The notes beneath the pieces were generated by a model, which saw nothing but the letters and a program-made list of their open reading frames with translations, did not search any database and was not told the DNA's origin. Positions 1-64,000 of a stretch of 64,000 bases of DNA are shown in pieces. Origin of the DNA: Lyngbya aestuarii BL J (lineage in GTDB: Bacteria; Cyanobacteriota; Cyanobacteriia; Cyanobacteriales; Microcoleaceae); the NCBI RefSeq assembly GCF_000478195.2, contig NZ_AUZM01000029.1, positions 1 through 64,000 on the forward strand. The letters run 5' to 3'. Numbering within the stretch: the first letter of the stretch is position 1; every line of letters begins with the position of its first letter. The translations under genes and the position numbers were made by a program.

Positions 1-272
1 AGGGATGGGGTGATATCAAAGCTGAACAATTTGATTTAGTCGGAAATGTTGTGGCGATCGGTCAAAAGCGTCAAGCTCAGTTGAATACGAATCAGTTAAC
101 TTGGTCTACATCCCAACAACAGTTTCAGGCTCAAGGTAATGTTGTTTACCGTCAAATTGATCCACCTTTGACTTTAAGGGGAAATCGAGCAGTGGGTGAG
201 TTTACCAGTGATACCATTGTGGTGACTGGGGATCAAAGCGGGGGTCAGGTTGTGACTGAGTTTGTTCCTTAA
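1..272 (+). CDS. LptC-like LPS-export protein, C-terminal fragment
   Basis: This is the 3' end of a gene that enters from the left; the frame is open from base 3 and stops at 270-272. The visible ~89 residues form short beta-strand repeats with alternating hydrophobic residues (VGNVVAIG, QAQGNVVYR, GNRAVGEF, TIVVTGDQ), the pattern of OstA/LptA/LptC beta-jellyroll domains that carry lipopolysaccharide across the periplasm. Cyanobacterial LptC proteins are long and end in this kind of repeat. No start, signal anchor or full domain can be seen, so LptC versus another OstA-like protein is inferred from resemblance. Confidence 0.6.
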   Translation, partial: GWGDIKAEQFDLVGNVVAIGQKRQAQLNTNQLTWSTSQQQFQAQGNVVYRQIDPPLTLRGNRAVGEFTSDTIVVTGDQSGGQVVTEFVP

Positions 273-307
273 CAGGAGTTCTCCAAACAAACAAAACCGA
301 ATAGAAA

Positions 308-331
308 GGGGTACAACAGTTGTTATACCCC
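308..331 (-). terminator. Rho-independent terminator of clpC
   Basis: A hairpin with GGGGTA (308-313) pairing TACCCC (326-331) lies between the convergent ends of the LptC-like gene and clpC. On the minus strand the stem is followed by TTTCTATT, a modest U-rich tail, so it best fits clpC termination. It may also serve the plus-strand gene. Confidence 0.6.
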
Positions 332-389
332 TGATTAAATTTATGAGATGTTACTCAAGTTGAGCTAGAGATAGCTCAACAGTAACTGA

Positions 390-2867
390 TTATTCAGCCG
401 TTTGCGGTAACAATTCCCGCTTTTCTTTTTCTCCTTGGGCAACTGTGACTTGACCCTCTCCATCGACATCAACAACGGCGGTATCGCCCTCACCGATGCG
501 ACCTGAGAGAATTTCTTCAGCCAAGCTATCTTCGAGTAAGCGCATGATCGCCCGACGTAAGGGACGAGCGCCGTAGCTGGGGTTGTAACCTTCCTCAACT
601 AAGCGTTCATTGAACCGATCAGTGATTTCCAACTTAATGCCTTTTTCCGTCAGACGACGAAAGACTTCGTTGAGCATAATCACCGCAATTTCCTTAACCT
701 CATCCTTCGTCAATTGACGGAAGACAATAATCTCATCGAGACGGTTGAGGAATTCTGGACGGAAGTATTGCTTCAGTTCTTCGTTAACCAAGTTACGAAT
801 CCGATGATACTGAGCATCAGATTCATTTTCGGAGAACTCAAATCCTAAACCACCGCCACCTTTTTCGATCACCTTCGATCCAATGTTGGAGGTCATAATG
901 ATCAAGGTATTTTTGAAGTCTACCGTGCGACCTTTCGCATCAGTCAAGCGTCCGTCTTCTAAAATTTGTAGCAACATATTGAAGACATCGGGGTGGGCTT
1001 TTTCGATTTCGTCGAATAGAACCCCCGTGTAAGGACGCCGACGCACGGCTTCAGTCAGTTGACCGCCTTCGTTGTACCCGACATAACCGGGAGGCGAACC
1101 GATCAGCTTAGAAACGGTATGACGTTCCATGAACTCAGACATATCTAAGCGAATCATTGCTTCTTCTGATCCGAAGAAGTAAGTCGCTAAGGCTTTGGTG
1201 AGTTCTGTTTTACCCACTCCAGTTGGGCCAGAGAAGATAAAGCTGGCAATCGGTCGATTGGGGTTCTTTAAGCCCACCCGAGCGCGACGAATGGCGCGAG
1301 AAACCGCTTTAACCGCTTCTTCTTGACCAATTAAACGCTGATGCAGGGTATCTTCCATGTGCAGCAGCTTTTCAGACTCAGACTCGGTGAGTTTATTCAC
1401 CGGAATTCCTGTCCAACTGGCGACGATGTGGGCGATATCTTCTTCCGTTACCATCGGGGAATCATCCTCTGTGGTATTGGTTTCAGATTTCTTGGTTTGG
1501 GCGATCGCTCGAATTTGAGACTTGATTTCCATTTCGCGATCGCGAAGTTCTCCGGCCCGGTCAAAGTCTTGGGAACGAACTGAATCGTCTTTTTCTTTGA
1601 GAACCTGACGCAGTTCTTTATCGAGTTCTTTGGCCGCGGGAGGCAGTTGGGAGTTAATCAAACGGACGCGAGATCCGGCTTCATCGATCAAGTCAATCGC
1701 TTTATCGGGTAAATAGCGATCGCTGATATATCGATCTGAGAGTTTCGCGGCAGCTTCTAGGGCCTCGTCGAGAATTTTCAGCTTGTGGTGCTGTTCATAG
1801 CGTTCGCGCAGACCATAGAGAATCTCAACGGTTTCACTGACGCTCGGTTCACCGACCATCACGGGTTGGAAACGGCGTTCTAAGGCGGCATCCCGTTCGA
1901 TGTGCTTGCGGTACTCATCAAGGGTCGTTGCACCGATACATTGCAATTCTCCTCGCGCCAAAGCGGGTTTGAGGATATTTGCCGCATCAATTGCCCCTTC
2001 TGCTGCTCCCGCACCGATCAGGGTGTGAACTTCGTCAATCACCAGGATGACATTACCCGCCGAGCGGATCTCATCCATAATTTTCTTCAGTCGTTCTTCA
2101 AATTCCCCTCTATACTTGGTTCCGGCGACCAATAAACCAATATCGAGAGTAACGACCCGCTTTTCTTCTAAAATGTCGGGAATGTCGTTTTGGGCAATCC
2201 GTTGGGCTAATCCTTCGGCGATCGCCGTTTTACCGACTCCCGGTTCTCCGATTAAAACTGGGTTATTTTTCGTCCGGCGACCCAGAATTTGGATCACCCG
2301 TTCGATTTCTTTCTGACGACCGACAACGGGATCAAGCTTCCCTTCGGCTGCCATTTGGGTTAAATTCGAGCCGAACTCGTCTAAGGTCGGTGTCTTCGTG
2401 CGGCTACCACTGCCTCCGGCTGTCACTTCGGCAGTTTCTCCGAGCATCCGAATCACCTGAGTTCTGACTTTCGAGAGGTCAACTCCTAGATTTTCCAGGA
2501 CTCTAGCGGCTACCCCTTCTCCTTCACGGATCAGGCCAAGAAGGAGATGTTCAGTACCAATATAGTTATGCCCCAGTTGGCGAGCTTCTTCTAGGGAGAG
2601 TTCAAGAACACGCTTGGCACGGGGGGTAAAGGGAATTTCGACGGCGACAAATCCCGAACCCCGACCGATGATCTTTTCGACCTCAATGCGAGCGTCTTTG
2701 AGGTTAACCCCCATCGACTTCAGCACCTTGGCCGCAACGCCTGTTCCTTCCCCGATCAGACCTAGAAGAATCTGCTCGGTTCCGACGAAGTTATGACCCA
2801 GGCGACGTGCTTCCTCCTGGGCTAACATGATTACTTTAATTGCTTTTTCTGTGAAGCGTTCAAACAT
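390..2867 (-). CDS. clpC: ClpC, Hsp100 AAA+ unfoldase of the Clp protease
   Basis: 825 aa, the normal length for cyanobacterial/plastid ClpC. Two Clp-N repeats (about residues 1-145) carry the paired GTEQILLGL / GTEHLLLGL motifs. The first AAA+ domain has Walker A GEPGVGKT at 207-214. A UVR-type helical segment (about 425-460) is the middle domain, and the second AAA+ domain has GPTGVGKT and the D2 C-terminal domain. It unfolds substrates and feeds them to ClpP/ClpR, with roles in photosystem and stress proteostasis. Start ATG at 2867 has a GGTGG-like ribosome-binding stretch upstream. An inverted repeat lies 31-50 bases before the start. Confidence 0.97.
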
Positions 2868-3573
2868 GGCAAATTTCCACCACCTGCTGCATACCCGTTA
2901 CGCTAATTTTAGCGTGACACTTTCAACTCCCGAAAAATTAAATGATCTTAAATAATGTTTAATTTTTCTGGGGTAGCCTCTAGTTCGGGGCTGAATCGTC
3001 TGATGCAACTGGAAAAATCCAATTGAGGAGTAGACTGACAACCTTTCCCTTTTAGCCTGTGAAGATTTCTCTTCGTTGGATCTGATTCTTGTCTGTTTAT
3101 CCGTTGATCCTCACTGGGCAGTTGTGCTGATTTCTCAGGAACAAGTTTGCCGAATTTTAAGAATCAATTCTCTGTCTAAGGTATCCAAAGAATTACTGTA
3201 ACGGAGAACACAGACCACGCCTGTTCAACTGATACTCTCGGATGAATTTCAACCTCTGTTGAAGTCAACACCGAGTGTCTAAGTTTATAGAGCCAACCTA
3301 CTTTGAACTGAATTTTCATTCTGTATAGAGGTTGTCTCTCTGTCACTTCTTAAAACACAGTTTGTTTTAGATTTAATGATGGATTCTAGCACAATCACTT
3401 TGGGGATGGTTCGGGTTTCTTTGTTGAACGGATTGCTAACCTAACGGATTAGAGATGTCCCACAAGCTTACCCAAAGTCAATGAATCAGCGATTGTCGAA
3501 CCCACCGGAATCAACCGGAATCCATGGAGTAAACTGATGCTGAATGCAAATTTTCTTAAACTTCCTTTTAATC
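2868..3573. other. Long intergenic region upstream of clpC
   Basis: About 700 bases between the clpC start and the end of rimI. Apart from the inverted repeat at 2898-2917 I see no credible open frame, tRNA or strong hairpin. It presumably holds the clpC promoter and a long untranslated leader; no -35/-10 pair stands out. Confidence 0.5.
2898..2917 (-). promoter_or_regulatory. Inverted repeat in clpC 5' leader
   Basis: TTACGCTAA (2898-2906) and TTAGCGTGA (2909-2917) form an imperfect inverted repeat (8 of 9 pairs) with a 2-base spacer, 31 bases upstream of the clpC start. It could be an operator or a leader hairpin. It does not match the CIRCE consensus. Confidence 0.35.
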
Positions 3574-4179
3574 TTAATGTTTTTTAGAGTAAGGTTGGCG
3601 TGAACGATCACAAATCTGTTGATACCAACTCCCCAAAGTGCGGCTAAACTCACGATGCTGTAAGCCGCTTCTCCAGAGAATGAGAGCATCTTCTCCGGTA
3701 TCAGAATAATAATGGTGTCGGCGTCCGGCTTCTTTAAACCCAAATTTACGGTAAAGAGCCAGGGCTTTGTCGTTAGACACTCGGACTTCTAAGGTTGCTC
3801 GTTCAAGTTGACGATGCCAAGCTGACTTCAGTAACGCATACAACAACCCTTGTCCTAAGCCTTGTCCCTGATAATCGGGATGAATCAATAGTAAAGTAAT
3901 ATGAGCTTCCTCTAAAATCGCCCACAGACAGCCAACGCCCACCAGAGTCTGCTCGGGTCTTAAAGGGGAATCTTGCACCTCAAATCTTAAATTTTGCCCC
4001 CTGACAGTAGGAGTCGCACCGTCCTCAACCACCACCCAGGCCAGCAAATCACTATTGGGACTGTCTAGCTCCCGTTGATAACCGGACTGTGTCCATAGTC
4101 CCCCTAAACACTGCTGATCCAGTTCAACAGCAGCAGGAAGCTGTTCAGAAGTTAAAGATTGAAGTTCTAACCAAACCAC
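3574..4179 (-). CDS. rimI: RimI-like GNAT N-acetyltransferase
   Basis: 201 aa GNAT-fold protein. The acetyl-CoA pyrophosphate loop is visible as YQGQGLGQGLL, followed by the typical helix and the VRVSNDKALALYRKFGF motif of RimI-type N-alpha-acetyltransferases, which acetylate the N-terminal alanine of ribosomal protein S18 and related targets. The C-terminal ~45 residues extend past the core fold. The start is GTG at 4177-4179; no better ATG is in frame. It is transcribed away from lysA, from a shared upstream region. Substrate specificity cannot be read from sequence, so rimI is a family name here. Confidence 0.75.
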   Translation of the reverse strand: MVWLELQSLTSEQLPAAVELDQQCLGGLWTQSGYQRELDSPNSDLLAWVVVEDGATPTVRGQNLRFEVQDSPLRPEQTLVGVGCLWAILEEAHITLLLIHPDYQGQGLGQGLLYALLKSAWHRQLERATLEVRVSNDKALALYRKFGFKEAGRRHHYYSDTGEDALILWRSGLQHREFSRTLGSWYQQICDRSRQPYSKKH

Positions 4180-4291
4180 GTTGAAATCACTCTTGCTATG
4201 TCGGGTGTCGGCTCAATTTTAACGATCAGTCGGTCAAATTTTCCGCTTTCCGTTTTGAGAAAATGTTCAGTTGGAAAGCGAAGCTCGATGA

Positions 4292-4319
4292 TTGTTTAGT
4301 CCAGATTTTGATGTACAAT
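4292..4319 (+). promoter_or_regulatory. Promoter of the lysA structured leader RNA
   Basis: TTGTTT at 4292-4297 and TACAAT at 4314-4319, separated by 16 bases, form a good sigma-70-type promoter. Transcription would start near 4326, exactly where the 5' arm of the structured RNA begins. Confidence 0.6.
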
Positions 4320-4325
4320 CAAATT

Positions 4326-4518
4326 GGTCATTGACCCGCCTGAGCGCGTACCGCCCAGTTCACATAAGCTGAAACCCACTGTACACTAAGTTCGTGTATG
4401 GGGTGGATGCCCAAAAAAGATTCTAACAACCGGGGAGCAAAGCTGACCTCGGTTAGCCGTGGCAATGACCCTGTAAAACCGGAAGTGACCATGCCGTTGG
4501 GCGGGTAGTGGCGTGACC
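4326..4518 (+). ncRNA. Structured leader or 6S-like RNA upstream of lysA
   Basis: A ~190-nt segment closed by a long-range stem: GGTCA (4326-4330) pairs TGACC (4514-4518), and ACCCGCC (4334-4340) pairs GGCGGGT (4500-4506). Inside are three hairpins: TACAC/GTGTA (4382-4386, 4394-4398) extended by CCAC/GTGG; CTAA+CCGGGG (4423-4435) with CCTCGG+TTAG (4447-4456); and GGCA/TGCC (4461-4464, 4492-4495). It starts just after a promoter. Size and closed-stem form resemble 6S RNA, but the 3' arm overlaps the lysA GTG start at 4513, which equally suits a cis-acting leader. No Rfam family is recognised with certainty. Confidence 0.5.
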
Positions 4519-5928
4519 GAGATTAACTCAATATACACAAGCGTGGAAAACTCAGGACTCCAATATCTACCTCAATCAACACAGATCCCCGAAACTCGCT
4601 CACCGAATCAGGAACTTTTACCTTTGAGCGCTCGGGTCAACGATCACGATCACCTGGAAATTGGTGGCTGTGATGTCAAGCTTCTGGTGGAGCGATTTGG
4701 CTCACCTCTCTACATTGTAGACGAACAAACCCTACGTGCGGCTTGTTGCCAGTATCGAGAAGCTTTAGCGCGTTATTATCCAGGTGAATCTCTTGTTCTC
4801 TATGCCTCGAAAGCCTGGAGTTGTTTGGCGATTTGTGCTTTAGTCGCATCAGAAGGCTTGGGTTTAGATGTGGTTTCGGGGGGTGAACTCTACACCGCGA
4901 TCACCGCTAATGTTGATCCCAAGACGCTCTATTTACACGGAAATAATAAATCTAGAGATGAGATCCTCTTGGCTATAGAGACGGGTTGCACGATTGTGAT
5001 CGACAATTGGCTAGACTTACAAATGCTGGCTCAGTTGTCGGAACAGAGATCAACTCAAACTCCAATTCGAGTGATGGTTCGTTTGACACCGGGAATTGAA
5101 TGTCACACCCATGAGTATATCCGCACTGGGCATCTTGACAGCAAATTTGGCTTTGATCCCAATCAATTTGATGCGGTTTTTAGCGCTATCGCTCAACAAC
5201 CTGGGCTGAGTTGTGTGGGTTTACACGCTCACATTGGTTCTCAGATCTTTGAACTTCAACCTCATGGAGATCTAGCCAGTGTGATTGTTGATGCGATCAC
5301 CAAAGCCAGTCAATATGGCTTAAATATTACTGAAGTGAATGTGGGCGGGGGATTGGGAATTCGCTATACGGAAGCTGATGATCCTCCCAGTATTGAGACT
5401 TGGGCGAAAACAGTTTGTCAAGCGATGGTTAAAGCCTGTCAACAGCAGAATATTGAACTTCCCAAGCTGTTGTGTGAACCCGGACGATCAATTGTTGGGC
5501 CTGCTTGTATCACAGCTTATACGGTTGGTTCTCAAAAACAAATTCCAGGAATTCGCACCTATGTTGCTGTAGATGGGGGAATGTCGGATAATCCCCGACC
5601 GATTACCTATCAATCTGTTTATCGAGTCGTGCTAGTCAACCGGATGTCTGCTCCTTTAAGCGAAACCGTAACAGTCGCCGGAAAACATTGTGAGTCAGGG
5701 GATATTGTCATCAAAGATGCTCAATTACCACCCTGTGAACCGGGTGATATTTTGGCGGTTCTGGCAACGGGAGCTTACAATTACAGCATGGCTTCTAACT
5801 ACAATCGCTTATCTCGACCTGCGGCAGTTTTAGTCTCCGGAGGAGAGTGTAACCTGATTTTAGAACGAGAAACCTATGAAGACCTAATTCGGCAAGATCG
5901 TTTACCAGAACGACTCGCTGCATTGTAA
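4513..5928 (+). CDS. lysA: Diaminopimelate decarboxylase (lysine biosynthesis)
   Basis: 471 aa fold-III PLP enzyme that decarboxylates meso-diaminopimelate to lysine. The PLP lysine is K100 in LYASKAW. Also visible are HAHIGSQ, the glycine loop GGGLG, the phosphate-binding CEPGRS and the C-terminal KHCESGD motif that supplies the catalytic cysteine across the dimer. The start is GTG at 4513; the only nearby upstream ATG (4491) is followed by an in-frame stop. Its ~40-residue N-terminal extension ahead of the core is usual in cyanobacteria. The start codon lies inside the closing stem of the upstream structured RNA. cdaA and uppS follow on the same strand. Confidence 0.95.
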   Translation: MTEINSIYTSVENSGLQYLPQSTQIPETRSPNQELLPLSARVNDHDHLEIGGCDVKLLVERFGSPLYIVDEQTLRAACCQYREALARYYPGESLVLYASKAWSCLAICALVASEGLGLDVVSGGELYTAITANVDPKTLYLHGNNKSRDEILLAIETGCTIVIDNWLDLQMLAQLSEQRSTQTPIRVMVRLTPGIECHTHEYIRTGHLDSKFGFDPNQFDAVFSAIAQQPGLSCVGLHAHIGSQIFELQPHGDLASVIVDAITKASQYGLNITEVNVGGGLGIRYTEADDPPSIETWAKTVCQAMVKACQQQNIELPKLLCEPGRSIVGPACITAYTVGSQKQIPGIRTYVAVDGGMSDNPRPITYQSVYRVVLVNRMSAPLSETVTVAGKHCESGDIVIKDAQLPPCEPGDILAVLATGAYNYSMASNYNRLSRPAAVLVSGGECNLILERETYEDLIRQDRLPERLAAL

Positions 5929-6165
5929 GGGACAATAAGGAACGGTGCTGAGTGCGATTCACTCAAAAAGGGATTGAATTGGAGGTCAAGCGTTACTCTC
6001 TGCGGTGACGATTTTGGAGTTATTGTTATTCTCTTTGAGGAAAGCCGAAAGCAATTGGCTCAAACCCTTCTCAATCTGAGGTAACGGTTTCCGAATGCAC
6101 TCGACCTTCCAACAGTTCACTTTGTACCATAGATAAGACCACTTAGCTCAATCTCATCAAGTTCA

Positions 6166-7083
6166 ATGAAATCGGGTCCTAGTAATGACCCTGGCTGGAT
6201 GCAGTCCTGGTTAGTTCATAGTATTGATATTGGACTGGTCTTTGCTGTCGCGTACATGGTGCTAGTCATCATTGGAGAGCGTCGAACGCTGTGGATGGTC
6301 AGGGGGTTTATCATCCTGATGCTGGCTACAGCGATCAGCAACTGGGCAAATTTGAGACTGTTATCAATCGCCCTCAATAGTCTAGTGACGGGTTCTGCGG
6401 TAGCAATGGCTGTAATGTTGCAGTCGGAATTTCGCCAGTTTCTAGAACAATTGGGTCGAGGGGAAGTTTTACAACTGTTTGGACGAGGGCGTAAAGCGAT
6501 TCCCGAACCCGATAGCGTTATTGATCAGATCGTGGAAGCCGTTAAAGAGTTATCCCAAAACCGTACAGGTGCTTTAATTATCATCGAAACGGGAAGTCCT
6601 ATTGATGAACGGGATTTTTCCGTACCGGGTGTCAAGCTTAATGCTGAAGTGTCTAAAGAACTACTACAAACTCTCTTTCAACCCAAAACCTTACTGCATG
6701 ATGGTGCGGTATTGATTCGAGCGTCTCGCGTTTCGGCAGCAGGTGTTATTTTACCCCTATCGGAACGGATGGCTTCTCGACAACTCGGAACTCGTCACCG
6801 AGCGGCGATGGGGATTACAGAGCGAGTCGCTAAATGTTTATGTATTGTTGTATCGGAAGAAACCGGATCAATTTCACTTGCAGAAAAAGGTGTTCTGAAT
6901 CGACCCCTAACGAGCAGTAAACTAAAGGAACTACTAGAGGCTCGCTCGTTTCCGTCTGGTGATGACAGAAAAACAGCTCCCATCTCAATTGGAAGTCTTA
7001 AACGCCAGATTGGATCAAAGGGATGGGCATTAATATCGCGGGTGTTTCGTCTTCGTTCATCAGCTTCTCGGGAGAAACAATGA
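6166..7083 (+). CDS. cdaA: Membrane diadenylate cyclase CdaA (c-di-AMP synthase)
   Basis: 305 aa. Three hydrophobic N-terminal segments (about residues 16-37, 43-60, 66-85) precede a coiled linker and a DAC (DisA_N) domain. The catalytic DGA is at 179-181 ([10 protein letters not shown]) and the RHR motif at 210-212, so the enzyme should be active, condensing two ATP into c-di-AMP. c-di-AMP controls potassium and osmotic balance and day/night metabolism in cyanobacteria. The gene ends inside the uppS start (ATGA overlap), so the two are translationally coupled. An in-frame ATG at residue 12 is an alternative start. There is no CdaR-like YbbR gene beside it in this window. Confidence 0.92.
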
Positions 7084-7829
7084 CTGCAAAGCAAAGGGTT
7101 GTATACGAGTTACCTGCCGACCTCGATCCCAACCGACTGCCTAAACATATTGCCGTCATTATGGATGGTAATGGTCGTTGGGCTAAACGTCGGGGATGGC
7201 CGCGTACAATGGGTCATCGTCAGGGGGTAGAAACGCTCAAAGAACTGCTGCGCTGCTGTCGGGATTGGGGGATTGAAGCCTTAACCGCTTATGCGTTTTC
7301 TACGGAAAACTGGGGCCGTCCGCTCGAAGAAGTGGATTTTTTAATGGCTTTGTTTGAGCGTGTACTGATGCGGGAACTGCGCGAGATGATGGAGGAGGAG
7401 GTGCGAATTCAGTTCGTGGGGAATTTGAATGCTTTACCAACTTCTTTGCAAGCCAAGATTGAAGAATCTAGGGAGTCTACGCGCAACAATCACGGCATTT
7501 TATTTAACGTGGCAACGAATTACGGGGGACGTCAAGAAATTATCCGGGCTTGTCAGGAAATTGCGAGTCAAGTTCAGCAAGGACAATTAAATCCTGATGA
7601 TATAGATGAAGTTTTATTTGAAAAACATCTTTATACCGCCGGATTGTCTCACCCCGATTTGCTGATTCGCACCAGTGGAGAAATGCGGATTAGTAATTTC
7701 TTACTTTGGCAAATGGCTTATGCTGAAATTTATGTCACTGATACCTTATGGCCAGATTTTGACAGCTCAGAATTTCATCTAGCCTTGTGTTCCTATCAAA
7801 AACGTGATCGACGGTTTGGTAAGGTCTAA
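7080..7829 (+). CDS. uppS: Undecaprenyl (di-trans,poly-cis) diphosphate synthase
   Basis: 249 aa cis-prenyltransferase that extends farnesyl diphosphate with isopentenyl units to make the C55 carrier lipid for peptidoglycan and surface glycans. The signature MDGNGRWA is at 28-35 with catalytic D29. NYGGRQEI and the C-terminal [15 protein letters not shown] motif that binds isopentenyl diphosphate are present. I chose ATG 7080 because it overlaps the cdaA stop and has GGAG 8 bases upstream. The frame stays open upstream, but homologues begin near here. Coupling to cdaA links c-di-AMP synthesis to cell-wall lipid supply. Confidence 0.95.
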
Positions 7830-7876
7830 ACTTGATCTAAACTAATCGTCAATAACGGTAAAAAGATCCAACGCTC

Positions 7877-8164
7877 TCATGGCCCTGTAAAAACAGCTTC
7901 TTCTATGTCCTGGCGACTCAGGGAATATTTAAAGGAGCGTTGGATATCTTGGTTTTCAACTCCCGCTTCGATGTAGCGAACTGAGATTTGCTCGACATCC
8001 AGCCAGAGTTGCGCTTTCCAGGTTGGTGTTTGTACAAACCAAGCATTTAGTTCTTTGGAGTCTTGTTGACAACCTTGCGATCGCAACCAGGCTTCGATTT
8101 TGGGAAGGGTATGATTGTATAAGGGGGTTTCTGGACTCGGGAGATCAAGATTGTCAAGAGCCAT
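7877..8164 (-). CDS. DUF3143 family protein
   Basis: 95 aa soluble protein of a family found almost only in cyanobacteria. The recognisable stretches are SPETPLYNHTLP near the N terminus, WLRSQGC, WKAQLWLDVEQISVRY and the terminal FKYSLSRQDIEEAVF. Function unknown. It lies 57 bases downstream of the J-domain gene on the same strand, an arrangement that recurs in cyanobacteria and suggests co-transcription. No signal peptide or membrane segment. Confidence 0.85.
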   Translation of the reverse strand: MALDNLDLPSPETPLYNHTLPKIEAWLRSQGCQQDSKELNAWFVQTPTWKAQLWLDVEQISVRYIEAGVENQDIQRSFKYSLSRQDIEEAVFTGP

Positions 8165-8221
8165 AACAGTTACGGTTGAGAGTTAAAAAGTTGAAAGTTT
8201 CAGAAATTTATTCTAACTTGT

Positions 8222-8776
8222 TTATCCATTGGGAATTATGAGAAGTCGCAGACTCCGAATCAAAACTCCGGGCGGCTGAATTGGTTCTAAGCTAAACTCT
8301 GAACGGGCTAAACCGATGGCGATCGCTAGAATTAGACAAGCGATTAAACTTAATGCCATCATTAATACGGCGAATAATTCTCCGGGTGATAAAGGCCGAT
8401 CTGTTGGATCGAGATAGGCCGAAGAAGAAGAACGGTTAGAGCCAGAACTCCTGGAATTCTCGAATGGATGAGAAGCTTGAATGACATTGTAACGAGAATA
8501 GCGAATTTTGAGATCATAAGCCTGACGACGTTCAGGATTACTGAGGGTAGCGTAGGCTTCATTAAGATGTTGAAATTTGGCTGTCGCGACGGTTTTTGAT
8601 AATTCTGTGGTGTCGGGATGATACTGCTTGCTGAGTTTTCTGTAGGCGCGACGAATTTCTATGGAGGAAGCGGAAGGATGAAGCCCGAGTAAACCATAGT
8701 AGGTTCCTACCCAAGAACGATGTCTTGAGGCTGATGATCTGTTCGTATAAGCTGAGTGAACGTTCTGACCCTTCAC
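8222..8776 (-). CDS. J-domain protein with C-terminal membrane anchor
   Basis: 184 aa. An N-terminal J domain (about residues 24-90) contains YYGLLGLHPSAS and the essential HPD tripeptide at 53-55, so it should stimulate an Hsp70/DnaK partner. A low-complexity Ser/Arg linker follows, then one hydrophobic helix (about 133-155, AVLMMALSLIACLILAIAIG) near the C terminus. There is no G/F region, zinc finger or substrate-binding domain, so this is a type III J protein that probably recruits DnaK to a membrane. It is upstream of, and probably co-transcribed with, the DUF3143 gene. Confidence 0.88.
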   Translation of the reverse strand: MKGQNVHSAYTNRSSASRHRSWVGTYYGLLGLHPSASSIEIRRAYRKLSKQYHPDTTELSKTVATAKFQHLNEAYATLSNPERRQAYDLKIRYSRYNVIQASHPFENSRSSGSNRSSSSAYLDPTDRPLSPGELFAVLMMALSLIACLILAIAIGLARSEFSLEPIQPPGVLIRSLRLLIIPNG

Positions 8777-9045
8777 AGTAATCTAAAGCTGAACAGAAGA
8801 TTTACAATTTGTTCACTATATTTTGACACTCTCCTCACAGATTCGCAAGCGATCGCCGTGAAATCCCCTTAACTGTTTTTTGATGAAACCGATCATCAAC
8901 TAATGACGAGTCTCTCTAATGTTTTGAGATTAAGACTGATTGGAATTATTCCATTGGGCAGAGAAGAAATACCTTTGTTCAACGTAATATTAACTTAAGC
9001 TTTATTGGATTATTCAGCAATAAACTCTCAAGAGGGTGATCATTT

Positions 9046-9906
9046 ATGCGTTGGCAATTGGGGCGGCGGAGTGACAATGTAGAGGATAGACGGGGAAGTT
9101 CGGCTGGGGGACGTGTAGCTGTCGGTGGAGGTATTGGTACTGTCCTTCTGGTGATTGCGGCTCTGTTTTTAGGGGTTGATCCGAGTATTATTTTTGAACA
9201 ATCAGTACCCTCTGAACAAAGTTCCTCTCCAGATTCTAGCGTAACTTCCGGTTCTCCAGAGGAGGAAGAATTAGTTGATTTTGTCTCTGTTGTTCTGGGT
9301 TATACCGAGGATACTTGGGATGAAATATTCCGTGAAAGAGGCGAAACTTATGTTGAACCCAAGTTAGTCTTATTTACTGATGCTGTTGAGTCGGCTTGTG
9401 GATATGCTCAAGCTGCGACAGGCCCTTTTTATTGTCCGCGTGATCAAAACGTTTATATTGATTTAGGCTTCTATAAACAACTAAAATATAATCTTAATGC
9501 ACCGGGGGATTTTGCTCAAGCTTATGTGATTGCTCATGAAGTCGGACACCATGTTCAGACGTTATTGGGGATTTCTCAACAGGTGAATAATTTACAACGT
9601 CAAGTTAATCGAGTTGAGGCTAATGAACTTTCGGTTCGACAAGAATTGCAGGCTGATTGTTTTGCTGGAGTTTGGGCAAATCGTACTCAAAAAGCCGAAC
9701 AAATTCTCGAACAAGGCGACATAGAAGAAGGGATTAATGCGGCGAGTAGTATTGGGGATGATCGTTTACAACGCCAAGCACAAGGTTATGTAGTACCGGA
9801 TTCGTTTACTCATGGAACTTCGGCTCAACGAGTGCGTTGGTTCAAGCAAGGTTTACAAACAGGAAATATAGATGAATGCAATACGTTTGCAACAGAAAGT
9901 TTGTGA
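9046..9906 (+). CDS. YpfJ-type neutral zinc metallopeptidase
   Basis: 286 aa, belonging to the putative neutral zinc metallopeptidase family (Pfam Zn_peptidase). A single membrane anchor at about residues 26-43 follows a short positively charged N terminus. A Ser/Pro-rich linker leads to the peptidase domain with the zinc motif HEVGHH at 164-169. RQELQADCFAGVWA supplies the likely third-ligand glutamate. The catalytic domain is predicted to face the periplasm. Substrates are unknown for the family. Monocistronic by spacing, with its own terminator just downstream. Confidence 0.9.
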   Translation: MRWQLGRRSDNVEDRRGSSAGGRVAVGGGIGTVLLVIAALFLGVDPSIIFEQSVPSEQSSSPDSSVTSGSPEEEELVDFVSVVLGYTEDTWDEIFRERGETYVEPKLVLFTDAVESACGYAQAATGPFYCPRDQNVYIDLGFYKQLKYNLNAPGDFAQAYVIAHEVGHHVQTLLGISQQVNNLQRQVNRVEANELSVRQELQADCFAGVWANRTQKAEQILEQGDIEEGINAASSIGDDRLQRQAQGYVVPDSFTHGTSAQRVRWFKQGLQTGNIDECNTFATESL

Positions 9907-9947
9907 TTTAATTTGTAATTTTACGAAGGTTTATTTTAATTGTATTT

Positions 9948-9978
9948 GGAGGGAAGAATGTTGAAATCCTCCCTTTTT
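9948..9978 (+). terminator. Terminator after the YpfJ-type gene
   Basis: GGAGG (9948-9952) pairs CCTCC (9968-9972), with one extra G-T pair and a CTTTTTAAATT tail on the plus strand. This is a plausible intrinsic terminator 40 bases after the stop codon; it reaches the end of the convergent small gene. Confidence 0.6.
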
Positions 9979-10240
9979 AAATTAACCGTATTGCTTTGCT
10001 TTTTGATAAGCAAAGCAAGAGTTTATCTGGATTCTCAGCTTTTAGTATGGTATAACCGCATTCCCCGCAGATTGTTGCCCTAAGTTCAGATTTTTGTCCG
10101 CCTCTAAGAAGGGGAAGGGGTAAATTACCAGGTCTCTCGTAGACTACAGCTGTCAGATTCATCTCGCCTGAATTGGCTCTATCTATAACTCTGACATGGG
10201 GAATTAATTTTTCAGAATTACATTGTGGGCATTTATCCAC
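9977..10240 (-). CDS. Small zinc-ribbon protein of unknown function
   Basis: 87 aa. Two Cys pairs, CPQC near the N terminus and CGEC near residue 58, form a zinc-ribbon-like arrangement. The segment between them is rich in beta-forming residues. It starts with GTG at 10240, which is convincing because a full GGAGGT Shine-Dalgarno lies 7 bases upstream (complement of 10248-10253). I do not recognise a named family. Small zinc ribbons of this kind are usually nucleic-acid- or protein-binding adaptors, but that is only an analogy. Confidence 0.6.
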   Translation of the reverse strand: MDKCPQCNSEKLIPHVRVIDRANSGEMNLTAVVYERPGNLPLPLLRGGQKSELRATICGECGYTILKAENPDKLLLCLSKSKAIRLI

Positions 10241-10332
10241 AAGTTTGACCTCCGATATTTGATTGAATATTCAAAACTTGTTTTTGAACCTCATTAACAA
10301 TTATAACTCGACACCAGCTTTGACTTCTGAAA

Positions 10333-10689
10333 TTATAGATAACCTTCATCTACTTCTGAGAAAAAGTAGTTGTAGAATTCATCACCTTTTACCTTATTAA
10401 TCACCACAACTCGACTTGTATCCCGATCATAGATAACGCGAACTTGTTCATCTTCACCAATAAAATTGTTGTCTACAGTTCGTTTGAGTATTCCTGAGAA
10501 AAAGAATTCGCCTTCTTCAAGTTGAACCGCTATTTCGTCATCATTTTGCGGAGTCATGTAAGTAACTGGACTCGGGGATTGAGCAATTTCTAGGAATGTA
10601 TTGCCGATGGAATTAGCTTGCACAGGTAGAATGAAACCTACGCCAGCAAAAAGAATACTAAAAACCCAAAAAAACGCCACAAAAGTCAT
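10333..10689 (-). CDS. Hypothetical secreted or anchored protein
   Basis: 118 aa. The first ~25 residues are strongly hydrophobic (MTFVAFFWVFSILFAGVGFI) and end in PVQANS, which looks like a signal peptide with an A-x-A-like cleavage region. The mature part is acidic and beta-rich, with no cysteines and no motif I recognise. No partner gene is evident: it lies 92 bases beyond the zinc-ribbon start and 266 bases from larC. The Shine-Dalgarno is weak. The signal peptide supports a real gene; its role is unknown. Confidence 0.5.
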   Translation of the reverse strand: MTFVAFFWVFSILFAGVGFILPVQANSIGNTFLEIAQSPSPVTYMTPQNDDEIAVQLEEGEFFFSGILKRTVDNNFIGEDEQVRVIYDRDTSRVVVINKVKGDEFYNYFFSEVDEGYL

Positions 10690-10955
10690 CTTAATTTTTA
10701 TACCTTATCCTCAATATTTAGTAGAAAACATTAGCCTAGCTCAGATTTGTTAATGATTCTCAGCTTGACAAAGTGAATAGGAGCAATATTTAGGTTAATA
10801 TCTTTCCCTGAGCTTTGTTTAGCAGACTATCATAAAAATAATCATCTGACAAGCAGGTTTTGTTAATTTGTAGACTTAGCCATTGTGTGTCTTGATTGAC
10901 TTCAGTTTAATTTCTAGTTGATCGGTGGTTAAAACTTAGTTTATCAATGCTGCAC

Positions 10956-12227
10956 TTATTTACTTTGAGAACTGTACCAATTTTCTAATGCGGTTCGATG
11001 AACATCTAACCAACTCACTTGATGATGTCGGGCGAGTTTAGCACAGTCTTCATATTCGGGTTGAACATTAACTAACTTGTCTCCTGAATAGGCAACTTTA
11101 ATTTCAATAGAACCATAAGGTGTATCTATAGTTTGCATTTTTCTCTTTAAAATTCGCCGTTTTTGTTGAGTCGAACGAATCCCTAATGTTGTGGTATTCT
11201 TAAATAAAATATCCTCACAAACGGTTTGTTTTTCGGGATGACAAATCACAGTTAATAAAACGCCTAAGCGAGATTTTTTCATGGTTATAGGTTGGGTAAA
11301 GACATCCAACGCTCCGACAGCAAATAATTCTTCTAAAGTAAAAGCGATCGCTTGGGGACTGAGATCGTCTATTTGGGTTTCTAAAACAGAAATCGTTTCT
11401 ACAGTCGAAGGTTCTGGAGTTGAATGTTTAGAAGTTGAGGAAAGTGGAGAAGCAGTTGTTTGTGAAGATTCTCCGATCCAAAGTCGTAAAATATTCGGTA
11501 ACGGTAAATCTCGTGAACCTGCACCTAAACCGACTTTTTGAATGGACATCGCTGGAGGTTGTCCGAAGGTTTTGGCGAGAGTCACAACGATCGCGGCTCC
11601 GGTTGGTGTTACTAATTCTTTTTCAATGTTATTACTGTAAACTGGAACTTGACCACTTTCAAATAACTTTAAAACGGCAGGTGCAGGAACAGGAAGCTGA
11701 CCATGTGCTGCACGAATCAACCCTCCACCCGTTGGTAAGGCCGAACAATACAATTGTTCAATCTCTAACCAGTCTAAACCCAAGCAAGTCCCGACAATAT
11801 CAACAATGGCATCTGTCGCGCCGACTTCGTGAAAATGAACTTTTTGAGGTAAAATCCCGTGAACGGCTCCTTCGGCTTCAGCCAGTTCACGGAAAATAGC
11901 TAAACTCCAAGTTTCTGCGCGTTTGGGTAATCGAGCTGATAGAATAATATTCTCAATGTCGGGTAGATGGCGAATAACGGTAGGATGATCTGGGTGATGA
12001 TGGTGGTGATGTTCAGTGGGAGAATGGGTAAGATCAACATGAACTTTTGTAGCTAACTGACCATTGCGGTGAATGGATTCCGCCCAAAGCCGATATTCTG
12101 AGGAAAGCCCTAAATGTTCTAGTTTTTCGGTGATGTACTCTAGGGGTACTCCCGCATGAACTAAGGCTCCAAGGCACATATCGCCTGCGATACCTGTTGG
12201 ACATTGAAAATAGGCGATTTTGGTCAT
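10956..12227 (-). CDS. larC: LarC, nickel-pincer cofactor cyclometallase
   Basis: 423 aa. LarC inserts nickel into the pyridinium-dithiocarboxylate mononucleotide to finish the NPN cofactor of lactate racemase and relatives. Motifs seen include FQCPTGIAGDMCLGALV at the N terminus, HFHEVGATDAIVDIVGT and the TPTGAAIV region. A His6 run at 73-78 (TEHHHHHHPDH) is a likely metal-binding loop. I placed the start at ATG 12227 (MTKIAYFQC); the frame stays open upstream but would run into the divergent promoter region. Unlike the frameshifted larC1/larC2 of Lactobacillus, the frame is continuous. No larA, larB or larE is in the window. Confidence 0.88.
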   Translation of the reverse strand: MTKIAYFQCPTGIAGDMCLGALVHAGVPLEYITEKLEHLGLSSEYRLWAESIHRNGQLATKVHVDLTHSPTEHHHHHHPDHPTVIRHLPDIENIILSARLPKRAETWSLAIFRELAEAEGAVHGILPQKVHFHEVGATDAIVDIVGTCLGLDWLEIEQLYCSALPTGGGLIRAAHGQLPVPAPAVLKLFESGQVPVYSNNIEKELVTPTGAAIVVTLAKTFGQPPAMSIQKVGLGAGSRDLPLPNILRLWIGESSQTTASPLSSTSKHSTPEPSTVETISVLETQIDDLSPQAIAFTLEELFAVGALDVFTQPITMKKSRLGVLLTVICHPEKQTVCEDILFKNTTTLGIRSTQQKRRILKRKMQTIDTPYGSIEIKVAYSGDKLVNVQPEYEDCAKLARHHQVSWLDVHRTALENWYSSQSK

Positions 12228-12330
12228 GGTTTGGTGTCTGTGGTGAGTGTTCGAGGGAAAATTAGCCTTCTCACACTTTAATCTAAAATCAAAACCCTTA
12301 AGTCTCAACCGAATTTCTAAGATTAAATCT

Positions 12331-12993
12331 ATGGCGACTTATTACGAAGTTCATCCCCAAAACCCGCAAGAACGGACGATCGCAAAAGTGATTGCGGATC
12401 TGCGATCAGGGGCGGTGATGCTTTATCCAACGGATACGGTTTATGCAATTGGTTGTGATCTGACTGTCAAATCGGCGGTTGAACGGGTACGACAAATCAA
12501 GCAACTTTCTAATGATAAACCCTTGACGTTTCTGTGTTCCTCATTGTCTAATATTTCTGATTATGCAAACGTTAGCGATCCGGCTTATCGAATTATTAAG
12601 CGGTTAATTCCCGGAAGCTATACGTTTTTACTCCCGGCAACAAAGTTAGTACCGCGTCTGGTGATGTCTCCTAAACGAAAAACAACTGGAATTCGAGTCC
12701 CCGATAATCATTTTTGTTTGGCTTTAATTGAAAAGTTAGGAAATCCGATCATTTCTACTTCTGCACACATCACTAATGAGGAAGAAGGACAGGCTCCTAT
12801 AGCCCTTCCTATTGATGGAAATATGGGAAAAGCTGAGTTGTTTGATTGTTTAGAAAAGTTGGTGGATATTATTGTTGATGATAGTTCTGATCCGGGTTAT
12901 CAAGTTTCTACTATTTTGGATCTAACAGGGGATGAACCGATTTTAGTCCGAGAGGGGAAAGGATGGGAAGCCGCAGCGAATTGGGTGGAATGA
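12331..12993 (+). CDS. YrdC/Sua5-domain protein, YciO subfamily
   Basis: 220 aa. A single YrdC domain with the N-terminal LYPTDTVYAIGCD motif and the KPLTFLCSSLSNIS segment that in this superfamily binds ATP and threonine/threonylcarbamoyl-AMP, then the PGSYTFLLPAT and STSAHIT motifs. It is short and lacks the Sua5 C-terminal domain, so it fits the YciO-like branch, whose exact role in t6A tRNA modification is debated. I chose ATG 12331 (MATYYEVHP). The gene diverges from larC with about 100 bases between starts. Confidence 0.85.
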   Translation: MATYYEVHPQNPQERTIAKVIADLRSGAVMLYPTDTVYAIGCDLTVKSAVERVRQIKQLSNDKPLTFLCSSLSNISDYANVSDPAYRIIKRLIPGSYTFLLPATKLVPRLVMSPKRKTTGIRVPDNHFCLALIEKLGNPIISTSAHITNEEEGQAPIALPIDGNMGKAELFDCLEKLVDIIVDDSSDPGYQVSTILDLTGDEPILVREGKGWEAAANWVE

Positions 12994-13215
12994 GAGTTAA
13001 AAAGGAATAATTTATTAAGATTAATCAATCTAATTCTCTCCAAAAACATTAAAATTAATCTTAATTTTTAATAAGAAATAATACAAAAATATGAAAAAAA
13101 GTTAATAACTTAAAATCGGAATTTAAAATACTTATTAATCAGGATATGATGATTTAATCAGTTCTCTGTCAATTCTTTCATCGCTACTTTTTAATTATTG
13201 GTTGCAACTTAAAAC

Positions 13216-14673
13216 ATGAATCAAAATCGTCTTTCAACAGGTATTTCTGGCTTAGATGAAGTTCTTTATGGAGGATTAATTTCTGAACGTGCTTATATCG
13301 TTCGAGGTGGGCCAGGATGTGGCAAAACGACGATTGGGTTACACTTTTTGCAAGCAGGAATTTTAGAGGGAGAGATCAGCCTATTTATTACTTTGGGAGA
13401 AGCAGAAGTTCAGCTACGCAGTATTGCTTCAGCATTAAATTTTGATCAAAATAAGTTTCATTTTCTCGATTTGAGTCCCAGTTCAGAGTTTTTTACTCAA
13501 GCTCAAAGTTATGATATTTTTTCACCTGCTGATGTTGAACGAGATCCACTTACACAAAAAATTGTTGCACAAATCGAAACCCTCAAACCTCAACGAGTTT
13601 TTATTGACTCAATAACTCAATTTCGCTATTTGGCTAATGATAAGTTTATTTTTCATAAACAAATTAGTGCTTTTCTGAAATTTCTGAAAGAACGTAAAAT
13701 CACAGTATTACTTACAACAGAAAGCAGTTCAGAAGCTCCTGATGAAGAACTACAATTTATCAGTGATGGTATCATTAATTTAGAGTTTAATTCCTACGGA
13801 CGTAACTTAAGTATTTCTAAGTTTCGCAGTTCTAACTTTCGTCCAGGAAATCATGCAATGCGACTCACCGATTCTGGTGTGCTGATTTTTCCACGATTAC
13901 TTCCTGATGAATTTAAACAAAGTTTTCCGACTGAAACTATTTCCTCTGGAATTCCCGATTTAGATGAACTGTTGCAAGGAGGTTTAGAACGCAGTACAAT
14001 TACTATTATTAGTGGCCCTTCTGGAGTCGGAAAAACGACTTTAGGAATGCAATTTATGAAAGAAGCTGCGGGTCGAGGTGAGCGCTCATTGGTTTGTACG
14101 TTTGAGGAATCAATCGATACACTGACTCGTCGTTGTGAGTCCGTAAATATCCCAGTCAAAGCGATGGTTGAACGGGGAACTTTGTGTATTTTGTCGATTG
14201 AACCTCTACTCTACACACCCGATGAGTTTGCGAATATTGTCCGACAAGAAGTTGAGAAACAGTCTGCTCAAATTGTTATGATTGATAGTATGTCAGGTTA
14301 TCGGCTGTCTTTTCAGCAAGAAAACTTAACCAATCATCTTCATAGTCTATGTCGCTATCTCAAAAATATGGGAGTTGCAACCTTATTAATTAATGAGATG
14401 GAATGGATAACAGGGGATTTTCGGGTGACAGAATTGGGGATATCCTATTTAGCGGATAATATTATTTTCATGCGGTATCTAGAAATTCGAGGTGAACTTC
14501 GCAAAGCGATTGGTGTACTCAAAAAACGACTGAGTGACTTTGAAAAAACACTCCGAGAAATTTCGATTACTCGTTATGGAATTAAAGTCGGAAAACCTCT
14601 CACAAATTTGCGAGGAATTCTCAGTGGAAATCCCGAGATTATTCGCTTTGATGATCTCGATGAACCAATATAG
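13216..14673 (+). CDS. KaiC-like dual-RecA ATPase (clock-protein paralogue)
   Basis: 485 aa with two KaiC/RecA domains. Walker A motifs are GGPGCGKT (31-38) and SGPSGVGKT (266-274). In the second domain the catalytic pair E297-E298 is kept in TFEES, but the first domain has LGEAE (60-64) in place of the canonical TFEE. Aligned by eye with KaiC, the CII phosphosites read S410-Y411 (GISYLAD), so the serine survives and the threonine is Tyr. Shorter than true KaiC (~519 aa), and there is no kaiA or kaiB nearby. Such paralogues usually act with signalling proteins; a REC-GGDEF gene follows 163 bases downstream. Confidence 0.88.
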   Translation: MNQNRLSTGISGLDEVLYGGLISERAYIVRGGPGCGKTTIGLHFLQAGILEGEISLFITLGEAEVQLRSIASALNFDQNKFHFLDLSPSSEFFTQAQSYDIFSPADVERDPLTQKIVAQIETLKPQRVFIDSITQFRYLANDKFIFHKQISAFLKFLKERKITVLLTTESSSEAPDEELQFISDGIINLEFNSYGRNLSISKFRSSNFRPGNHAMRLTDSGVLIFPRLLPDEFKQSFPTETISSGIPDLDELLQGGLERSTITIISGPSGVGKTTLGMQFMKEAAGRGERSLVCTFEESIDTLTRRCESVNIPVKAMVERGTLCILSIEPLLYTPDEFANIVRQEVEKQSAQIVMIDSMSGYRLSFQQENLTNHLHSLCRYLKNMGVATLLINEMEWITGDFRVTELGISYLADNIIFMRYLEIRGELRKAIGVLKKRLSDFEKTLREISITRYGIKVGKPLTNLRGILSGNPEIIRFDDLDEPI

Positions 14674-14836
14674 AAAGCATCAGATGATTTATCGCTTATC
14701 AAGTTAGACATTGATCTCAGTTTAACTATTTTTTGGGAGTTATTATCAATGATTAAAATCTAATTTAATCTGTCATTTTTTCTCTGTTTCATCGCTGTAA
14801 GCTGGATGAACTTTGCAGCTTTATTGGTCAAATATT

Positions 14837-15784
14837 ATGAATTGTATTTTACTGTTGGTTGCTCATAAAGAAAACTGTAATCTTTTAGTTAAACTCCTGG
14901 AAAAACACTATCAAGTTCTTCTGGATGAGAATGAGCAGATTTGGCATCAAGACTTTGATTTATGTTTGCTAGATGGAGTCATGCTCAAAAAACATTACCC
15001 ATCAATTCAAATAAAAAATAAAGCTTCTGAACCTATTTTTTTACCCTTTTTATTCATTACCCCTCGAGAATATGCTGGACGATTAACAGCTCAAGTTTGG
15101 CAAAGTGTGGATGAAGTTATTTTTAGTCCGATAGAAAAACCAGAACTTTTTTTAAGAATAGAAGCTTTACTCCGAGTGCGAAGAATGTCTCTCCAACTCA
15201 AAAAGCAGATCAACGAAGAACATTTACTCCAACAAGAACTCGAAGCAAAAAATAAACAATTATTAATCCTAGCAACTCTAGATGGTTTAACTCAAATTCC
15301 TAATCGTCGTTGTTTTGATGAGACATTAAATCAAGAATGGTTGCGATTATGTCGTGAACAAAAATCCTTATTTTTGATTTTATGCGATATTGACTGTTTT
15401 AAAAATTATAATGATACTTTCGGACATCTTGCAGGAGATGAATGCTTGATTAAAGTTGCTCAAACCCTTTACGAAGTAGTACGGCGTCCTGCTGATTTGG
15501 TTGCTCGTTATGGGGGTGAAGAATTTGCAATTATTTTACCCAATACGTCTGCTGAAGGAGCAATTTATATTGCTGAACGAATTCAAGAGGCGATACAAGA
15601 ATTAGCCATTCCTCACTCTGCTTCTCTCGTGAGTTCATCCGTAACGCTCAGTATGGGAATTGCGGGGGGAATTCCCTGTTGTGAAGAGTCTCCTCTCTCT
15701 TTGATAGACATTTCAGATCAAGCTCTCTATCAAGCTAAAATGGAAGGAAAAAATCGTTTTATTCTCAAACCTTTGAAGTCTTGA
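14837..15784 (+). CDS. REC-like plus GGDEF diguanylate cyclase
   Basis: 315 aa. The N-terminal ~110 residues resemble a receiver domain: the DLCLLDG strand supplies a possible phospho-Asp and SPIEKPEL stands where the conserved KP lies. A short coiled coil (about 115-140) leads to a GGDEF domain with the active signature GGEEF at 226-230 and an inhibitory I-site RPAD (217-220) exactly five residues earlier. It should therefore make c-di-GMP with product feedback. I prefer ATG 14837 to an upstream TTG. The position after a KaiC-like ATPase suggests the two form one signalling unit. Confidence 0.88.
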   Translation: MNCILLLVAHKENCNLLVKLLEKHYQVLLDENEQIWHQDFDLCLLDGVMLKKHYPSIQIKNKASEPIFLPFLFITPREYAGRLTAQVWQSVDEVIFSPIEKPELFLRIEALLRVRRMSLQLKKQINEEHLLQQELEAKNKQLLILATLDGLTQIPNRRCFDETLNQEWLRLCREQKSLFLILCDIDCFKNYNDTFGHLAGDECLIKVAQTLYEVVRRPADLVARYGGEEFAIILPNTSAEGAIYIAERIQEAIQELAIPHSASLVSSSVTLSMGIAGGIPCCEESPLSLIDISDQALYQAKMEGKNRFILKPLKS

Positions 15785-15876
15785 GCGAGCTAAACATCCC
15801 GAATTCACAAAAAGGGTTTACAAAACAAGCCATCGGTCTGCTATTGTTACAAAGGTAACACCTTTTAATTTGCGAT

Positions 15877-16968
15877 ATGCTCAGAGCTGGAATTGTTGGA
15901 CTTCCGAATGTTGGTAAATCAACCTTATTTAATGCTGTGGTTGCCAATGCTAAAGCCACAGCCGCGAATTTTCCGTTTTGTACCATTGAACCGAATGTGG
16001 GTGTTGTCGCCGTACCGGATGAACGCTTAGAGGTATTAGCCAAAATTTCTAATTCTGAACAAATTATCCCGACTCGGATTGAATTTGTTGATATTGCAGG
16101 ATTAGTCAAAGGTGCGAGTCAGGGCGAAGGATTGGGAAATAAATTTTTGGCTAATATTCGTCAAGTTGACGCCATTATTCATGTGGTTCGCTGCTTTGAA
16201 AATGATGATATTATTCATGTTTCGGGTTCGATTGATCCGGTGCGAGATATTGAGATCATTAATCTAGAATTAGGACTCGCAGATTTAGCTCAAATTGAAC
16301 GTCGGATGGAACGAGTTCGTAAGCTCGCTCGTACCAGTAAAGAGGCTCAGTTGGAGTTGGGTGCTTTAGAGAAGTTAACGGCTGTTTTGAATGAAGGAAA
16401 ATCCGCCAGACAAGCAGATTTAACAGAAGAAGAATTAGAAGCCGTTAAAGTCTTAGAATTGTTAACTCAAAAACCGATTATTTACGCTACAAATGTTTCA
16501 GAAGATGATTTGGCAACCGGGAATGATTGGGTGGAAAAAGTTCGGGAAGTGGCGGCTCAAGAAAATGCTCAAGTTGTGATTATTTCGGCTCAAGTTGAAT
16601 CAGAATTGGTTGAATTACCCCCGGAAGAACGAGCGGATTTTCTAGAGTCTTTGGGGGGGAAAGAAGGGGGTTTAAAATCTTTAATTAAGGCGACTTATCA
16701 ACTCTTGGGTTTACGAACATTTCTAACAACTGGGCCAAAAGAAACTCGCGCTTGGACAATTCAGTCGGGAATGTTAGCTCCCCAAGCCGCAGGGGTTATT
16801 CATACCGATTTTGAACGGGGTTTTATTCGCGCTGAAACCGTTGCTTATCAGGATTTAGTGAGTACAGGTTCGATGAATGGGGCGAAAGAAAAAGGGTTGG
16901 TGCGTTCAGAAGGGAAAGAGTATACTGTACAAGAGGGAGATGTGTTGCTATTTCGGTTTAATGTGTAG
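15877..16968 (+). CDS. ychF: YchF/Ola1 family ATPase
   Basis: 363 aa, full length for the universally conserved Obg-related YchF. The P-loop GLPNVGKST lies at 8-16, the G3 region is FVDIAGLVKGAS, and the G4 position reads NVSE in place of NKxD, the hallmark that makes YchF prefer ATP to GTP. The C-terminal TGS-type domain ends in YTVQEGDVLLFRFNV. It binds ribosomes and is linked to oxidative-stress responses. The ATG is 93 bases after the GGDEF gene. Confidence 0.95.
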   Translation: MLRAGIVGLPNVGKSTLFNAVVANAKATAANFPFCTIEPNVGVVAVPDERLEVLAKISNSEQIIPTRIEFVDIAGLVKGASQGEGLGNKFLANIRQVDAIIHVVRCFENDDIIHVSGSIDPVRDIEIINLELGLADLAQIERRMERVRKLARTSKEAQLELGALEKLTAVLNEGKSARQADLTEEELEAVKVLELLTQKPIIYATNVSEDDLATGNDWVEKVREVAAQENAQVVIISAQVESELVELPPEERADFLESLGGKEGGLKSLIKATYQLLGLRTFLTTGPKETRAWTIQSGMLAPQAAGVIHTDFERGFIRAETVAYQDLVSTGSMNGAKEKGLVRSEGKEYTVQEGDVLLFRFNV

Positions 16969-17006
16969 GGCGTAATCCAAAAACATAACTGAGGAGGTCA
17001 ACTCAG

Positions 17007-17381
17007 ATGGAAAATATCATCAATGATCCCGCTACTTTGCTAATGGCTTGGGTTGTTAATGCGATTAGTTTGTTTTTAATTGCTCAACTTAGTCCGATTA
17101 CTGGAGTCGAAATTGATAACTTTCAAAAAGCGTTGTGGTCGGCTGCAATTTTCGGGGTTTTAAATGTATTGGTTCGACCTGTATTAGAAACTTTTGCTTT
17201 ACCTCTGGATGTCATTTTCTCAGCCTTTATTGTAGGTTTGATTCTGAATATGACTATTTTTGGACTCGCCGCTTGGTTGGTTCCTGGATTTCGTTTACAG
17301 TGGGGAATCTTAAGTGCTTTAATTGGTTCAGTGGCGTTGGTTATTATTAACTCAGTGATTTATCAAATTATTGGAGTTTGA
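17007..17381 (+). CDS. Phage-holin-fold (superfamily IV) membrane protein
   Basis: 124 aa with four predicted transmembrane helices (about 8-28, 40-60, 65-90, 95-122). It resembles the Phage_holin_4_2 family, which is widespread on bacterial chromosomes outside prophages; the PVLETFALPLDVI region between helices is typical. There is no lysis gene nearby, so a role in lysis should not be assumed. A strong GAGGAGGT Shine-Dalgarno precedes the ATG. It lies 38 bases after ychF and is followed by a clear terminator, so the two are probably co-transcribed. Confidence 0.8.
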   Translation: MENIINDPATLLMAWVVNAISLFLIAQLSPITGVEIDNFQKALWSAAIFGVLNVLVRPVLETFALPLDVIFSAFIVGLILNMTIFGLAAWLVPGFRLQWGILSALIGSVALVIINSVIYQIIGV

Positions 17382-17411
17382 TCACAACACTTTAATTTAA
17401 AACTTTTCAGG

Positions 17412-17455
17412 ACACCGATCTTTTTAAGTTGTTTAAATGGTCGGTGTTTTTAGTT
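17412..17455 (+). terminator. Terminator after the holin-fold gene
   Basis: ACACCGA (17412-17418) pairs TCGGTGT (17441-17447) and is followed by TTTTAGTTTTTG. This is a good intrinsic terminator for the ychF transcript, placed just before the convergent exchanger gene. Confidence 0.75.
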
Positions 17456-17476
17456 TTTGATCAATTCGTTGGGTGA

Positions 17477-18424
17477 TTAAATTAAGTCAAACAGATGACC
17501 AATAAACCAAGCATACAAAACAAAAAAGAGCCATCCTTCCCATTTTGTAACTTTCTTATCTTGAGTCACAAAAAAGAATAATAATGTTGATGCAAGTAAC
17601 ATCGGTAAACCATCTCTAATAATCGTATCTGGAATAATTAAATCTTCAAATAATCCAGGAACTCCCATCACAATTAAGGAGTTAAAAATATTAGAACCTA
17701 ACACATTTCCAATCGCAACTTCTGCATCTCCTCGACGAGAAGCGGAAAATGTAACCGCAAGTTCGGGTAAGGAAGTTCCAAGTGCAACTGCACTAATTGC
17801 AATTAATTCTTTGCCTATTCCTAAAATATCTGCTATTTTAATAATAGACTGAATTGTAAAATTTGCACCCAAAAACATACAAGCGGTGCAGATTAACAGA
17901 ACAATAACTTGTTTGAATAAGTAGCTAGAACGAGTGCTTCCATCACTCGGCATTTCTGGTGTTTCAACTTGTCCACAACGAATTGTATAAGTCAGATGAA
18001 TAATATAGGCTAAGATACAAAGAATCGCTTCTCCAAAGGAAAAATCACCGTCTGATAGGGTAAAATAGAGAAGAAATGCTGAACCTACAAATAAGGGTAA
18101 ATCAACATCCAGGAGATTGTAAGTTATTTTTAGGGGACTACTCAACAGCGTCGCTACACCGATAACTAAGAAAATATTGGCGACATTAGAACCGATTACA
18201 TTACTGGCAACAATTTCGGTAGCCCCTTGATAAACCGCAAAAAGTGAGGACATTAATTCAGGAAGTGATGTACCAATTGCAACAATAGTTACACCCACAA
18301 TAAACGGACTAAATCCTAAAGATACTCCTATTTTTCCCGCTGTTTCTGTAAAAATATCTGAAAATTTAATTAAAACAATTAAACTCACAACAAAGACAAG
18401 AATCCAAATCAACAATTCAACCAT
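17477..18424 (-). CDS. YrbG-type Na+/Ca2+ exchanger family protein
   Basis: 315 aa, about ten transmembrane helices built as two inverted halves. Each half has the alpha-repeat signature: GTSLPEL at 51-57 and 216-222, each followed by an ASNVIGSNVANI / IGNVLGSNIFNS motif that coordinates the cations. This is the calcium/cation antiporter superfamily, so it likely exports Ca2+ (or exchanges another cation) against Na+ or H+ at the cytoplasmic or thylakoid membrane. A hydrophilic loop (about 150-168) separates the halves. Two ATTAATCGAT direct repeats lie upstream of its start. Confidence 0.9.
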   Translation of the reverse strand: MVELLIWILVFVVSLIVLIKFSDIFTETAGKIGVSLGFSPFIVGVTIVAIGTSLPELMSSLFAVYQGATEIVASNVIGSNVANIFLVIGVATLLSSPLKITYNLLDVDLPLFVGSAFLLYFTLSDGDFSFGEAILCILAYIIHLTYTIRCGQVETPEMPSDGSTRSSYLFKQVIVLLICTACMFLGANFTIQSIIKIADILGIGKELIAISAVALGTSLPELAVTFSASRRGDAEVAIGNVLGSNIFNSLIVMGVPGLFEDLIIPDTIIRDGLPMLLASTLLFFFVTQDKKVTKWEGWLFFVLYAWFIGHLFDLI

Positions 18425-18783
18425 TTTTAAAGTGACTCCACAAACGTAATTATTGACGACAATAGATTAATCGATCAATTCTGAGATCATCATTAATCGA
18501 TTTAAGACTTATTTTTTAGGTTAACGCATTGTTTTACCAATATTGAATAATATTACGAATTTTTACTAAATTGCTTTTTAAGTGTTTGAATGATACCGGA
18601 ATTTATTTTGTATTTTTAAAACTCTTAAAAAAGAAAATTTTTCAACTCTCTTTCGATAGATTTATCAGGTTAACCCCTTATTATACACGATATGAGTAAA
18701 ATTTAAAGCCAATAAAAATACTGACGGATCAAAATTAACTGAGTTTTGAGTTTACAATCTTGAAACTATTAGGATTTTTTCGG
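18425..18783. other. Intergenic region with a 10-bp direct repeat
   Basis: About 360 AT-rich bases. ATTAATCGAT occurs at 18466-18475 and 18492-18501, 41-77 bases before the exchanger start, 26 bases apart. The rest shows no frame, tRNA or hairpin that I can support. Confidence 0.4.
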
Positions 18784-19341
18784 CTATAATCCTGCATCTC
18801 GTTGTTTCCAAAATTTATCTCGTTGGGCTTGATCTACTTCTAACTTTGCTTTTTTTGCTGCGGCTAAATCTTCATTAAGTTTTCGAGAAATTGCATATTC
18901 CCATTGTTTTGCTTGGGAATTTTGAACGGTTAAATGATGTTCAATTATCTGTTGAAAGCCATATCCAGCTAACCCCAAAATAGCGCCTGCGGTGGCGACG
19001 GATACCACTCCAATACTAACCGCAGTTCCCCCAACCGTTAACCCCATTCCTCCCACAAAACTCGCGACTCCTACGCCTGCGATCGCACCTCCAACCAGAG
19101 GTAAAATAACAGAAGAATCTGATTGTTGAATGGCTTGTTTTGCACCGTAAACCGCCACACCCAAAACGCCACCTGTTAGTGTCATCGGTACGCTTCCCAC
19201 CGCAACTCCACCAAACCCACCAACTAACCCCATCCCTCCTATTGTTGTGGCTAAACCGGCGCCTGTTGTCACTCCTGCGAGTGCAAATGTTGTTGATTCT
19301 GTTAGGGGTTTTATCATGTCAAAATTGTTAGGATTGTTCAT
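18784..19341 (-). CDS. Glycine-zipper membrane protein with internal duplication
   Basis: 185 aa from ATG 19341 (MNNPNNFDMIKP); an earlier TTG is possible. Residues about 20-75 and 82-137 are very rich in Gly, Ala and Val, forming several short hydrophobic helices with GxxxG spacing. The two halves align without gaps at an offset of 62 residues: GGMG at 35 and 97, YGAKQAIQ at 65 and YGFQQIIE at 127, so an ancestral unit was duplicated. The last ~45 residues are charged and helical, likely cytosolic. It is the last gene of the PspA-like cluster. Function unknown; a membrane-inserting partner of the coiled-coil proteins is inferred. Confidence 0.7.
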   Translation of the reverse strand: MNNPNNFDMIKPLTESTTFALAGVTTGAGLATTIGGMGLVGGFGGVAVGSVPMTLTGGVLGVAVYGAKQAIQQSDSSVILPLVGGAIAGVGVASFVGGMGLTVGGTAVSIGVVSVATAGAILGLAGYGFQQIIEHHLTVQNSQAKQWEYAISRKLNEDLAAAKKAKLEVDQAQRDKFWKQRDAGL

Positions 19342-19369
19342 TATTTTTATCAATAAAAAATACTAAAAT

Positions 19370-19431
19370 AGGAACGGGTTTAATCATGTTATTTGTGAGA
19401 AACATATATTTTGACAGAACCCATCCCTACA
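19370..19431. repeat. MITE-like repeat, copy 1
   Basis: A 62-bp element with imperfect terminal inverted repeats (AGGAACGGGTT at the left, AACCCATCCCT at the right). It shares most positions with the element at 20774-20834, including TTATTT, GAGAAACAT and CCCTACA. Both sit in gaps of the same gene cluster. No coding capacity. Confidence 0.6.
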
Positions 19432-19472
19432 CAGATAACGAATTAATTAGATGTACAGGCTTAATTCAGCTA

Positions 19473-20042
19473 CTATTTCATTTTTGAAAAATTAGTAGAA
19501 TTCAGGAATTTCAAAACTTCATTAAGTTGAGATTCTAACTTATTGATTTGCTGTTGTTGTAAACTTACAGTCTGTTTTAAAGTTTCTACTTCCTGTTCAA
19601 GAGTAATACTTTCCTTTTTTCCACCCGTATTAAAAGCTTCTAGAACTTTATCCCAACTGGGTTTAAACTTGAAATTATAATTCTCTTGTAAATATCGATA
19701 AGCTTTCTGACAAGTCCCAAAACGATCTTTTAAAGCGTCTTTTGTCCAAGAATCTGCATTTTTGAGATATTCTTGATCGAGAACTTCAAAGGTATTGGGT
19801 AATAAAGATTCAACCTCAACATCGATATATTGATCAGAACTATCAGATTGCTTTTCTACCGCTTCAACCTGTGCATAAGCATATCCCAACCGCATTCCAG
19901 ACTCAACCGCATCAACGGTTTGATCGGCTAAATTTTCAGCAATATCGCTCAGATTTTCTACGCCTTGATTAACCTTGTTAATACTTTTATTTATTTTGTC
20001 AAAGCGGCTTTCATCTTGCAGTGTTTCTAAAATATTCGGCAT
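19473..20042 (-). CDS. Coiled-coil protein of unknown function
   Basis: 189 aa, soluble. The N-terminal ~65 residues are helical and repetitive (INKSINKVNQGVENLSDIAENL). A middle region (about 90-135) is rich in aromatic and charged residues (QEYLKNADSW, KAYRYLQENY). A C-terminal heptad-like coiled coil spans about 145-185. I recognise no family. The ATG is 11 bases after the 202-aa coiled-coil gene, with AGGA upstream, so the two are surely one operon. The following gene begins beyond a MITE-like repeat. Confidence 0.65.
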   Translation of the reverse strand: MPNILETLQDESRFDKINKSINKVNQGVENLSDIAENLADQTVDAVESGMRLGYAYAQVEAVEKQSDSSDQYIDVEVESLLPNTFEVLDQEYLKNADSWTKDALKDRFGTCQKAYRYLQENYNFKFKPSWDKVLEAFNTGGKKESITLEQEVETLKQTVSLQQQQINKLESQLNEVLKFLNSTNFSKMK

Positions 20043-20053
20043 TTTTTTAATTC

Positions 20054-20662
20054 CTATTTATTATCTAATAAGTTTTTCCCGAGGGTACGAGAATTTTCTT
20101 TGCTGTCAGGATTAGAATTAATCTCTGATTTTTGCTGCTTAATCAGTTCACCAATATCTGTAGTCAAGAAAAACTTAACAGATCGCATTATTGCTTGTAA
20201 ACGTTCTAATGTACCCAAGATACCATTTGTTCCTTGAACATCATCATAAGTGTTTTTTAAATTCAGAATCATATTTGTAATTACTTGTCTTTCTTCTTTC
20301 AAAGAAATAATTTCTGTAGTTATTGTATTGAGTTCTTGTTGAAGTTCTTGCTTTTGGATATCTTTTTGTTGGAGTTCAAAGCTACGTCTTTCTAGTATTC
20401 TCTCAATTTCTTGTTTTTCTCGTTCTAGAGTTTCTAACTGCTGGATTTTTTCTCGAATATCTTGATTAAGGATAACAATTTTTTCTTTTGCCTCTCTTTG
20501 ACGACGAACAAGCTGTCCCCGACTACCAGTTAAACTTCTGTAAGTATTACGCAAATCATAATAGTTTGCTATTAATTCTTCATGAGTTAAATTCTCTGCT
20601 TTTGCAGGAAATTCACTGACACTTCTGTATTCTTTGAAATCAGACACACTCTTTCTCCTCAT
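20054..20662 (-). CDS. Long coiled-coil protein of unknown function
   Basis: 202 aa, highly charged. One long alpha-helical coiled coil covers roughly residues 45-145, with dense Glu/Lys/Gln/Leu (KIQQLETLER, ILERRSFELQ). The N terminus contains LTHEELIANYYDLRNTYRSLTG. The tail (about 150-202) is less regular, with a possible short amphipathic helix around LQAIMRSVKFFL. No membrane segment or catalytic motif. It lies between the PspA-like gene and the 189-aa coiled-coil gene, 11 bases from the latter. A scaffold or filament role is inferred only from its form and neighbours. Confidence 0.65.
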   Translation of the reverse strand: MRRKSVSDFKEYRSVSEFPAKAENLTHEELIANYYDLRNTYRSLTGSRGQLVRRQREAKEKIVILNQDIREKIQQLETLEREKQEIERILERRSFELQQKDIQKQELQQELNTITTEIISLKEERQVITNMILNLKNTYDDVQGTNGILGTLERLQAIMRSVKFFLTTDIGELIKQQKSEINSNPDSKENSRTLGKNLLDNK

Positions 20663-20773
20663 TCAATCAATTATTTTTTCATCGCTCTAGTTTAAGAGCC
20701 TTGATTTATATCTTATCTAATTGTTGTCGCAATTGATCGGCTTACTATCCACTTCTGATTTTGTCACATGATT

Positions 20774-20834
20774 AGGGTGAGTTTAGTAATATTATTTTGG
20801 AGAAACATCAATTAACGCGGAACCCGCCCCTACA
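20774..20834. repeat. MITE-like repeat, copy 2
   Basis: A 61-bp element homologous to 19370-19431, with ends AGGGTGAGTTT and AACCCGCCCCT in inverted orientation. Its right end overlaps the 3' end of the PspA-like gene and supplies that gene's TAG stop codon (complement of 20830-20832). Confidence 0.6.
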
Positions 20835-21309
20835 TTGTGATAGTTTTCTCGAACATTTTTTCTGTGCTTTCGCTGTTTTTATGATACCTTAAGCTTTTTT
20901 GCTTGATTTTCAGTTCCGATATTTGATTCTCAAAGGTGATTAGGTGATTCTGAAAATTATTAACTTGAATGGTTTCTTGATCGAGAGTAAATTTCATTTC
21001 GTCTGCTTGTTCTTGATATTGTTTGTAACGCTGTAATGCTTCTTTAGCGAGGTTATCTTTTCCTTTCTCTAGTGCGAGTTGAACGCGAGAAAACCACTTA
21101 TCCGCTTGAGATTTATATTGATTGTATTGTTGCTGGTTCTTTTTTTGAGAAGCCGTTGCTTGATCTACGACTTGACGAAATTCGATGAGATCTTCTTGCA
21201 TATTAAGAATCATCAAATCTAAAAGCTTATCAGGATTTTCAGCAATTTTTGCTATATCCTGTAAGTTCCATCTCAAGACTCTTTCCAAGAGAATAAAGTT
21301 GTACACCAT
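20830..21309 (-). CDS. PspA/IM30-like protein, C-terminally short
   Basis: 159 aa. Residues about 8-140 follow the PspA/Vipp1 pattern: an amphipathic first helix (LLERVLRWNLQDI), the ENPDKLLDLMILNMQEDLIEFRQ signature, then long helices with WFSRVQLALEKGKDNLAKEALQR, very close to the ALxxGxExLAREAL motif of the family. PspA/IM30 proteins are ESCRT-III relatives that coat and repair membranes. This copy is much shorter than Vipp1/PspA (~220-260 aa) because it stops inside a MITE-like repeat after a charged tail. The Shine-Dalgarno is GAGGT. It is the second gene of the minus-strand cluster. Paralogue of, not replacement for, the housekeeping vipp1. Confidence 0.75.
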   Translation of the reverse strand: MVYNFILLERVLRWNLQDIAKIAENPDKLLDLMILNMQEDLIEFRQVVDQATASQKKNQQQYNQYKSQADKWFSRVQLALEKGKDNLAKEALQRYKQYQEQADEMKFTLDQETIQVNNFQNHLITFENQISELKIKQKSLRYHKNSESTEKMFEKTITM

Positions 21310-21458
21310 CAGATAAACCTCGAAGGTTGATAAATTTCTGAGTGTTAATCTTGATTTCCTAAGAAGGCGCCAAACGGTTTAGTTAATTCTAGAATCAACA
21401 AATACAGAAGTTTGACGCATCCTAAAGACTTGATTCGGCTATTTTTTATTTTTGAAAA

Positions 21459-21614
21459 TTAGCAGAATATTCCGTTGCACGGACAATAACCCACACAAGA
21501 ACTATTACCACATCCAGACAGAACACAAGTCAAAGCAAACCAAAGAGAGAATACGATTAAGAGTTTATAGTGCTTTGGGAGGAATTGAAATATAAGACCA
21601 AAGTTTTCATTCAT
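21459..21614 (-). CDS. 51-aa Cys-rich putative lipoprotein
   Basis: 51 residues. A basic stretch (PKHYK) precedes a hydrophobic helix (LLIVFSLWFALTCV) and a lipobox-like LSGC, after which the mature peptide would be only 17 residues with five cysteines (CGNSSCVGYCPCNGIFC). This layout suits a tiny lipoprotein with a metal- or disulfide-bearing head. No clear Shine-Dalgarno is visible. The gene lies 149 bases upstream of the PspA-like gene on the same strand and could lead that operon. I know no named family. Confidence 0.45.
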   Translation of the reverse strand: MNENFGLIFQFLPKHYKLLIVFSLWFALTCVLSGCGNSSCVGYCPCNGIFC

Positions 21615-21928
21615 AATTTAGATAGACCCGAATAATGACCTAATCTTAGTTTGTGCAATTTAGAGTTTAGAAATCTCTATTAATAAGGTATCTCAAAATT
21701 TACTTTTATACTATTCGAGGTTTCACTGAACTTTATCGTTTATTTTTTACATCTTTTGTCCGTGAATTTACTTAGGCTAACGTACCGATTTAATTTGATG
21801 CGTTTATAGACTTATTTTCTAATACAAACTCAACGCCGTTGATATTCAACCTTAAAAAATATGACAAAAGGGAAACTGGGTGACAAAATGTGATAAACCT
21901 AAGACTTGGTATAATAAACAAAGTTTCA
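21615..21928. other. Divergent promoter region
   Basis: About 310 AT-rich bases between the small lipoprotein and bciB. TATAAT at 21910-21915 lies only 14 bases before the bciB ATG, without a convincing -35. No frame or hairpin is supported. Confidence 0.35.
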
Positions 21929-23131
21929 ATGACCGCAATACAGGAAACACCCAAACATCAGAAAGCCAAAGCATTGAAACCAGGGAGTCGCCGTCCCGCT
22001 AAAGAACTGTGTAGCGAGTGTGGACTATGTGACACCTATTACGTTCATTACGTTAGAGAAGCCTGCGCTTTCATCAACCAACAAATTACCCAACTCGAAA
22101 CCCAAACACACGGGAAAAGTCGCAATTTAGAAAACGATGATGATCTCTATTTTGGGGTTCATCAAACGATGATGGCGGCGCGAAAAAAACAGCCCATCGA
22201 AGGCGCCCAATGGACGGGAATTGTTAGTAGTATTGCCTGTGAAATGTTGACTCAGGGAATTGTAGAAGGCGTTGTTTGTGTTCAAAATACTCAAGAAGAT
22301 CGCTTTCAACCGATGCCTGTAATTGCGAGAACTCCTGAAGAAATTCTAGCAGCCAGAGTCAACAAACCAACACTTTCGCCAAATCTTTCCGTTCTCGAAG
22401 AAATCGAAAAGTCGGGAATGAAGCGGTTATTAGTGATTGGTGTAGGTTGTCAAATTCAAGCGCTGCGGGCAGTTGAGAAAGAATTAGGATTAGAAAAACT
22501 CTATGTGTTGGGAACGCCTTGTGTTGATAATGTGACTCGCGCAGGTTTACAAAAGTTTCTAGAAACCACCAGTAAATCTCCCGAAACTGTCGTACATTAT
22601 GAATTTATGCAAGACTTTCGGGTTCACTTCAAACACGAAGATGGAACGATTGAAAAAGTTCCCTTTTTTGGGTTAAATACCAAAGAACTCAAAGATATTT
22701 TCGCCCCCTCTTGTTTGAGTTGTTTTGATTATGTCAACTCTTTAGCCGATCTCGTGGTAGGATATATGGGAGCGCCTTTTGGTTGGCAATGGATTGTTGT
22801 TCGTAACGACACGGGCAAAGAGATGTTAGACTTAGTTTCAGATCAACTCGACACTCAACCCGTTCATACCGAAGGCAAGCGTCAACCAGCCGTTCAACAA
22901 AGTATTCCCGCTTACGACAAAGGCGTAACGTTACCGATGTGGGCGGCGAAATTGATGGGTGTGGTGATTGAAAAAATCGGCCCCAAAGGGTTAGAATATG
23001 CTCGGTTTTCGATAGATTCTCACTTTACGCGCAACTATCTCTATGTCAAGCGCAACCATCCTGAAAAGTTAGAAGCACACGTTCCCGAGTTTGCAAAACG
23101 AATTGTTGGGCAGTATGAGTTACCAGAATGA
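21929..23131 (+). CDS. bciB: Ferredoxin-dependent divinyl chlorophyllide reductase (BciB)
   Basis: 400 aa member of the FrhB/FdhB coenzyme-F420 hydrogenase beta-subunit family. An N-terminal Cys cluster CSECGLC (C28, C31, C34) and later cysteines, including CLSC, would hold iron-sulfur clusters. Motifs GVGCQIQALR and LGTPCVDN are typical. In cyanobacteria this is the 3,8-divinyl (proto)chlorophyllide 8-vinyl reductase, giving monovinyl chlorophyll a. The related plant enzyme reduces 7-hydroxymethyl chlorophyll, so some uncertainty on substrate remains. I chose ATG 21929 (MTAIQETP) over an upstream GTG. Confidence 0.85.
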   Translation: MTAIQETPKHQKAKALKPGSRRPAKELCSECGLCDTYYVHYVREACAFINQQITQLETQTHGKSRNLENDDDLYFGVHQTMMAARKKQPIEGAQWTGIVSSIACEMLTQGIVEGVVCVQNTQEDRFQPMPVIARTPEEILAARVNKPTLSPNLSVLEEIEKSGMKRLLVIGVGCQIQALRAVEKELGLEKLYVLGTPCVDNVTRAGLQKFLETTSKSPETVVHYEFMQDFRVHFKHEDGTIEKVPFFGLNTKELKDIFAPSCLSCFDYVNSLADLVVGYMGAPFGWQWIVVRNDTGKEMLDLVSDQLDTQPVHTEGKRQPAVQQSIPAYDKGVTLPMWAAKLMGVVIEKIGPKGLEYARFSIDSHFTRNYLYVKRNHPEKLEAHVPEFAKRIVGQYELPE

Positions 23132-23270
23132 TCAAATACAAATAAAAGCCTCAAGTCTAAGTTAAAACTCAATTTTTGGGTTAAGCCGGAGGCGGGGGAG
23201 AGATTAAATATCCTTCCCCGTCACAAGATTTAAGCCAAAATTAACTTTTTCTGGTTAGTCTTAAACGTTT

Positions 23271-23477
23271 CTATTGAAATCGTTCTGTGAGCTTGTAACT
23301 CAGTAAAGGAACGAGTATGATCAGTAAAACTAACCAAGGTGCCGAGGCAATGCTGAGGAACAAAAACACCAAAGCAATTCCTCGAGCCATTATTTTAGCA
23401 ATCTCATCGGTGGTAATCACACTGATACCAACTGCCAAAAGCGAAATTGACAGATAGATTAAATCAGGTATTAACAT
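23271..23477 (-). CDS. Small two-helix membrane protein
   Basis: 68 aa. Two hydrophobic segments (about 6-24 and 33-58) flank a short loop containing TTDEIAK; the C terminus is basic (SYKLTERF). No motif beyond the membrane helices. Starts at ATG 23477 with weak ribosome-binding context. A 32-codon open frame without ATG ends 55 bases upstream on the same strand. The hydrophobic profile argues for a real gene. Confidence 0.55.
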   Translation of the reverse strand: MLIPDLIYLSISLLAVGISVITTDEIAKIMARGIALVFLFLSIASAPWLVLLIILVPLLSYKLTERFQ

Positions 23478-23943
23478 TTAAGGCAGCCCCCTCTCAAAGG
23501 TTTAAAATCAAGCGCGTCCCTAGCTTGTGGATTAACGCATACGGGATAAATCCCGAGCGAAGTCTTCCTCGATCGCTGTGGCTCTACGTTTAAGTTCAGC
23601 GGTTGGGGGAGATGAATAGAATGATCCAATTCATCAGATCATAGCATCTCTTTACAAAAAGTATATGCTCATCTTGATCAATTCGTTGTCAATAAAAGCT
23701 AACTTGCTGATAGGAGAATAGGATACTATCACCCTGGTGAACTCATTCAAATCAAAGCGTTTCTAGTTAATCGACGATCCCTTTTTAGTTTTTCTCTAAA
23801 ATAGAAATGATTTCCTCAAATCTCTTACAAATGAGAGACACACTGCCTATTTTTCTCTCCAGAAAATCTTAACTTTTGAGCAAAAGTTAGTTAGGCACGA
23901 CTTTCAATCTTTGAGGAAAGATGCCGTGCCTTTTAAGGAATAT
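23478..23943. other. Intergenic region between typA and a small membrane gene
   Basis: About 465 bases. On the minus strand, 23532-23630 encodes 32 codons (ending AIEEDFARDLSRMR) with no ATG/GTG/TTG start, possibly a remnant or an unusual start. A long hairpin at 23893-23931 follows typA. The rest shows nothing I can support. Confidence 0.35.
23893..23931 (-). terminator. Probable typA terminator
   Basis: AGGCACG (23893-23899) pairs CGTGCCT (23925-23931), with an inner CTTTC/GAAAG pairing. It lies 12 bases after the typA stop. The minus-strand tail AACTAACTTTT is only partly U-rich. The plus-strand side has TTTT. Confidence 0.55.
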
Positions 23944-25734
23944 TTAACGTCTGACTAACTTTTTACTGACTTTCCGCAAACGAATAGACTCAGGTGTAAC
24001 TTCCACCAATTCATCCGAACCAATATATTCTAAAGCCCGTTCCAAACTCATATCAACAGGGGCTTGGAGTTGTACCAGTTCATCCCCGGTTGCAGAACGA
24101 TGGTTAGTCAACTGTTTCGCCTTGCAAACATTCAAATCTAAATCTTGAGAACGGTTGTGTTCACCCACGATCATCCCTTTATACACCTTAGTTCCGGGTG
24201 TAATAAAAAATGAACCGCGATCTTCAGCATTTTTCATCGCGTAGAAGGTTGTCACCCCTTCTTCAAAAGCAATTAAAACCCCGTTGCGGCGAGTCTCAAT
24301 ATCCCCACAGAGAAGCCGATATTCAAGGAAACTGTGGTTCATAATCCCAGCCCCGCGAGTAATTCGCATAAAATCACCCCGGAAACCAATCAACCCTCGC
24401 GCCGGAACTACAAACTCTAACTGGGCGCGACCATTCCCCCCAACGCGCATATCTTGCATTTCCGCCCGTCGTTGGCCCAGACGTTCCATACAACTTCCCA
24501 CCGCCTCTTCAGGAACATCTAACACCAGATATTCAAACGGTTCGTAGGGTTGACCACTAACTTCACGATAAATCACCTGAGGCTGAGAGACTTGGAACTC
24601 GTAGCTTTCCCGGCGCATATTTTCAATTAAAATGCCCAGGTGAAGTTCACCCCGTCCCGACACCATGAACTGATCGGGAGAGTCTGTTTCTTCAACTCGC
24701 AGGGCGACGTTGGTTTCCAACTCCCGCATCAACCGATCCCGCAACTGACGAGAGGTGACGTAAGATCCTTCTTGCCCGGCAAACGGTGAGTCATTCACCG
24801 AGAACATCATCTGTAAAGTCGGTTCATCGACCTTAATCAGAGGCAGGGCTTGGGGATCGTTCGGACAGGTAATCGTTTCCCCAATATTGGCATCACTGAA
24901 CCCGGCAACAGCGACTAGATTTCCTGCGGTGGCTTCTTCGAGATCAATCCGGCTTAAGCCTTCAAAGCCCATTAACTTCGTAATTTTACCTTTGACAATT
25001 GCGCCACTCTCGACCACTAAAGCCGCTTGTTGTCCAGCTTTGATAGTGCCGTTGTGAATTTTACCAATCACAATTCGACCCAAATATTCAGAATAGTCTA
25101 GGGTCGTGACTTGCAGTTGCAGAGGTTTATTGAGATCTCCGACAGGCGGCGGAACGTGTTCGAGGATGTCTTCAAACAAGGGCTGCATATCGACCCCTTC
25201 ATCCTCTAAGGCCCGTTTGGTGTAGCCTTCTAAACCGGAAGCAAACAAATAGGGAAATTCACATTGATCATCATCGGCACCGAGTTCGAGGAACAGATCT
25301 AAAACCTTATCAATCGCCCCAAAGGGTTCAGCCCGAGGACGGTCAATTTTATTAATAACGACAATAGGACGTAAGCCTTTTTCTAGGGCTTTTTTCAAGA
25401 CAAAGCGGGTTTGAGGCATCGGGCCTTCATTCGCATCCACAATCAGGATACACCCGTCTACCATGCCTAAAACTCGTTCAACTTCTCCGCCAAAATCGGC
25501 GTGACCCGGAGTATCGACAATATTAATTAGGGTGTCTTTGTATCGAACGGCTGTATTTTTCGATAAAATCGTAATGCCGCGTTCTCGTTCAATATCGTTG
25601 GAGTCCATTACACAGTCCGGCACATCTTCCCCTTCGCGGAAAATACCGGATTGTTTCAATAAAGCATCGACTAAGGTCGTTTTGCCGTGATCGACGTGGG
25701 CAATAATAGCAACGTTGCGAATGGGGAGAGACAT
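23944..25734 (-). CDS. typA: TypA/BipA ribosome-associated GTPase
   Basis: 596 aa translational GTPase of the EF-G family. G1 is AHVDHGKTT (12-20), then the G2/switch segment RERGITI, G3 [10 protein letters not shown] and G4 NKID, followed by domains II, III, V and the TypA-specific C-terminal domain ending in KKLVRR. It binds 70S ribosomes and assists assembly or translation under stress such as cold. Length and motifs are fully normal. It stands alone between spacers. Confidence 0.97.
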
Positions 25735-25950
25735 AGGTTAGTGCCTAATAGCAGAATATATTAAGATTATTGGCATTTGTTGACGTATCTTAATAATTGT
25801 AACGCATTGGCGATCGTTAAAATAGCTACAAATGAGAAATTCACTATTCTTTCGGGCGAGAAACCGATAACAGCCGTGAGAGTTTGAGATCATCTCCTCG
25901 TACATCCTAGATTCTTCACGACATTCACAATGACGGTGTTCAGAATAATT

Positions 25951-27093
25951 TTAGATCGTGATCACGACTGATTCTGGCCATTCTCTATACCAAGATTTAC
26001 CTGCTGAGGAAATGGGTAATTGAATTCGGTTCCAGCTAAATAAACCCTGATCTTTTTCTAAAAAAAACCCATCTTTAAAATCAATACTTAGGGAATCAAA
26101 GCCACTGTCAATATATTGAAAGGAAAGTGAGGACAGGATAGGATTTAACCGCAGTCGATTTCTTAGCCAATTGCGATGAATAATGCCTGTATAAGTGCTA
26201 CGAAGTGTTCCGGCAAATTTTTCAGCTTTTGCCATGACTAAGTTACAAATTAGCCCTAAAGTTTGTTCGTCAGTAAAGGGTAAGTCTTGGAAATCATCGA
26301 GAAATTCAGTCATAATTAATTCATCAATAAAGAGATAGTTTTTATAGTTATTAATAATTTCAGCAAAAAACGCTTTATTATCTGATTCATCTGTACAAAT
26401 GACTAATAATTCGTCTGGGCTAAAATTAGCTTGAATATTGCTGAGTATTTTTTGAGAATAATATTGGTCAATGCCTGGAATATGTTTACGATAATCAGTG
26501 AGTCTAACGTGAATACCGTTAAATTTTCCGAGTTTATCACTAATTTTATCCGCTAAACTCCGATAAATAGCATGAGGACGAATCGATTCCATTAAAGTAT
26601 AAAGAGAAGGATGAGGCAAATAAAAAAAGCGAGAATAAAACCCAAAATTACAATTTTCTAAATGCCAAATATCCTGTTCAACATCTCTTAAAATAAACCG
26701 ATTTTCTGCAAATTCTTCTAAAACATCAGGAATAACAACCCCAGGATTTGGCACAAAAACAGAGTCAATTAACCGCTGTTCAAAGCGAGATAAACTTAAA
26801 GTTTGAGTTTGCTTTTCTTGAACAAAATCTGAATAACTAATCCAGTCAACGGGCAACGGATCTAACAAATCAAGAATAGTCGGAATTTTCTGGTTATTAA
26901 CGATTCCTCGGCGATGTTTTGGAACCCGATGATAATGTCCTCCTGAAACCGACTTTAACTGTCTTTGTTCTCCGGCTGAACCATAATAAACAAGCCGTCG
27001 TTGAGTCAAATAAGCTAATCCGACGGCTAACTCTAAAGACATTAAATCATTGTTCAACCCTGACTCATAATTTTTGTATAAAAGATAGCGCAT
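25951..27093 (-). CDS. O-fucosyltransferase-like glycosyltransferase
   Basis: 380 aa. The N terminus (LLYKNYESGLNNDLMSLELAVGLAYLTQRRLVYYG) has the GxNN...A..A..L.R form of the GDP-fucose/NodZ-type fold, in which cells choose between nucleotide-sugar donors. H195 and R197 in HVRLTDY match the HxR motif that contacts the donor diphosphate. A later AGTLRSTYTGII block matches the conserved C-terminal S/T motif. So it probably transfers a 6-deoxyhexose or similar sugar to glycan or protein; donor and acceptor are unknown. Twelve bases separate it from the upstream ycf51 homologue, suggesting co-transcription. Confidence 0.6.
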   Translation of the reverse strand: MRYLLYKNYESGLNNDLMSLELAVGLAYLTQRRLVYYGSAGEQRQLKSVSGGHYHRVPKHRRGIVNNQKIPTILDLLDPLPVDWISYSDFVQEKQTQTLSLSRFEQRLIDSVFVPNPGVVIPDVLEEFAENRFILRDVEQDIWHLENCNFGFYSRFFYLPHPSLYTLMESIRPHAIYRSLADKISDKLGKFNGIHVRLTDYRKHIPGIDQYYSQKILSNIQANFSPDELLVICTDESDNKAFFAEIINNYKNYLFIDELIMTEFLDDFQDLPFTDEQTLGLICNLVMAKAEKFAGTLRSTYTGIIHRNWLRNRLRLNPILSSLSFQYIDSGFDSLSIDFKDGFFLEKDQGLFSWNRIQLPISSAGKSWYREWPESVVITI

Positions 27094-27105
27094 CGAAATG
27101 ACGAA

Positions 27106-27636
27106 CTAAGCCGGAGAATTCTCCATCACTTCTTGGAGATGAGCAAACCGTTCCAGATAAAGATCAACCTCTAAATCTTGACCCTTTTCTGGAGAATATG
27201 AACGTCTAACTTGACCCAAATAAACAGGTTCAGAAACCCCCGGTTCAGGATGAATTAAAGTCCGCGCCCGAATCGTTAAACGTTCATCAGGTCGTCCTGC
27301 CCGTCCCGGAGAAAACAAATCCGCCCCGGCTTGTTGTAACGTCGCTTCTAACTCCGTGGGAGTCGTCTGAGGCTTAACTACAATAACAATTTGGCGATCG
27401 CCATCATCATAAACCCGAGAATATTGAACCGCACCCGGAACCTCAACCCGATTAAACAGTCCCAAACCCAAAGCAAAGACCCCACCGGTTAAAACCCCCA
27501 TAAAAGCCGTGATCCCAACCAAGCGAAAGCGAATCCCCCATTTAAAAATAAATCCAAGTACCATTAAAAACGCACAAAATAAAGTAAAAAAGCCAATCCA
27601 TTTAGAATAATTGAGCAGTGCTGCCGTAGATAACAT
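27106..27636 (-). CDS. ycf51: Ycf51 family (DUF2518) membrane protein
   Basis: 176 aa from ATG 27636 (MLSTAALLNYSKW); an earlier TTG is unlikely. Two N-terminal transmembrane helices contain the family block FIFKWGIRFRLVGITAFMGV, followed by GLGLFNRVEVPGAVQYS and a soluble domain with TIRARTLIHPEPGVSEPVYLG. The family occurs in cyanobacteria and some algal plastid genomes, and its function is unknown. It follows the adenylyl cyclase gene on the same strand. Confidence 0.88.
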   Translation of the reverse strand: MLSTAALLNYSKWIGFFTLFCAFLMVLGFIFKWGIRFRLVGITAFMGVLTGGVFALGLGLFNRVEVPGAVQYSRVYDDGDRQIVIVVKPQTTPTELEATLQQAGADLFSPGRAGRPDERLTIRARTLIHPEPGVSEPVYLGQVRRSYSPEKGQDLEVDLYLERFAHLQEVMENSPA

Positions 27637-27674
27637 AAATTTGTTGTTCAATCCGAATGGGTAACAGTTCCCTA

Positions 27675-28742
27675 TTATTCCCCTTTTCGTCCCGTAAGAA
27701 AATAGGTGATCATTTCTCCCTTCCCCTTAACCGTGATTTTACCCCGTTCTTCCAACAGATACTTTTCCTTCAAGCGTTCATAGGTTATAGCTGTGACTTG
27801 AATTTTCCCCGAGATGCCATGAGACTCCATGCGGTTAGCAGTATTAACCGTATCACCCCACAAATCATAGGTAAACTTTTTCATCCCAATCACACCCGCT
27901 TCCACCGGGCCTGTATTAATCCCAATCCGCATTTGTAGCGGTTCTCCGACTTTCAGGCTAAACTGACCAATAATCGATTGCATTTCCAGAGCCATTTCAG
28001 CGATCGCGGAGGCATGATTAGCTTGAGGAATAGGGAGTCCACCCACAACCATATAAGCATCTCCCAAAGTTTTAATTTTTTCAAGGTTGTACTTATCAGC
28101 CAACTCATCAAACAGAGAAAAAATGCGATTGAGAATCTCCACCAATTGCGCCGGGGAGAGATCCGCCGACAGCTTCGTAAAATTGGCAATATCACCGAAC
28201 AAAACCGTCACATCGTCAAAACTATCAGCGATGGTACTTTCTCCGCGCTTGAGGCGTTCTGCAATGGCTTTAGGGAGAATATTCAACAGAAGCTGTTCAG
28301 ACTTTTCCTGTTCTTCAGCCAATTTTTTGAGATAAGCCCGTTCTTGATCTCGGAGTCGTTTTTTTTCCAGACAGGCGTTGATACGAGCGCGTAATAATAC
28401 GGGGTTAAAGGGTTTAGACAGATAATCTTCCGCCCCGAGTTCAATACAGCGCACCACACTCTCAATATCGTTAACGGCTGAGATCATAATCATCGGAATG
28501 TAGCGCAAAGTCTGATCGGCTTTCACCGCTTCTAGGACTTGATAACCGTTCATTTGAGGCATCATGATATCAAGCAACACCAAATCAAGCGGTTGAGAAC
28601 GCATCATTTCTAACGCCTCAAAGCCATTAGAAGCCAGCATAACTCGATAACCTTCTCGTGTAATGCGTCGGGCTAGTAAGTCACGATTAACCTCATTATC
28701 ATCAACGATGAGAACAAGAGATGATTCTAGGTCAGCGTTCAT
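27675..28742 (-). CDS. Response-regulator adenylyl cyclase
   Basis: 355 aa: REC domain (1-120), a coiled-coil linker (about 125-165) and a class III cyclase homology domain (about 175-350). REC has phospho-acceptor D58 and the conserved K110-P. The catalytic domain keeps both metal aspartates (D184, D228), the adenine-specifying pair K224 and D293, and transition-state residues N300 and R304, so it should make cAMP rather than cGMP. In cyanobacteria cAMP controls motility and stress responses. It lies 190 bases downstream of a REC gene and hybrid kinase, which are likely upstream phosphodonors. Confidence 0.92.
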   Translation of the reverse strand: MNADLESSLVLIVDDNEVNRDLLARRITREGYRVMLASNGFEALEMMRSQPLDLVLLDIMMPQMNGYQVLEAVKADQTLRYIPMIMISAVNDIESVVRCIELGAEDYLSKPFNPVLLRARINACLEKKRLRDQERAYLKKLAEEQEKSEQLLLNILPKAIAERLKRGESTIADSFDDVTVLFGDIANFTKLSADLSPAQLVEILNRIFSLFDELADKYNLEKIKTLGDAYMVVGGLPIPQANHASAIAEMALEMQSIIGQFSLKVGEPLQMRIGINTGPVEAGVIGMKKFTYDLWGDTVNTANRMESHGISGKIQVTAITYERLKEKYLLEERGKITVKGKGEMITYFLTGRKGE

Positions 28743-28932
28743 CTGGCTTTAGGATAAATGTCCTTCTCACAGCTTCTTTGGGTTTGAGCAAAACTCAAGA
28801 GACTTTTGATAGGATGGGAGCAATTACACCGCTTTAAACAGTGAGTAGAGTCTTTATTCTCTCCTGTGTCGTCTAGTAATGCCATTAAAGATTCAATTCC
28901 CGGCTCGATCAATCATTAATAGAACTGCTGAG

Positions 28933-29310
28933 TTAGGGATTCGTTGCTTTTTTTAATAGGGATTCAATTTTCTCTAAGAGTCGGGGAAATTCAATGGGCT
29001 TTGTGTCGTAGTCATCACACCCAGCAGCCATACACTTTTCGCGATCGCCAGCCATCGCATGAGCTGTTAGGGCAATCACAGGTATATGTTTCGTTTTCGG
29101 ATAGTTTCTAATCTCACGTGTGGCTTGCCATCCATCCATCACAGGTAAACTCATATCCATCAGGATGATATCAGGCTGATGAGAGCGACTCAGTTCTACT
29201 CCTTCAGCCCCATCAACCGCGATCAGGAGTTCATATCCCTTACGACTGAGACGGCGTTTTAGCATATCTAGGTTCATTTCGTTATCTTCAACCAACAAAA
29301 TCTTAGCCAT
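28933..29310 (-). CDS. Single-domain response regulator
   Basis: 125 aa consisting of one REC domain (DivK/CheY-like). Acidic pocket VEDNEMN, phospho-Asp in ILMDMSLP, conserved T in ALTAHAM and K in DTKPIEFP are all present. There is no output domain, so it signals by protein contact or as a phosphotransfer intermediate. Its ATG overlaps the end of the hybrid kinase gene by 8 bases, so the two are translationally coupled, and the kinase is its probable partner. Confidence 0.93.
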   Translation of the reverse strand: MAKILLVEDNEMNLDMLKRRLSRKGYELLIAVDGAEGVELSRSHQPDIILMDMSLPVMDGWQATREIRNYPKTKHIPVIALTAHAMAGDREKCMAAGCDDYDTKPIEFPRLLEKIESLLKKATNP

Positions 29311-32300
29311 GATCTGATTCTTGCGTTGATAGTTCAGTATTGAAACTGGGTGTAATTAAGGATGATATTTTTAGACTAGCATTGACTAGCCCCTGAATAT
29401 CACGCAACAGATCATCACAGTTATAACTTCCTTTTTGCAAAATTTGCTCTACACAACCTTGAAGTTGGGAGCTTTCTCGAGTCGTTAAGTCCATAGCTGT
29501 GGTGACAATAATCGGTATATTAGCCCACTCTGGAGTATTGCGTAAAATATCAATCAGCTCAAAACCATTGATTTGAGGTAAGACCAAATCCAATAAAATT
29601 AAACTGGGTGTCTTTTGGGTCAGTTGTTTCAAAGCCGCCGAGCCGTCTTCGGCTTGATCAACCTGCCAACCCTCTTGTTCTAAAAATTTTCCGAGCTTTT
29701 GACGGGTGAGCGGATCGTCCTCCACAATTAAAATGTGATTGACTGCATTGTGATCATTATCCTGAAGTAGAGGCTGATATTTTTTCACCAGATTAGCTAG
29801 ACGTTTGCTATCAACCGGTTTAATCACATAGTCCGATGCACCTAATGCAAAGCCCCGAGTTTTATTGCTGATGAAGGATAACACAATTACCGGGATATCG
29901 GCTAACTCTGGATCGGCTTTCAGGGCAGACAATACAGCCCAACCATTCATATTCGGCATGATAATATCGAGGGTAATCGCATCCGGATGAAGTTCTCTTG
30001 CTTTGCGGAGTCCTTCTTGTCCTGAAGATGCGGTTTCAATTTTCATCCCTTCTCGGGTGAGCGATCGCACAATTAAATCTCGCGCCATCAAATCATCATC
30101 AATTACTAAAATGGTATTGGAGCGATCAGCTGTAACCGGGGAAGATCCCGAATGGTGATCGCGAGTCGGAGAAGTCTCCTGCTTCGGTTGCGGATCAGAC
30201 TCATCGAGTGATTCTGTACTTTGCTGCTTTATCTGTTTGACCTCCCTGGGTAGAATAATCGTGAAGGTCGAACCGCAATCAAGTTGACTTTCTACCGTAA
30301 TGGTTCCTCCCATCATCTGACAAAAGCGTTGACTAATGGTTAAGCCTAATCCCGTTCCTCCATATCGACGGGTTGTAGACGCATCACCTTGAGTAAAAGG
30401 TTGAAATAGCAGATCAAGTTGTTCAGGACTCATCCCAATTCCCGTATCGCTGACTTGAAACCGAATCAACGCAGGTGCTGTAGTGGGAGAGTCGGAATTT
30501 TCCAGATTTTGAGATTCTGTGGGCTGGGGAGAGACTGTTAATTTAATCTGACCTCCTGTGGTAAACTTTGCCGCATTACTCAGTAAATTTAATAAAATTT
30601 GTCGAACTTTGGTGATATCGGCGTACAGAATATCAATCTGATCACTACACTCAACTTCTAAGGTATTACTGTTGCAATCGACGAGAGGTTGAGCCGTTGA
30701 AATAACACTCTCAATCAAAGCGGAAATACTAAAATCTTCCAGATACAAATCCATCCGACCCGCTTCAATTTTGGAGATATCGAGAATATCATTAATCAGG
30801 GTGAGCAAATTACGTCCGGCTTTACAAATTCGTTCTAAATCCGGTACAAGATCTCGATACCCAGAATCTTCAGCTTCTTCGGTTAAAATTTCGCTGTAGC
30901 CGATAATCGCATTTAGAGGGGTTCGCAATTCATGGCTCATATTGGCGAGAAAGGTGCTTTTCGCTCGACTCGCGGCGACGGCAGCTTCTTTGGCTTGTTT
31001 GAGCGCAACAGAGGCTTCTTTGCTCTCGGTAATATCTTCGACAGTGCCTTCATAGCAGATCATTCGGCCTGTGGCATCTCGTACAGCCCGAGCATTTTCT
31101 GAGATCCAGATTATGCTACCATCTTGACGATAAACTTGAGATTCAAAGCCAGAAACCACTGGATTCGCTTGCATTTCCGCAATAAATTCTGCCCGTCGAT
31201 GGGGTTTGACATAAACTTGTTTGCTGATATCAGTAATTCCCTCAATTAAGTCGGCTGGTGTTGCATAGCCTAAAATCCGAGCTAAAGCGGGATTAGCACT
31301 GAGATAACGACCTTGAGGCGTGGTTTGACAAATGCCTTCGGCTGCATTTTCAAAGATACTTCGATATTTAGCTTCTGTTTGTCGGATCACGGCTTCTGTT
31401 CGTTTCCGTTCAATGGCGTTAGAAAACATTTCCGCGACCATTTTTAATAAGGCGATGCTATCGGATGACCAAGCAAAAGCAGAATTAACCGCATCAAAAC
31501 GTAAAAAGCCGACAACGGTTTTACTACAAACCAACGGAATAATGGTTAAATATTGTAAGTTTTCTGGAGATGTTTTTTGATCGTCAAAAGGACTATGAGT
31601 GGTGTGAAACTGTTGCAAATATTGTAAATCAGCTTGAGCCTTTTCTGATAAATCACCAGCCAAACAATGAATGCTCTTAAACTGATTTAATTGTTCCATA
31701 ATCCAAGGAATGCTTGCAGAATTCAGTTCGGCTTCGGGATGATTGGGTTGGAGACGATTTTCTAAAATATCAATTAGTTGACTGGTTTTATTGGATGTTT
31801 CTATTGATTCTTCCTGGATTTCATGGGCTTTTAAGGTTGTCCACTCATAGAGGAATTTCATCGGTGTATCTGGATTCGGAAATAGATAAATATAACCGCG
31901 ATCTACCCCAATAAATGTACTAATTTTTTGAAGAGCCTGTTCAATTCCGGCATCTATTTCATCAATACTTAAACTAATAAAATAGGTCGATAAATTAGTA
32001 ATTAACTGTTCAAACTCAACACGATTTTTGAGAGATTTTTCTACCCGTTTACGCTCAGTAATATCACGAAAACTCCAAACCCGACCGACTATTTTTTCTC
32101 CTACCTTCGAGGGATGAGAATACACTTCAAAAATTCGACCGTCTTTAAACTCAACAATATCATAGGTTGGCGTTTTAGGTGCAGCCGACAGTTGCATCAC
32201 GGTATTAAGAAACCGAGGTGGATATTTCAGTTTTCGGAGTACAAAGGTTAGCGCTGATTGTTCGTGAGGAGGCTTTAAAGTTTCCTCTGGAATTTGCCAC

Positions 32301-33037
32301 GTTTCGACAAATTTTTGATTGAAGTTACAAACTTTTCCCCCTCGATCCAAAGCAACAATTCCGGCATCAGTCGCATTAAAAGTGGCTTGTAATAAAGACA
32401 GTGATCGTTCGGCTTCGAGTTGGGCGCGTTTGCGATCGGTAATATCGAAAAAAACCAACACCGCACCGATCAAAGTTTCATGATCGAGAATCGGATTGAG
32501 AACGTAGGAAACCGCTAAAATGGCATCATTTTTACAGCGAAATTGATCGTCACTGGATTTGAGAATTTGTAGCTCAGGAGACTCTGAAGGCAAACAATCT
32601 AAGCAGTCTTGAAACGTACAAGGAAAATCTACCGTAGACAGTTGAGAATGGGAGGCAATATGCTGTAATAAAGGTTGACCCAAAAGTTCCGGCTGTTTCC
32701 ATCCGAGTAAGCGTTCAGCTTCTGGGTTCATCGACAGGAGACAGCCATTTGGGTCTAGAATACACAATCCCGCTCCCAAAGAACTAATCACTGCAAGCAG
32801 TCGATCTCGTTCTGTCGCCAAACGAGTTTCAGTTTCCTGTCGTTGCTGCTCATACAGTTTTAGCATTTCCCGAGAGGAGAGGGTCAGCGATCGCTCCATC
32901 AGATATCGCTCTTGATCGGCTTCGGTATAGCTACGACTGATATGATTGAGGAATTCCTGCCAGGCGACAGCATTGCTTGGAGGCGTGTTTTCGCTAAGAG
33001 CAAGCCGTTTGAGTTGACGCTGAAGCAAAGGATGCAT
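29303..33037 (-). CDS. Hybrid histidine kinase (PAS-PAS-GAF-PAS-HK-REC-REC)
   Basis: 1244 aa, no transmembrane helix. An N-terminal helix is followed by PAS domains (about 75-195 and 210-330), a GAF-like domain (about 335-545), a third PAS with PAC (about 550-675), HisKA and HATPase (to about 935), and two receiver domains. The phospho-His is H702 in NMSHELRTPLNA. Receiver acceptors are D1024 (TLDIIMP) and D1150 (LLDLVLP). N- and G-boxes are visible (LSNAAKFT, DTGIGM, GGTGLGL). It probably senses a cytoplasmic ligand, redox or light cue. It overlaps the downstream single REC gene and follows a FIST sensor gene. Confidence 0.93.
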   Translation of the reverse strand: MHPLLQRQLKRLALSENTPPSNAVAWQEFLNHISRSYTEADQERYLMERSLTLSSREMLKLYEQQRQETETRLATERDRLLAVISSLGAGLCILDPNGCLLSMNPEAERLLGWKQPELLGQPLLQHIASHSQLSTVDFPCTFQDCLDCLPSESPELQILKSSDDQFRCKNDAILAVSYVLNPILDHETLIGAVLVFFDITDRKRAQLEAERSLSLLQATFNATDAGIVALDRGGKVCNFNQKFVETWQIPEETLKPPHEQSALTFVLRKLKYPPRFLNTVMQLSAAPKTPTYDIVEFKDGRIFEVYSHPSKVGEKIVGRVWSFRDITERKRVEKSLKNRVEFEQLITNLSTYFISLSIDEIDAGIEQALQKISTFIGVDRGYIYLFPNPDTPMKFLYEWTTLKAHEIQEESIETSNKTSQLIDILENRLQPNHPEAELNSASIPWIMEQLNQFKSIHCLAGDLSEKAQADLQYLQQFHTTHSPFDDQKTSPENLQYLTIIPLVCSKTVVGFLRFDAVNSAFAWSSDSIALLKMVAEMFSNAIERKRTEAVIRQTEAKYRSIFENAAEGICQTTPQGRYLSANPALARILGYATPADLIEGITDISKQVYVKPHRRAEFIAEMQANPVVSGFESQVYRQDGSIIWISENARAVRDATGRMICYEGTVEDITESKEASVALKQAKEAAVAASRAKSTFLANMSHELRTPLNAIIGYSEILTEEAEDSGYRDLVPDLERICKAGRNLLTLINDILDISKIEAGRMDLYLEDFSISALIESVISTAQPLVDCNSNTLEVECSDQIDILYADITKVRQILLNLLSNAAKFTTGGQIKLTVSPQPTESQNLENSDSPTTAPALIRFQVSDTGIGMSPEQLDLLFQPFTQGDASTTRRYGGTGLGLTISQRFCQMMGGTITVESQLDCGSTFTIILPREVKQIKQQSTESLDESDPQPKQETSPTRDHHSGSSPVTADRSNTILVIDDDLMARDLIVRSLTREGMKIETASSGQEGLRKARELHPDAITLDIIMPNMNGWAVLSALKADPELADIPVIVLSFISNKTRGFALGASDYVIKPVDSKRLANLVKKYQPLLQDNDHNAVNHILIVEDDPLTRQKLGKFLEQEGWQVDQAEDGSAALKQLTQKTPSLILLDLVLPQINGFELIDILRNTPEWANIPIIVTTAMDLTTRESSQLQGCVEQILQKGSYNCDDLLRDIQGLVNASLKISSLITPSFNTELSTQESDHG

Positions 33038-33232
33038 AATTCCTGGTAATGATTCGCTAAAGTGCTAGTCTAATTTGAGACAAAAAATCAAGGATGACCC
33101 AGAAGGCAGTATTTGCAAATCGATACAATGTCAAAGCGCAAAGGCATTTTGAGACGGGGTAGGTCACATTAAATCTTACGAGGAAAAGCTGTAACACTGC
33201 CGATTAATAGATCACTAAGCAGTAAGCTGTTA

Positions 33233-34489
33233 TTAACCGTTAAGAACTGTTTTTGGGCGAGTATTGGGACTTTCTCGAATCAGGGTTAAGGTCATCGTTT
33301 GATTATGGAGTTGACAGATTGTTTCCACACCGTAGGGAGCAAATTCGCCGTAGGAATAAAAGCCAATTTGTTGAGTGTGGGCGGGTAACTCTTCCAGTGT
33401 AACTTCTAGTTCTTCCTCTGTTCGCTCCCCTAAAACCAGTCTACGTCCTGAACCACTGATTGAAATTGCAAGTGTGGGTTCGTTTTGGGAACGGTTAGAG
33501 TCATTTTCTTGTTTTTGATTCCCTTGTCTGATCTGGCGTTGCAGACTATTACGACTGACTAATGCCGCCACTATTGCCCCATCGACGAGTCGTTCATAGT
33601 TTCCGCGCATGAGTTGGGTGAGTGCGCCTTGGGGAATATTGCCACTAAAACGCATTGACTGAGTATCCTCATCGAGACTCACAACCGTTCTGACACTGGC
33701 TTTGCGGGTGGATGCGGTATGAACAGCAAGCGGAAAAAATAAAGCGCTCTTGGGTAAATCTCGGGCTTGTACGCCTAAATATTCTTTGTACAATTCTAGG
33801 ACGGGTTTACCATCAAGTTCGTAGAGAATATTGTGTTTAGAGCGAGTTACCCGACGTTCAGGGCCGAATATTGTCCATCCACTTTGACAACCAAAGCCGA
33901 TTTGTATCTGTTCTCCATAGAACCCAACGGCTGCGACTGCACCACTGGTCGGAACCCCGTTAGCGAGTACCCAGGTGTGCTGAAACTGGTGATAATCTGC
34001 GGCTAATCCCCCCGTAATCGGTAGGGTTCGAGAGGGTTTAGAACCGGGGTTAATGGTAGAATTGAATCCCCGAATCAGTTCACTACCATTGACCAATAGT
34101 CCATCCCCGAGAATGAATACGCCTTGTAAGTCGTTTGAATTGAGTTTAGCCGCGAGGGTTCGACCTGCACGATAGGAGTCCAGACTGCCAATTCCTTGAC
34201 TGAAATCAAGGAGACAACTGGCACTGCGGAGTTGAGTCTGTTCAAACTGCACAACCGCTACTGAGAGGGTGTGATCGAATAATAGGGTATCAAAAATTTC
34301 TCCAGCAGTTGAACACCCAATTAGGTGAGACTGGGGATAGGTTTGTTTGAGGTGTTCAATGGGATGAGGATGATCGATCAACTCGACTGCACCAAAGACT
34401 AGAACTAAGGTGTGTTTTGAGTCGAGTGGGGGAAGGGTATGAGATGACCATCCGTTTTGAGGATGCCAGAAAAAGGTTTCCAATTTCAT
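33233..34489 (-). CDS. FIST-domain sensory protein
   Basis: 418 aa with FIST_N (about 20-225) and FIST_C (about 230-400) domains. Motifs seen are the GCSTAGEI block, GDGLLVNGSELIRGF, ITGGLAADYHQF and GQIQIGFGCQSGW-like strands, and EAxPAH-related LPAHTQQIGFYSYGEF near the end. FIST proteins are thought to bind small ligands such as amino acids and feed a two-component partner. This copy sits upstream of the hybrid kinase on the same strand, about 195 bases away, which supports pairing. I chose ATG 34489 over an upstream TTG that abuts the preceding gene. Confidence 0.85.
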   Translation of the reverse strand: MKLETFFWHPQNGWSSHTLPPLDSKHTLVLVFGAVELIDHPHPIEHLKQTYPQSHLIGCSTAGEIFDTLLFDHTLSVAVVQFEQTQLRSASCLLDFSQGIGSLDSYRAGRTLAAKLNSNDLQGVFILGDGLLVNGSELIRGFNSTINPGSKPSRTLPITGGLAADYHQFQHTWVLANGVPTSGAVAAVGFYGEQIQIGFGCQSGWTIFGPERRVTRSKHNILYELDGKPVLELYKEYLGVQARDLPKSALFFPLAVHTASTRKASVRTVVSLDEDTQSMRFSGNIPQGALTQLMRGNYERLVDGAIVAALVSRNSLQRQIRQGNQKQENDSNRSQNEPTLAISISGSGRRLVLGERTEEELEVTLEELPAHTQQIGFYSYGEFAPYGVETICQLHNQTMTLTLIRESPNTRPKTVLNG

Positions 34490-34531
34490 GGGTTTCAAGA
34501 TTGCAGTTTTTAGGCACGGGTACGAGGTCAA

Positions 34532-35662
34532 TTATCCCCGTCTTTCGGGGGTGAGGGTTAATGCCTGGGCTTCTTGAGTTTTTTTGAGCTTTTCTTGTTC
34601 TTGTTTGGGTTTTAAATAGAGGTTTTCGACGAGGGCGGCGACACCTGCAAACCAAGGTGGAACGATTAAAGCGCCCAGTATTCCTAACACTTGTACACCC
34701 CCTAAGACAGACAACAGTTGAAACAGGGGATGAACTCCCACGGAGGTTCCGACTAATAAGGGATCAAGAACGTAGGTTTCAACGTTTTGAACGATCACGT
34801 ACAGAAGTAGCACCCAGAAAAATAGAAATCCTCCTTTGGCGAGGGCAACGATCAGGGCGGGAATTGCCCCGAGAATTGGCCCGAGAAAGGGGATGAGGTT
34901 GGTTACGCCTGCGATCGCACCTAAACCGAGTGCAAATTCTCGCAGCCCTAAAAATCCTAACCCCATTGTGGTGGCAACGCCTAAAATTCCTGAAACGAGT
35001 AAGCGCCCGCGAATATATCCCCCCATGCGACGGCTGACTTGGCTGACTTGGGCGTTGAGTCGTTCGTTCCACGGGTAGGGAAAGAGTTGGACTAAACTTT
35101 TGATCAGGGTGTTGCTATCGGCGACCATGTACCCCGAGACGAACAGGGCAATAATCAGGCTGAATACGCCTCCGACAATACCCCGTGTGATGCTATAGGA
35201 TCGCAGCAGCAGTTGTTGACTAGAACCAATGATCCAGTTGGTGACAGATTGGGTATCAATCAGATCTTCGATTAAGGCGGGGGTGTCTTCGCCCAGGCGA
35301 CTGGCTAAAGCACTGGCAAGATCAACAATTCGTTCGGAAAATAGGGGCAGTTGACGCACTAATAAGTTGATTTGGTCAAATACACGCGGGCCAACGACTA
35401 GACCAAATCCGGTTAATCCCGCAATTAGGGTTAAATAAACTAAAATGACGGCTAACCAACGGGGAACTCTTTGGGCTTCTGCCCAATCGACAAGAGGTAC
35501 AATTGAAGCGGCGAGAACGACCGAGATCATTAGCAGTACAATTAAGCTTTGAAGTTGCCAAAGCAGCACTAAAGCGAATACCGCTAACAACACTAGCACG
35601 ACATTAGACAGTGATAGGGTAATGCGACGATCTGAAGTTAATGGACGTTCATCATCAGTCAT
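34532..35662 (-). CDS. AI-2E (TqsA/PerM) family membrane permease
   Basis: 376 aa with about eight transmembrane helices, the AI-2E transporter/PerM layout. Hydrophobic pairs near 18-75, the conserved central hydrophilic segment (about 100-190) and GxxxPFLGPILGAIPALIVAL-like region near 250 are evident. Family members range from quorum-signal exporters to Na+/H+ antiporters, so substrate is unknown. The C-terminal ~25 residues are charged (KPKQEQEKLKK). It ends just before the FIST gene, so it may belong to the same sensory operon. Confidence 0.88.
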   Translation of the reverse strand: MTDDERPLTSDRRITLSLSNVVLVLLAVFALVLLWQLQSLIVLLMISVVLAASIVPLVDWAEAQRVPRWLAVILVYLTLIAGLTGFGLVVGPRVFDQINLLVRQLPLFSERIVDLASALASRLGEDTPALIEDLIDTQSVTNWIIGSSQQLLLRSYSITRGIVGGVFSLIIALFVSGYMVADSNTLIKSLVQLFPYPWNERLNAQVSQVSRRMGGYIRGRLLVSGILGVATTMGLGFLGLREFALGLGAIAGVTNLIPFLGPILGAIPALIVALAKGGFLFFWVLLLYVIVQNVETYVLDPLLVGTSVGVHPLFQLLSVLGGVQVLGILGALIVPPWFAGVAALVENLYLKPKQEQEKLKKTQEAQALTLTPERRG

Positions 35663-36113
35663 GGGTCGAGTCTCAAGGATTGATTACAGTGTTTTTCATG
35701 TCAGGGGGATTGAAGGGGTTGGCGATTGCGATTGGGACGGGGAAGAATGGGAATGAACAGCAGGATAGATTCAGGGATTTTTTAATGGGGTTAACGGTAC
35801 AATCAAGAGGAGTTAAATTTTGTGCTATTTTATCATATATTTTGAGTATTTTAAATAAAATATGGATTGTTTTTTTCAAATCTAAGTATTCAAATGATTT
35901 CCATCAAAATTTTAATTTTAGCGAAAAAATATTGATCTTTCAAGGTTAAATTTCAAGGGGAGATTAATTGAGTTTAATTACGGTTACTCCTGTATTTTTA
36001 AGTTTATAATGTTTAATTCAAATCAGAGGTTGAGAGTTATACAAATCATTGTAAAATTTTAAGCTCAATCTCGCTGATGACTTCTAAACTGCCTTAATAA
36101 TCTATTTTGACTT
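35663..36113. other. AT-rich divergent intergenic region
   Basis: About 450 bases between the divergent AI-2E and glycosyltransferase genes. The part from about 35820 is very AT-rich. I see no credible frame, repeat or hairpin. It presumably holds both promoters. Confidence 0.4.
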
Positions 36114-38465
36114 ATGCAAATTCATATTGAAGGTTGGCGTTTTATTCCTCATTATATTGCGATCGCAAATCAATTTCAACTCTTGGAAATGTTGCGGCGA
36201 CCGAAACTTCAACTCTCTTTTCAAGATCTCCCTTATTCTAACTCAAATTGGCAAGGAGTTCAGAGTTTATTGAACTCAACCAATCAACAATATTTTGATC
36301 AACTCCATCAAACGGTTTCTCCCTTCGCAGATGTGACGCTGAGAATGGCTGAACCTTTAAACTTAAAATCTTCTAATGCTTCGCAAACTGTTATTTTAGC
36401 AATGGCAGAATGGGGAACTCTACTCGATGAAAGTTTCACCCCAAAATATTTAGGAAGTTCGATTTATCTCGACTCAGATACAACGTTAATTACACCTTCT
36501 TCTTGGTCAAAATCTGGATTAATTCGCAGTGGAATTGCAGCCGATAAAATTGCTGTTGTTCCTTGGGGGGTTGACCCCAATATTTATAAACCCTTAACGC
36601 CAGAAGAACGAAAAACCCTACGTCAAAAATTAGGATGGGATGACTATTTTATCTTTTTAAACGTTAGTCCAATGGAAGATAGAAATGGTATTCGTCCTCT
36701 ATTAAAAGCGTTTGTTTCCCTTGTCGAACTTTATCCCCAGGTTCGATTAGTTTTAAAAGGCTGTGACGCACTATATCCGTCTAAACAATCTCTTTTAACC
36801 GCGAGTAGAAGTATTCTCAGTGAAGCGGAAGTCGCCAAAATAAAACCGAATATTGCCTATATTGGCGAGACTTTTTCTTTTCAAGAAATGGCACAACTTT
36901 ATCAAGCGGCTGATGCTTATGTTTGTCCAACTGTGGCTTCAAGTTTTCATTTATCTGCTTTAGAAGCAATGGCTTGTGGTTTACCGATAATTTCTACGGA
37001 TGGTAGTGCGACAGATGATTTTATTCACCCTAATTTTAGCTTTAAAATTAAGAGTAAATTTAGGAGTCATATTATTAACCAACGCCTTCATTTCTTCCTA
37101 CATCCCGACTGGGAACATTTAGTTGAGTTAATGGAAAAAGTGATTGAAAAACCGGAAATTTGTCAGCAAGCCCGTCAAATTTTACCTCAATTTGTTCAAG
37201 AAAATTATACATGGAAACATACAGTTGATCAACTCTTAGAAGTCTGTAAAACGTCTAGAAATTTACCCAAAAAAGTAGATCATCACTTTTCTTCTGTTTC
37301 AACCCAAAAGCCAAGTTTGCTTGTAGAAGGTTGGCGTTTCATTCCTCATTCTTATGCTTTAATTAATAGTTATCAACTTTTGGAACTTAATCAACGAGAT
37401 GATATTCAACTTTTCTATCAAGATATGCCTTATGTTAGCGAGAGTTGGAAAGCCGTCGAAGGGTTACTCTCTCCCGAAGATGAACACGCTTTGAAAAAGA
37501 TTCCTTTAGCAACCGAAAATCAAGCTTCAGATGTGACATTACGAGTCCATTGTCCGTTTAATTTAGCAAATTCTCGCAGTCAAAAAACGTTTATGTTTGC
37601 TTGTACAGAATGGGGTGTTGTTCCCCAATCTATTTTAAGAGGAATGAGAGTATCTTCCTTCCGAGAAGCCCATCTAAGTTCTGATACAGTTATTGTTACT
37701 TCTTCCCATTGGTCAAAACAAGGATTTCTCAATAGTGGTGCTGATCCAGAACGAGTTGTTGTTGTGCCTTTAGGAGTTAAACCTAATATTTATTATCCCT
37801 TAAAACCGGATCAACGTCAAGCTTTACGTCAACGATTTGGATGGAATAATGCTTTTGTGTTTCTCAATATTGGGGTGATGTGGAATGAACGTCAAGGAAT
37901 TGAACGGTTATTAAAAGCCTTTGCTATTTTAGCTGAAAAGTATCCCGATATTCGCTTAGTTCTTAAAGGCAGAGATGCAATTTTTCCCTCTAAAGAATCA
38001 ATTCAAAAAGCTAGTAAAAATATTTTAACAGAAGCCGAACTTGAACGAATTAAATCTCGAATGTATTATATTGGAGAGAGTTTATCGGCGTTAGAAATGG
38101 CGGAACTTTACCAAGGATCTGATGCTTATGTTTCGCCTTATTCTGCGGAGGGTTTTAATCTTCCCGTATTAGAGTCAATGGCTTGTGGTTTACCTGTTAT
38201 TTGTACAGAGGGAGGTTCAACGGATGATTTTGTTCAACCGGAGTTTGTTTGGAAAATTGACAGTAAACTTAAAGTTAATACTGAAAAAAATGGAGATATT
38301 AAGTTTTTCCTCGAACCCAATACCCAACATTTAATTGAGTTGATGGAGGCGATGATTGAAAATTCTAGTTTCCGAAATCAAGCTTATCAGAATTTACCCC
38401 AATTTGTCGCCAACAATTTTACTTGGAAACACGTTGTCGATCAATTGCTGACCGTCATTTTTTAA
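36114..38465 (+). CDS. Tandemly duplicated GT4-type glycosyltransferase
   Basis: 783 aa made of two homologous glycosyltransferase units (about 1-380 and 400-783). Each begins with EGWRFIPH (E6 and E405) and runs through PWGV/PLGV-PNIY, VRLVLKG and MACGLP motifs to a NFTWKHVVDQLL-like end. The GT-B retaining motif E-x7-E is intact in the second unit (E679, E687) but the first has Ser at the first Glu position (S276, E284), so the N-terminal unit may be inactive, altered in specificity or a binding module. Sugar and acceptor unknown. It stands alone on its strand. Start ATG 36114. Confidence 0.85.
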   Translation: MQIHIEGWRFIPHYIAIANQFQLLEMLRRPKLQLSFQDLPYSNSNWQGVQSLLNSTNQQYFDQLHQTVSPFADVTLRMAEPLNLKSSNASQTVILAMAEWGTLLDESFTPKYLGSSIYLDSDTTLITPSSWSKSGLIRSGIAADKIAVVPWGVDPNIYKPLTPEERKTLRQKLGWDDYFIFLNVSPMEDRNGIRPLLKAFVSLVELYPQVRLVLKGCDALYPSKQSLLTASRSILSEAEVAKIKPNIAYIGETFSFQEMAQLYQAADAYVCPTVASSFHLSALEAMACGLPIISTDGSATDDFIHPNFSFKIKSKFRSHIINQRLHFFLHPDWEHLVELMEKVIEKPEICQQARQILPQFVQENYTWKHTVDQLLEVCKTSRNLPKKVDHHFSSVSTQKPSLLVEGWRFIPHSYALINSYQLLELNQRDDIQLFYQDMPYVSESWKAVEGLLSPEDEHALKKIPLATENQASDVTLRVHCPFNLANSRSQKTFMFACTEWGVVPQSILRGMRVSSFREAHLSSDTVIVTSSHWSKQGFLNSGADPERVVVVPLGVKPNIYYPLKPDQRQALRQRFGWNNAFVFLNIGVMWNERQGIERLLKAFAILAEKYPDIRLVLKGRDAIFPSKESIQKASKNILTEAELERIKSRMYYIGESLSALEMAELYQGSDAYVSPYSAEGFNLPVLESMACGLPVICTEGGSTDDFVQPEFVWKIDSKLKVNTEKNGDIKFFLEPNTQHLIELMEAMIENSSFRNQAYQNLPQFVANNFTWKHVVDQLLTVIF

Positions 38466-38902
38466 AAGTAGGGTGGATGACAGAAAAAAGTTGATTCGAT
38501 GAAAAATTAAATGATCGGTTGTCATCCAGACTACAAGGTTAGTTTGAGAAAAGTTGATCTAGATAGGAAGTTAATCTTACAATAAACACTCAGGATTTAA
38601 CGTTAGCTTGAGACTCGATTAAACTGTCCGATATTCGATGGGAAACCTACGAATATTTACTCAAAGATATTAGTAAACAAAGGTGCGAGAATTTCGTCAA
38701 TGGATCAGAAGCCAACTAGAGTAATCATTAGTTATGGAGGATTTGACGTTGAGATGAGTCGAAGCTGACACCGTGAATACCCGTGGGGAGGGGAGGACAG
38801 ACGGAAAACTTAAAAAAACGCTGAGATTTCCTCACGTTCAGCAAAACCATACGATAAACTATAAACTACAAGATATAATATTTTCGTTCAGGTAAGTTTG
38901 TT
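38466..38902. other. Intergenic region before the CobW-family gene
   Basis: About 435 bases. TATAAT at 38874-38879, 24 bases before the cobW-family ATG, is a plausible -10. No clear Zur-type palindrome was seen. The remaining sequence shows no frame or structured element I can support. Confidence 0.4.
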
Positions 38903-40039
38903 ATGACCTCAATCGCTGCTGCCAATACAGAATCTACCATGAATGATCCCAAACGGGGTTTACCTGTTACGATTATTACAGGTTTTTTGGGAAGTGGGAA
39001 AACGACTTTACTCAATCATATTCTTTCCAATCAAGAAGGGGTAAAAACTGCCGTCTTGGTGAATGAGTTTGGAGAGATTGGGATTGATAATGAATTAATC
39101 GTTACCACCGATGAAGATAACACAATGGTCGAGTTGAGTAACGGCTGTGTTTGCTGTACCATTAATGAAGATTTGGTGAACGCAGTTTACAAGGTTTTGG
39201 AACGTCCAGAACAAGTGGATTATATGGTTGTAGAAACCACTGGACTCGCTGATCCGCTTCCGGTGGCGTTAACGTTTTTGGGAACAGAATTGCGCGATAT
39301 GACTCGCCTTGATTCAATTGTGACAATGGTAGATTGTGCTAACTTTAGTTTAGATCTATTCAATAGTCAAGCGGCTCAGAGTCAAGTTGCTTACGGTGAT
39401 ATTATTGTTCTCAATAAAACGGACTTGGTTGATGAGGCGGATGTTGATAGTTTAGAAGTCAGAATTCGAGATCTCAAAGGAGATGCGCGAATTTTAAGAA
39501 CCACTCAATCTCAAGTTCCTTTAGCGTTAGTTTTGAGTGTGGGTTTGTTTGAGTCAGATCGTTATTTTGAAGCTGAAGAACATGAACATGAACATGAACA
39601 TAAACACCATGAACATGAACACCATGAACATGAACACCACGATCACGAACACCATGAACATGAACACCATGAACATCACGATCACGAACACCATCATCAC
39701 CATTCCGATCACTTAGAAAATGATGGCTTTACTTCTCTTTCCATTGAGAGTGATCGTCCGTTTTCTCTGCGAAAATTTCAATATTTCCTCGATAACCAAC
39801 TCCCCAGTAATGTATTTCGGGCTAAGGGAATTATGTGGTTTGATGAAAGTCCGAAACGTCATATTTTTCACTTAAGTGGAAAGCGATTTTCGATTGATGA
39901 TTCAGAATGGAAAGGTGAGAAGAAAAATCAGTTAGTATTAATTGGTCAAAATCTTGATCACGAAACTTTGCGATCGCAACTTGAAAACTGTTTAGGTACA
40001 CCCAAAGAAAACAAAGGAAAAGGCTTTGGAAAAGCTTAA
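38903..40039 (+). CDS. CobW/G3E family GTPase, likely zinc metallochaperone
   Basis: 378 aa. The G3E GTPase domain has P-loop GFLGSGKTT (27-35), the metal-binding CVCC (82-85, in SNGCVCCTI), the ETTGLADP motif and NKTD. Residues 227-270 are an extraordinary His/Glu/Asp tract with 27 His in 44 residues, ahead of the CobW C-terminal domain. Proteins with CxCC and His tails in this family deliver zinc (ZNG1-type) or cobalt. With no cobalamin genes here, a zinc role is more likely but is inference. The His tract is encoded by a CATGAACAC-type repeat. Confidence 0.88.
   Translation: MTSIAAANTESTMNDPKRGLPVTIITGFLGSGKTTLLNHILSNQEGVKTAVLVNEFGEIGIDNELIVTTDEDNTMVELSNGCVCCTINEDLVNAVYKVLERPEQVDYMVVETTGLADPLPVALTFLGTELRDMTRLDSIVTMVDCANFSLDLFNSQAAQSQVAYGDIIVLNKTDLVDEADVDSLEVRIRDLKGDARILRTTQSQVPLALVLSVGLFESDRYFEAEEHEHEHEHKHHEHEHHEHEHHDHEHHEHEHHEHHDHEHHHHHSDHLENDGFTSLSIESDRPFSLRKFQYFLDNQLPSNVFRAKGIMWFDESPKRHIFHLSGKRFSIDDSEWKGEKKNQLVLIGQNLDHETLRSQLENCLGTPKENKGKGFGKA
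39581..39712 (+). repeat. His/Glu-coding tandem repeat inside the CobW-family gene
   Basis: An imperfect tandem array of CAT/CAC and GAA/GAT codons (units such as CATGAACACCATGAA) that encodes the His-rich tract. Copy number may vary between strains by slippage. It is coding and not a CRISPR, because units are contiguous without unique spacers. Confidence 0.8.
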
Positions 40040-40085
40040 TTTATCACTGATTTCTTGATGTATTTACTGAGACTAGATTGAACAA

Positions 40086-40538
40086 ATGCGAGTCATTATC
40101 CAGCGAGTTACAGCTTCTCAAGTAGAAGTTCAAGGTCAAATTATCGGTAAAATTAGCCAGGGGTTAAATTTACTGGTGGGAATTGCAGAAACGGATACAG
40201 AAGCCGAACTTGACTGGATGACTCGCAAATGTTTGGAATTAAGACTTTTTCCCGATCAAAATAATCAGACTGGGCGCTGGGAAAAATCCGTTCAAGACAT
40301 TGGGGGTGAACTTTTGGTGATCAGTCAGTTTACCTTGTATGGAGATTGTCGCAAAGGTCGTCGTCCTTCCTTTGACCGTTCAGCCGCGCCAGAAGCCGCC
40401 AAAAAACTGTATGAAAAATTTGTCGAAAAGTTGCGTTTAAGTGGCTTAAAGGTCGAAACAGGGGAATTTGGGGCAATGATGGAAGTCTCGATCCAAAATG
40501 ACGGCCCAGTCACTCTGATTTTAGAACGGGAAAGCTAA
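40086..40538 (+). CDS. dtd: D-aminoacyl-tRNA deacylase
   Basis: 150 aa, the standard Dtd length. It hydrolyses D-aminoacyl-tRNA (and misacylated Gly-tRNA) to protect translation. The SQFTLYGD motif and the Gly-cisPro-bearing NDGPVT motif near the C terminus, which exclude L-amino acids from the active site, are both present. [15 protein letters not shown] at the start is typical. The ATG follows the CobW-family gene by 46 bases. Confidence 0.96.
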
Positions 40539-40668
40539 AAAATTAATAGAGTTGAAAATTGCCTAAAAACACCTCTAAACCTTTCAATCTATTCATTACG
40601 GGGGTAGATCGTTAATCGACTCACTTGCTAAAATTATAACCACTTAGATTAAGCCATAATTTTTATCT

Positions 40669-43014
40669 ATGCAACTTGCTTCCAAAACCGATGTTCAGGT
40701 TGAATCTACTTCGCCTCAGCAGTCGAAAGAAACGATTATTCTAGATGTTGGTGGAATGAAATGTGCGGGCTGTGTCAGTGCAGTTGAACGTCAGCTTACT
40801 CAACAAACTGGGGTGATTTCCGCCCGTGTGAATTTGGCAACAGAAGTTGCAACAGTTGAGTGTGAAGCAAACACCGTTGAAGCGGAAGAATTAGCCCAAA
40901 AATTAACCGATACTGGCTTTCCTTCTCAACCTCGAAGTGGAAGTCGTCAAACAGCCGAAGCCAGTGAAAATTTAGCCCAACGTCACCGTCAAGAAATTCG
41001 CCAACAAATTGGTCGAGTCATTACTTGTGGGTTATTAATTTTACTCTCAGGGATTGGTCATTTACATCATTTTGGGATCGGTCATCTGCCGATTTTAAAT
41101 AATATGTGGTTTCACTGGGGATTAGCAACAATTGCGTTATTATTTCCCGGTAGAGCTATTATTATTGATGGGATTCGTAGCCTGCTGAGAAACGCCCCCA
41201 ATATGAATACTTTGGTGGGCTTAGGAACCATAACGGCTTATACAACCAGTTTTGTGGCGCTGTTATTTCCGCAATTGGGTTGGGAATGTTTCTTTGATGA
41301 ACCTGTGATGTTGTTAGGGTTTATTTTACTCGGAAAAACTCTCGAACAACAAGCCAGACATCGGGCAACAAACGCCCTTCAATCTTTAATCGCCTTGCAA
41401 CCGACAATGGCGCGTTTAGTTCCGCAACCCCAAGCGGACCAAGAGAATCAAAAGATTGAACAAGCGGTTGAAATTCCCGCCGAACAAGTCCGAGTTGGGG
41501 AATGGTTAAAAGTCTTACCTGGGGAAAAAATCCCGGTGGATGGTGAAATTTTTTCCGGGAAAACAACGGTTAATGAATCGATGTTAACGGGCGAGTCAAT
41601 GCCTGTGGTTAAAGAGTCGGGAGAGAAGGTTGCAGCCGGAACCATTAATCAGTCTGGTGTGATTATTATTCAAGCCACTCGTACTGCTGAAAATACCACT
41701 TTGGCTCACATTGTCAGTTTAGTTGAAAATGCCCAAACTCGTAAAGCCCCTATTCAAAATTTAGCCGATCAAGTTGCGGGATATTTTACTTATGGGGTGA
41801 TCAGTTTAGCAACGTTTACCTTCCTGTTTTGGTATGGAATTGGCACAAAAATCTGGCCGGATGTGATTGATTTTGGGGCGTCAGAAATGGCGACTCACGC
41901 TTCATTATTATTGAGTATGAAGTTAGCCATTGCGGTGTTAGTTATTGCTTGTCCTTGTGCGTTGGGTTTAGCGACACCGACTGCGATTTTAGTCGGTTCA
42001 GGGATCGGCGCTGAACGAGGTTTATTAATCAAAGGCGGCGATATTCTTGAACGAGTTCATCAATTAGATACTGTTGTTTTTGATAAAACAGGAACGTTAA
42101 CCACAGGTCATCCGACGGTAACTGATTGTTTGTCTATCAGTGATCATTATAACTCTGAAAACCTCTTACAACTCGTGGCAACGGTTGAACAAGGTTCAGA
42201 TCATCCGATTGCAAAAGCGATTATTAATCAAGCCCAAAAACAGGAATTATCCCTACTTTCCGCAGACGATTTTCAAACCGAAGCGGGTTTAGGGGTTTCC
42301 GCCAATGTCAACGGTAAACGAGTTTGGGTAGGAAATCAAAACTGGTTAATTCAGCAAGGAATTGAATTTCCAGAAAATACCCCCGATGTTGCTGGAAAAA
42401 CGGCGGTTTATGTGGCGCTTGAGAAACAGTTAGTCGGTTTAATTGCAGTTAGCGATCCTTTGAAAAAAGATGCAAAATCGACGGTTAAACAGTTGCAAAA
42501 AATCGGATTAAAGGTGATAATATTAACGGGTGATCGCGCCGATGTTGCTAAAAGTATCGCCGAACAATTGGATTTATCCCCAGAAAATGTATTGGCAGAA
42601 GTGCGACCTGATGGTAAAGTAAAAGCCATTACCGATCTACAACAGCAAGGTCAGCAAGTGGCGATGGTAGGTGATGGGATTAATGACGCGCCTGCGTTAG
42701 CCCAAGCTAATGTGGGAATTGGATTACATACCGGAACCGATGTGGCGATGGAAACGGCTGATATTGTGTTGATGCGAGACTCATTAATGGATGTGGTTGA
42801 GTCCATCAGTTTAAGTCGTTCCACCTTTAACAAAATTCGCCAAAATTTATTCTGGGCGTTTGGTTATAATACGTTAGGAATTCCAGTCGCTGCGGGTTTA
42901 CTCTTACCCGGTTTTGGGATTATTCTCAGTCCAGCAACAGCGGCTGCATTTATGGCATTTAGTTCGGTGAGTGTGGTCACAAATTCGCTATTATTACGGC
43001 GTAAATTTTCCTGA
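40669..43014 (+). CDS. ctaA: Copper-transporting P1B-type ATPase (CtaA-like)
   Basis: 781 aa. An N-terminal heavy-metal domain has GGMKCAGC (C32, C35). Eight membrane helices include the copper-type C428-P-C430 motif in IACPCALGLATPT. The phosphorylation site D472 in DKTGT, TGES actuator loop, SDHPIAKA nucleotide-binding motif and GDGINDAPAL hinge are intact. Cyanobacteria carry CtaA (cytoplasmic membrane import) and PacS (thylakoid). The KCAGCVSAVE wording suits CtaA, but the assignment between the two is by resemblance. It would supply copper to plastocyanin and cytochrome oxidase. Confidence 0.9.
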   Translation: MQLASKTDVQVESTSPQQSKETIILDVGGMKCAGCVSAVERQLTQQTGVISARVNLATEVATVECEANTVEAEELAQKLTDTGFPSQPRSGSRQTAEASENLAQRHRQEIRQQIGRVITCGLLILLSGIGHLHHFGIGHLPILNNMWFHWGLATIALLFPGRAIIIDGIRSLLRNAPNMNTLVGLGTITAYTTSFVALLFPQLGWECFFDEPVMLLGFILLGKTLEQQARHRATNALQSLIALQPTMARLVPQPQADQENQKIEQAVEIPAEQVRVGEWLKVLPGEKIPVDGEIFSGKTTVNESMLTGESMPVVKESGEKVAAGTINQSGVIIIQATRTAENTTLAHIVSLVENAQTRKAPIQNLADQVAGYFTYGVISLATFTFLFWYGIGTKIWPDVIDFGASEMATHASLLLSMKLAIAVLVIACPCALGLATPTAILVGSGIGAERGLLIKGGDILERVHQLDTVVFDKTGTLTTGHPTVTDCLSISDHYNSENLLQLVATVEQGSDHPIAKAIINQAQKQELSLLSADDFQTEAGLGVSANVNGKRVWVGNQNWLIQQGIEFPENTPDVAGKTAVYVALEKQLVGLIAVSDPLKKDAKSTVKQLQKIGLKVIILTGDRADVAKSIAEQLDLSPENVLAEVRPDGKVKAITDLQQQGQQVAMVGDGINDAPALAQANVGIGLHTGTDVAMETADIVLMRDSLMDVVESISLSRSTFNKIRQNLFWAFGYNTLGIPVAAGLLLPGFGIILSPATAAAFMAFSSVSVVTNSLLLRRKFS

Positions 43015-43020
43015 TTTTTA

Positions 43021-43055
43021 ACCCCTTCCTGTTGAAATTGGAGTCGGGAAGGGGT
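43021..43055 (+). terminator. Terminator after the copper ATPase
   Basis: ACCCCTTCC (43021-43029) pairs GGAAGGGGT (43047-43055), a strong 9-bp stem directly after the ATPase stop. The plus tail AATCATTTCTC is only mildly U-rich; the minus side reads TTAAAAATC. Confidence 0.65.
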
Positions 43056-43149
43056 AATCATTTCTCACGATTAACGCTGTTTTTGTGGGAATAAAACCCC
43101 AAAGCCAAACACCGCAATTAAATCGAATAAAACAGCATTCCTTTACAAA

Positions 43150-43180
43150 AGAGGGGCGAATGTAAAGCTATCACCCCTCT
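43150..43180 (-). terminator. Terminator for the convergent 115-aa gene
   Basis: AGAGGGG (43150-43156) pairs CCCCTCT (43174-43180). On the minus strand the stem is followed by TTTTGT, so it likely ends the conserved small gene whose stop is at 43263. Confidence 0.6.
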
Positions 43181-43262
43181 GCTGATAATTTTGATGTTTC
43201 TGTCAATTTTATAAGTTATGTAACATTCAATGCCGAGTTTTGATTGATAACTGCAAATGACC

Positions 43263-43610
43263 TTACAACGCAATACTTTCTAACAGTTCCCAGTGACGGT
43301 TATCGATAATTAACTGACTAATCAGTTCAAACATTTGACGACAGTGATTATTAACTTGTAAAGGAAGTTCTTCGTTTTTAATCACTAATGTCATTTTTGT
43401 TTCCGACTCTGTAGATGTTGCAGTATCAAACACCACCTCTACAGTCACTAATTTAGGAACAGGAACTTGACCAATAAATTCACGACAAATAATTGAACTT
43501 GGAGTTTCATACATCAACTCTAAATTACAAGGCTCTAACATTTCAATTAACATCAGTCGTAACTCATCAATCCGAGTAGCAATCACAAAAAAACCAGTGT
43601 AGCGAGCCAT
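43263..43610 (-). CDS. Conserved cyanobacterial protein of unknown function
   Basis: 115 aa from ATG 43610 (MARYTGFFVIAT), chosen because GGAG lies about 6 bases upstream; a TTG further upstream would include that site. No signal peptide or membrane segment. The blocks LRLMLIEMLEPCN, REFIGQVP, KLVTVEVV and IKNEELPLQVNNHCRQMF, with the ending DNRHWELLES, resemble a small protein family I know from other cyanobacteria with no assigned role. Own terminator downstream. Confidence 0.75.
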   Translation of the reverse strand: MARYTGFFVIATRIDELRLMLIEMLEPCNLELMYETPSSIICREFIGQVPVPKLVTVEVVFDTATSTESETKMTLVIKNEELPLQVNNHCRQMFELISQLIIDNRHWELLESIAL

Positions 43611-44304
43611 ATCAAACTCCAAAGTTATTAAGAATAAACTAATGTATTCAGTGAAATTAATGTAAATTAACGTTGTCCAAAGACTGAATATAACTAGAAA
43701 GTCATAAACATTTTAATCAACTTTAATTTTAAGGGCGACATGAATAAATCAAGTTAAATCATGCAATCTCAAATGATGTGAGTCACTACAAAGGGGTAAA
43801 GCCTCGATTGACAATTTTGCCATTGTATCTAATCACTTCCAGCAACACAAACGAATAAGATTCTAGCGAAAAAGGGTTGATCAACAAAACTCAAACTCAA
43901 GATATTGAGATTTAAACAGAGTAGAGTAGAGAGTAAACTCTAGCTGCGTGTCGGCGAATGAGAGTTTTCACTAGACAACTTGACAGCAAGACTACTAGAA
44001 CTGTTCTTCAAATCATTTCTCGTAAGATCAGAGTATTTCTTAAAATCTGTAAAGATGTATCATTTTATCCTCACACCAATCAGACAGATGCCTCCCGTAA
44101 GTCACAAAAATCTTGACTATTCTATTAAACCGTTAGCAAAATCCATCGTTAAAATTATACCAAAGTTTAGCCGTTTTCTTCAGTATCAACTTAAACGGGT
44201 AACTCAGAATTTGAACGCAGTCAGCGAGTTATACTAGAGGATACCAAAGCAATTTCTAATCGGGTTTTGCTCGAAAATAACATCAGGTTTAACCAGAATA
44301 GTCA
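43611..44304. other. Long intergenic region upstream of tmk
   Basis: About 690 bases. Two weak plus-strand frames exist: 43958-44116 (52 codons, basic, ATG) and 44055-44237 (60 codons, ATG, rich in Lys/Ile). Neither has a Shine-Dalgarno or a recognisable motif, and they overlap, so at most one is real. I see no tRNA or strong terminator. Confidence 0.35.
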
Positions 44305-44958
44305 ATGAACGGAAAATTAATCGTGTTTGAAGGGTGCGAAGGAGGAGGGAAAACAACGCAGATCCAGCAAACTGAGCAATGGTTGCGCGATCAACTCGGA
44401 TCATCTGTACCTGCAATTCTCACCACCAAAGAACCCGGTGGAACGGCTTTAGGGCGATCGCTGCGGAACATCCTACTAGACAGTCGTTTGGAAGAACCCA
44501 TCGCACCGACAGCAGAATTGCTTTTGTTCGCCTGCGATCGCGCTCAACACGTTGAAACCTTCCTCAAACCCCATTTAAAACAGGGTGCAATTATTTTATG
44601 CGATCGCTTCACCGATTCTACCATTGCTTATCAAGGTTTTGGTCGCGGTTTAGACAAAAATTTGATCAAACAACTCAACCAGATCGCCACGGTGGGTTTA
44701 GAAAGCGACTTAACGTTATGGTTTGATATTGAGATTGAAAAAGGGTTAGCCCGCACTCAAAGCCGAGGCAAAATGGATCGGATGGAAAAAGCTGATTTAG
44801 CCTTTCATCAACGAGTCAATCAAGGGTTTTGTGAATTAGCCGATCAAGCAGGCGATCGCATAATTCGCATTGATGCTAATCTAAGTTTACAACAAGTTAG
44901 CCTCCAAATCCAAACTATTTTAACTCAATATTTATTGAAATGGGGATTCACTCTTTAG
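44305..44958 (+). CDS. tmk: Thymidylate kinase
   Basis: 217 aa. It phosphorylates dTMP to dTDP. P-loop FEGCEGGGKTTQ (8-19), TKEPGGTALG, the DR-x motif CDRFTDSTIAYQG and the lid region RTQSRGKMDRME are visible; the Arg-containing lid is as in bacterial type II enzymes. It lies 25 bases before holB, the common tmk-holB pairing of bacterial replication genes. Confidence 0.96.
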   Translation: MNGKLIVFEGCEGGGKTTQIQQTEQWLRDQLGSSVPAILTTKEPGGTALGRSLRNILLDSRLEEPIAPTAELLLFACDRAQHVETFLKPHLKQGAIILCDRFTDSTIAYQGFGRGLDKNLIKQLNQIATVGLESDLTLWFDIEIEKGLARTQSRGKMDRMEKADLAFHQRVNQGFCELADQAGDRIIRIDANLSLQQVSLQIQTILTQYLLKWGFTL

Positions 44959-44983
44959 TCCTAATTTTTTACAACTTTTGACA

Positions 44984-45958
44984 ATGACTTTAAACGATTC
45001 CTTTTCTCCCTTGATTGGACAACCCCAAGCGATTGAATTACTGACACAAACCGTGATTCAAAATAGAATTGCACCTGCCTACTTATTTGTCGGAAGTTCA
45101 GGAATTGGACGCAGTTTAGCCGCCCGGTGTTTTATCGAGTTTTTATTTTGTCATGGGAGTCAAAAATCTCTCAATCCTCAACAGGTTAGACATCGAATTC
45201 AAGCGAGAAATCATCCCGATTTACTTTGGGTTGAACCGACTTATTTACATCAAGGAAAACGGTTTTCTGTCTCTGAAGCCGAAGAAGCCGGAATTAAACG
45301 TCGTTCCCGGCCTCAAATTCGCTTAGAACAAATTAGAGAAATCGGTCAATTTTTGAGTCGTCCTCCCTTAGAAGCAAGTCGTTTAATTGTGGTCTTAGAA
45401 CAAGCCGAAACAATGGCAGAAGCCGCTGCAAATGGATTACTTAAAACACTAGAAGAACCAGGAAAAGCGACTCTTATTTTAATTGCCCCCGGAGTAGATT
45501 CGTTGTTATCAACTTTAGTCTCCCGTTGTGCCAAAATTCCCTTTTATCGTTTAGATGAACAAGCCGTCGCCCAAGTGTTAAAAGAACAGGGACAGCAAGA
45601 AATATTATCACATCCCGAAATTATTGCTATGTCTCAAGGAAGTCCGGGTGAAGCGATGGTGTGTTGGCAACAATTACAAGCAATGTCACCAGAATTTTTA
45701 GCAAGTGTTAAACAGCCTCCTCAAACGGTTTATGATGCTTTAAATTTAGCTAAAGAAATTAGCAAAACACTCGATACTGAAGCCCAAATTTGGTTAATTG
45801 ATTATTTACAACATTGTTATTGGCAACAGCAACAAAAAACGGACTTAATTAACCCTTTGTTTCTCCAACAGTTAGAAAAAGCGCGACAATCTTTACTGCG
45901 GTTTGTACAACCTCGCTTAGTTTGGGAATGCACTTTTTTATCGTTTTGTCAAACTTAA
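44984..45958 (+). CDS. holB: DNA polymerase III delta' subunit
   Basis: 324 aa clamp-loader subunit. The AAA+ fold is visible, but the P-loop is degenerate (GSSGIGRS, Arg replacing the essential Lys), as expected for the non-ATP-binding delta' stator. EQAETMAEAAANGLLKTLEEP and SRCAKIPFYRL are the conserved sensor/SRC-type motifs of the family. I chose ATG 44984 (MTLNDSF) over a TTG two codons earlier. It is coupled to tmk. Confidence 0.9.
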   Translation: MTLNDSFSPLIGQPQAIELLTQTVIQNRIAPAYLFVGSSGIGRSLAARCFIEFLFCHGSQKSLNPQQVRHRIQARNHPDLLWVEPTYLHQGKRFSVSEAEEAGIKRRSRPQIRLEQIREIGQFLSRPPLEASRLIVVLEQAETMAEAAANGLLKTLEEPGKATLILIAPGVDSLLSTLVSRCAKIPFYRLDEQAVAQVLKEQGQQEILSHPEIIAMSQGSPGEAMVCWQQLQAMSPEFLASVKQPPQTVYDALNLAKEISKTLDTEAQIWLIDYLQHCYWQQQQKTDLINPLFLQQLEKARQSLLRFVQPRLVWECTFLSFCQT

Positions 45959-45975
45959 TATTGTACCAATTATTA

Positions 45976-46012
45976 CTCCCTTCTCCTCGTAGGAGAGGGG
46001 TTGGGGGAGAGG
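45976..46012. repeat. Dispersed cyanobacterial hairpin repeat
   Basis: CTCCCTTCTCCTCGT then AGGAGAGGGGTTGGGGGAG: a short palindrome (CTCCT/AGGAG) followed by a G-rich arm. I recall very similar sequences scattered between genes in many cyanobacterial genomes. It may also act as a hairpin between the convergent holB and OmpA genes. Confidence 0.5.
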
Positions 46013-46049
46013 TCAAATCAAGGGTTTATAACAATACTATTAAGCTATT

Positions 46050-46829
46050 TTATCTTTCTTCAGCCGGAGGAGTAAAGCGAATTTCAATCCGGCGTCGGTT
46101 AGGATTAGCGGCTCTATTTTGGGGTGCATAATCTCCCGATGGATTATAAAGTTGTGCCGCAGAATAGGCTTTGAATTTTAACCCCAACTCTTGTAATTCT
46201 TGATTTTCTTGTAGCTTTTCAACTACTGCCAATGCTCGCATTAACCCTAAATCAGCATTAGATCCGGGGATTAACTGATTGAGTGATTCATTCCCCTGAA
46301 GAACTTGTTCTAAGTTAGAATCTAAATTACTATAATTTCCCGTATTAACTTGACCATCTGTATGTCCGATCACTTCGACAATATAGCCTTGATAATCTTG
46401 CGCCTGAGTTTTAATTTGGTTGATTAAATCTTCTTCCACAAATTGACTCAGTTGGGGAGAAAGTTCTGCACTTCCTGATTCAAATTTACGTTCAGCAGAA
46501 TCTCTTAAAACAATCACCGGAGGAGATTTTAACCGTTCAATTTCTTGATTGAGTTCAGTAATGCGGCTACTGCGTTGTTTTAAATCTCCTCTCATTCTGG
46601 CGATTTCTCCTTCTAAGTTACTAACCCGATTAGAACGTTGTTGTAATTGTCGTTCGAGTTGTTCAGAACGAGAGGCGTTTGCTTCAGAAACAGACTGCAC
46701 AAAAACTGATTTTATAATTGCTAAAATGAGAAATAAACTCAAAATCATAAAAGCGTTTGACATTAAATCGGTAAACGCTGGCCAAACATTTAATTCTTCC
46801 TCAGAACTTTTGTAGCGAGAATGACGCAT
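46050..46829 (-). CDS. ZorB/MotB-like OmpA-domain stator protein
   Basis: 259 aa. A short cytoplasmic N terminus leads to one membrane helix (about 22-43) with an Asp at its start, D21 in AFTDLMSN, matching the ion-binding Asp of MotB/ZorB. A periplasmic coiled coil (about 50-100) and a C-terminal OmpA/peptidoglycan-binding domain (about 105-255) with VIGHTDG and PNRRRIEI follow. This is the layout of a stator subunit that grips the wall. It lies 50 bases after its MotA-like partner. The ZorB resemblance is by architecture; no Zorya effector genes are adjacent. Confidence 0.8.
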   Translation of the reverse strand: MRHSRYKSSEEELNVWPAFTDLMSNAFMILSLFLILAIIKSVFVQSVSEANASRSEQLERQLQQRSNRVSNLEGEIARMRGDLKQRSSRITELNQEIERLKSPPVIVLRDSAERKFESGSAELSPQLSQFVEEDLINQIKTQAQDYQGYIVEVIGHTDGQVNTGNYSNLDSNLEQVLQGNESLNQLIPGSNADLGLMRALAVVEKLQENQELQELGLKFKAYSAAQLYNPSGDYAPQNRAANPNRRRIEIRFTPPAEER

Positions 46830-46879
46830 TTTAACTTCTCCAGACTAATATTCATTAATTTTTGGTTTTGTATTTAAGG

Positions 46880-48229
46880 CTAAGGATTTTTTTGGGTAGA
46901 ATATAGAGTATTTTGAGTCAGGCGATCGCCAAGTTTATCCAGCCCTGTACGCACGGTTTCTGTATATCGTTCAATCGCAATAACTAGCTTAGTTAACTCA
47001 CTTTGAATTTCTTCTAAACTTTCGGTGCGTGTTACCATTCGTCGTTGTAAAATATCTAAAGTATTCATCGCCAGTTGGAAGCCTTGAGTCGCATTTTGAA
47101 GCTGTTGCGTCATCTCTCCGAGAGACTGTTGGTTGATGCGATGGGCTTCGATAATCTCCTGGGAAGTTTGATTAGTTTGATTCATTTGTTCGCCAAATTT
47201 TATCAACCGTTTGCTATAATTTTGCAGTTCGATCATTGCCAAATCGACGGATTGAACAGAAGATGATAAACTCGTAGCAGACTGAGAAAAATTACGCTGA
47301 GTATTGGCTAGATTTGTGGTTGCGCTAGAGAGTGTTTGCGGGAACTGACTGCGTTCAAAAGCTTGTGCTGCTTCCATAAACTGATTTGTGGTTTGTTGGA
47401 AACTCTCGGAACTTTGGGTGATTTGCAATGAAGCTTCAACGAGTCGATGATAAACTTGTTCGGTGAGTTGACTGGTTTTAATTTGGGCTTCTGAAACTTC
47501 TTGAATTTTTTCTTGGAGTGCAACTTCAATAGAACTTTGAATCGTTTGGCTAAATTGATGTAAAAACCGTTCAAAAGTATTCACCATTCCCTGAACCACT
47601 TTATCTAAATGCGTTTCTCCTTTTAGAGTAGGTTGGTAGATATTATCCAGATAATCTTCTAATCCACTCAAGAGTTTATTTTTGGCAAAGGTTGTATTAA
47701 ACAAAAAATTAACAATGGTTAGAAATGCACTAAATAAAATGGCTGTTAAACTGGTAATAAAGGCGATTCCCATACCTTGGAGCGGTTGTTGAATTTCTTG
47801 TAATAAACTGGTAATATCAGTTCCACTCGTTGCACTCACCGCTTGACTCAAAGCGGCTAAATTAATTGTAATTCCGACAAAAGTTCCTAATAAGCCAAAA
47901 GATAATAATAAATTCGGTAAAATCCGAGTAAAATAATCAACTTGTTCGCAAGAGATGAAGAAAACTCTTTCCTGACTGTAAACGTGATCGATTAATGCAC
48001 CTGTATTCACTTGTTCTAACTCCCGTCTGGCTTGTGCTAAACGAACTTCTAGTTCTTGTATCAATCTCGGTTTATTTCCTGAAACTTTCCCGTAGATTAA
48101 TCGCCAAACTTGATTACCTTGACTCGTGAGATAATAATGAAGTGCCATGCGTAACAACACCGCCACCACAGCAGGAATAATCACTAAAGCAACAATCAGG
48201 ATAACTAAATAATCCGGGATCATAGACAT
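46880..48229 (-). CDS. ZorA/MotA-TolQ-ExbB-like motor protein with long coiled tail
   Basis: 449 aa from ATG 48229. One N-terminal helix (about 5-30), then the MotA/TolQ/ExbB core with two helices (about 95-125, LLLSFGLLGTFVGIT, and 148-180, MGIAFITSLTAILFSAF). About 260 residues of cytoplasmic alpha-helical coiled coil follow. That long intracellular tail distinguishes ZorA-type motors from flagellar MotA, TolQ and ExbB. It should form a pentamer around the OmpA partner and use H+ or Na+ flow. Immediate neighbours are the OmpA-type gene downstream and a membrane protein upstream. Function of this set is not known. Confidence 0.8.
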   Translation of the reverse strand: MSMIPDYLVILIVALVIIPAVVAVLLRMALHYYLTSQGNQVWRLIYGKVSGNKPRLIQELEVRLAQARRELEQVNTGALIDHVYSQERVFFISCEQVDYFTRILPNLLLSFGLLGTFVGITINLAALSQAVSATSGTDITSLLQEIQQPLQGMGIAFITSLTAILFSAFLTIVNFLFNTTFAKNKLLSGLEDYLDNIYQPTLKGETHLDKVVQGMVNTFERFLHQFSQTIQSSIEVALQEKIQEVSEAQIKTSQLTEQVYHRLVEASLQITQSSESFQQTTNQFMEAAQAFERSQFPQTLSSATTNLANTQRNFSQSATSLSSSVQSVDLAMIELQNYSKRLIKFGEQMNQTNQTSQEIIEAHRINQQSLGEMTQQLQNATQGFQLAMNTLDILQRRMVTRTESLEEIQSELTKLVIAIERYTETVRTGLDKLGDRLTQNTLYSTQKNP

Positions 48230-48322
48230 AACAATCACAGTGAGAGGAGAACAGTCGGTAGATGCTACAGTAGCACGTTACTTAATTCCGTGTTTCTTGC
48301 TGCGCTAAAGCACCCCAATTTT

Positions 48323-49015
48323 TTAATAACGTCCAACAATTTTTAAACCATCTTTGAAATGAGCAACCGTGGTCACAACAGCAACACAAAAATAAAAAAT
48401 ACGAATTCCCCAAAAACAAATTCCCATTAACCACGTCACCACTGTCGGAGGAATACCACTCACTTTAACAAATCTAGAATTGACTTGTTTTTCGAGTTTG
48501 GCTAAATCTTCCATCTGAGATGCTTTTGTGGGAATCATGGGAAACTGACCCGTGTAAAGATAAAATCCAAACACTCCCGAATGGTTGACCCGACTTTCTA
48601 AAAAAGAATTCGCCAGATCAATCGCTTCGGGCTTAGAAATCTGATCATCGCTGACAATATCTTGAATCCACAAATCGTATTTCACAGATTGAGGAATCGC
48701 TAAAATGATCGGAACCAAAATCACCAAAAATCCAGCACTAATTTTGCGACCCAGTTGAGAAGGAAGCAAAGCAGTTGCTAACCCAAATCCCATTCCGACT
48801 ACAGCAAAAACCAATAGATTGAGTAAATCGATTAGCTCCAGTCCCCGAAGCAAATCACCAAAAATAAAGATAGGATATAAATATCGATGAGCTAGCATCA
48901 GTGCCACAACTTTAATGGCAACGGCGACCCCAAACAAAATCGCTCCACAAGCCACATAGCCAAAGGCACTAATAATGTATAGACCGACACGCCCTAGTTG
49001 GTTGATCAACTGCAT
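48323..49015 (-). CDS. Multi-spanning membrane protein beside the motor pair
   Basis: 230 aa from ATG 49015; starting further upstream would overlap tlyA by more than 100 bases. About four or five hydrophobic helices (near 6-40, 60-85, 92-112 and 190-215) with an extracytoplasmic stretch (about 115-185) holding a possible short helix and FYLYTGQFPMIP. No family recognised. It ends 94 bases before the ZorA-like start and begins 5 bases after the tlyA stop, so tlyA, this gene and the motor pair form a four-gene minus-strand run. A third component of the motor is inference. Confidence 0.6.
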   Translation of the reverse strand: MQLINQLGRVGLYIISAFGYVACGAILFGVAVAIKVVALMLAHRYLYPIFIFGDLLRGLELIDLLNLLVFAVVGMGFGLATALLPSQLGRKISAGFLVILVPIILAIPQSVKYDLWIQDIVSDDQISKPEAIDLANSFLESRVNHSGVFGFYLYTGQFPMIPTKASQMEDLAKLEKQVNSRFVKVSGIPPTVVTWLMGICFWGIRIFYFCVAVVTTVAHFKDGLKIVGRY

Positions 49016-49019
49016 GGAA

Positions 49020-49922
49020 CTACGAGCGAATTGAGGATTTAGACGACGAACGAGATAAGTCTTCTTGAGTTGATTGTGCCGTTTGTTGGATGAAATCAAG
49101 GTCGGGAAAAGGCTCACCTTCGACACTTAACCACAACAAATACTCAATGTTACCGGCTGGGCCTTGTAGGGGTGATCCCGTTAAACCCCGATACTTCCAT
49201 CCAAGGGTTTGCGCTGCACAAGCGACTTGAAATATGGCATCAGCTTGATCAAATGGCGATCGCACAACGCCCTTTTTCCCGACGCGCCCCTTACCGACTT
49301 CAAATTGCGGCTTTACCAAGAGTACCACCTCGCGAGGCGGTTGGAGAAGATTCCACAGAGCCGGGAGAACTTTCGTTAGGGAAATAAATGACACATCAAT
49401 AACTGCTAAATCTGCGTAACTTTCGAGATCACTTTCCTTAGTATCCGATTCGATATCATTTTTCGCAAGGGGAGAAATAGAGTGTTCAGACTGGCTATAG
49501 AGTTGTTCGGGTGTCAAATGTCTGAGGTTGGTGCGTTCGAGCAAAATCACTCGCGGATCTGTGCGGAGTCGCCAGTCTACTTGTCCGTAACCGACATCAA
49601 TCCCGTAAACCCGTTGGGCGCCGGCTTGGAGCAAACAGTCTGTAAACCCTCCGGTGGAGATTCCGCCATCAATACAGATCCGTTGGCTCACATTAATCTT
49701 AAAATAATCTAAAGCTTTGATTAATTTTTCTCCGCCCCGAGAAACGAAAGGCGATCGCTGTTTAACTTTGATTTGGGCTTCTAAGTCAATTTCCGTACCC
49801 GGTTTATCAATTACCTGTTGATTCACCATCACCTCTCCCGCCCGGATCAAGCGTTGGGCGATGTGTCGGGAAGAACACAAGTTGCGATCAATTAATAGAG
49901 TATCGAGCCTTTGTTTTGCCAA
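49020..49922 (-). CDS. tlyA: TlyA-type rRNA 2'-O-methyltransferase (hemolysin A family)
   Basis: 300 aa. An N-terminal S4 RNA-binding domain (RLDTLLIDRNL, GEVMVNQQVIDKPG) is joined to a FtsJ/RrmJ methyltransferase domain. The SAM loop reads DGGISTGGFTDCLLQ, slightly altered from the usual DVGASTGG. VIDVSFISL and LLVKPQFEVGK carry the catalytic residues. Family members methylate cytidines of 16S and 23S rRNA. The start is TTG at 49922, which fits the conserved MAKQRL N terminus. The last ~25 residues are a Ser-rich tail. Confidence 0.88.
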   Translation of the reverse strand: MAKQRLDTLLIDRNLCSSRHIAQRLIRAGEVMVNQQVIDKPGTEIDLEAQIKVKQRSPFVSRGGEKLIKALDYFKINVSQRICIDGGISTGGFTDCLLQAGAQRVYGIDVGYGQVDWRLRTDPRVILLERTNLRHLTPEQLYSQSEHSISPLAKNDIESDTKESDLESYADLAVIDVSFISLTKVLPALWNLLQPPREVVLLVKPQFEVGKGRVGKKGVVRSPFDQADAIFQVACAAQTLGWKYRGLTGSPLQGPAGNIEYLLWLSVEGEPFPDLDFIQQTAQSTQEDLSRSSSKSSIRS

Positions 49923-50007
49923 GAGATTTTCTCAGAGCGGGTTCTACGCATCTTAACCAGACTAATTTTACCACAACTGTTTTAGATGATTATCTCGATC
50001 ATAAAGA

Positions 50008-50027
50008 GGGGTGAAAAAAGCCACCCC
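50008..50027 (-). terminator. apcF terminator
   Basis: GGGGTG (50008-50013) pairs CACCCC (50022-50027). On the minus strand the stem is followed by TCTTTATG. It lies 63 bases past the apcF stop. Confidence 0.65.
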
Positions 50028-50090
50028 CCAGTGATTGGGTATCAAGTTTTCTACAAACCAGTGAAATCGAGTCAATTCTAGAAAAAATCT

Positions 50091-50600
50091 CTAGATATCT
50101 GTTTCTGATAATTCACGAATCAGGTGATCAAAAGGTCGATCAAGATATTCACCTGTGGGAACTCCTGCTGCTGCAACTTGTTCACGAACCAGATTATTGA
50201 GAATACCAATTCCCACAACCGTCGGGCCAATAGGGACACTCAGAGAGTTATAAGTTTCCCGTAATCCTTGTAAAACCCGTTCATCGAGAACATCGGTATC
50301 CCCTGCGACCATCGCATAGGTTGCATAGCGTAGATAATAATCCATATCACGCAAGCAAGCCGCATAACGGCGAGTCGTGTAGGCATTACCACCCGGACGA
50401 ATCAGTTCCGGGAGTTCTTCAAACAATTGAGAACCTGCTTGTTTGACCAGTCCGGCTGCGTTACCATTAATCACGGCAGCAGCTTGAACCCGTGCAGTAC
50501 CCGTCTGAAAGTAGGATTTTAATTGATCAATGGCATCTCGGTCTAAATATCGTCCTGTCAAGTCGTAATTTTTAATTAGGCTTGTAACTGCGTCCCGCAT
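50091..50600 (-). CDS. apcF: Allophycocyanin beta-18 (ApcF), phycobilisome core
   Basis: 169 aa. ApcF is the minor beta-type allophycocyanin subunit that pairs with the ApcE phycobiliprotein domain at the core's terminal emitter. The phycocyanobilin Cys is C82 (RRYAACLRD), and N72 in PGGNAYTT is the site methylated in beta subunits. The MRDAVTSLIKNYDLTGRYLD start and the longer C terminus distinguish it from ApcB. I chose ATG 50600, ten codons inside the longest frame, because AAGGAG lies about 10 bases upstream. Monocistronic, with a terminator; divergent from glnA. Confidence 0.93.
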   Translation of the reverse strand: MRDAVTSLIKNYDLTGRYLDRDAIDQLKSYFQTGTARVQAAAVINGNAAGLVKQAGSQLFEELPELIRPGGNAYTTRRYAACLRDMDYYLRYATYAMVAGDTDVLDERVLQGLRETYNSLSVPIGPTVVGIGILNNLVREQVAAAGVPTGEYLDRPFDHLIRELSETDI

Positions 50601-50657
50601 GAAAATAATCTCCTTATCATATTCTTTCAATTATTCTCAGCCATGTCGTGTTATAGT

Positions 50658-50700
50658 GTAATGCTTGATACAAAACTTAATCAATCTGAGTCACTATGAT
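50658..50700 (+). promoter_or_regulatory. NtcA-activated glnA promoter
   Basis: A perfect NtcA site GTA-N8-TAC (50658-50671) is followed after 23 bases by TATGAT (50695-50700), a TAN3T -10 box. This spacing is canonical for class II NtcA activation, with a start near 50707. Nitrogen-starvation induction of glnA is established in cyanobacteria. Confidence 0.85.
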
Positions 50701-50765
50701 CAGCCAGATGCTTGGTTGAGAAGATCTGCTGATATCCTCAGATCGTAAATCATATGGAGATCCCT

Positions 50766-52187
50766 ATGCCAGAAACAGCGCAAGAAGTCTTGAGCATGAT
50801 TCAAGACCAAAAGATCAAGATGATCGACCTTAAGTTTATTGATATGCCAGGAATCTGGCAGCACTTAACGGTTTACCACGATCAAATTGACGAAAGTTCA
50901 TTTACAGATGGCGTTCCCTTTGATGGTTCCAGTATTCGGGGATGGAAAGCGATCAACGAATCGGACATGATGATGACACTCGATCCCAAAACGGCTTGGA
51001 TCGATCCCTTCATGGCAGAACCCACACTGAGTCTCATTTGTAGCATCAAAGAACCCCGCACAGGCGAATGGTATAGTCGTTGTCCTCGGGTGATTGCTCA
51101 AAAAGCGATTGACTATCTCGAATCAACCGGTATAGGAAGTACTGCTTTCTTCGGGCCTGAAGCAGAATTCTTTGTATTTGATGATGTTCGCTTTGATCAA
51201 ACCCAAAGCTGTGGCTACTACTATGTAGATTCTATTGAGGGTCGTTGGAATTCGGGACGGGAAGAACCCGGTGGAAACTTAGGAAACAAACCCCGTTACA
51301 AAGAAGGCTATTTCCCCGTTTCTCCGACGGATACAATGCAGGATATGCGGACTGAAATGCTGCTGACGATGGCAGAGTGTGGCGTTCCCATTGAAAAGCA
51401 TCACCATGAAGTTGCAACTGGGGGTCAGAATGAGTTGGGTTTCCGCTTCGGAACTCTAATTGAAGCGGCTGATAACTTGATGATTTATAAATATGTCATT
51501 AAGAATGTTGCTAAAAAATATGGCAAAACCGTAACGTTTATGCCCAAGCCTGTCTTTAATGACAACGGTTCAGGGATGCACTGTCACCAGTCCATCTGGA
51601 AAGACGGTCAGCCTCTATTTGGAGGGGACAAATACGCAGGTTTCAGCGAAATGGGCTTGCATTATATCGGCGGTATTTTACGTCATGCTCCGGCGTTACT
51701 GGCTTTAACAAACCCGACAACCAACTCTTACAAGCGCTTGGTTCCGGGTTTTGAAGCCCCGGTAAACTTGGCTTATTCTCAGGGTAATCGTTCGGCTTCA
51801 GTTCGGATTCCGCTCTCTGGTGATAGTCCCAAAGCCAAGCGGCTTGAATTCCGTTGTCCGGATGCGACAGCCAACCCCTACTTAGCGTTTGCGGCGATGC
51901 TGTGTGCAGGGATAGATGGGATCAAAAACAAAATTGACCCCGGTGAACCCCTCGATGTAGACATCTATGACTTGTCTCCAGAGGAGTTAAGTAAGATTCC
52001 TTCTACTCCCGGTTCGTTGGAACTTGCTCTAGAAGCCTTAGAAAATGATCACGCTTTCTTAACCGAATCCGGCGTTTTCACCGAAGACTTCATCGCTAAC
52101 TGGATTTCCTACAAACTCGATAACGAGGTTAACCCCATGCGGTTACGTCCTCACCCCTATGAGTTTGCTCTCTACTATGATGTCTAA
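50766..52187 (+). CDS. glnA: Glutamine synthetase type I
   Basis: 473 aa GSI that condenses ammonia and glutamate with ATP, the entry point of nitrogen in cyanobacteria. The [39 protein letters not shown] and [26 protein letters not shown] blocks are intact. I chose ATG 50766 (MPETAQEV) because GGAGA (50756-50760) sits five bases before it; the ATG four codons earlier lacks such a site. Expression is expected to be NtcA-controlled from the promoter at 50658-50700. Cyanobacterial GSI is also inhibited by IF7/IF17, which are not encoded here. Confidence 0.97.
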
Positions 52188-52220
52188 CGTTTAGGCAGAT
52201 TGAATATTGAGATTTTACAC

Positions 52221-52247
52221 GCCACCTACTATGGGTGGCTCTTTTCT
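52221..52247 (+). terminator. glnA terminator
   Basis: GCCACC (52221-52226) pairs GGTGGC (52234-52239), followed by TCTTTTCT. A standard intrinsic terminator 34 bases after the glnA stop. Confidence 0.75.
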
Positions 52248-52345
52248 GGACAATTCTCTCCAAAGAGCGTTGTCATTTTCAGAAAAAGTTTACAATAATT
52301 TACAAGATGATTAAGCAATTCATTTGATTGATTTACTGATTCTCT

Positions 52346-53416
52346 ATGACTGATACCTTAACAAAACTCACTTACGAAGCTTTGCAGAAAGGCAAGATTT
52401 ATTTTGGTGTTGCACATAAAACCCTCAGCACTCAACTGTTAAACTGGGTTCATCCTTCCACACCCGAACGCAAACCCCAATCCCTCAGTCCTGAAAATCT
52501 GGCTACCCTGCAAGGTTGGCTGGATAAAATCATCGAAACAGACTTGCAGGATGCTAGGCGGGGCGTTTATCCCGAATCTCTCCTGTTTGAGAACGAATGG
52601 GAAGACTTTTTTAGCTACTATCCGACTCTGTGGTTTGACTTGTTGACGATTCAAGAACGGGCTAACCAAAAACGTTATCAAGAATTTGCACCGAATATTG
52701 ATACTGAGGGCTATCCCAAATATTACCTGCAAAATTTCCATCATCAAACCGATGGTTATCTCAGCGATATGTCTGCTAACTTATACGATATTCAGGTAGA
52801 CATTCTGTTTAGTGGTGCTGCTGATGCCATGCGGCGACGGGTATTAGCACCTCTCAAACAAGGTGTACAAAGCACGTTTAATACTGTTATTCCTAAACAC
52901 ATTCGGATTTTAGATGTTGCTTGTGGAACAGGTCGAACTTTAAAATATACTCGTGCTAGTCTTCCTAAAGCTTCTCTATACGGCATTGATCTCTCACCTG
53001 CCTATTTACGCAAAGCCAATCAATTGCTGTCTGAAATTCCGGGCGAGTTACCCCAACTGGTTCAGGGAAATGCTGAAGAAATGCCCTATGTAGACCAATA
53101 CTTCCACGGGATTACCTCGGTGTTTATGTTCCATGAACTGCCCCCAGAAGCCCGTCAAGGGGTGATTGAGGAATGTTTCCGAGTCCTTCAACCGGGCGGA
53201 GTTTTCGTGATTTGTGACTCCATGCAAGTCAATGATTGTCCGCAGATGAAAACGATGATGGACAATTTCCCGATTATGTTCCATGAACCCTATTATCGGC
53301 ACTATACGACGGATAATCTAATCGAACGTTTAGAAAAGGCAGGGTTTGAGAACATTAGCACTCAAAATCATTTTGTTAGCAAATACTGGATTGCTCATAA
53401 ACCTGTTGAGGGATAA
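52346..53416 (+). CDS. SAM-dependent methyltransferase, class I
   Basis: 356 aa. The C-terminal half is a Rossmann methyltransferase: motif I LDVACGTGR (D190), an acidic residue after YGIDLSPAYL, NAEEMPY and LQPGGVFVICDS. The first ~170 residues are an extension with LLFENEWEDFFSYYPTLWFDL and no recognised domain, a layout I recall from a cyanobacterial methyltransferase family without assigned substrate. It could act on a lipid, quinone or natural product; nothing in the context decides. The ATG is 158 bases after glnA, beyond its terminator. Confidence 0.8.
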   Translation: MTDTLTKLTYEALQKGKIYFGVAHKTLSTQLLNWVHPSTPERKPQSLSPENLATLQGWLDKIIETDLQDARRGVYPESLLFENEWEDFFSYYPTLWFDLLTIQERANQKRYQEFAPNIDTEGYPKYYLQNFHHQTDGYLSDMSANLYDIQVDILFSGAADAMRRRVLAPLKQGVQSTFNTVIPKHIRILDVACGTGRTLKYTRASLPKASLYGIDLSPAYLRKANQLLSEIPGELPQLVQGNAEEMPYVDQYFHGITSVFMFHELPPEARQGVIEECFRVLQPGGVFVICDSMQVNDCPQMKTMMDNFPIMFHEPYYRHYTTDNLIERLEKAGFENISTQNHFVSKYWIAHKPVEG

Positions 53417-53520
53417 TCAAAACTGACGGTGGAGATGTTCCCTAGAGATGTTCTCGGGGAATGTCTCGAACGAGATAATATGGGTGCAGACACTCAATTT
53501 TATCATCAGAGGAACTTGCG

Positions 53521-53988
53521 ATGAGCAGTACAACCCCCCAAAATACAGAGGCCATCTCCGAAGATTTAGAACCGGAGACAACGATCACCTATACTGAAGA
53601 AATTGAAACGGTGATTGCAGGTTTGGCAAAAGACCAGAAAGTGATGGTTGGTCAAAGTGATGCAGGTCATTTGTGGAAGTTTCAATATGGAAGTGCTGAA
53701 GTTTTTGTACAATTAACGGGAGACACCGAAGACGATACACTTACGGTTTGGTCGCCTGTCTTGCAACTTCCCGCTAAAAATGAAGAAACATTGATGCGAA
53801 AACTATTGGAGATCAATTGGTTATCAACCTATGAATCTCATTTTGCCATCAATAATAATCAGGTAATTGTTCTTTCTAACCGCACTCTGGCTGGAATTAC
53901 TCCGGCTGAAATTTCTCGGATTATTACCGTTGTTGCTACAATTGCCGATGATAACGACGACGATTTACAGGCGGAATTTGGACAGTAA
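53521..53988 (+). CDS. YbjN-domain protein
   Basis: 155 aa. An acidic N terminus (about 1-25) precedes a YbjN-like domain: WKFQYGSAEVFVQL, LTVWSPVLQLP, LMRKLLEINWLSTYESHFAI and IVLSNRTLAGITPAEISRII. The fold resembles type III secretion chaperones; in other bacteria YbjN affects stress phenotypes, but its mechanism is unclear. The very acidic tail contains DDNDDDLQ. GAGGA lies upstream of the ATG. It is in line with the lipoate ligase-like gene that follows. Confidence 0.8.
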   Translation: MSSTTPQNTEAISEDLEPETTITYTEEIETVIAGLAKDQKVMVGQSDAGHLWKFQYGSAEVFVQLTGDTEDDTLTVWSPVLQLPAKNEETLMRKLLEINWLSTYESHFAINNNQVIVLSNRTLAGITPAEISRIITVVATIADDNDDDLQAEFGQ

Positions 53989-54086
53989 AGATTAAATATT
54001 CTGTTTTTGCGGAGTCCTGAGTCTAGAACATCTCGCCGTTCAATAAATCTCCCCAACTTCCTCAATTTCCCGAAGCGAAAGTTTCT

Positions 54087-54869
54087 ATGTCTAATCAAGG
54101 TTCAGTCTGGCGTTTTATCCCATTTATTAAGGCTTCAGGACATCTTCAAATGGCGATTGATGCTTGGTTACTCGAACAACACCGCCTGGGAAAACATCCC
54201 CCCACCTTGCGGTTTTATACCTGGGAACCTGTGGCAATCTCTCTCGGCTATCATCAACGCCGTTGGCCAGAATCTTGGCAAAACTTAATGTGGCGAGGAC
54301 AATCTGTAGATTTGGTGCGCCGTCCTAGCGGGGGAAGGGCAGTGCTACATCAAGGGGATTTAACTTATGCGGTGGTGACTTCAGGACTCTCTGAGAGCCG
54401 TCTGGAAGCCTATCAAACGGTTTGTCAGTTTTTGATTGAGGGGTGGGGTCAACTGGGGTTTAAACTTGATTACGGTTCAGCAGGACGAGGCTACATTCAC
54501 AATCCTAATTGTTTTGGAACAGCAACAGGTGCAGATTTAATTTTATCCGATGGTTCTAAGTTAATTGGTAGCGCTCAACTCCGACGGGATAAAACAATTT
54601 TACAACACGGTTCTATGCGGTTATATCCTGATATTGAACTGCATCAACAGGTGTTTGGGATGATAGCTTTGCCTTCTATTCTACAACGGTTTAATCAGAA
54701 CTCCAGTGGTGAATCAGAAACTCTATGCTCTGAGGTTCAAAATCGGATAATCACTGCTTTAGTTCAAGCAGCTTGTCAATGTTTTCAAATACAGTTAAAT
54801 ACTGAACCTCTATCTGATCACGAATGGCAAGCGATTCAAGCCAACTCAGCCCAATTTTCTGTTTTGTAA
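54087..54869 (+). CDS. Lipoate-protein ligase family (LplA/LipB/BirA fold)
   Basis: 260 aa. The biotin/lipoate transferase fold is shown by the RRPSGGRAVLHQGDLTYAVV block (the lipoyl/biotinyl-AMP loop) and KLIGSAQLRRDKTILQHGSM, which contains the conserved Lys. LRFYTWEPVAISLGYHQ is the usual N-terminal strand. Members attach lipoate or octanoate to E2 and glycine-cleavage H proteins. Whether this one is a free-lipoate ligase or an octanoyl transferase cannot be told. Located 98 bases after the YbjN gene. Confidence 0.8.
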   Translation: MSNQGSVWRFIPFIKASGHLQMAIDAWLLEQHRLGKHPPTLRFYTWEPVAISLGYHQRRWPESWQNLMWRGQSVDLVRRPSGGRAVLHQGDLTYAVVTSGLSESRLEAYQTVCQFLIEGWGQLGFKLDYGSAGRGYIHNPNCFGTATGADLILSDGSKLIGSAQLRRDKTILQHGSMRLYPDIELHQQVFGMIALPSILQRFNQNSSGESETLCSEVQNRIITALVQAACQCFQIQLNTEPLSDHEWQAIQANSAQFSVL

Positions 54870-54919
54870 ATTTAAAAAAAGTTGCAAACCTCAATATTTT
54901 ATGCTAGCCTATAGATAAA

Positions 54920-54966
54920 TATTGCCTAAATCAAAGAGCGAGAACTCTCACAAGAAATAGGCAATA
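54920..54966 (+). promoter_or_regulatory. 9-bp inverted repeat before the tandem RNA genes
   Basis: TATTGCCTA (54920-54928) and TAGGCAATA (54958-54966) are perfect inverted copies with an inner AGAG/CTCT pairing. They end eight bases before the -10 box at 54974. This could be an operator or an attenuating hairpin after the ligase gene; no U tract follows. Confidence 0.45.
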
Positions 54967-54973
54967 AAGGGGA

Positions 54974-54979
54974 TATAAT
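54974..54979 (+). promoter_or_regulatory. -10 box of tandem RNA unit A
   Basis: A consensus TATAAT ends 11 bases before unit A, so transcription would begin at or within a few bases of the unit's 5' end. The -35 is weak. The same TATAATCA string recurs at 55175-55182 ahead of unit B. Confidence 0.55.
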
Positions 54980-54990
54980 CAACTAATATC

Positions 54991-55172
54991 GTTCACTACC
55001 TCAGACTGTTCTGATCGAGGATTGCGCCTCGCCTTGGAGTGGTTAAGAGAAGGAAGCGATAAAAACTTCTCAACGAAATTAGCTTCTTATTATTTGTACC
55101 GTCTTTTCACCTGTCAATTCGCTCTCCTTCGGTGAAAAGCAATGAGTCACAACAGCAAAACCCTCATCCGGT
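54991..55172 (+). ncRNA. Tandem structured RNA, unit A
   Basis: 182 nt, nearly identical to unit B apart from a few clustered changes. Predicted hairpins: an outer CACT/AGTG stem with inner TCAGA-CTGT-TCTGA (55001-55014) and CGAGG/CCTCG; GAGAAG/CTTCTC; a perfect 9-bp CTTTTCACC/GGTGAAAAG stem (55103-55111, 55131-55139); and ATGAG/CTCAT at the 3' end. There is no open frame of note. Not recognised as any named cyanobacterial RNA. It could alternatively be a cis element, but no gene starts within 450 bases. Confidence 0.65.
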
Positions 55173-55220
55173 GCTATAATCAGTTACACTTAAGTAACGT
55201 GAAAGGGAAGGATTAACGCC

Positions 55221-55401
55221 GTCCACTACCTCGGGCCGTTCTGATCGAGGATTGCGCCTCGCCTTGGAGTGGTTAAGAGAAGGAAGCGATAAAAACTTCT
55301 CAACGGACTAGCCTTCTATTATTTGTACCGTCTTTTCACCTGTCAATTCGCTCTCCTTCGGTGAAAAGCAATGAGTCACAACAGCAAAACCCTCATCCGG
55401 T
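55221..55401 (+). ncRNA. Tandem structured RNA, unit B
   Basis: 181 nt, second copy 230 bases downstream of unit A. The hairpin at unit A's TCAGA-CTGT-TCTGA reads TCGGG-CCGT-TCTGA here, with both A-to-G changes converting A-U to G-U pairs, so the stem is preserved. CCACT (55223-55227) pairs AGTGG (55268-55272), CGAGG (55246-55250) pairs CCTCG (55257-55261), and CTTTTCACC (55332-55340) pairs GGTGAAAAG (55360-55368). TATAAT at 55175-55180 lies 40 bases upstream, with about 30 extra bases relative to unit A. Confidence 0.65.
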
Positions 55402-55650
55402 ACGCTTGTTATTCACATTTACTAATATATCAGTCAAACTTGGATAACTCCATCGATCTTTAGAGAGAAACTATTGTGATTGTTTGATCCTTCATTTGAC
55501 ATAGGTAGATGATCTGAAATCCTGAAATGTTTGCGTGACTATGATTGATGGAGACAAAGGCAGACCTTGATTTATTCCTCTTGGCTAGGATCGCATTATT
55601 GTTTCGATTTCAGATAAGATCAAAGAACTTAGTTTGTTCAATGACGAATC
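55402..55650. other. Spacer between tandem RNAs and mnmE
   Basis: About 250 AT-rich bases with no open frame, repeat or convincing terminator. It presumably holds the mnmE promoter. Confidence 0.4.
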
Positions 55651-57060
55651 ATGGCTGAAACCGGATCAGGCGGTGAAACAATTGCAGCGATCGCCACCGC
55701 GATTGTTCCTCAGCAGGGGAGCATCGGAATTGTGCGTCTATCTGGATCTCAAGCCCAAGCGATCGCTAAATTGCTGTTTAATGCCCCCGGACGTCAAGCT
55801 TGGGAAAGTCATCGCATCCTGTACGGCTATATTCGTCATCCTCAGACTCAACAGGTTGTCGATGAAGCCTTGCTGTTGCTGATGCTTGCTCCTCGTTCTT
55901 ACACTCGTGAAGATGTCGTTGAGTTGCACTGTCATGGCGGAATTATCGCTGTTCAGCAGGTACTACAACTCTGTTTAGAAGCCGGAGCGAGACTGGCTCA
56001 ACCCGGTGAATTTACCCTGCGGGCTTTTCTCAATGGCCGAATTGATCTGACCCAAGCTGAAAGTATTGCCGAGTTAGTCGGTTCTCAGTCTCAAGCGGCG
56101 GCTCTTGCTGCCTTAGCTGGATTACAAGGAAAACTCGCCACTCCCATCCGCCAACTCAGGGCTACCTGTTTAGATGTATTAGCGGAAATTGAAGCTCGGA
56201 TCGACTTCGAGGAAGACCTACCGCCACTAAACGTTCCCGATATCATATCACAAGTAAACCAGATTTCTGCGGAATTGTCAATACTAATAGAAACAGCCGA
56301 AAAAGGTGAGCGGTTAAGAAGTGGATTGAAAGTGGCAATTGTCGGGCGTCCAAATGTGGGAAAATCAAGTTTATTAAATGCGTGGAGTCAGAGCGATCGG
56401 GCAATTGTAACAGACCTTCCGGGGACAACTCGGGATGTGGTAGAATCGCAATTAGTCGTGGGTGGAATTCCCGTACAAGTATTAGATACAGCTGGAATTC
56501 GTAACTCCGAAGATCAAGTTGAAAAAATCGGCATAGAGCGATCGCGTAGTGCCGCAAAGTTAGCAGATTTAGTGTTATTAACCATAGATGCCGAAGCAGG
56601 TTGGACAGAAAGCGATCAAGAAATTTATCAACAAGTCAAACACCGCCCTTTGATTTTAATCCTCAACAAAATTGACCGAGTATCTGTCAACGAGTTAGAC
56701 TCAAAAGTTCAGGAAATCCTCGCAAAACTGAACCGAGAAAATTTATTAACAGTTCAAACCGCAGCCGCTTTAAATCAAGGAATTTCAGAACTTGAAACTA
56801 CAATTTTAACCGCCATTAACGCCGGAAATCTTCAAGCCGAAAACCTAGATATTGCCATCAACCAACGTCAAGCATCTGTGATTACTCGAGCAAAAATAGC
56901 CTTAGACCAAATGAAAACCACCATTGACAATCAACTTCCTTTAGATTTTTGGACCATTGATCTGCGAGATGCCGTTCAAGCGTTAGGAGAAGTCACCGGA
57001 GAAGAAGTCACCGAATCGGTTTTAGATCGAATATTCAGTCGATTTTGTATTGGCAAGTAA
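55651..57060 (+). CDS. mnmE: tRNA modification GTPase MnmE
   Basis: 469 aa, full length. The N-terminal formyl-THF-binding TrmE domain (1-120), a helical domain and an inserted G domain (P-loop [27 protein letters not shown]) are followed by the C-terminal FCIGK motif with the catalytic Cys. With MnmG it installs carboxymethylaminomethyl groups on U34 of tRNAs. ATG 55651 matches the usual N terminus leading into [23 protein letters not shown]. Confidence 0.97.
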
Positions 57061-57148
57061 CCCCAGTCTTTTAGAAATCAACTTTCTATACAAAGGTACA
57101 ACTCAGGAGTATGGTGAAATTAATCTAAAATAATCAGGGAAATAAAAA

Positions 57149-58510
57149 ATGCCCAATTCAATGACCAACGTACAACCGCCCTTAGAATTTATCCCTCCTG
57201 ACTTTCAATCTGGAGTTTTAAAACTCAGTCAATGGATTTTCCCGTGGTGGATTCGCTTCAAAACTCCCATCACAGAAATCCAAGCGGAAAACGTCGAACA
57301 ATTAGTTGAACTCTATCAACAATTCCAACAGGAAAAAGTTCGGTTTATGTTAGCCTTTCGTCATCCCAACCCCGATGATCCCTTATCGATTTCTCAGTTA
57401 TTTTGGCGAAAAATTCCTCAACAGGCAAAAAAACAAGGAATTGCTTTAAAATCTCCTGTTCATGCCCATTTCATGTATGATCGCGGTATTCCATTATGGG
57501 CGGGAAACTATGTGACTTGGTTATTTCCAAAATTGGGCGGCACCTCAATATTACGAGGAAAACTAGATCGTCAAGGATTAAGATCAGCCCGAAATTTATT
57601 TGTAAATGGTCGCTTTCCAATCGCAGCGGCACCCGAAGGCGCAACAAATGGTCTAAATCACCAAGTTAGTCCGTTAGAACCTGGCATTGCTCAACTCGGT
57701 TTTTGGTGTGTCGAAGACTTACAAAAAGCCCAACGGAGTGAGGAAGTCTTGATTGTACCATTGGGAATTCAATATCATTATATACGAGATAATTGGCAAG
57801 CACTCGCCCAAGTTCTCACTCAGATGGAGGCTGATTGTGGTTTAACGACTAATAATTCTCAACCCATTCCCAGTTCACTCTATCCCCGTCTGATTAGCTT
57901 GGGGAATTACTTGCTGGATTTGATGGAGAATTTTTATCGTCAATATTATCATCAACATATCCCCACAGATCAAACAGAAGAATTACCCATTCGATTACAA
58001 CGACTGTTAGATATTGCTTTACAAGTTGCAGAAAGTTATTTTGCGATTAAACCCAAAGGAAGTTTAACTGAACGTTGTCGTCGCATTGAGCAAACCGGGT
58101 GGGATTGTATTTATCGAGAAGATATTAAAGATCTGGAAGCTTTGTCACCCGTCGAACGAGGATTAGCCCGGCGAGTGGCAGAAGAAGCCAGTCTGCGAAT
58201 GTGGCATATGAGATTAGTGGAAAGTTTTGTTGCTGTGAGTGGGAAATATGTTCAGGAAAATCCCACGTTTGACCGTTTTGCAGAAATTACGATTATTGCT
58301 TGGACGATGATCACTCGACTCAAAGGCGGAAACCCCAGTCAAACTCCATATTTAGGAAAGCGACGAGTACAAATGACGGTCGGAGAACCGATTTCAATTT
58401 CTCAACGATGGTCTGATTATAAAGCAAGTCGGCGTCAAGCCGTGGAAAATTTGACTCAAACGTTACAAGCTGCATTAGAAAAGATGAGTCAACCTGAGTC
58501 GAAGCCTTAG
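57149..58510 (+). CDS. PlsC-like 1-acyl-glycerol-phosphate acyltransferase family protein
   Basis: 453 aa. The acyltransferase HX4D box is H72-PNPD-D77, and the downstream PEG (162-164, in AAPEGATNG) matches the glycerol-phosphate-binding FPEG motif. The ~260 residues after the catalytic core, ending in a basic/Gln-rich tail, make it longer than ordinary PlsC (~250 aa). FPWWIRFKTPI near the N terminus may associate with the membrane. Lysophosphatidate is the family's usual acceptor; specificity here is unknown. It follows mnmE by 88 bases. Confidence 0.75.
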   Translation: MPNSMTNVQPPLEFIPPDFQSGVLKLSQWIFPWWIRFKTPITEIQAENVEQLVELYQQFQQEKVRFMLAFRHPNPDDPLSISQLFWRKIPQQAKKQGIALKSPVHAHFMYDRGIPLWAGNYVTWLFPKLGGTSILRGKLDRQGLRSARNLFVNGRFPIAAAPEGATNGLNHQVSPLEPGIAQLGFWCVEDLQKAQRSEEVLIVPLGIQYHYIRDNWQALAQVLTQMEADCGLTTNNSQPIPSSLYPRLISLGNYLLDLMENFYRQYYHQHIPTDQTEELPIRLQRLLDIALQVAESYFAIKPKGSLTERCRRIEQTGWDCIYREDIKDLEALSPVERGLARRVAEEASLRMWHMRLVESFVAVSGKYVQENPTFDRFAEITIIAWTMITRLKGGNPSQTPYLGKRRVQMTVGEPISISQRWSDYKASRRQAVENLTQTLQAALEKMSQPESKP

Positions 58511-58951
58511 ACAATAAGCAAATATACTTATTTTTTGAAACTGAACTCCGAAGATTTTGGGGATGGATCAATTATTTTGTTCATCTCTAACTTTGGTTTG
58601 TACGGGTGTACTTAGGTGTGTGTGTAAAAAAATATACTTTTGCATCTCCGAATAATTACTGCTTTTTACGGGCTTTTATGATTGACAATTTTATATTTTC
58701 AGTATTTTCAACAAGCAATTAAAAATCATAAAAATCTTTCTAAATAGTAGTTTCACGTAATTATTTTTAAATTTTAAGCTCCTATAAACTTTGTGTAAAG
58801 ATAGAGTAAAAACATCAAAAAAAACTAGACAATCACCCTTAAAATTGAGTAGTATAGATAACAAGCGAGGGAACACAAGCAACTACAGTTAAACGCAAGG
58901 TTGAGTTCCCAAAGCGAGTAAATTCAATTTTATTAAAGGAAAACAGTCTAA
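58511..58951. other. AT-rich region upstream of the PEP-CTERM gene
   Basis: About 440 very AT-rich bases. A minus-strand frame of 63 codons (58691-58882) is rich in Lys, Phe and Leu, as expected by chance in such sequence, and is not supported. The promoter of the PEP-CTERM gene should lie near 58825-58860, with a possible TAGACA / TAGTAT pair. Confidence 0.35.
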
Positions 58952-59566
58952 ATGAAAAATTTATTTGCAGGCGTAATAACTTCTTCCGTTGTAGCTGCTA
59001 GTGTCTTGTCCTTATCCGCATTAGATGCCAACGCTGCAACAATGGCTCAGACATCCGATGTAACCGCAGGTGATGGTATTAACGCAACAGCCGTTGATGG
59101 AGCTAATGCAGGTAACGATACTGGAAATAGTGATTTTATTGACCGACTCAATGGAGGTTTGTTTGGTAACTATACTTGGGAATTAGCTGACAAGTCAGAT
59201 GAAGCATCTTCTATCCCAGACGTTACACTCAACATGACCGGTCAAGGAGAGACTTCTGGAAGTTGGTCTATCACCGGATTAGATAATTCTTCTCCCTTCG
59301 TAATCAGCCTGAAAGCAAGCAATAGTTACAGTGCTTACTTCTTTGATGCTGGATCTGCTTTAGAGGGTATGTGGAATACAATAGGTACTTCTACTAACAA
59401 AAAAGGTAAAGCTCAAGCCATCTCTCATATCTCTGTATTCGTTGCTTCTAATCAATTCACCGATACTCCCGACTCTCAAGAAGTTCCTGAACCCGGAACT
59501 TTGTTTGGATTATTAACTCTCGGTGGAATGGTCTTTGGAAAGAAGGCGATGAGTCGCAACAGCTAA
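58952..59566 (+). CDS. PEP-CTERM sorting-domain exported protein
   Basis: 204 aa. A signal peptide (about 1-28, ending DANAA) leads to an acidic, Gly/Asn/Thr/Ser-rich mature domain of beta character with a WSITGLDNSSPFVISLKA-type strand pair found in many PEP-CTERM proteins. The C terminus is a textbook exosortase signal: VPEPGTLFGLL, a hydrophobic helix and a basic tail (GKKAMSRNS). It would be cut by exosortase and released or attached outside the cell, likely in the sheath. No exosortase gene is in the window. AAAGGA lies upstream of the ATG. Confidence 0.9.
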   Translation: MKNLFAGVITSSVVAASVLSLSALDANAATMAQTSDVTAGDGINATAVDGANAGNDTGNSDFIDRLNGGLFGNYTWELADKSDEASSIPDVTLNMTGQGETSGSWSITGLDNSSPFVISLKASNSYSAYFFDAGSALEGMWNTIGTSTNKKGKAQAISHISVFVASNQFTDTPDSQEVPEPGTLFGLLTLGGMVFGKKAMSRNS

Positions 59567-59610
59567 TTCAACACCAACAGTTAGCCAAACAATCTTCTAA
59601 AATAACTACA

Positions 59611-59650
59611 AAGGTTTCAGCTATAGTGGAGAGTTGAGACCTTTTAATTT
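59611..59650 (+). terminator. PEP-CTERM gene terminator
   Basis: AAGGTTTCA (59611-59619) pairs TGAGACCTT (59635-59643) through nine pairs including one G-U, followed by TTAATTTT. Confidence 0.7.
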
Positions 59651-59696
59651 TGTGGATTTGAATTAGGCTTGACTGAATTCAAGAGAAAACTCACTC

Positions 59697-59999
59697 ATGC
59701 GTCAATTATCTCTGCTCTTGTTGGTGATTCTCCCTGGTTTAACGGTTACTTCTGTGAGTCTTTATTATTTATTCCCAGAATGGATAGCGTTAGAAGTCAG
59801 TCATCAGAACTTTCAACGAGTTGCGGAAAATCCTGCATCCACTCTAACGGAAGTTTATATCGCTCAAGCCGCAGAAAACCGTCACCGGATTAACTGTTTT
59901 GCGGAGGGAGTGGGTGTTTTATTTGGATTGTCAATTTTAGCAATGGGTGTACATGGAATTTGTCTGATTCCTAAAGAAAAGAAAAATCCTCACCTCTGA
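59697..59999 (+). CDS. Small two-helix membrane protein
   Basis: 100 aa. Hydrophobic helices at about 4-26 and 70-91 flank a polar stretch containing SHQNFQRVAENPASTLTEVYIAQAAENRHRI, so the middle is probably periplasmic. The C terminus is basic (PKEKKNPHL). No family recognised. The gene lies downstream of the PEP-CTERM terminator and so likely has its own promoter. Its 3' end overlaps a bidirectional hairpin. Confidence 0.55.
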   Translation: MRQLSLLLLVILPGLTVTSVSLYYLFPEWIALEVSHQNFQRVAENPASTLTEVYIAQAAENRHRINCFAEGVGVLFGLSILAMGVHGICLIPKEKKNPHL

Positions 60000-60016
60000 G
60001 AGATTGAGATGAGGAT
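59986..60016 (-). terminator. Shared hairpin terminator between convergent genes
   Basis: ATCCTCA (59986-59992) pairs TGAGGAT (60010-60016). The minus strand continues TTTTTCTTTTC, a strong U tract for the 60027 gene; the plus side reads AGATTTTAC. Confidence 0.75.
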
Positions 60017-60026
60017 AGATTTTACA

Positions 60027-60749
60027 TTAATTTTGCTTTAATTTTTCAATTTCTCGATGAACGCTCATCCCAATTTGTAAGGCTTCATTAAGTAACTGTC
60101 CGTATTCGTTGGCTTGGTTGTTAACGTTAAAGGTCATTAAAGTGGTTAAGTTGTTTTCCAAGTGAGCGAATAATTCATAACGACGATCAATAAAGTCTTG
60201 ATGTTCTCGAATTATTCGTTCAGTTTGAAAGGCACTGACTAAACTATTTCTGGTAATCTGCAAGGCTTGAATGACTTCTGCTCGGTTTACCAGTTTGTCT
60301 TCTAAGCTTTCGGTTTTACTGAACTGATCTAAAATTTCAACAGCTTTGACGGTATCGTTATATTTCTTGACTTCCTCCATTAAATACAAAACATTTCGTA
60401 GTGGTTTTAGTTTGAACCCAACTCCTAAATTAACTCCTAATGTGATCACTATAGATAAAGCAATGGCTTTGAGTAAAAACGGGAGAGTGGCTTGAACATC
60501 AGGAGTTATTGTTCTGTCAAGTAACAGTAACATCAGAGGACCAGCTAAAACCAGGCTTAGAAATAGACTGATTAACTCTGTGGAAATCAAGGAAAAGAGT
60601 TTTTTGTAATCGCCCCAAATTTTCCCTAAAATCGTCTGTCTAATCACCTCGTTTCTACACAGACTCACAGTTAAACTCTCCGGAGAGAAACCCATTAAAT
60701 TATCTAGTTCATCTTCAGAAAATTTCAAAGAATTCAAGTCAGAGTTCAT
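60027..60749 (-). CDS. Membrane protein of unknown function, operon partner B
   Basis: 240 aa. A polar N terminus (about 1-45) is followed by two hydrophobic helices (about 52-77 and 85-108), then a long, mostly alpha-helical soluble C-terminal region (about 120-240) with charged repeats such as DKLVNRAEVIQALQI. No motif recognised. Its ATG is three bases after the stop of the upstream membrane-protein gene, so they are one operon and probably one complex. A good terminator follows. Confidence 0.65.
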   Translation of the reverse strand: MNSDLNSLKFSEDELDNLMGFSPESLTVSLCRNEVIRQTILGKIWGDYKKLFSLISTELISLFLSLVLAGPLMLLLLDRTITPDVQATLPFLLKAIALSIVITLGVNLGVGFKLKPLRNVLYLMEEVKKYNDTVKAVEILDQFSKTESLEDKLVNRAEVIQALQITRNSLVSAFQTERIIREHQDFIDRRYELFAHLENNLTTLMTFNVNNQANEYGQLLNEALQIGMSVHREIEKLKQN

Positions 60750-60751
60750 GC

Positions 60752-61483
60752 TTATTGAAAAAGTTGACTCAGGGATTCTATAACATTCATGTAAAAGTTA
60801 CTGTCTTGTTCCCGAAACAGTTGAAACGGTTCACCGGGCGCACCAAAAAAAGGTCTTAACGTCCACCCGAGTTGACTTCCAACAAAAGCATACAAGATTA
60901 ACCAAAACCGCAAAATATTTAAACGCAGCTTTTGACCATCTGCATCTTTTTCTGACATAAATTGCATTCCATCATAAAATAATTTTGTTCCTAAAAATCC
61001 CGTCAGTGCAAAATTCCCAACATTGAGAAGTTTAAAAAACTGATAGTCTTGGGTACTCAACATAAAAAAGAAAGTGACAGGTGCAAACCCCAAAAGTAAA
61101 ACACTAATTTCAGCCATCGCTGTCATTAATAGTGTTAAATACTGTTCAAAGCTGTGTTTAGAACCAAACATCACATTTAAAAAATATAATGTGGGAAAAC
61201 AGATAATTAGCGTTAAAAAGTAAAGGGCGGGAAGTTTAATCGCCGAAAAAATAGCCTGTAAAAAGCTACTTGACGAACCAATAATTAAACCATAAATTCC
61301 AAAAAAAACAGAGCTTGAGATGAATAAATTTACAAGTTTTGGCTTGAGTTTAACACCGTGACGAATATCTTCTAAAAATTGCTGTCTTTCTCGCAGCAAA
61401 GTCATGACTGTCGCAAAAGAGTTCATTGGTTCCCCTCGATTAATGTTGTAAACGGGTAAATTTACAGCAGATTTCAATTCCAT
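60752..61483 (-). CDS. Conserved polytopic membrane protein, operon partner A
   Basis: 243 aa. About five hydrophobic helices (near 55-75, 82-105, 118-140, 152-172 and 195-215). The C-terminal block GSQLGWTLRPFFGAPGEPF then LFREQDSNFY closely follows a motif I recall from membrane proteins in cyanobacteria, planctomycetes and myxobacteria that some databases label actin-binding WH2 proteins; that label is doubtful for an integral membrane protein. The N-terminal ~45 residues are cytoplasmic. Function unknown. ATG 61483; it is coupled to the 240-aa gene that follows. Confidence 0.7.
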   Translation of the reverse strand: MELKSAVNLPVYNINRGEPMNSFATVMTLLRERQQFLEDIRHGVKLKPKLVNLFISSSVFFGIYGLIIGSSSSFLQAIFSAIKLPALYFLTLIICFPTLYFLNVMFGSKHSFEQYLTLLMTAMAEISVLLLGFAPVTFFFMLSTQDYQFFKLLNVGNFALTGFLGTKLFYDGMQFMSEKDADGQKLRLNILRFWLILYAFVGSQLGWTLRPFFGAPGEPFQLFREQDSNFYMNVIESLSQLFQ

Positions 61484-61970
61484 GAAATCTATTGATTTCG
61501 GGTGCTGGCTTTTTGCACCCCTAAAGGTTAGAATGAATAGAGAAATACCCAGATAGGTTAAAAAGCTCTACATCTTCAGAATCGAGAATTCCTGAAACTT
61601 CCTATAAATCAGACTGCGATGTTTAATTATACTTGATTCTATATAATGATTAGCGATTCACATTTCTAGATTTTTGTCAAGTCGGCTAAAAAAAGAGGGG
61701 TAAAAATTGGTGCGTCGTTGGTTGAGATGAGGGTGTTAATTTGGGGGTGCGACGGGATAAAGTCACGGAAAAATCGGGGTTTGAGGCGTTAGAACCGAGA
61801 AAAATCCCTTATTGGTCACACCAATCCTGCATTATTTTCACAGTCTAGAATACCATAAGGGCTGAAAGAACGCAAGCTCGTTGCTTATTGAGAATTATTC
61901 TTGAGTTAATTTTTGTAAAATTGGGGGTATTGATAGAAACTTTAGAAGTTAAACCCAGCTACAGATTAGC
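61484..61970. other. Intergenic region upstream of the membrane-protein operon
   Basis: About 490 bases. A stretch near 61690-61770 is G-rich with two similar GGTGCGTCG / GGTGCGACG words, possibly a degraded dispersed repeat. No frame, tRNA or strong terminator seen. Confidence 0.35.
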
Positions 61971-63455
61971 CTAACTTATAGTATAGCCGAAAGATAAAGT
62001 CAATAAACTCCCCACCAGTATCAACCCAAGCAATAAATAAAGAACTTTGCTGGTTTTTTCCGCCTTATTCCAGATTTCACGATAACTGAGTTGATGATTT
62101 TGTATTAAAATAAAAGCAGGAGGACTGAAAATAAAAGGTAAACCTCGGCTCAACAAAAACCGGATCAAAAAGTTAATCATCCACAGTCGTTTGCGAAGAA
62201 TATCTTGATTATATTGCCAGGGGAAAGCGGTTTGAGCCAGACGGGTTAAAGGTTTTAAATCGGGAGAACGCCAAGACTGATAGAGTGGCAAAGCATCGGA
62301 GATGATATCATTCGTTTGAGATAGGGCTTGATTGAGAATAGAAACATCCTCTAATGCTGAGTTAACTCCCTGTCCAATATCTGGGGGAAAACAGTGAACG
62401 GCATCGCCTAATAACACCACCCCACTTGAATAATTTTTAGCCGATACTAACCAATGCAACCCAGAACAATATTGAGGTGGGGGAAAAAATCCGCCTTCAC
62501 TTTTAGCAAAACGTTCGCTTTCTTCGGGCGATACAATTTCAGGTATTGGCAACTGGGGGAAAGCGGATTCTAGGAATTTATACAACTGTTCACCGTCTTG
62601 TATTTTCCAAATTTGATCATCCGGTTGTCTGATAATATTTGCGGTTCTGGGTTCGTTGGGGTCAGCAAACGGTAAAATACCCAGAGATAAACCACCCTGA
62701 GAGTCCGTAAAGGCTGAACGAATCGCATAAGCCATTGTACAAACTGCCCGTTCAGACTTATTATTATCGAGGGGAAAGTTTGGCGGCAGGGTCAAAACTT
62801 TGTATTTCAAACCCGAACTAGCAGAGGGAAACAACTGCATTTTAAATTGATTTGTTCCCGAGTTGTCCCAGTGATCTAAAGTTTCCCGAACAACAGAGTT
62901 AATTCCATCACAACCCACTAAAAGATTGGTTTCCAATTTGAAAACGTTTTCGGTATTAATTTCTTGGGTAAGAATGGTTAGTTTAGATTCTCCCAAGTTT
63001 TCTTCAACCCTCGGGTCAATTTTTACGCATTTTGTATTGAATACAACCCGAATAGAATCCTGCCAATTTTCCTCAATTTCTTGATAAAGCAACTGCAAAA
63101 AGGCTCGGCGGGGCAACCAATAAGCCGTTTTTCGGTTGGGGTCTACTACGGGTACTTTTGAAGTTTTACAAGTTCCATCCGCTTTGATTTCTGTTAAGTA
63201 AAATTCGGTATTGGGAACCCCAATTTTTGATAATTTATCAGTAAAACCCAATAAATCCGTAAATTTTTGCCCCCGACCATCAATTAAATAGTTGAAAGAT
63301 TTATCCGGTTCGTAGAAATCAGCCGAGGGACGTTTTTCTAATACGGTAATTTCAGACCAACCCCGCTTTGCCAACATTAACGCCGTCGCAAAACCCGCAG
63401 GCCCGCCACCTACAATAACGGCTTTTTGCTTTAAGTTTTGAGTTTCTGTAGACAT
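61971..63455 (-). CDS. FAD-dependent monooxygenase with C-terminal membrane helix
   Basis: 494 aa. Class A flavoprotein hydroxylase: the dinucleotide-binding GGGPAG (16-21), the LVGCDGINSVVRE motif and the FAD-ribityl motif VLLGDAVHCFPPDIGQGVNSALEDV are intact. The overall layout resembles kynurenine 3-monooxygenase. A hydrophobic helix near the end (LYLLLGLILVGSLLTLSFG) would anchor it, as in KMO. No tryptophan-catabolism genes are nearby, so substrate is open. I chose ATG 63455 (MSTETQ) over an upstream TTG. Confidence 0.85.
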   Translation of the reverse strand: MSTETQNLKQKAVIVGGGPAGFATALMLAKRGWSEITVLEKRPSADFYEPDKSFNYLIDGRGQKFTDLLGFTDKLSKIGVPNTEFYLTEIKADGTCKTSKVPVVDPNRKTAYWLPRRAFLQLLYQEIEENWQDSIRVVFNTKCVKIDPRVEENLGESKLTILTQEINTENVFKLETNLLVGCDGINSVVRETLDHWDNSGTNQFKMQLFPSASSGLKYKVLTLPPNFPLDNNKSERAVCTMAYAIRSAFTDSQGGLSLGILPFADPNEPRTANIIRQPDDQIWKIQDGEQLYKFLESAFPQLPIPEIVSPEESERFAKSEGGFFPPPQYCSGLHWLVSAKNYSSGVVLLGDAVHCFPPDIGQGVNSALEDVSILNQALSQTNDIISDALPLYQSWRSPDLKPLTRLAQTAFPWQYNQDILRKRLWMINFLIRFLLSRGLPFIFSPPAFILIQNHQLSYREIWNKAEKTSKVLYLLLGLILVGSLLTLSFGYTIS

Positions 63456-63513
63456 ATATCCTACCAAATTCCTCTCCTGAAAAGATGGGGTTAGAGTCAG
63501 GTTTTATCCCGTT

Positions 63514-64000
63514 CTAATTTTGATATTGAATCCGATAAATGCGATCGCCCGCTTCTTCAGTAAACAGTAAACTACCATCCGGCATTGTTAACAAACCAAC
63601 CGGACGCCCCCAAGTGGTCGGAATAGAAGGATCAATCAAAAAACCCGTCAGAAAATCTTCGTATTCTCCCGTGGGTTGACCCTGTTGATCAAAAGGAACA
63701 AACACCAACTTATACCCTGTTCCTTGATCGCGGTTCCAACTCCCTCTAAACGCCACAAATGCACCATTTTGATACTTTTGGGGGAACGTTTCCCCATCAT
63801 AAAATTGCAGTCCTAACGCCGCAGAATGAGACTGAAATAACACCTCTGGCGTTGTTGTTTTTGCGGCTAAATCGGGATTTTCTCCCTGACGACGAGGATC
63901 AATATTATTCGGCGCTAAATAAGCATAAGGCCAACCATAAAATTCCCCAAAGTTCAACCCGGCTAAATAATCAGGAACCAAATTATCACCTAGTCCATCC
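63514..64000 (-). CDS. Sorbosone/glucose dehydrogenase-like (PQQ-GDH fold), partial
   Basis: The C-terminal ~161 residues of a gene that continues beyond the right edge; the frame is open to base 64000 (reading DGLGDNLVPDYL at the edge). GLNFGEFYGWPYAY, FRGSWNRDQGTGYKLVFVPF, WGRPVGLLTMPDGSLLFTEE and a final DRIYRIQYQ are typical of the six-bladed beta-propeller PQQ-dependent sugar dehydrogenase/L-sorbosone dehydrogenase family. Many cyanobacterial members have unproven substrates and are exported. It lies 58 bases upstream of the FAD monooxygenase gene. Confidence 0.8.
   Translation of the reverse strand, partial: DGLGDNLVPDYLAGLNFGEFYGWPYAYLAPNNIDPRRQGENPDLAAKTTTPEVLFQSHSAALGLQFYDGETFPQKYQNGAFVAFRGSWNRDQGTGYKLVFVPFDQQGQPTGEYEDFLTGFLIDPSIPTTWGRPVGLLTMPDGSLLFTEEAGDRIYRIQYQN

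Follow-up and report, generated by a model that had tools for sequence, protein, structure and literature searches.

The window analyzed here is a stretch of 64,000 nucleotides of Lyngbya aestuarii BL J (contig NZ_AUZM01000029.1, positions 1 to 64,000). Two open reading frames (ORFs) on its plus strand, 54087 to 54869 and 55651 to 57060, which are probably lipoate ligase-like and mnmE-like, as in the initial annotation, enclose two similar noncoding elements in tandem. The initial annotation had described a pair of structured RNAs that encode no protein, and this holds: the copies are spaced 229 to 230 bases start to start, are 89% and 91% identical over 113 and 98 ungapped bases, respectively, and contain no listed ORF of at least 40 amino acids. 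It had recognized no named RNA family, but the Rfam scan that it proposed identified one. CyVA-1 (RF02965), a family reportedly defined by Weinberg and others in 2017 in “224 candidate structured RNAs,” has a match on the minus strand in each copy, over the full model length and with scores far above the Rfam gathering cutoff of 41.4 bits. Relative to the two flanking ORFs, the RNAs are in antisense orientation. The remaining half of copy B gave a weak, subthreshold CyVA-1 match (19.3 bits, E of 0.27, positions 55216 to 55309), which was the first sign of two related modules per copy. The features of the locus are listed below, where K1 denotes the helix between loop L2 of module 1 and loop L3 of module 2, K2 denotes that between L3 of module 1 and L2 of module 2, and the suffixes a and b mark modules 1 and 2.

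55219 to 55403, minus strand: copy B, entire bipartite RNA (alignment row 1; CyVA-1 match and second module)
55325 to 55403, minus strand: copy B module 1 (Rfam CyVA-1, 82.4 bits), with P1a, P2a, and P3a
55219 to 55306, minus strand: copy B module 2 (subthreshold CyVA-1 match, covariation), with P1b, P2b, P3b, and P4b
55380 to 55385, minus strand: copy B L2a, 5′ side of K1, GCUGUU
55235 to 55240, minus strand: copy B L3b, 3′ side of K1, AACGGC (AACAGU in copy A, pairing kept)
55348 to 55352, minus strand: copy B L3a, 5′ side of K2, AGCGA
55285 to 55289, minus strand: copy B L2b, 3′ side of K2, UCGCU
55424 to 55432, minus strand: extended −10-like box TGATATATT, which ends 20 bases before the P1 of copy B
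54989 to 55174, minus strand: copy A, complete bipartite RNA (alignment row 2), without promoter-like box
55096 to 55174, minus strand: copy A module 1 (Rfam CyVA-1, 79.0 bits)
54989 to 55076, minus strand: copy A module 2 (alignment row 2)

The claim that three substitutions between the copies all preserve pairing needs to be corrected. Two differences in K1 (AACGGC to AACAGU, both of which pair with GCUGUU) and one in P1b (C-G to U-A) do keep the pairs, but copy A also has one mismatched pair each in P1a and P3b; the remaining differences are located at unpaired positions. All named helices are intact in copy B, and the sixth, uncounted K2 position is A·A in both copies. The invariant 9-bp stem noted near the plus-strand 3′ end is P3a, which is indeed unchanged between the copies. 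Two copies alone are nevertheless poor evidence of structural selection, since some of the changes break pairs, and it was the covariation in 49 homologous elements described below that bore out a selected, structured, noncoding RNA in tandem. Folding energy was unremarkable (z of −0.13 on the minus and −0.43 on the plus strand); the evidence for structure is covariation and not folding energy.

Transcription of two RNAs from the plus strand, each out of a TATAAT promoter of its own, as the initial annotation had it, is highly improbable. Complementary stems are present on both strands and a TATAAT does start at position 54974 of the plus strand, but the second one, at 55175, is situated about 40 bases before copy B, which has no close TATAAT on this strand. 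The CyVA-1 model and the homologues place both copies on the minus strand, and the TCAGA/TCTGA hairpin, which had been cited as structural evidence, forms in copy B only via two G-U pairs on the plus strand; read on the minus strand, these are two A·C mismatches, so that the hairpin is not kept there. A stretch of copy B, AAGGCUAGUCCGUU, resembles part of a Cas9 tracrRNA; this likeness was judged to be chance because the stretch extends across the variable linker and is not the same in copy A.

Architecture of the bipartite RNA

A second homologous three-way-junction module was located downstream of the CyVA-1 match in 75 of 77 cyanobacterial places. In the remaining two, the second module was incomplete near a contig end (L092) or absent (L143). 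The latter place (L041/L143), on a Lyngbya confervoides contig labeled as a plasmid, contains module 1 but no recognizable module 2 in the 330 bases downstream. These numbers derive from 79 extracted places, of which a weak match that was not an element (L141), an acidobacterial sequence (L145), L143, and L092 were left out to give the 75; the extracted set was without several other places, many of genus g11, without the second copy of genome G085, and without the match in G864 below the cutoff. The placement script for module 2 reports a best candidate in every case; the 75 placements were accepted because the P2b loop was visible in their rows, with L080 as the worst. A second CyVA-1 match with an E value of ≤0.001 occurred in nine places of other genomes. 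The full RNA is about 185 nt long and about twice as long as the catalogued CyVA-1; the Rfam entry is module 1 only, and module 2 is absent from Rfam at the curated cutoff.

Classified by the length of the linker, the 75 elements comprise 49 of the short form, which is that of the window, and 26 of the long form. RNAalifold found P1a, P2a, P3a, P2b, P3b, and P4b in the 49 short-linker elements unaided. The full structure of 51 pairs, which also includes P1b and the two pseudoknots, was paired in 93.6% of the cells of these 49 elements compared to 79.0% after shuffling, with a covariation of 0.530 compared to 0.240 in the shuffled and 0.109 to 0.132 in the slid alignments, whereby the shuffles ignore the relatedness of the elements. 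P1b is a weak helix (76.0% paired). The stems were kept across the homologues, and 43 pairs were changed on both sides.

Both loop-loop helices connect one module with the other. K1 was 93.2% paired with five of its six pairs changed on both sides, and K2 was 96.7% paired with two of five. Together, they were paired to 94.8% in the 49 elements, compared to 89.7% after shuffling (none of 500 shuffles as high) and 28.9% to 47.9% when slid; 7 of the 11 pairs were changed on both sides, a number reached in 2 of 500 shuffles, and covariation was 0.268 compared to 0.169. In one of the five measures used, further pair types, 36 of 500 shuffles matched the result. As a matched control, which carries the same relatedness as the test of K1 and K2, L2 was paired with the L3 of its own module. 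This alternative was rejected for the bipartite RNA because it reached 82.0% compared to 82.4% in the shuffled data, with 496 of 500 shuffles as high and a single pair changed on both sides.

In the combined short- and long-linker alignment of 75 rows, which contains 68 distinct loop sets, shuffling of the partners yielded z values of 8.9 and 10.4 for the pairings between the modules and of 0.2 and −2.6 for those within a module. Helices of at least 6 bp were possible between the modules in 51 and 63 of the 68 loop sets and within a module in 33 and 20 of them. Exceptions were L055 and L053, with two and four of the six K1 pairs kept, and L048, with three of the five K2 pairs kept. The possibility that L2a pairs with the 3′ strand of P1a and thereby acts as a switch was dropped because no covariation was seen by eye. 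The architecture as a bipartite RNA with intermodule pairing is well supported, and it is covariation that shows both modules as well as K1 and K2.

Single modules and a possible origin of the fused form

CyVA-1 was also matched in Acidobacteria, in 35 of the 150 genomes surrounding an acidobacterial genome (34 of them over the cutoff) and in 3 of 347 genomes drawn across the phylum. Of 35 acidobacterial RNAs examined, 32 were of a single-module type and 3 were bipartite. The downstream sequence was read for 22 of the 32 single modules, with L190 to L198 left out, and the regular expression used had missed two of the three bipartite RNAs, so that a few of the 32 may hide a second module. In 22 aligned single-module rows, L2 and L3 of the same RNA were complementary, with 99.2% of the cells paired, and four of six pairs were changed on both sides; covariation thus shows L2-L3 complementarity in the single modules, too. 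The K sequences of the bipartite acidobacterial RNAs, as read by eye, are UAGUUC/GAACUA with GUCGUU/AACGGC in L199 and GUUGUU/AACAAC with GCCGUC/GACGGC in L200 and L202.

Pattern scans of viral contigs yielded 17 single modules, 10 of them distinct (L169 and L210 to L225). All 17 contained six L2-L3 Watson-Crick pairs, with patterns that left two positions free on each loop side. One of these modules, L214:3583-3632, is located between a head protein-like ORF and the next ORF; another example is L218:1752-1802, and L169 carries its single module directly before a small ORF. A run of T residues follows the closing stem in L214, L218, and L221, as in a terminator. A protein encoded beside L214 weakly matched a major head protein, and one near L221 matched an integrase, which would fit phages; 6 of the 10 proteins tested had no match in PHROGs. 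The latter also applied to the product of the gene that follows the viral RNA in L218 (L218:1897-2349), which we assume from a YHAT..GL motif to be ADP-ribosyltransferase-like.

Because Acidobacteria and viral contigs contain a one-module form whose L2 and L3 are complementary to each other, the bipartite form is most simply explained as a tandem-fused dimer. An ancestral single module would have formed a symmetric homodimer by way of two L2-L3 kissing helices, as the present single modules may still do rather than pairing in cis. The bipartite cyanobacterial RNA would be the tandem fusion of this dimer, with K1 and K2 clamping both modules reciprocally within one chain. That the window contains a minus-strand tandem of ~185-nt two-module RNAs with reciprocal loop-loop helices, most simply a fused homodimer, is on balance probable. 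For the homodimer ancestor as such, the chances appear to be even, since both pairings would be possible after a duplication and single modules could pair in cis.

The single module may instead pair its L2 with its L3 in cis, in which case the exchange of partners in the bipartite form would be a historical accident. This is a serious competitor to which we assign somewhat less than an even chance. P2 and P3 are neighbors in the three-way junction, and purine riboswitches pair L2 with L3 in cis. Right after a duplication, either pairing would be possible, and drift from a cis-folded ancestor could exchange one for the other. In every bipartite form with loops that were read, however, the partners are exchanged, although the pairing is weakened in some, and this includes the three acidobacterial ones with their quite different K sequences.

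Distribution, transcription, and genomic neighbors

CyVA-1 was present in 59 of 148 relatives and in 29 of 386 genomes across the cyanobacterial phylum. A search among the relatives of another genome, G767, returned G767 itself alone (1 of 147), and the named loci L035 and L039 were judged by eye to be chance matches. Among the literature matches listed for CyVA-1 or RF02965, nothing was found beyond one article, which reports the RNA at low abundance in halite cyanobacteria (PMC7002113). A blastn search of plasmid and phage records yielded no match, at a sensitivity able to miss distant relatives.

The initial annotation had set a mobile repeat against its own proposal. A mobile or decaying MITE-like repeat without function was already disfavored and is scarcely credible. 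It would be in agreement with the tandem copies in the window and, judged by position, in G486, G225, and G085 (the second G085 copy below the cutoff), with the patchy presence across relatives and phylum, and with the copy without module 2 on the plasmid-labeled contig. The genome of L. aestuarii BL J, however, contains just three elements in 6.9 Mb, the third one at G000:C104:3190, and the loop pattern of module 2 is confined to these three in this genome. No inverted repeats were found in 54500 to 55700, and stems are conserved, with covariation, across genera and in two phyla.

Genome comparison shows a promoter-like box upstream of the RNA. A TAnnnT motif started at positions −32 to −21 in 35 of the 49 short-linker elements, compared to a mean of 14.5 and a maximum of 24 in 300 mononucleotide shuffles. 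The box was missing in copy A, in the second G486 copy, and in both G225 copies. Terminator-like hairpins occurred downstream of 24 of the 75 elements and of 49 of 375 shuffled sequences, with none after either window copy. Both window copies may be transcribed from the promoter-like box of copy B, which would result in one four-module transcript or in read-through.

Clustering of the ORFs within 6 kb of 56 loci yielded as the largest cluster a protein of ~230 amino acids, which was present in 20 loci and always encoded upstream on the strand of the RNA. About six membrane helices are likely in this protein, as judged by its hydropathy and a weak AlphaFold2 model. The model, obtained from two sequences, had a mean pLDDT of 54.2 and was too weak for a fold search. 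Two members of the family had no match over the cutoff in Pfam, one member had none in NCBIfam, and a PDB profile search gave no solved relatives. Genome comparison also shows adjacency and co-occurrence of this membrane-protein family with the cyanobacterial RNA. The gene was located upstream on the same strand within 2.5 kb at 22 of the 26 long-linker loci (L071, which was scored as lacking it, starts near a contig end) but at 3 of the 49 short-linker loci, at a distance of 1.8 kb in one case, and the window locus is without it. Of the 148 genomes, 48 contained both RNA and protein, 11 the RNA alone, 9 the protein alone, and 80 neither, numbers that are uncorrected for relatedness; a hand tally by genus gave 20, 8, 7, and 30, respectively (P = 3.3e−5). 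Many families in a tree of 48 proteins contained the linked state, for which five changes were needed. No diverged CyVA-1 was found beside the unlinked protein copies in 20 loci, and the protein was not found in 46 stretches, which were those of acidobacterial RNAs plus three others and mostly covered a few kilobases.

In L. aestuarii BL J itself, a ~230-amino-acid multispanning membrane protein with a conserved QWDM motif near its end is encoded upstream of the third CyVA-1 element (L045:2375-3064, contig C104). A HEARO RNA (RF02033, 101.1 bits), truncated at the beginning of its contig, is present at L170:1-151 in the relative G002, about 2.7 kb from the membrane-protein gene of this genome.

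Possible function and known systems

By analogy with OLE RNA, CyVA-1 might be a structural RNA that acts in trans and forms a particle, in cyanobacteria together with the membrane protein. Such an RNA would be the rigid scaffold of an RNA-protein particle. This assignment is tentative and clearly below an even chance, although it is favored over a base-pairing small RNA and over a ligand-binding RNA. The complete scenario of a homodimer in Acidobacteria and phages that turned into a fused heterodimer by duplication and into a membrane-particle RNA in cyanobacteria, with four modules in the window, is rather unlikely to be correct in all its parts.

As an ordinary trans-acting small RNA, CyVA-1 would pair its conserved single strands with mRNAs or the ribosome, and the kissing helices would just stabilize it. 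The Rfam type of CyVA-1 is sRNA, the promoter-like box and the stand-alone position agree with this function, and loop stretches outside K1 and K2 are conserved, for instance AAGGAG in L3a, which looks like a Shine-Dalgarno sequence. The most variable yet paired loop positions, however, are those occupied by K1 and K2, and we regard an ordinary small RNA as unlikely. Mimicry of a Shine-Dalgarno sequence was rejected, because AAGGAG is not conserved in Acidobacteria; many of the acidobacterial rows have GAAGCGG or GAAGCCG instead.

A tandem ligand-binding RNA, an aptamer pair acting in cis or in trans, is decidedly improbable. The tandem glycine riboswitch consists of two homologous three-way-junction domains in tandem and has single-domain relatives, which resembles the pair of homologous three-way junctions and the single-module forms found here, and the module directly before the small ORF of viral contig L169 would also suit a riboswitch. 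The window RNA, in contrast, is antisense to both flanking ORFs, gave no match to an Rfam riboswitch anywhere in the window, and has no expression platform that could be seen. Among the largest ORF clusters, there was no other recurring downstream family beyond close relatives.

CyVA-1, hitherto catalogued without a function, is thereby extended by the half that the catalogue lacks, by a testable tertiary structure, by a protein as its candidate partner, and by related modules on viral contigs. Since single and double versions exist, it may serve as a model for the step from an RNA homodimer to a fused two-domain RNA. This step is familiar for proteins but, to our knowledge, seldom documented for a natural RNA.

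The Rfam model of CyVA-1 covers one module in 77 positions without loop-loop pairs, whereas the RNA described here is bipartite with kissing loops. In ROOL and GOLLD, RNA units are reported to be joined by kissing loops as well, with intermolecular contacts that covary (PMC12286853). Those RNAs build large multiunit cages, while CyVA-1 is small with two modules per chain. The closest functional parallel may be the OLE RNA of Bacillota, which is reported to form an RNA dimer (PMC12286853) and to be encoded beside the gene of its binding partner, the membrane protein OapA (PMC12265935). OLE is about 600 nt long, whereas two modules are fused in one RNA here, and the OLE model gave no match in the window, up to an E value of 5 in 54600 to 55700. 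CyVA-1 is therefore not an OLE RNA, although it perhaps works alike. The adjacency of the ~230-amino-acid protein concerns those 22 long-linker loci and not that of the window, and its RNA binding is putative; if the membrane protein is its partner, CyVA-1 would join OLE among the bacterial RNAs that are associated with a membrane.
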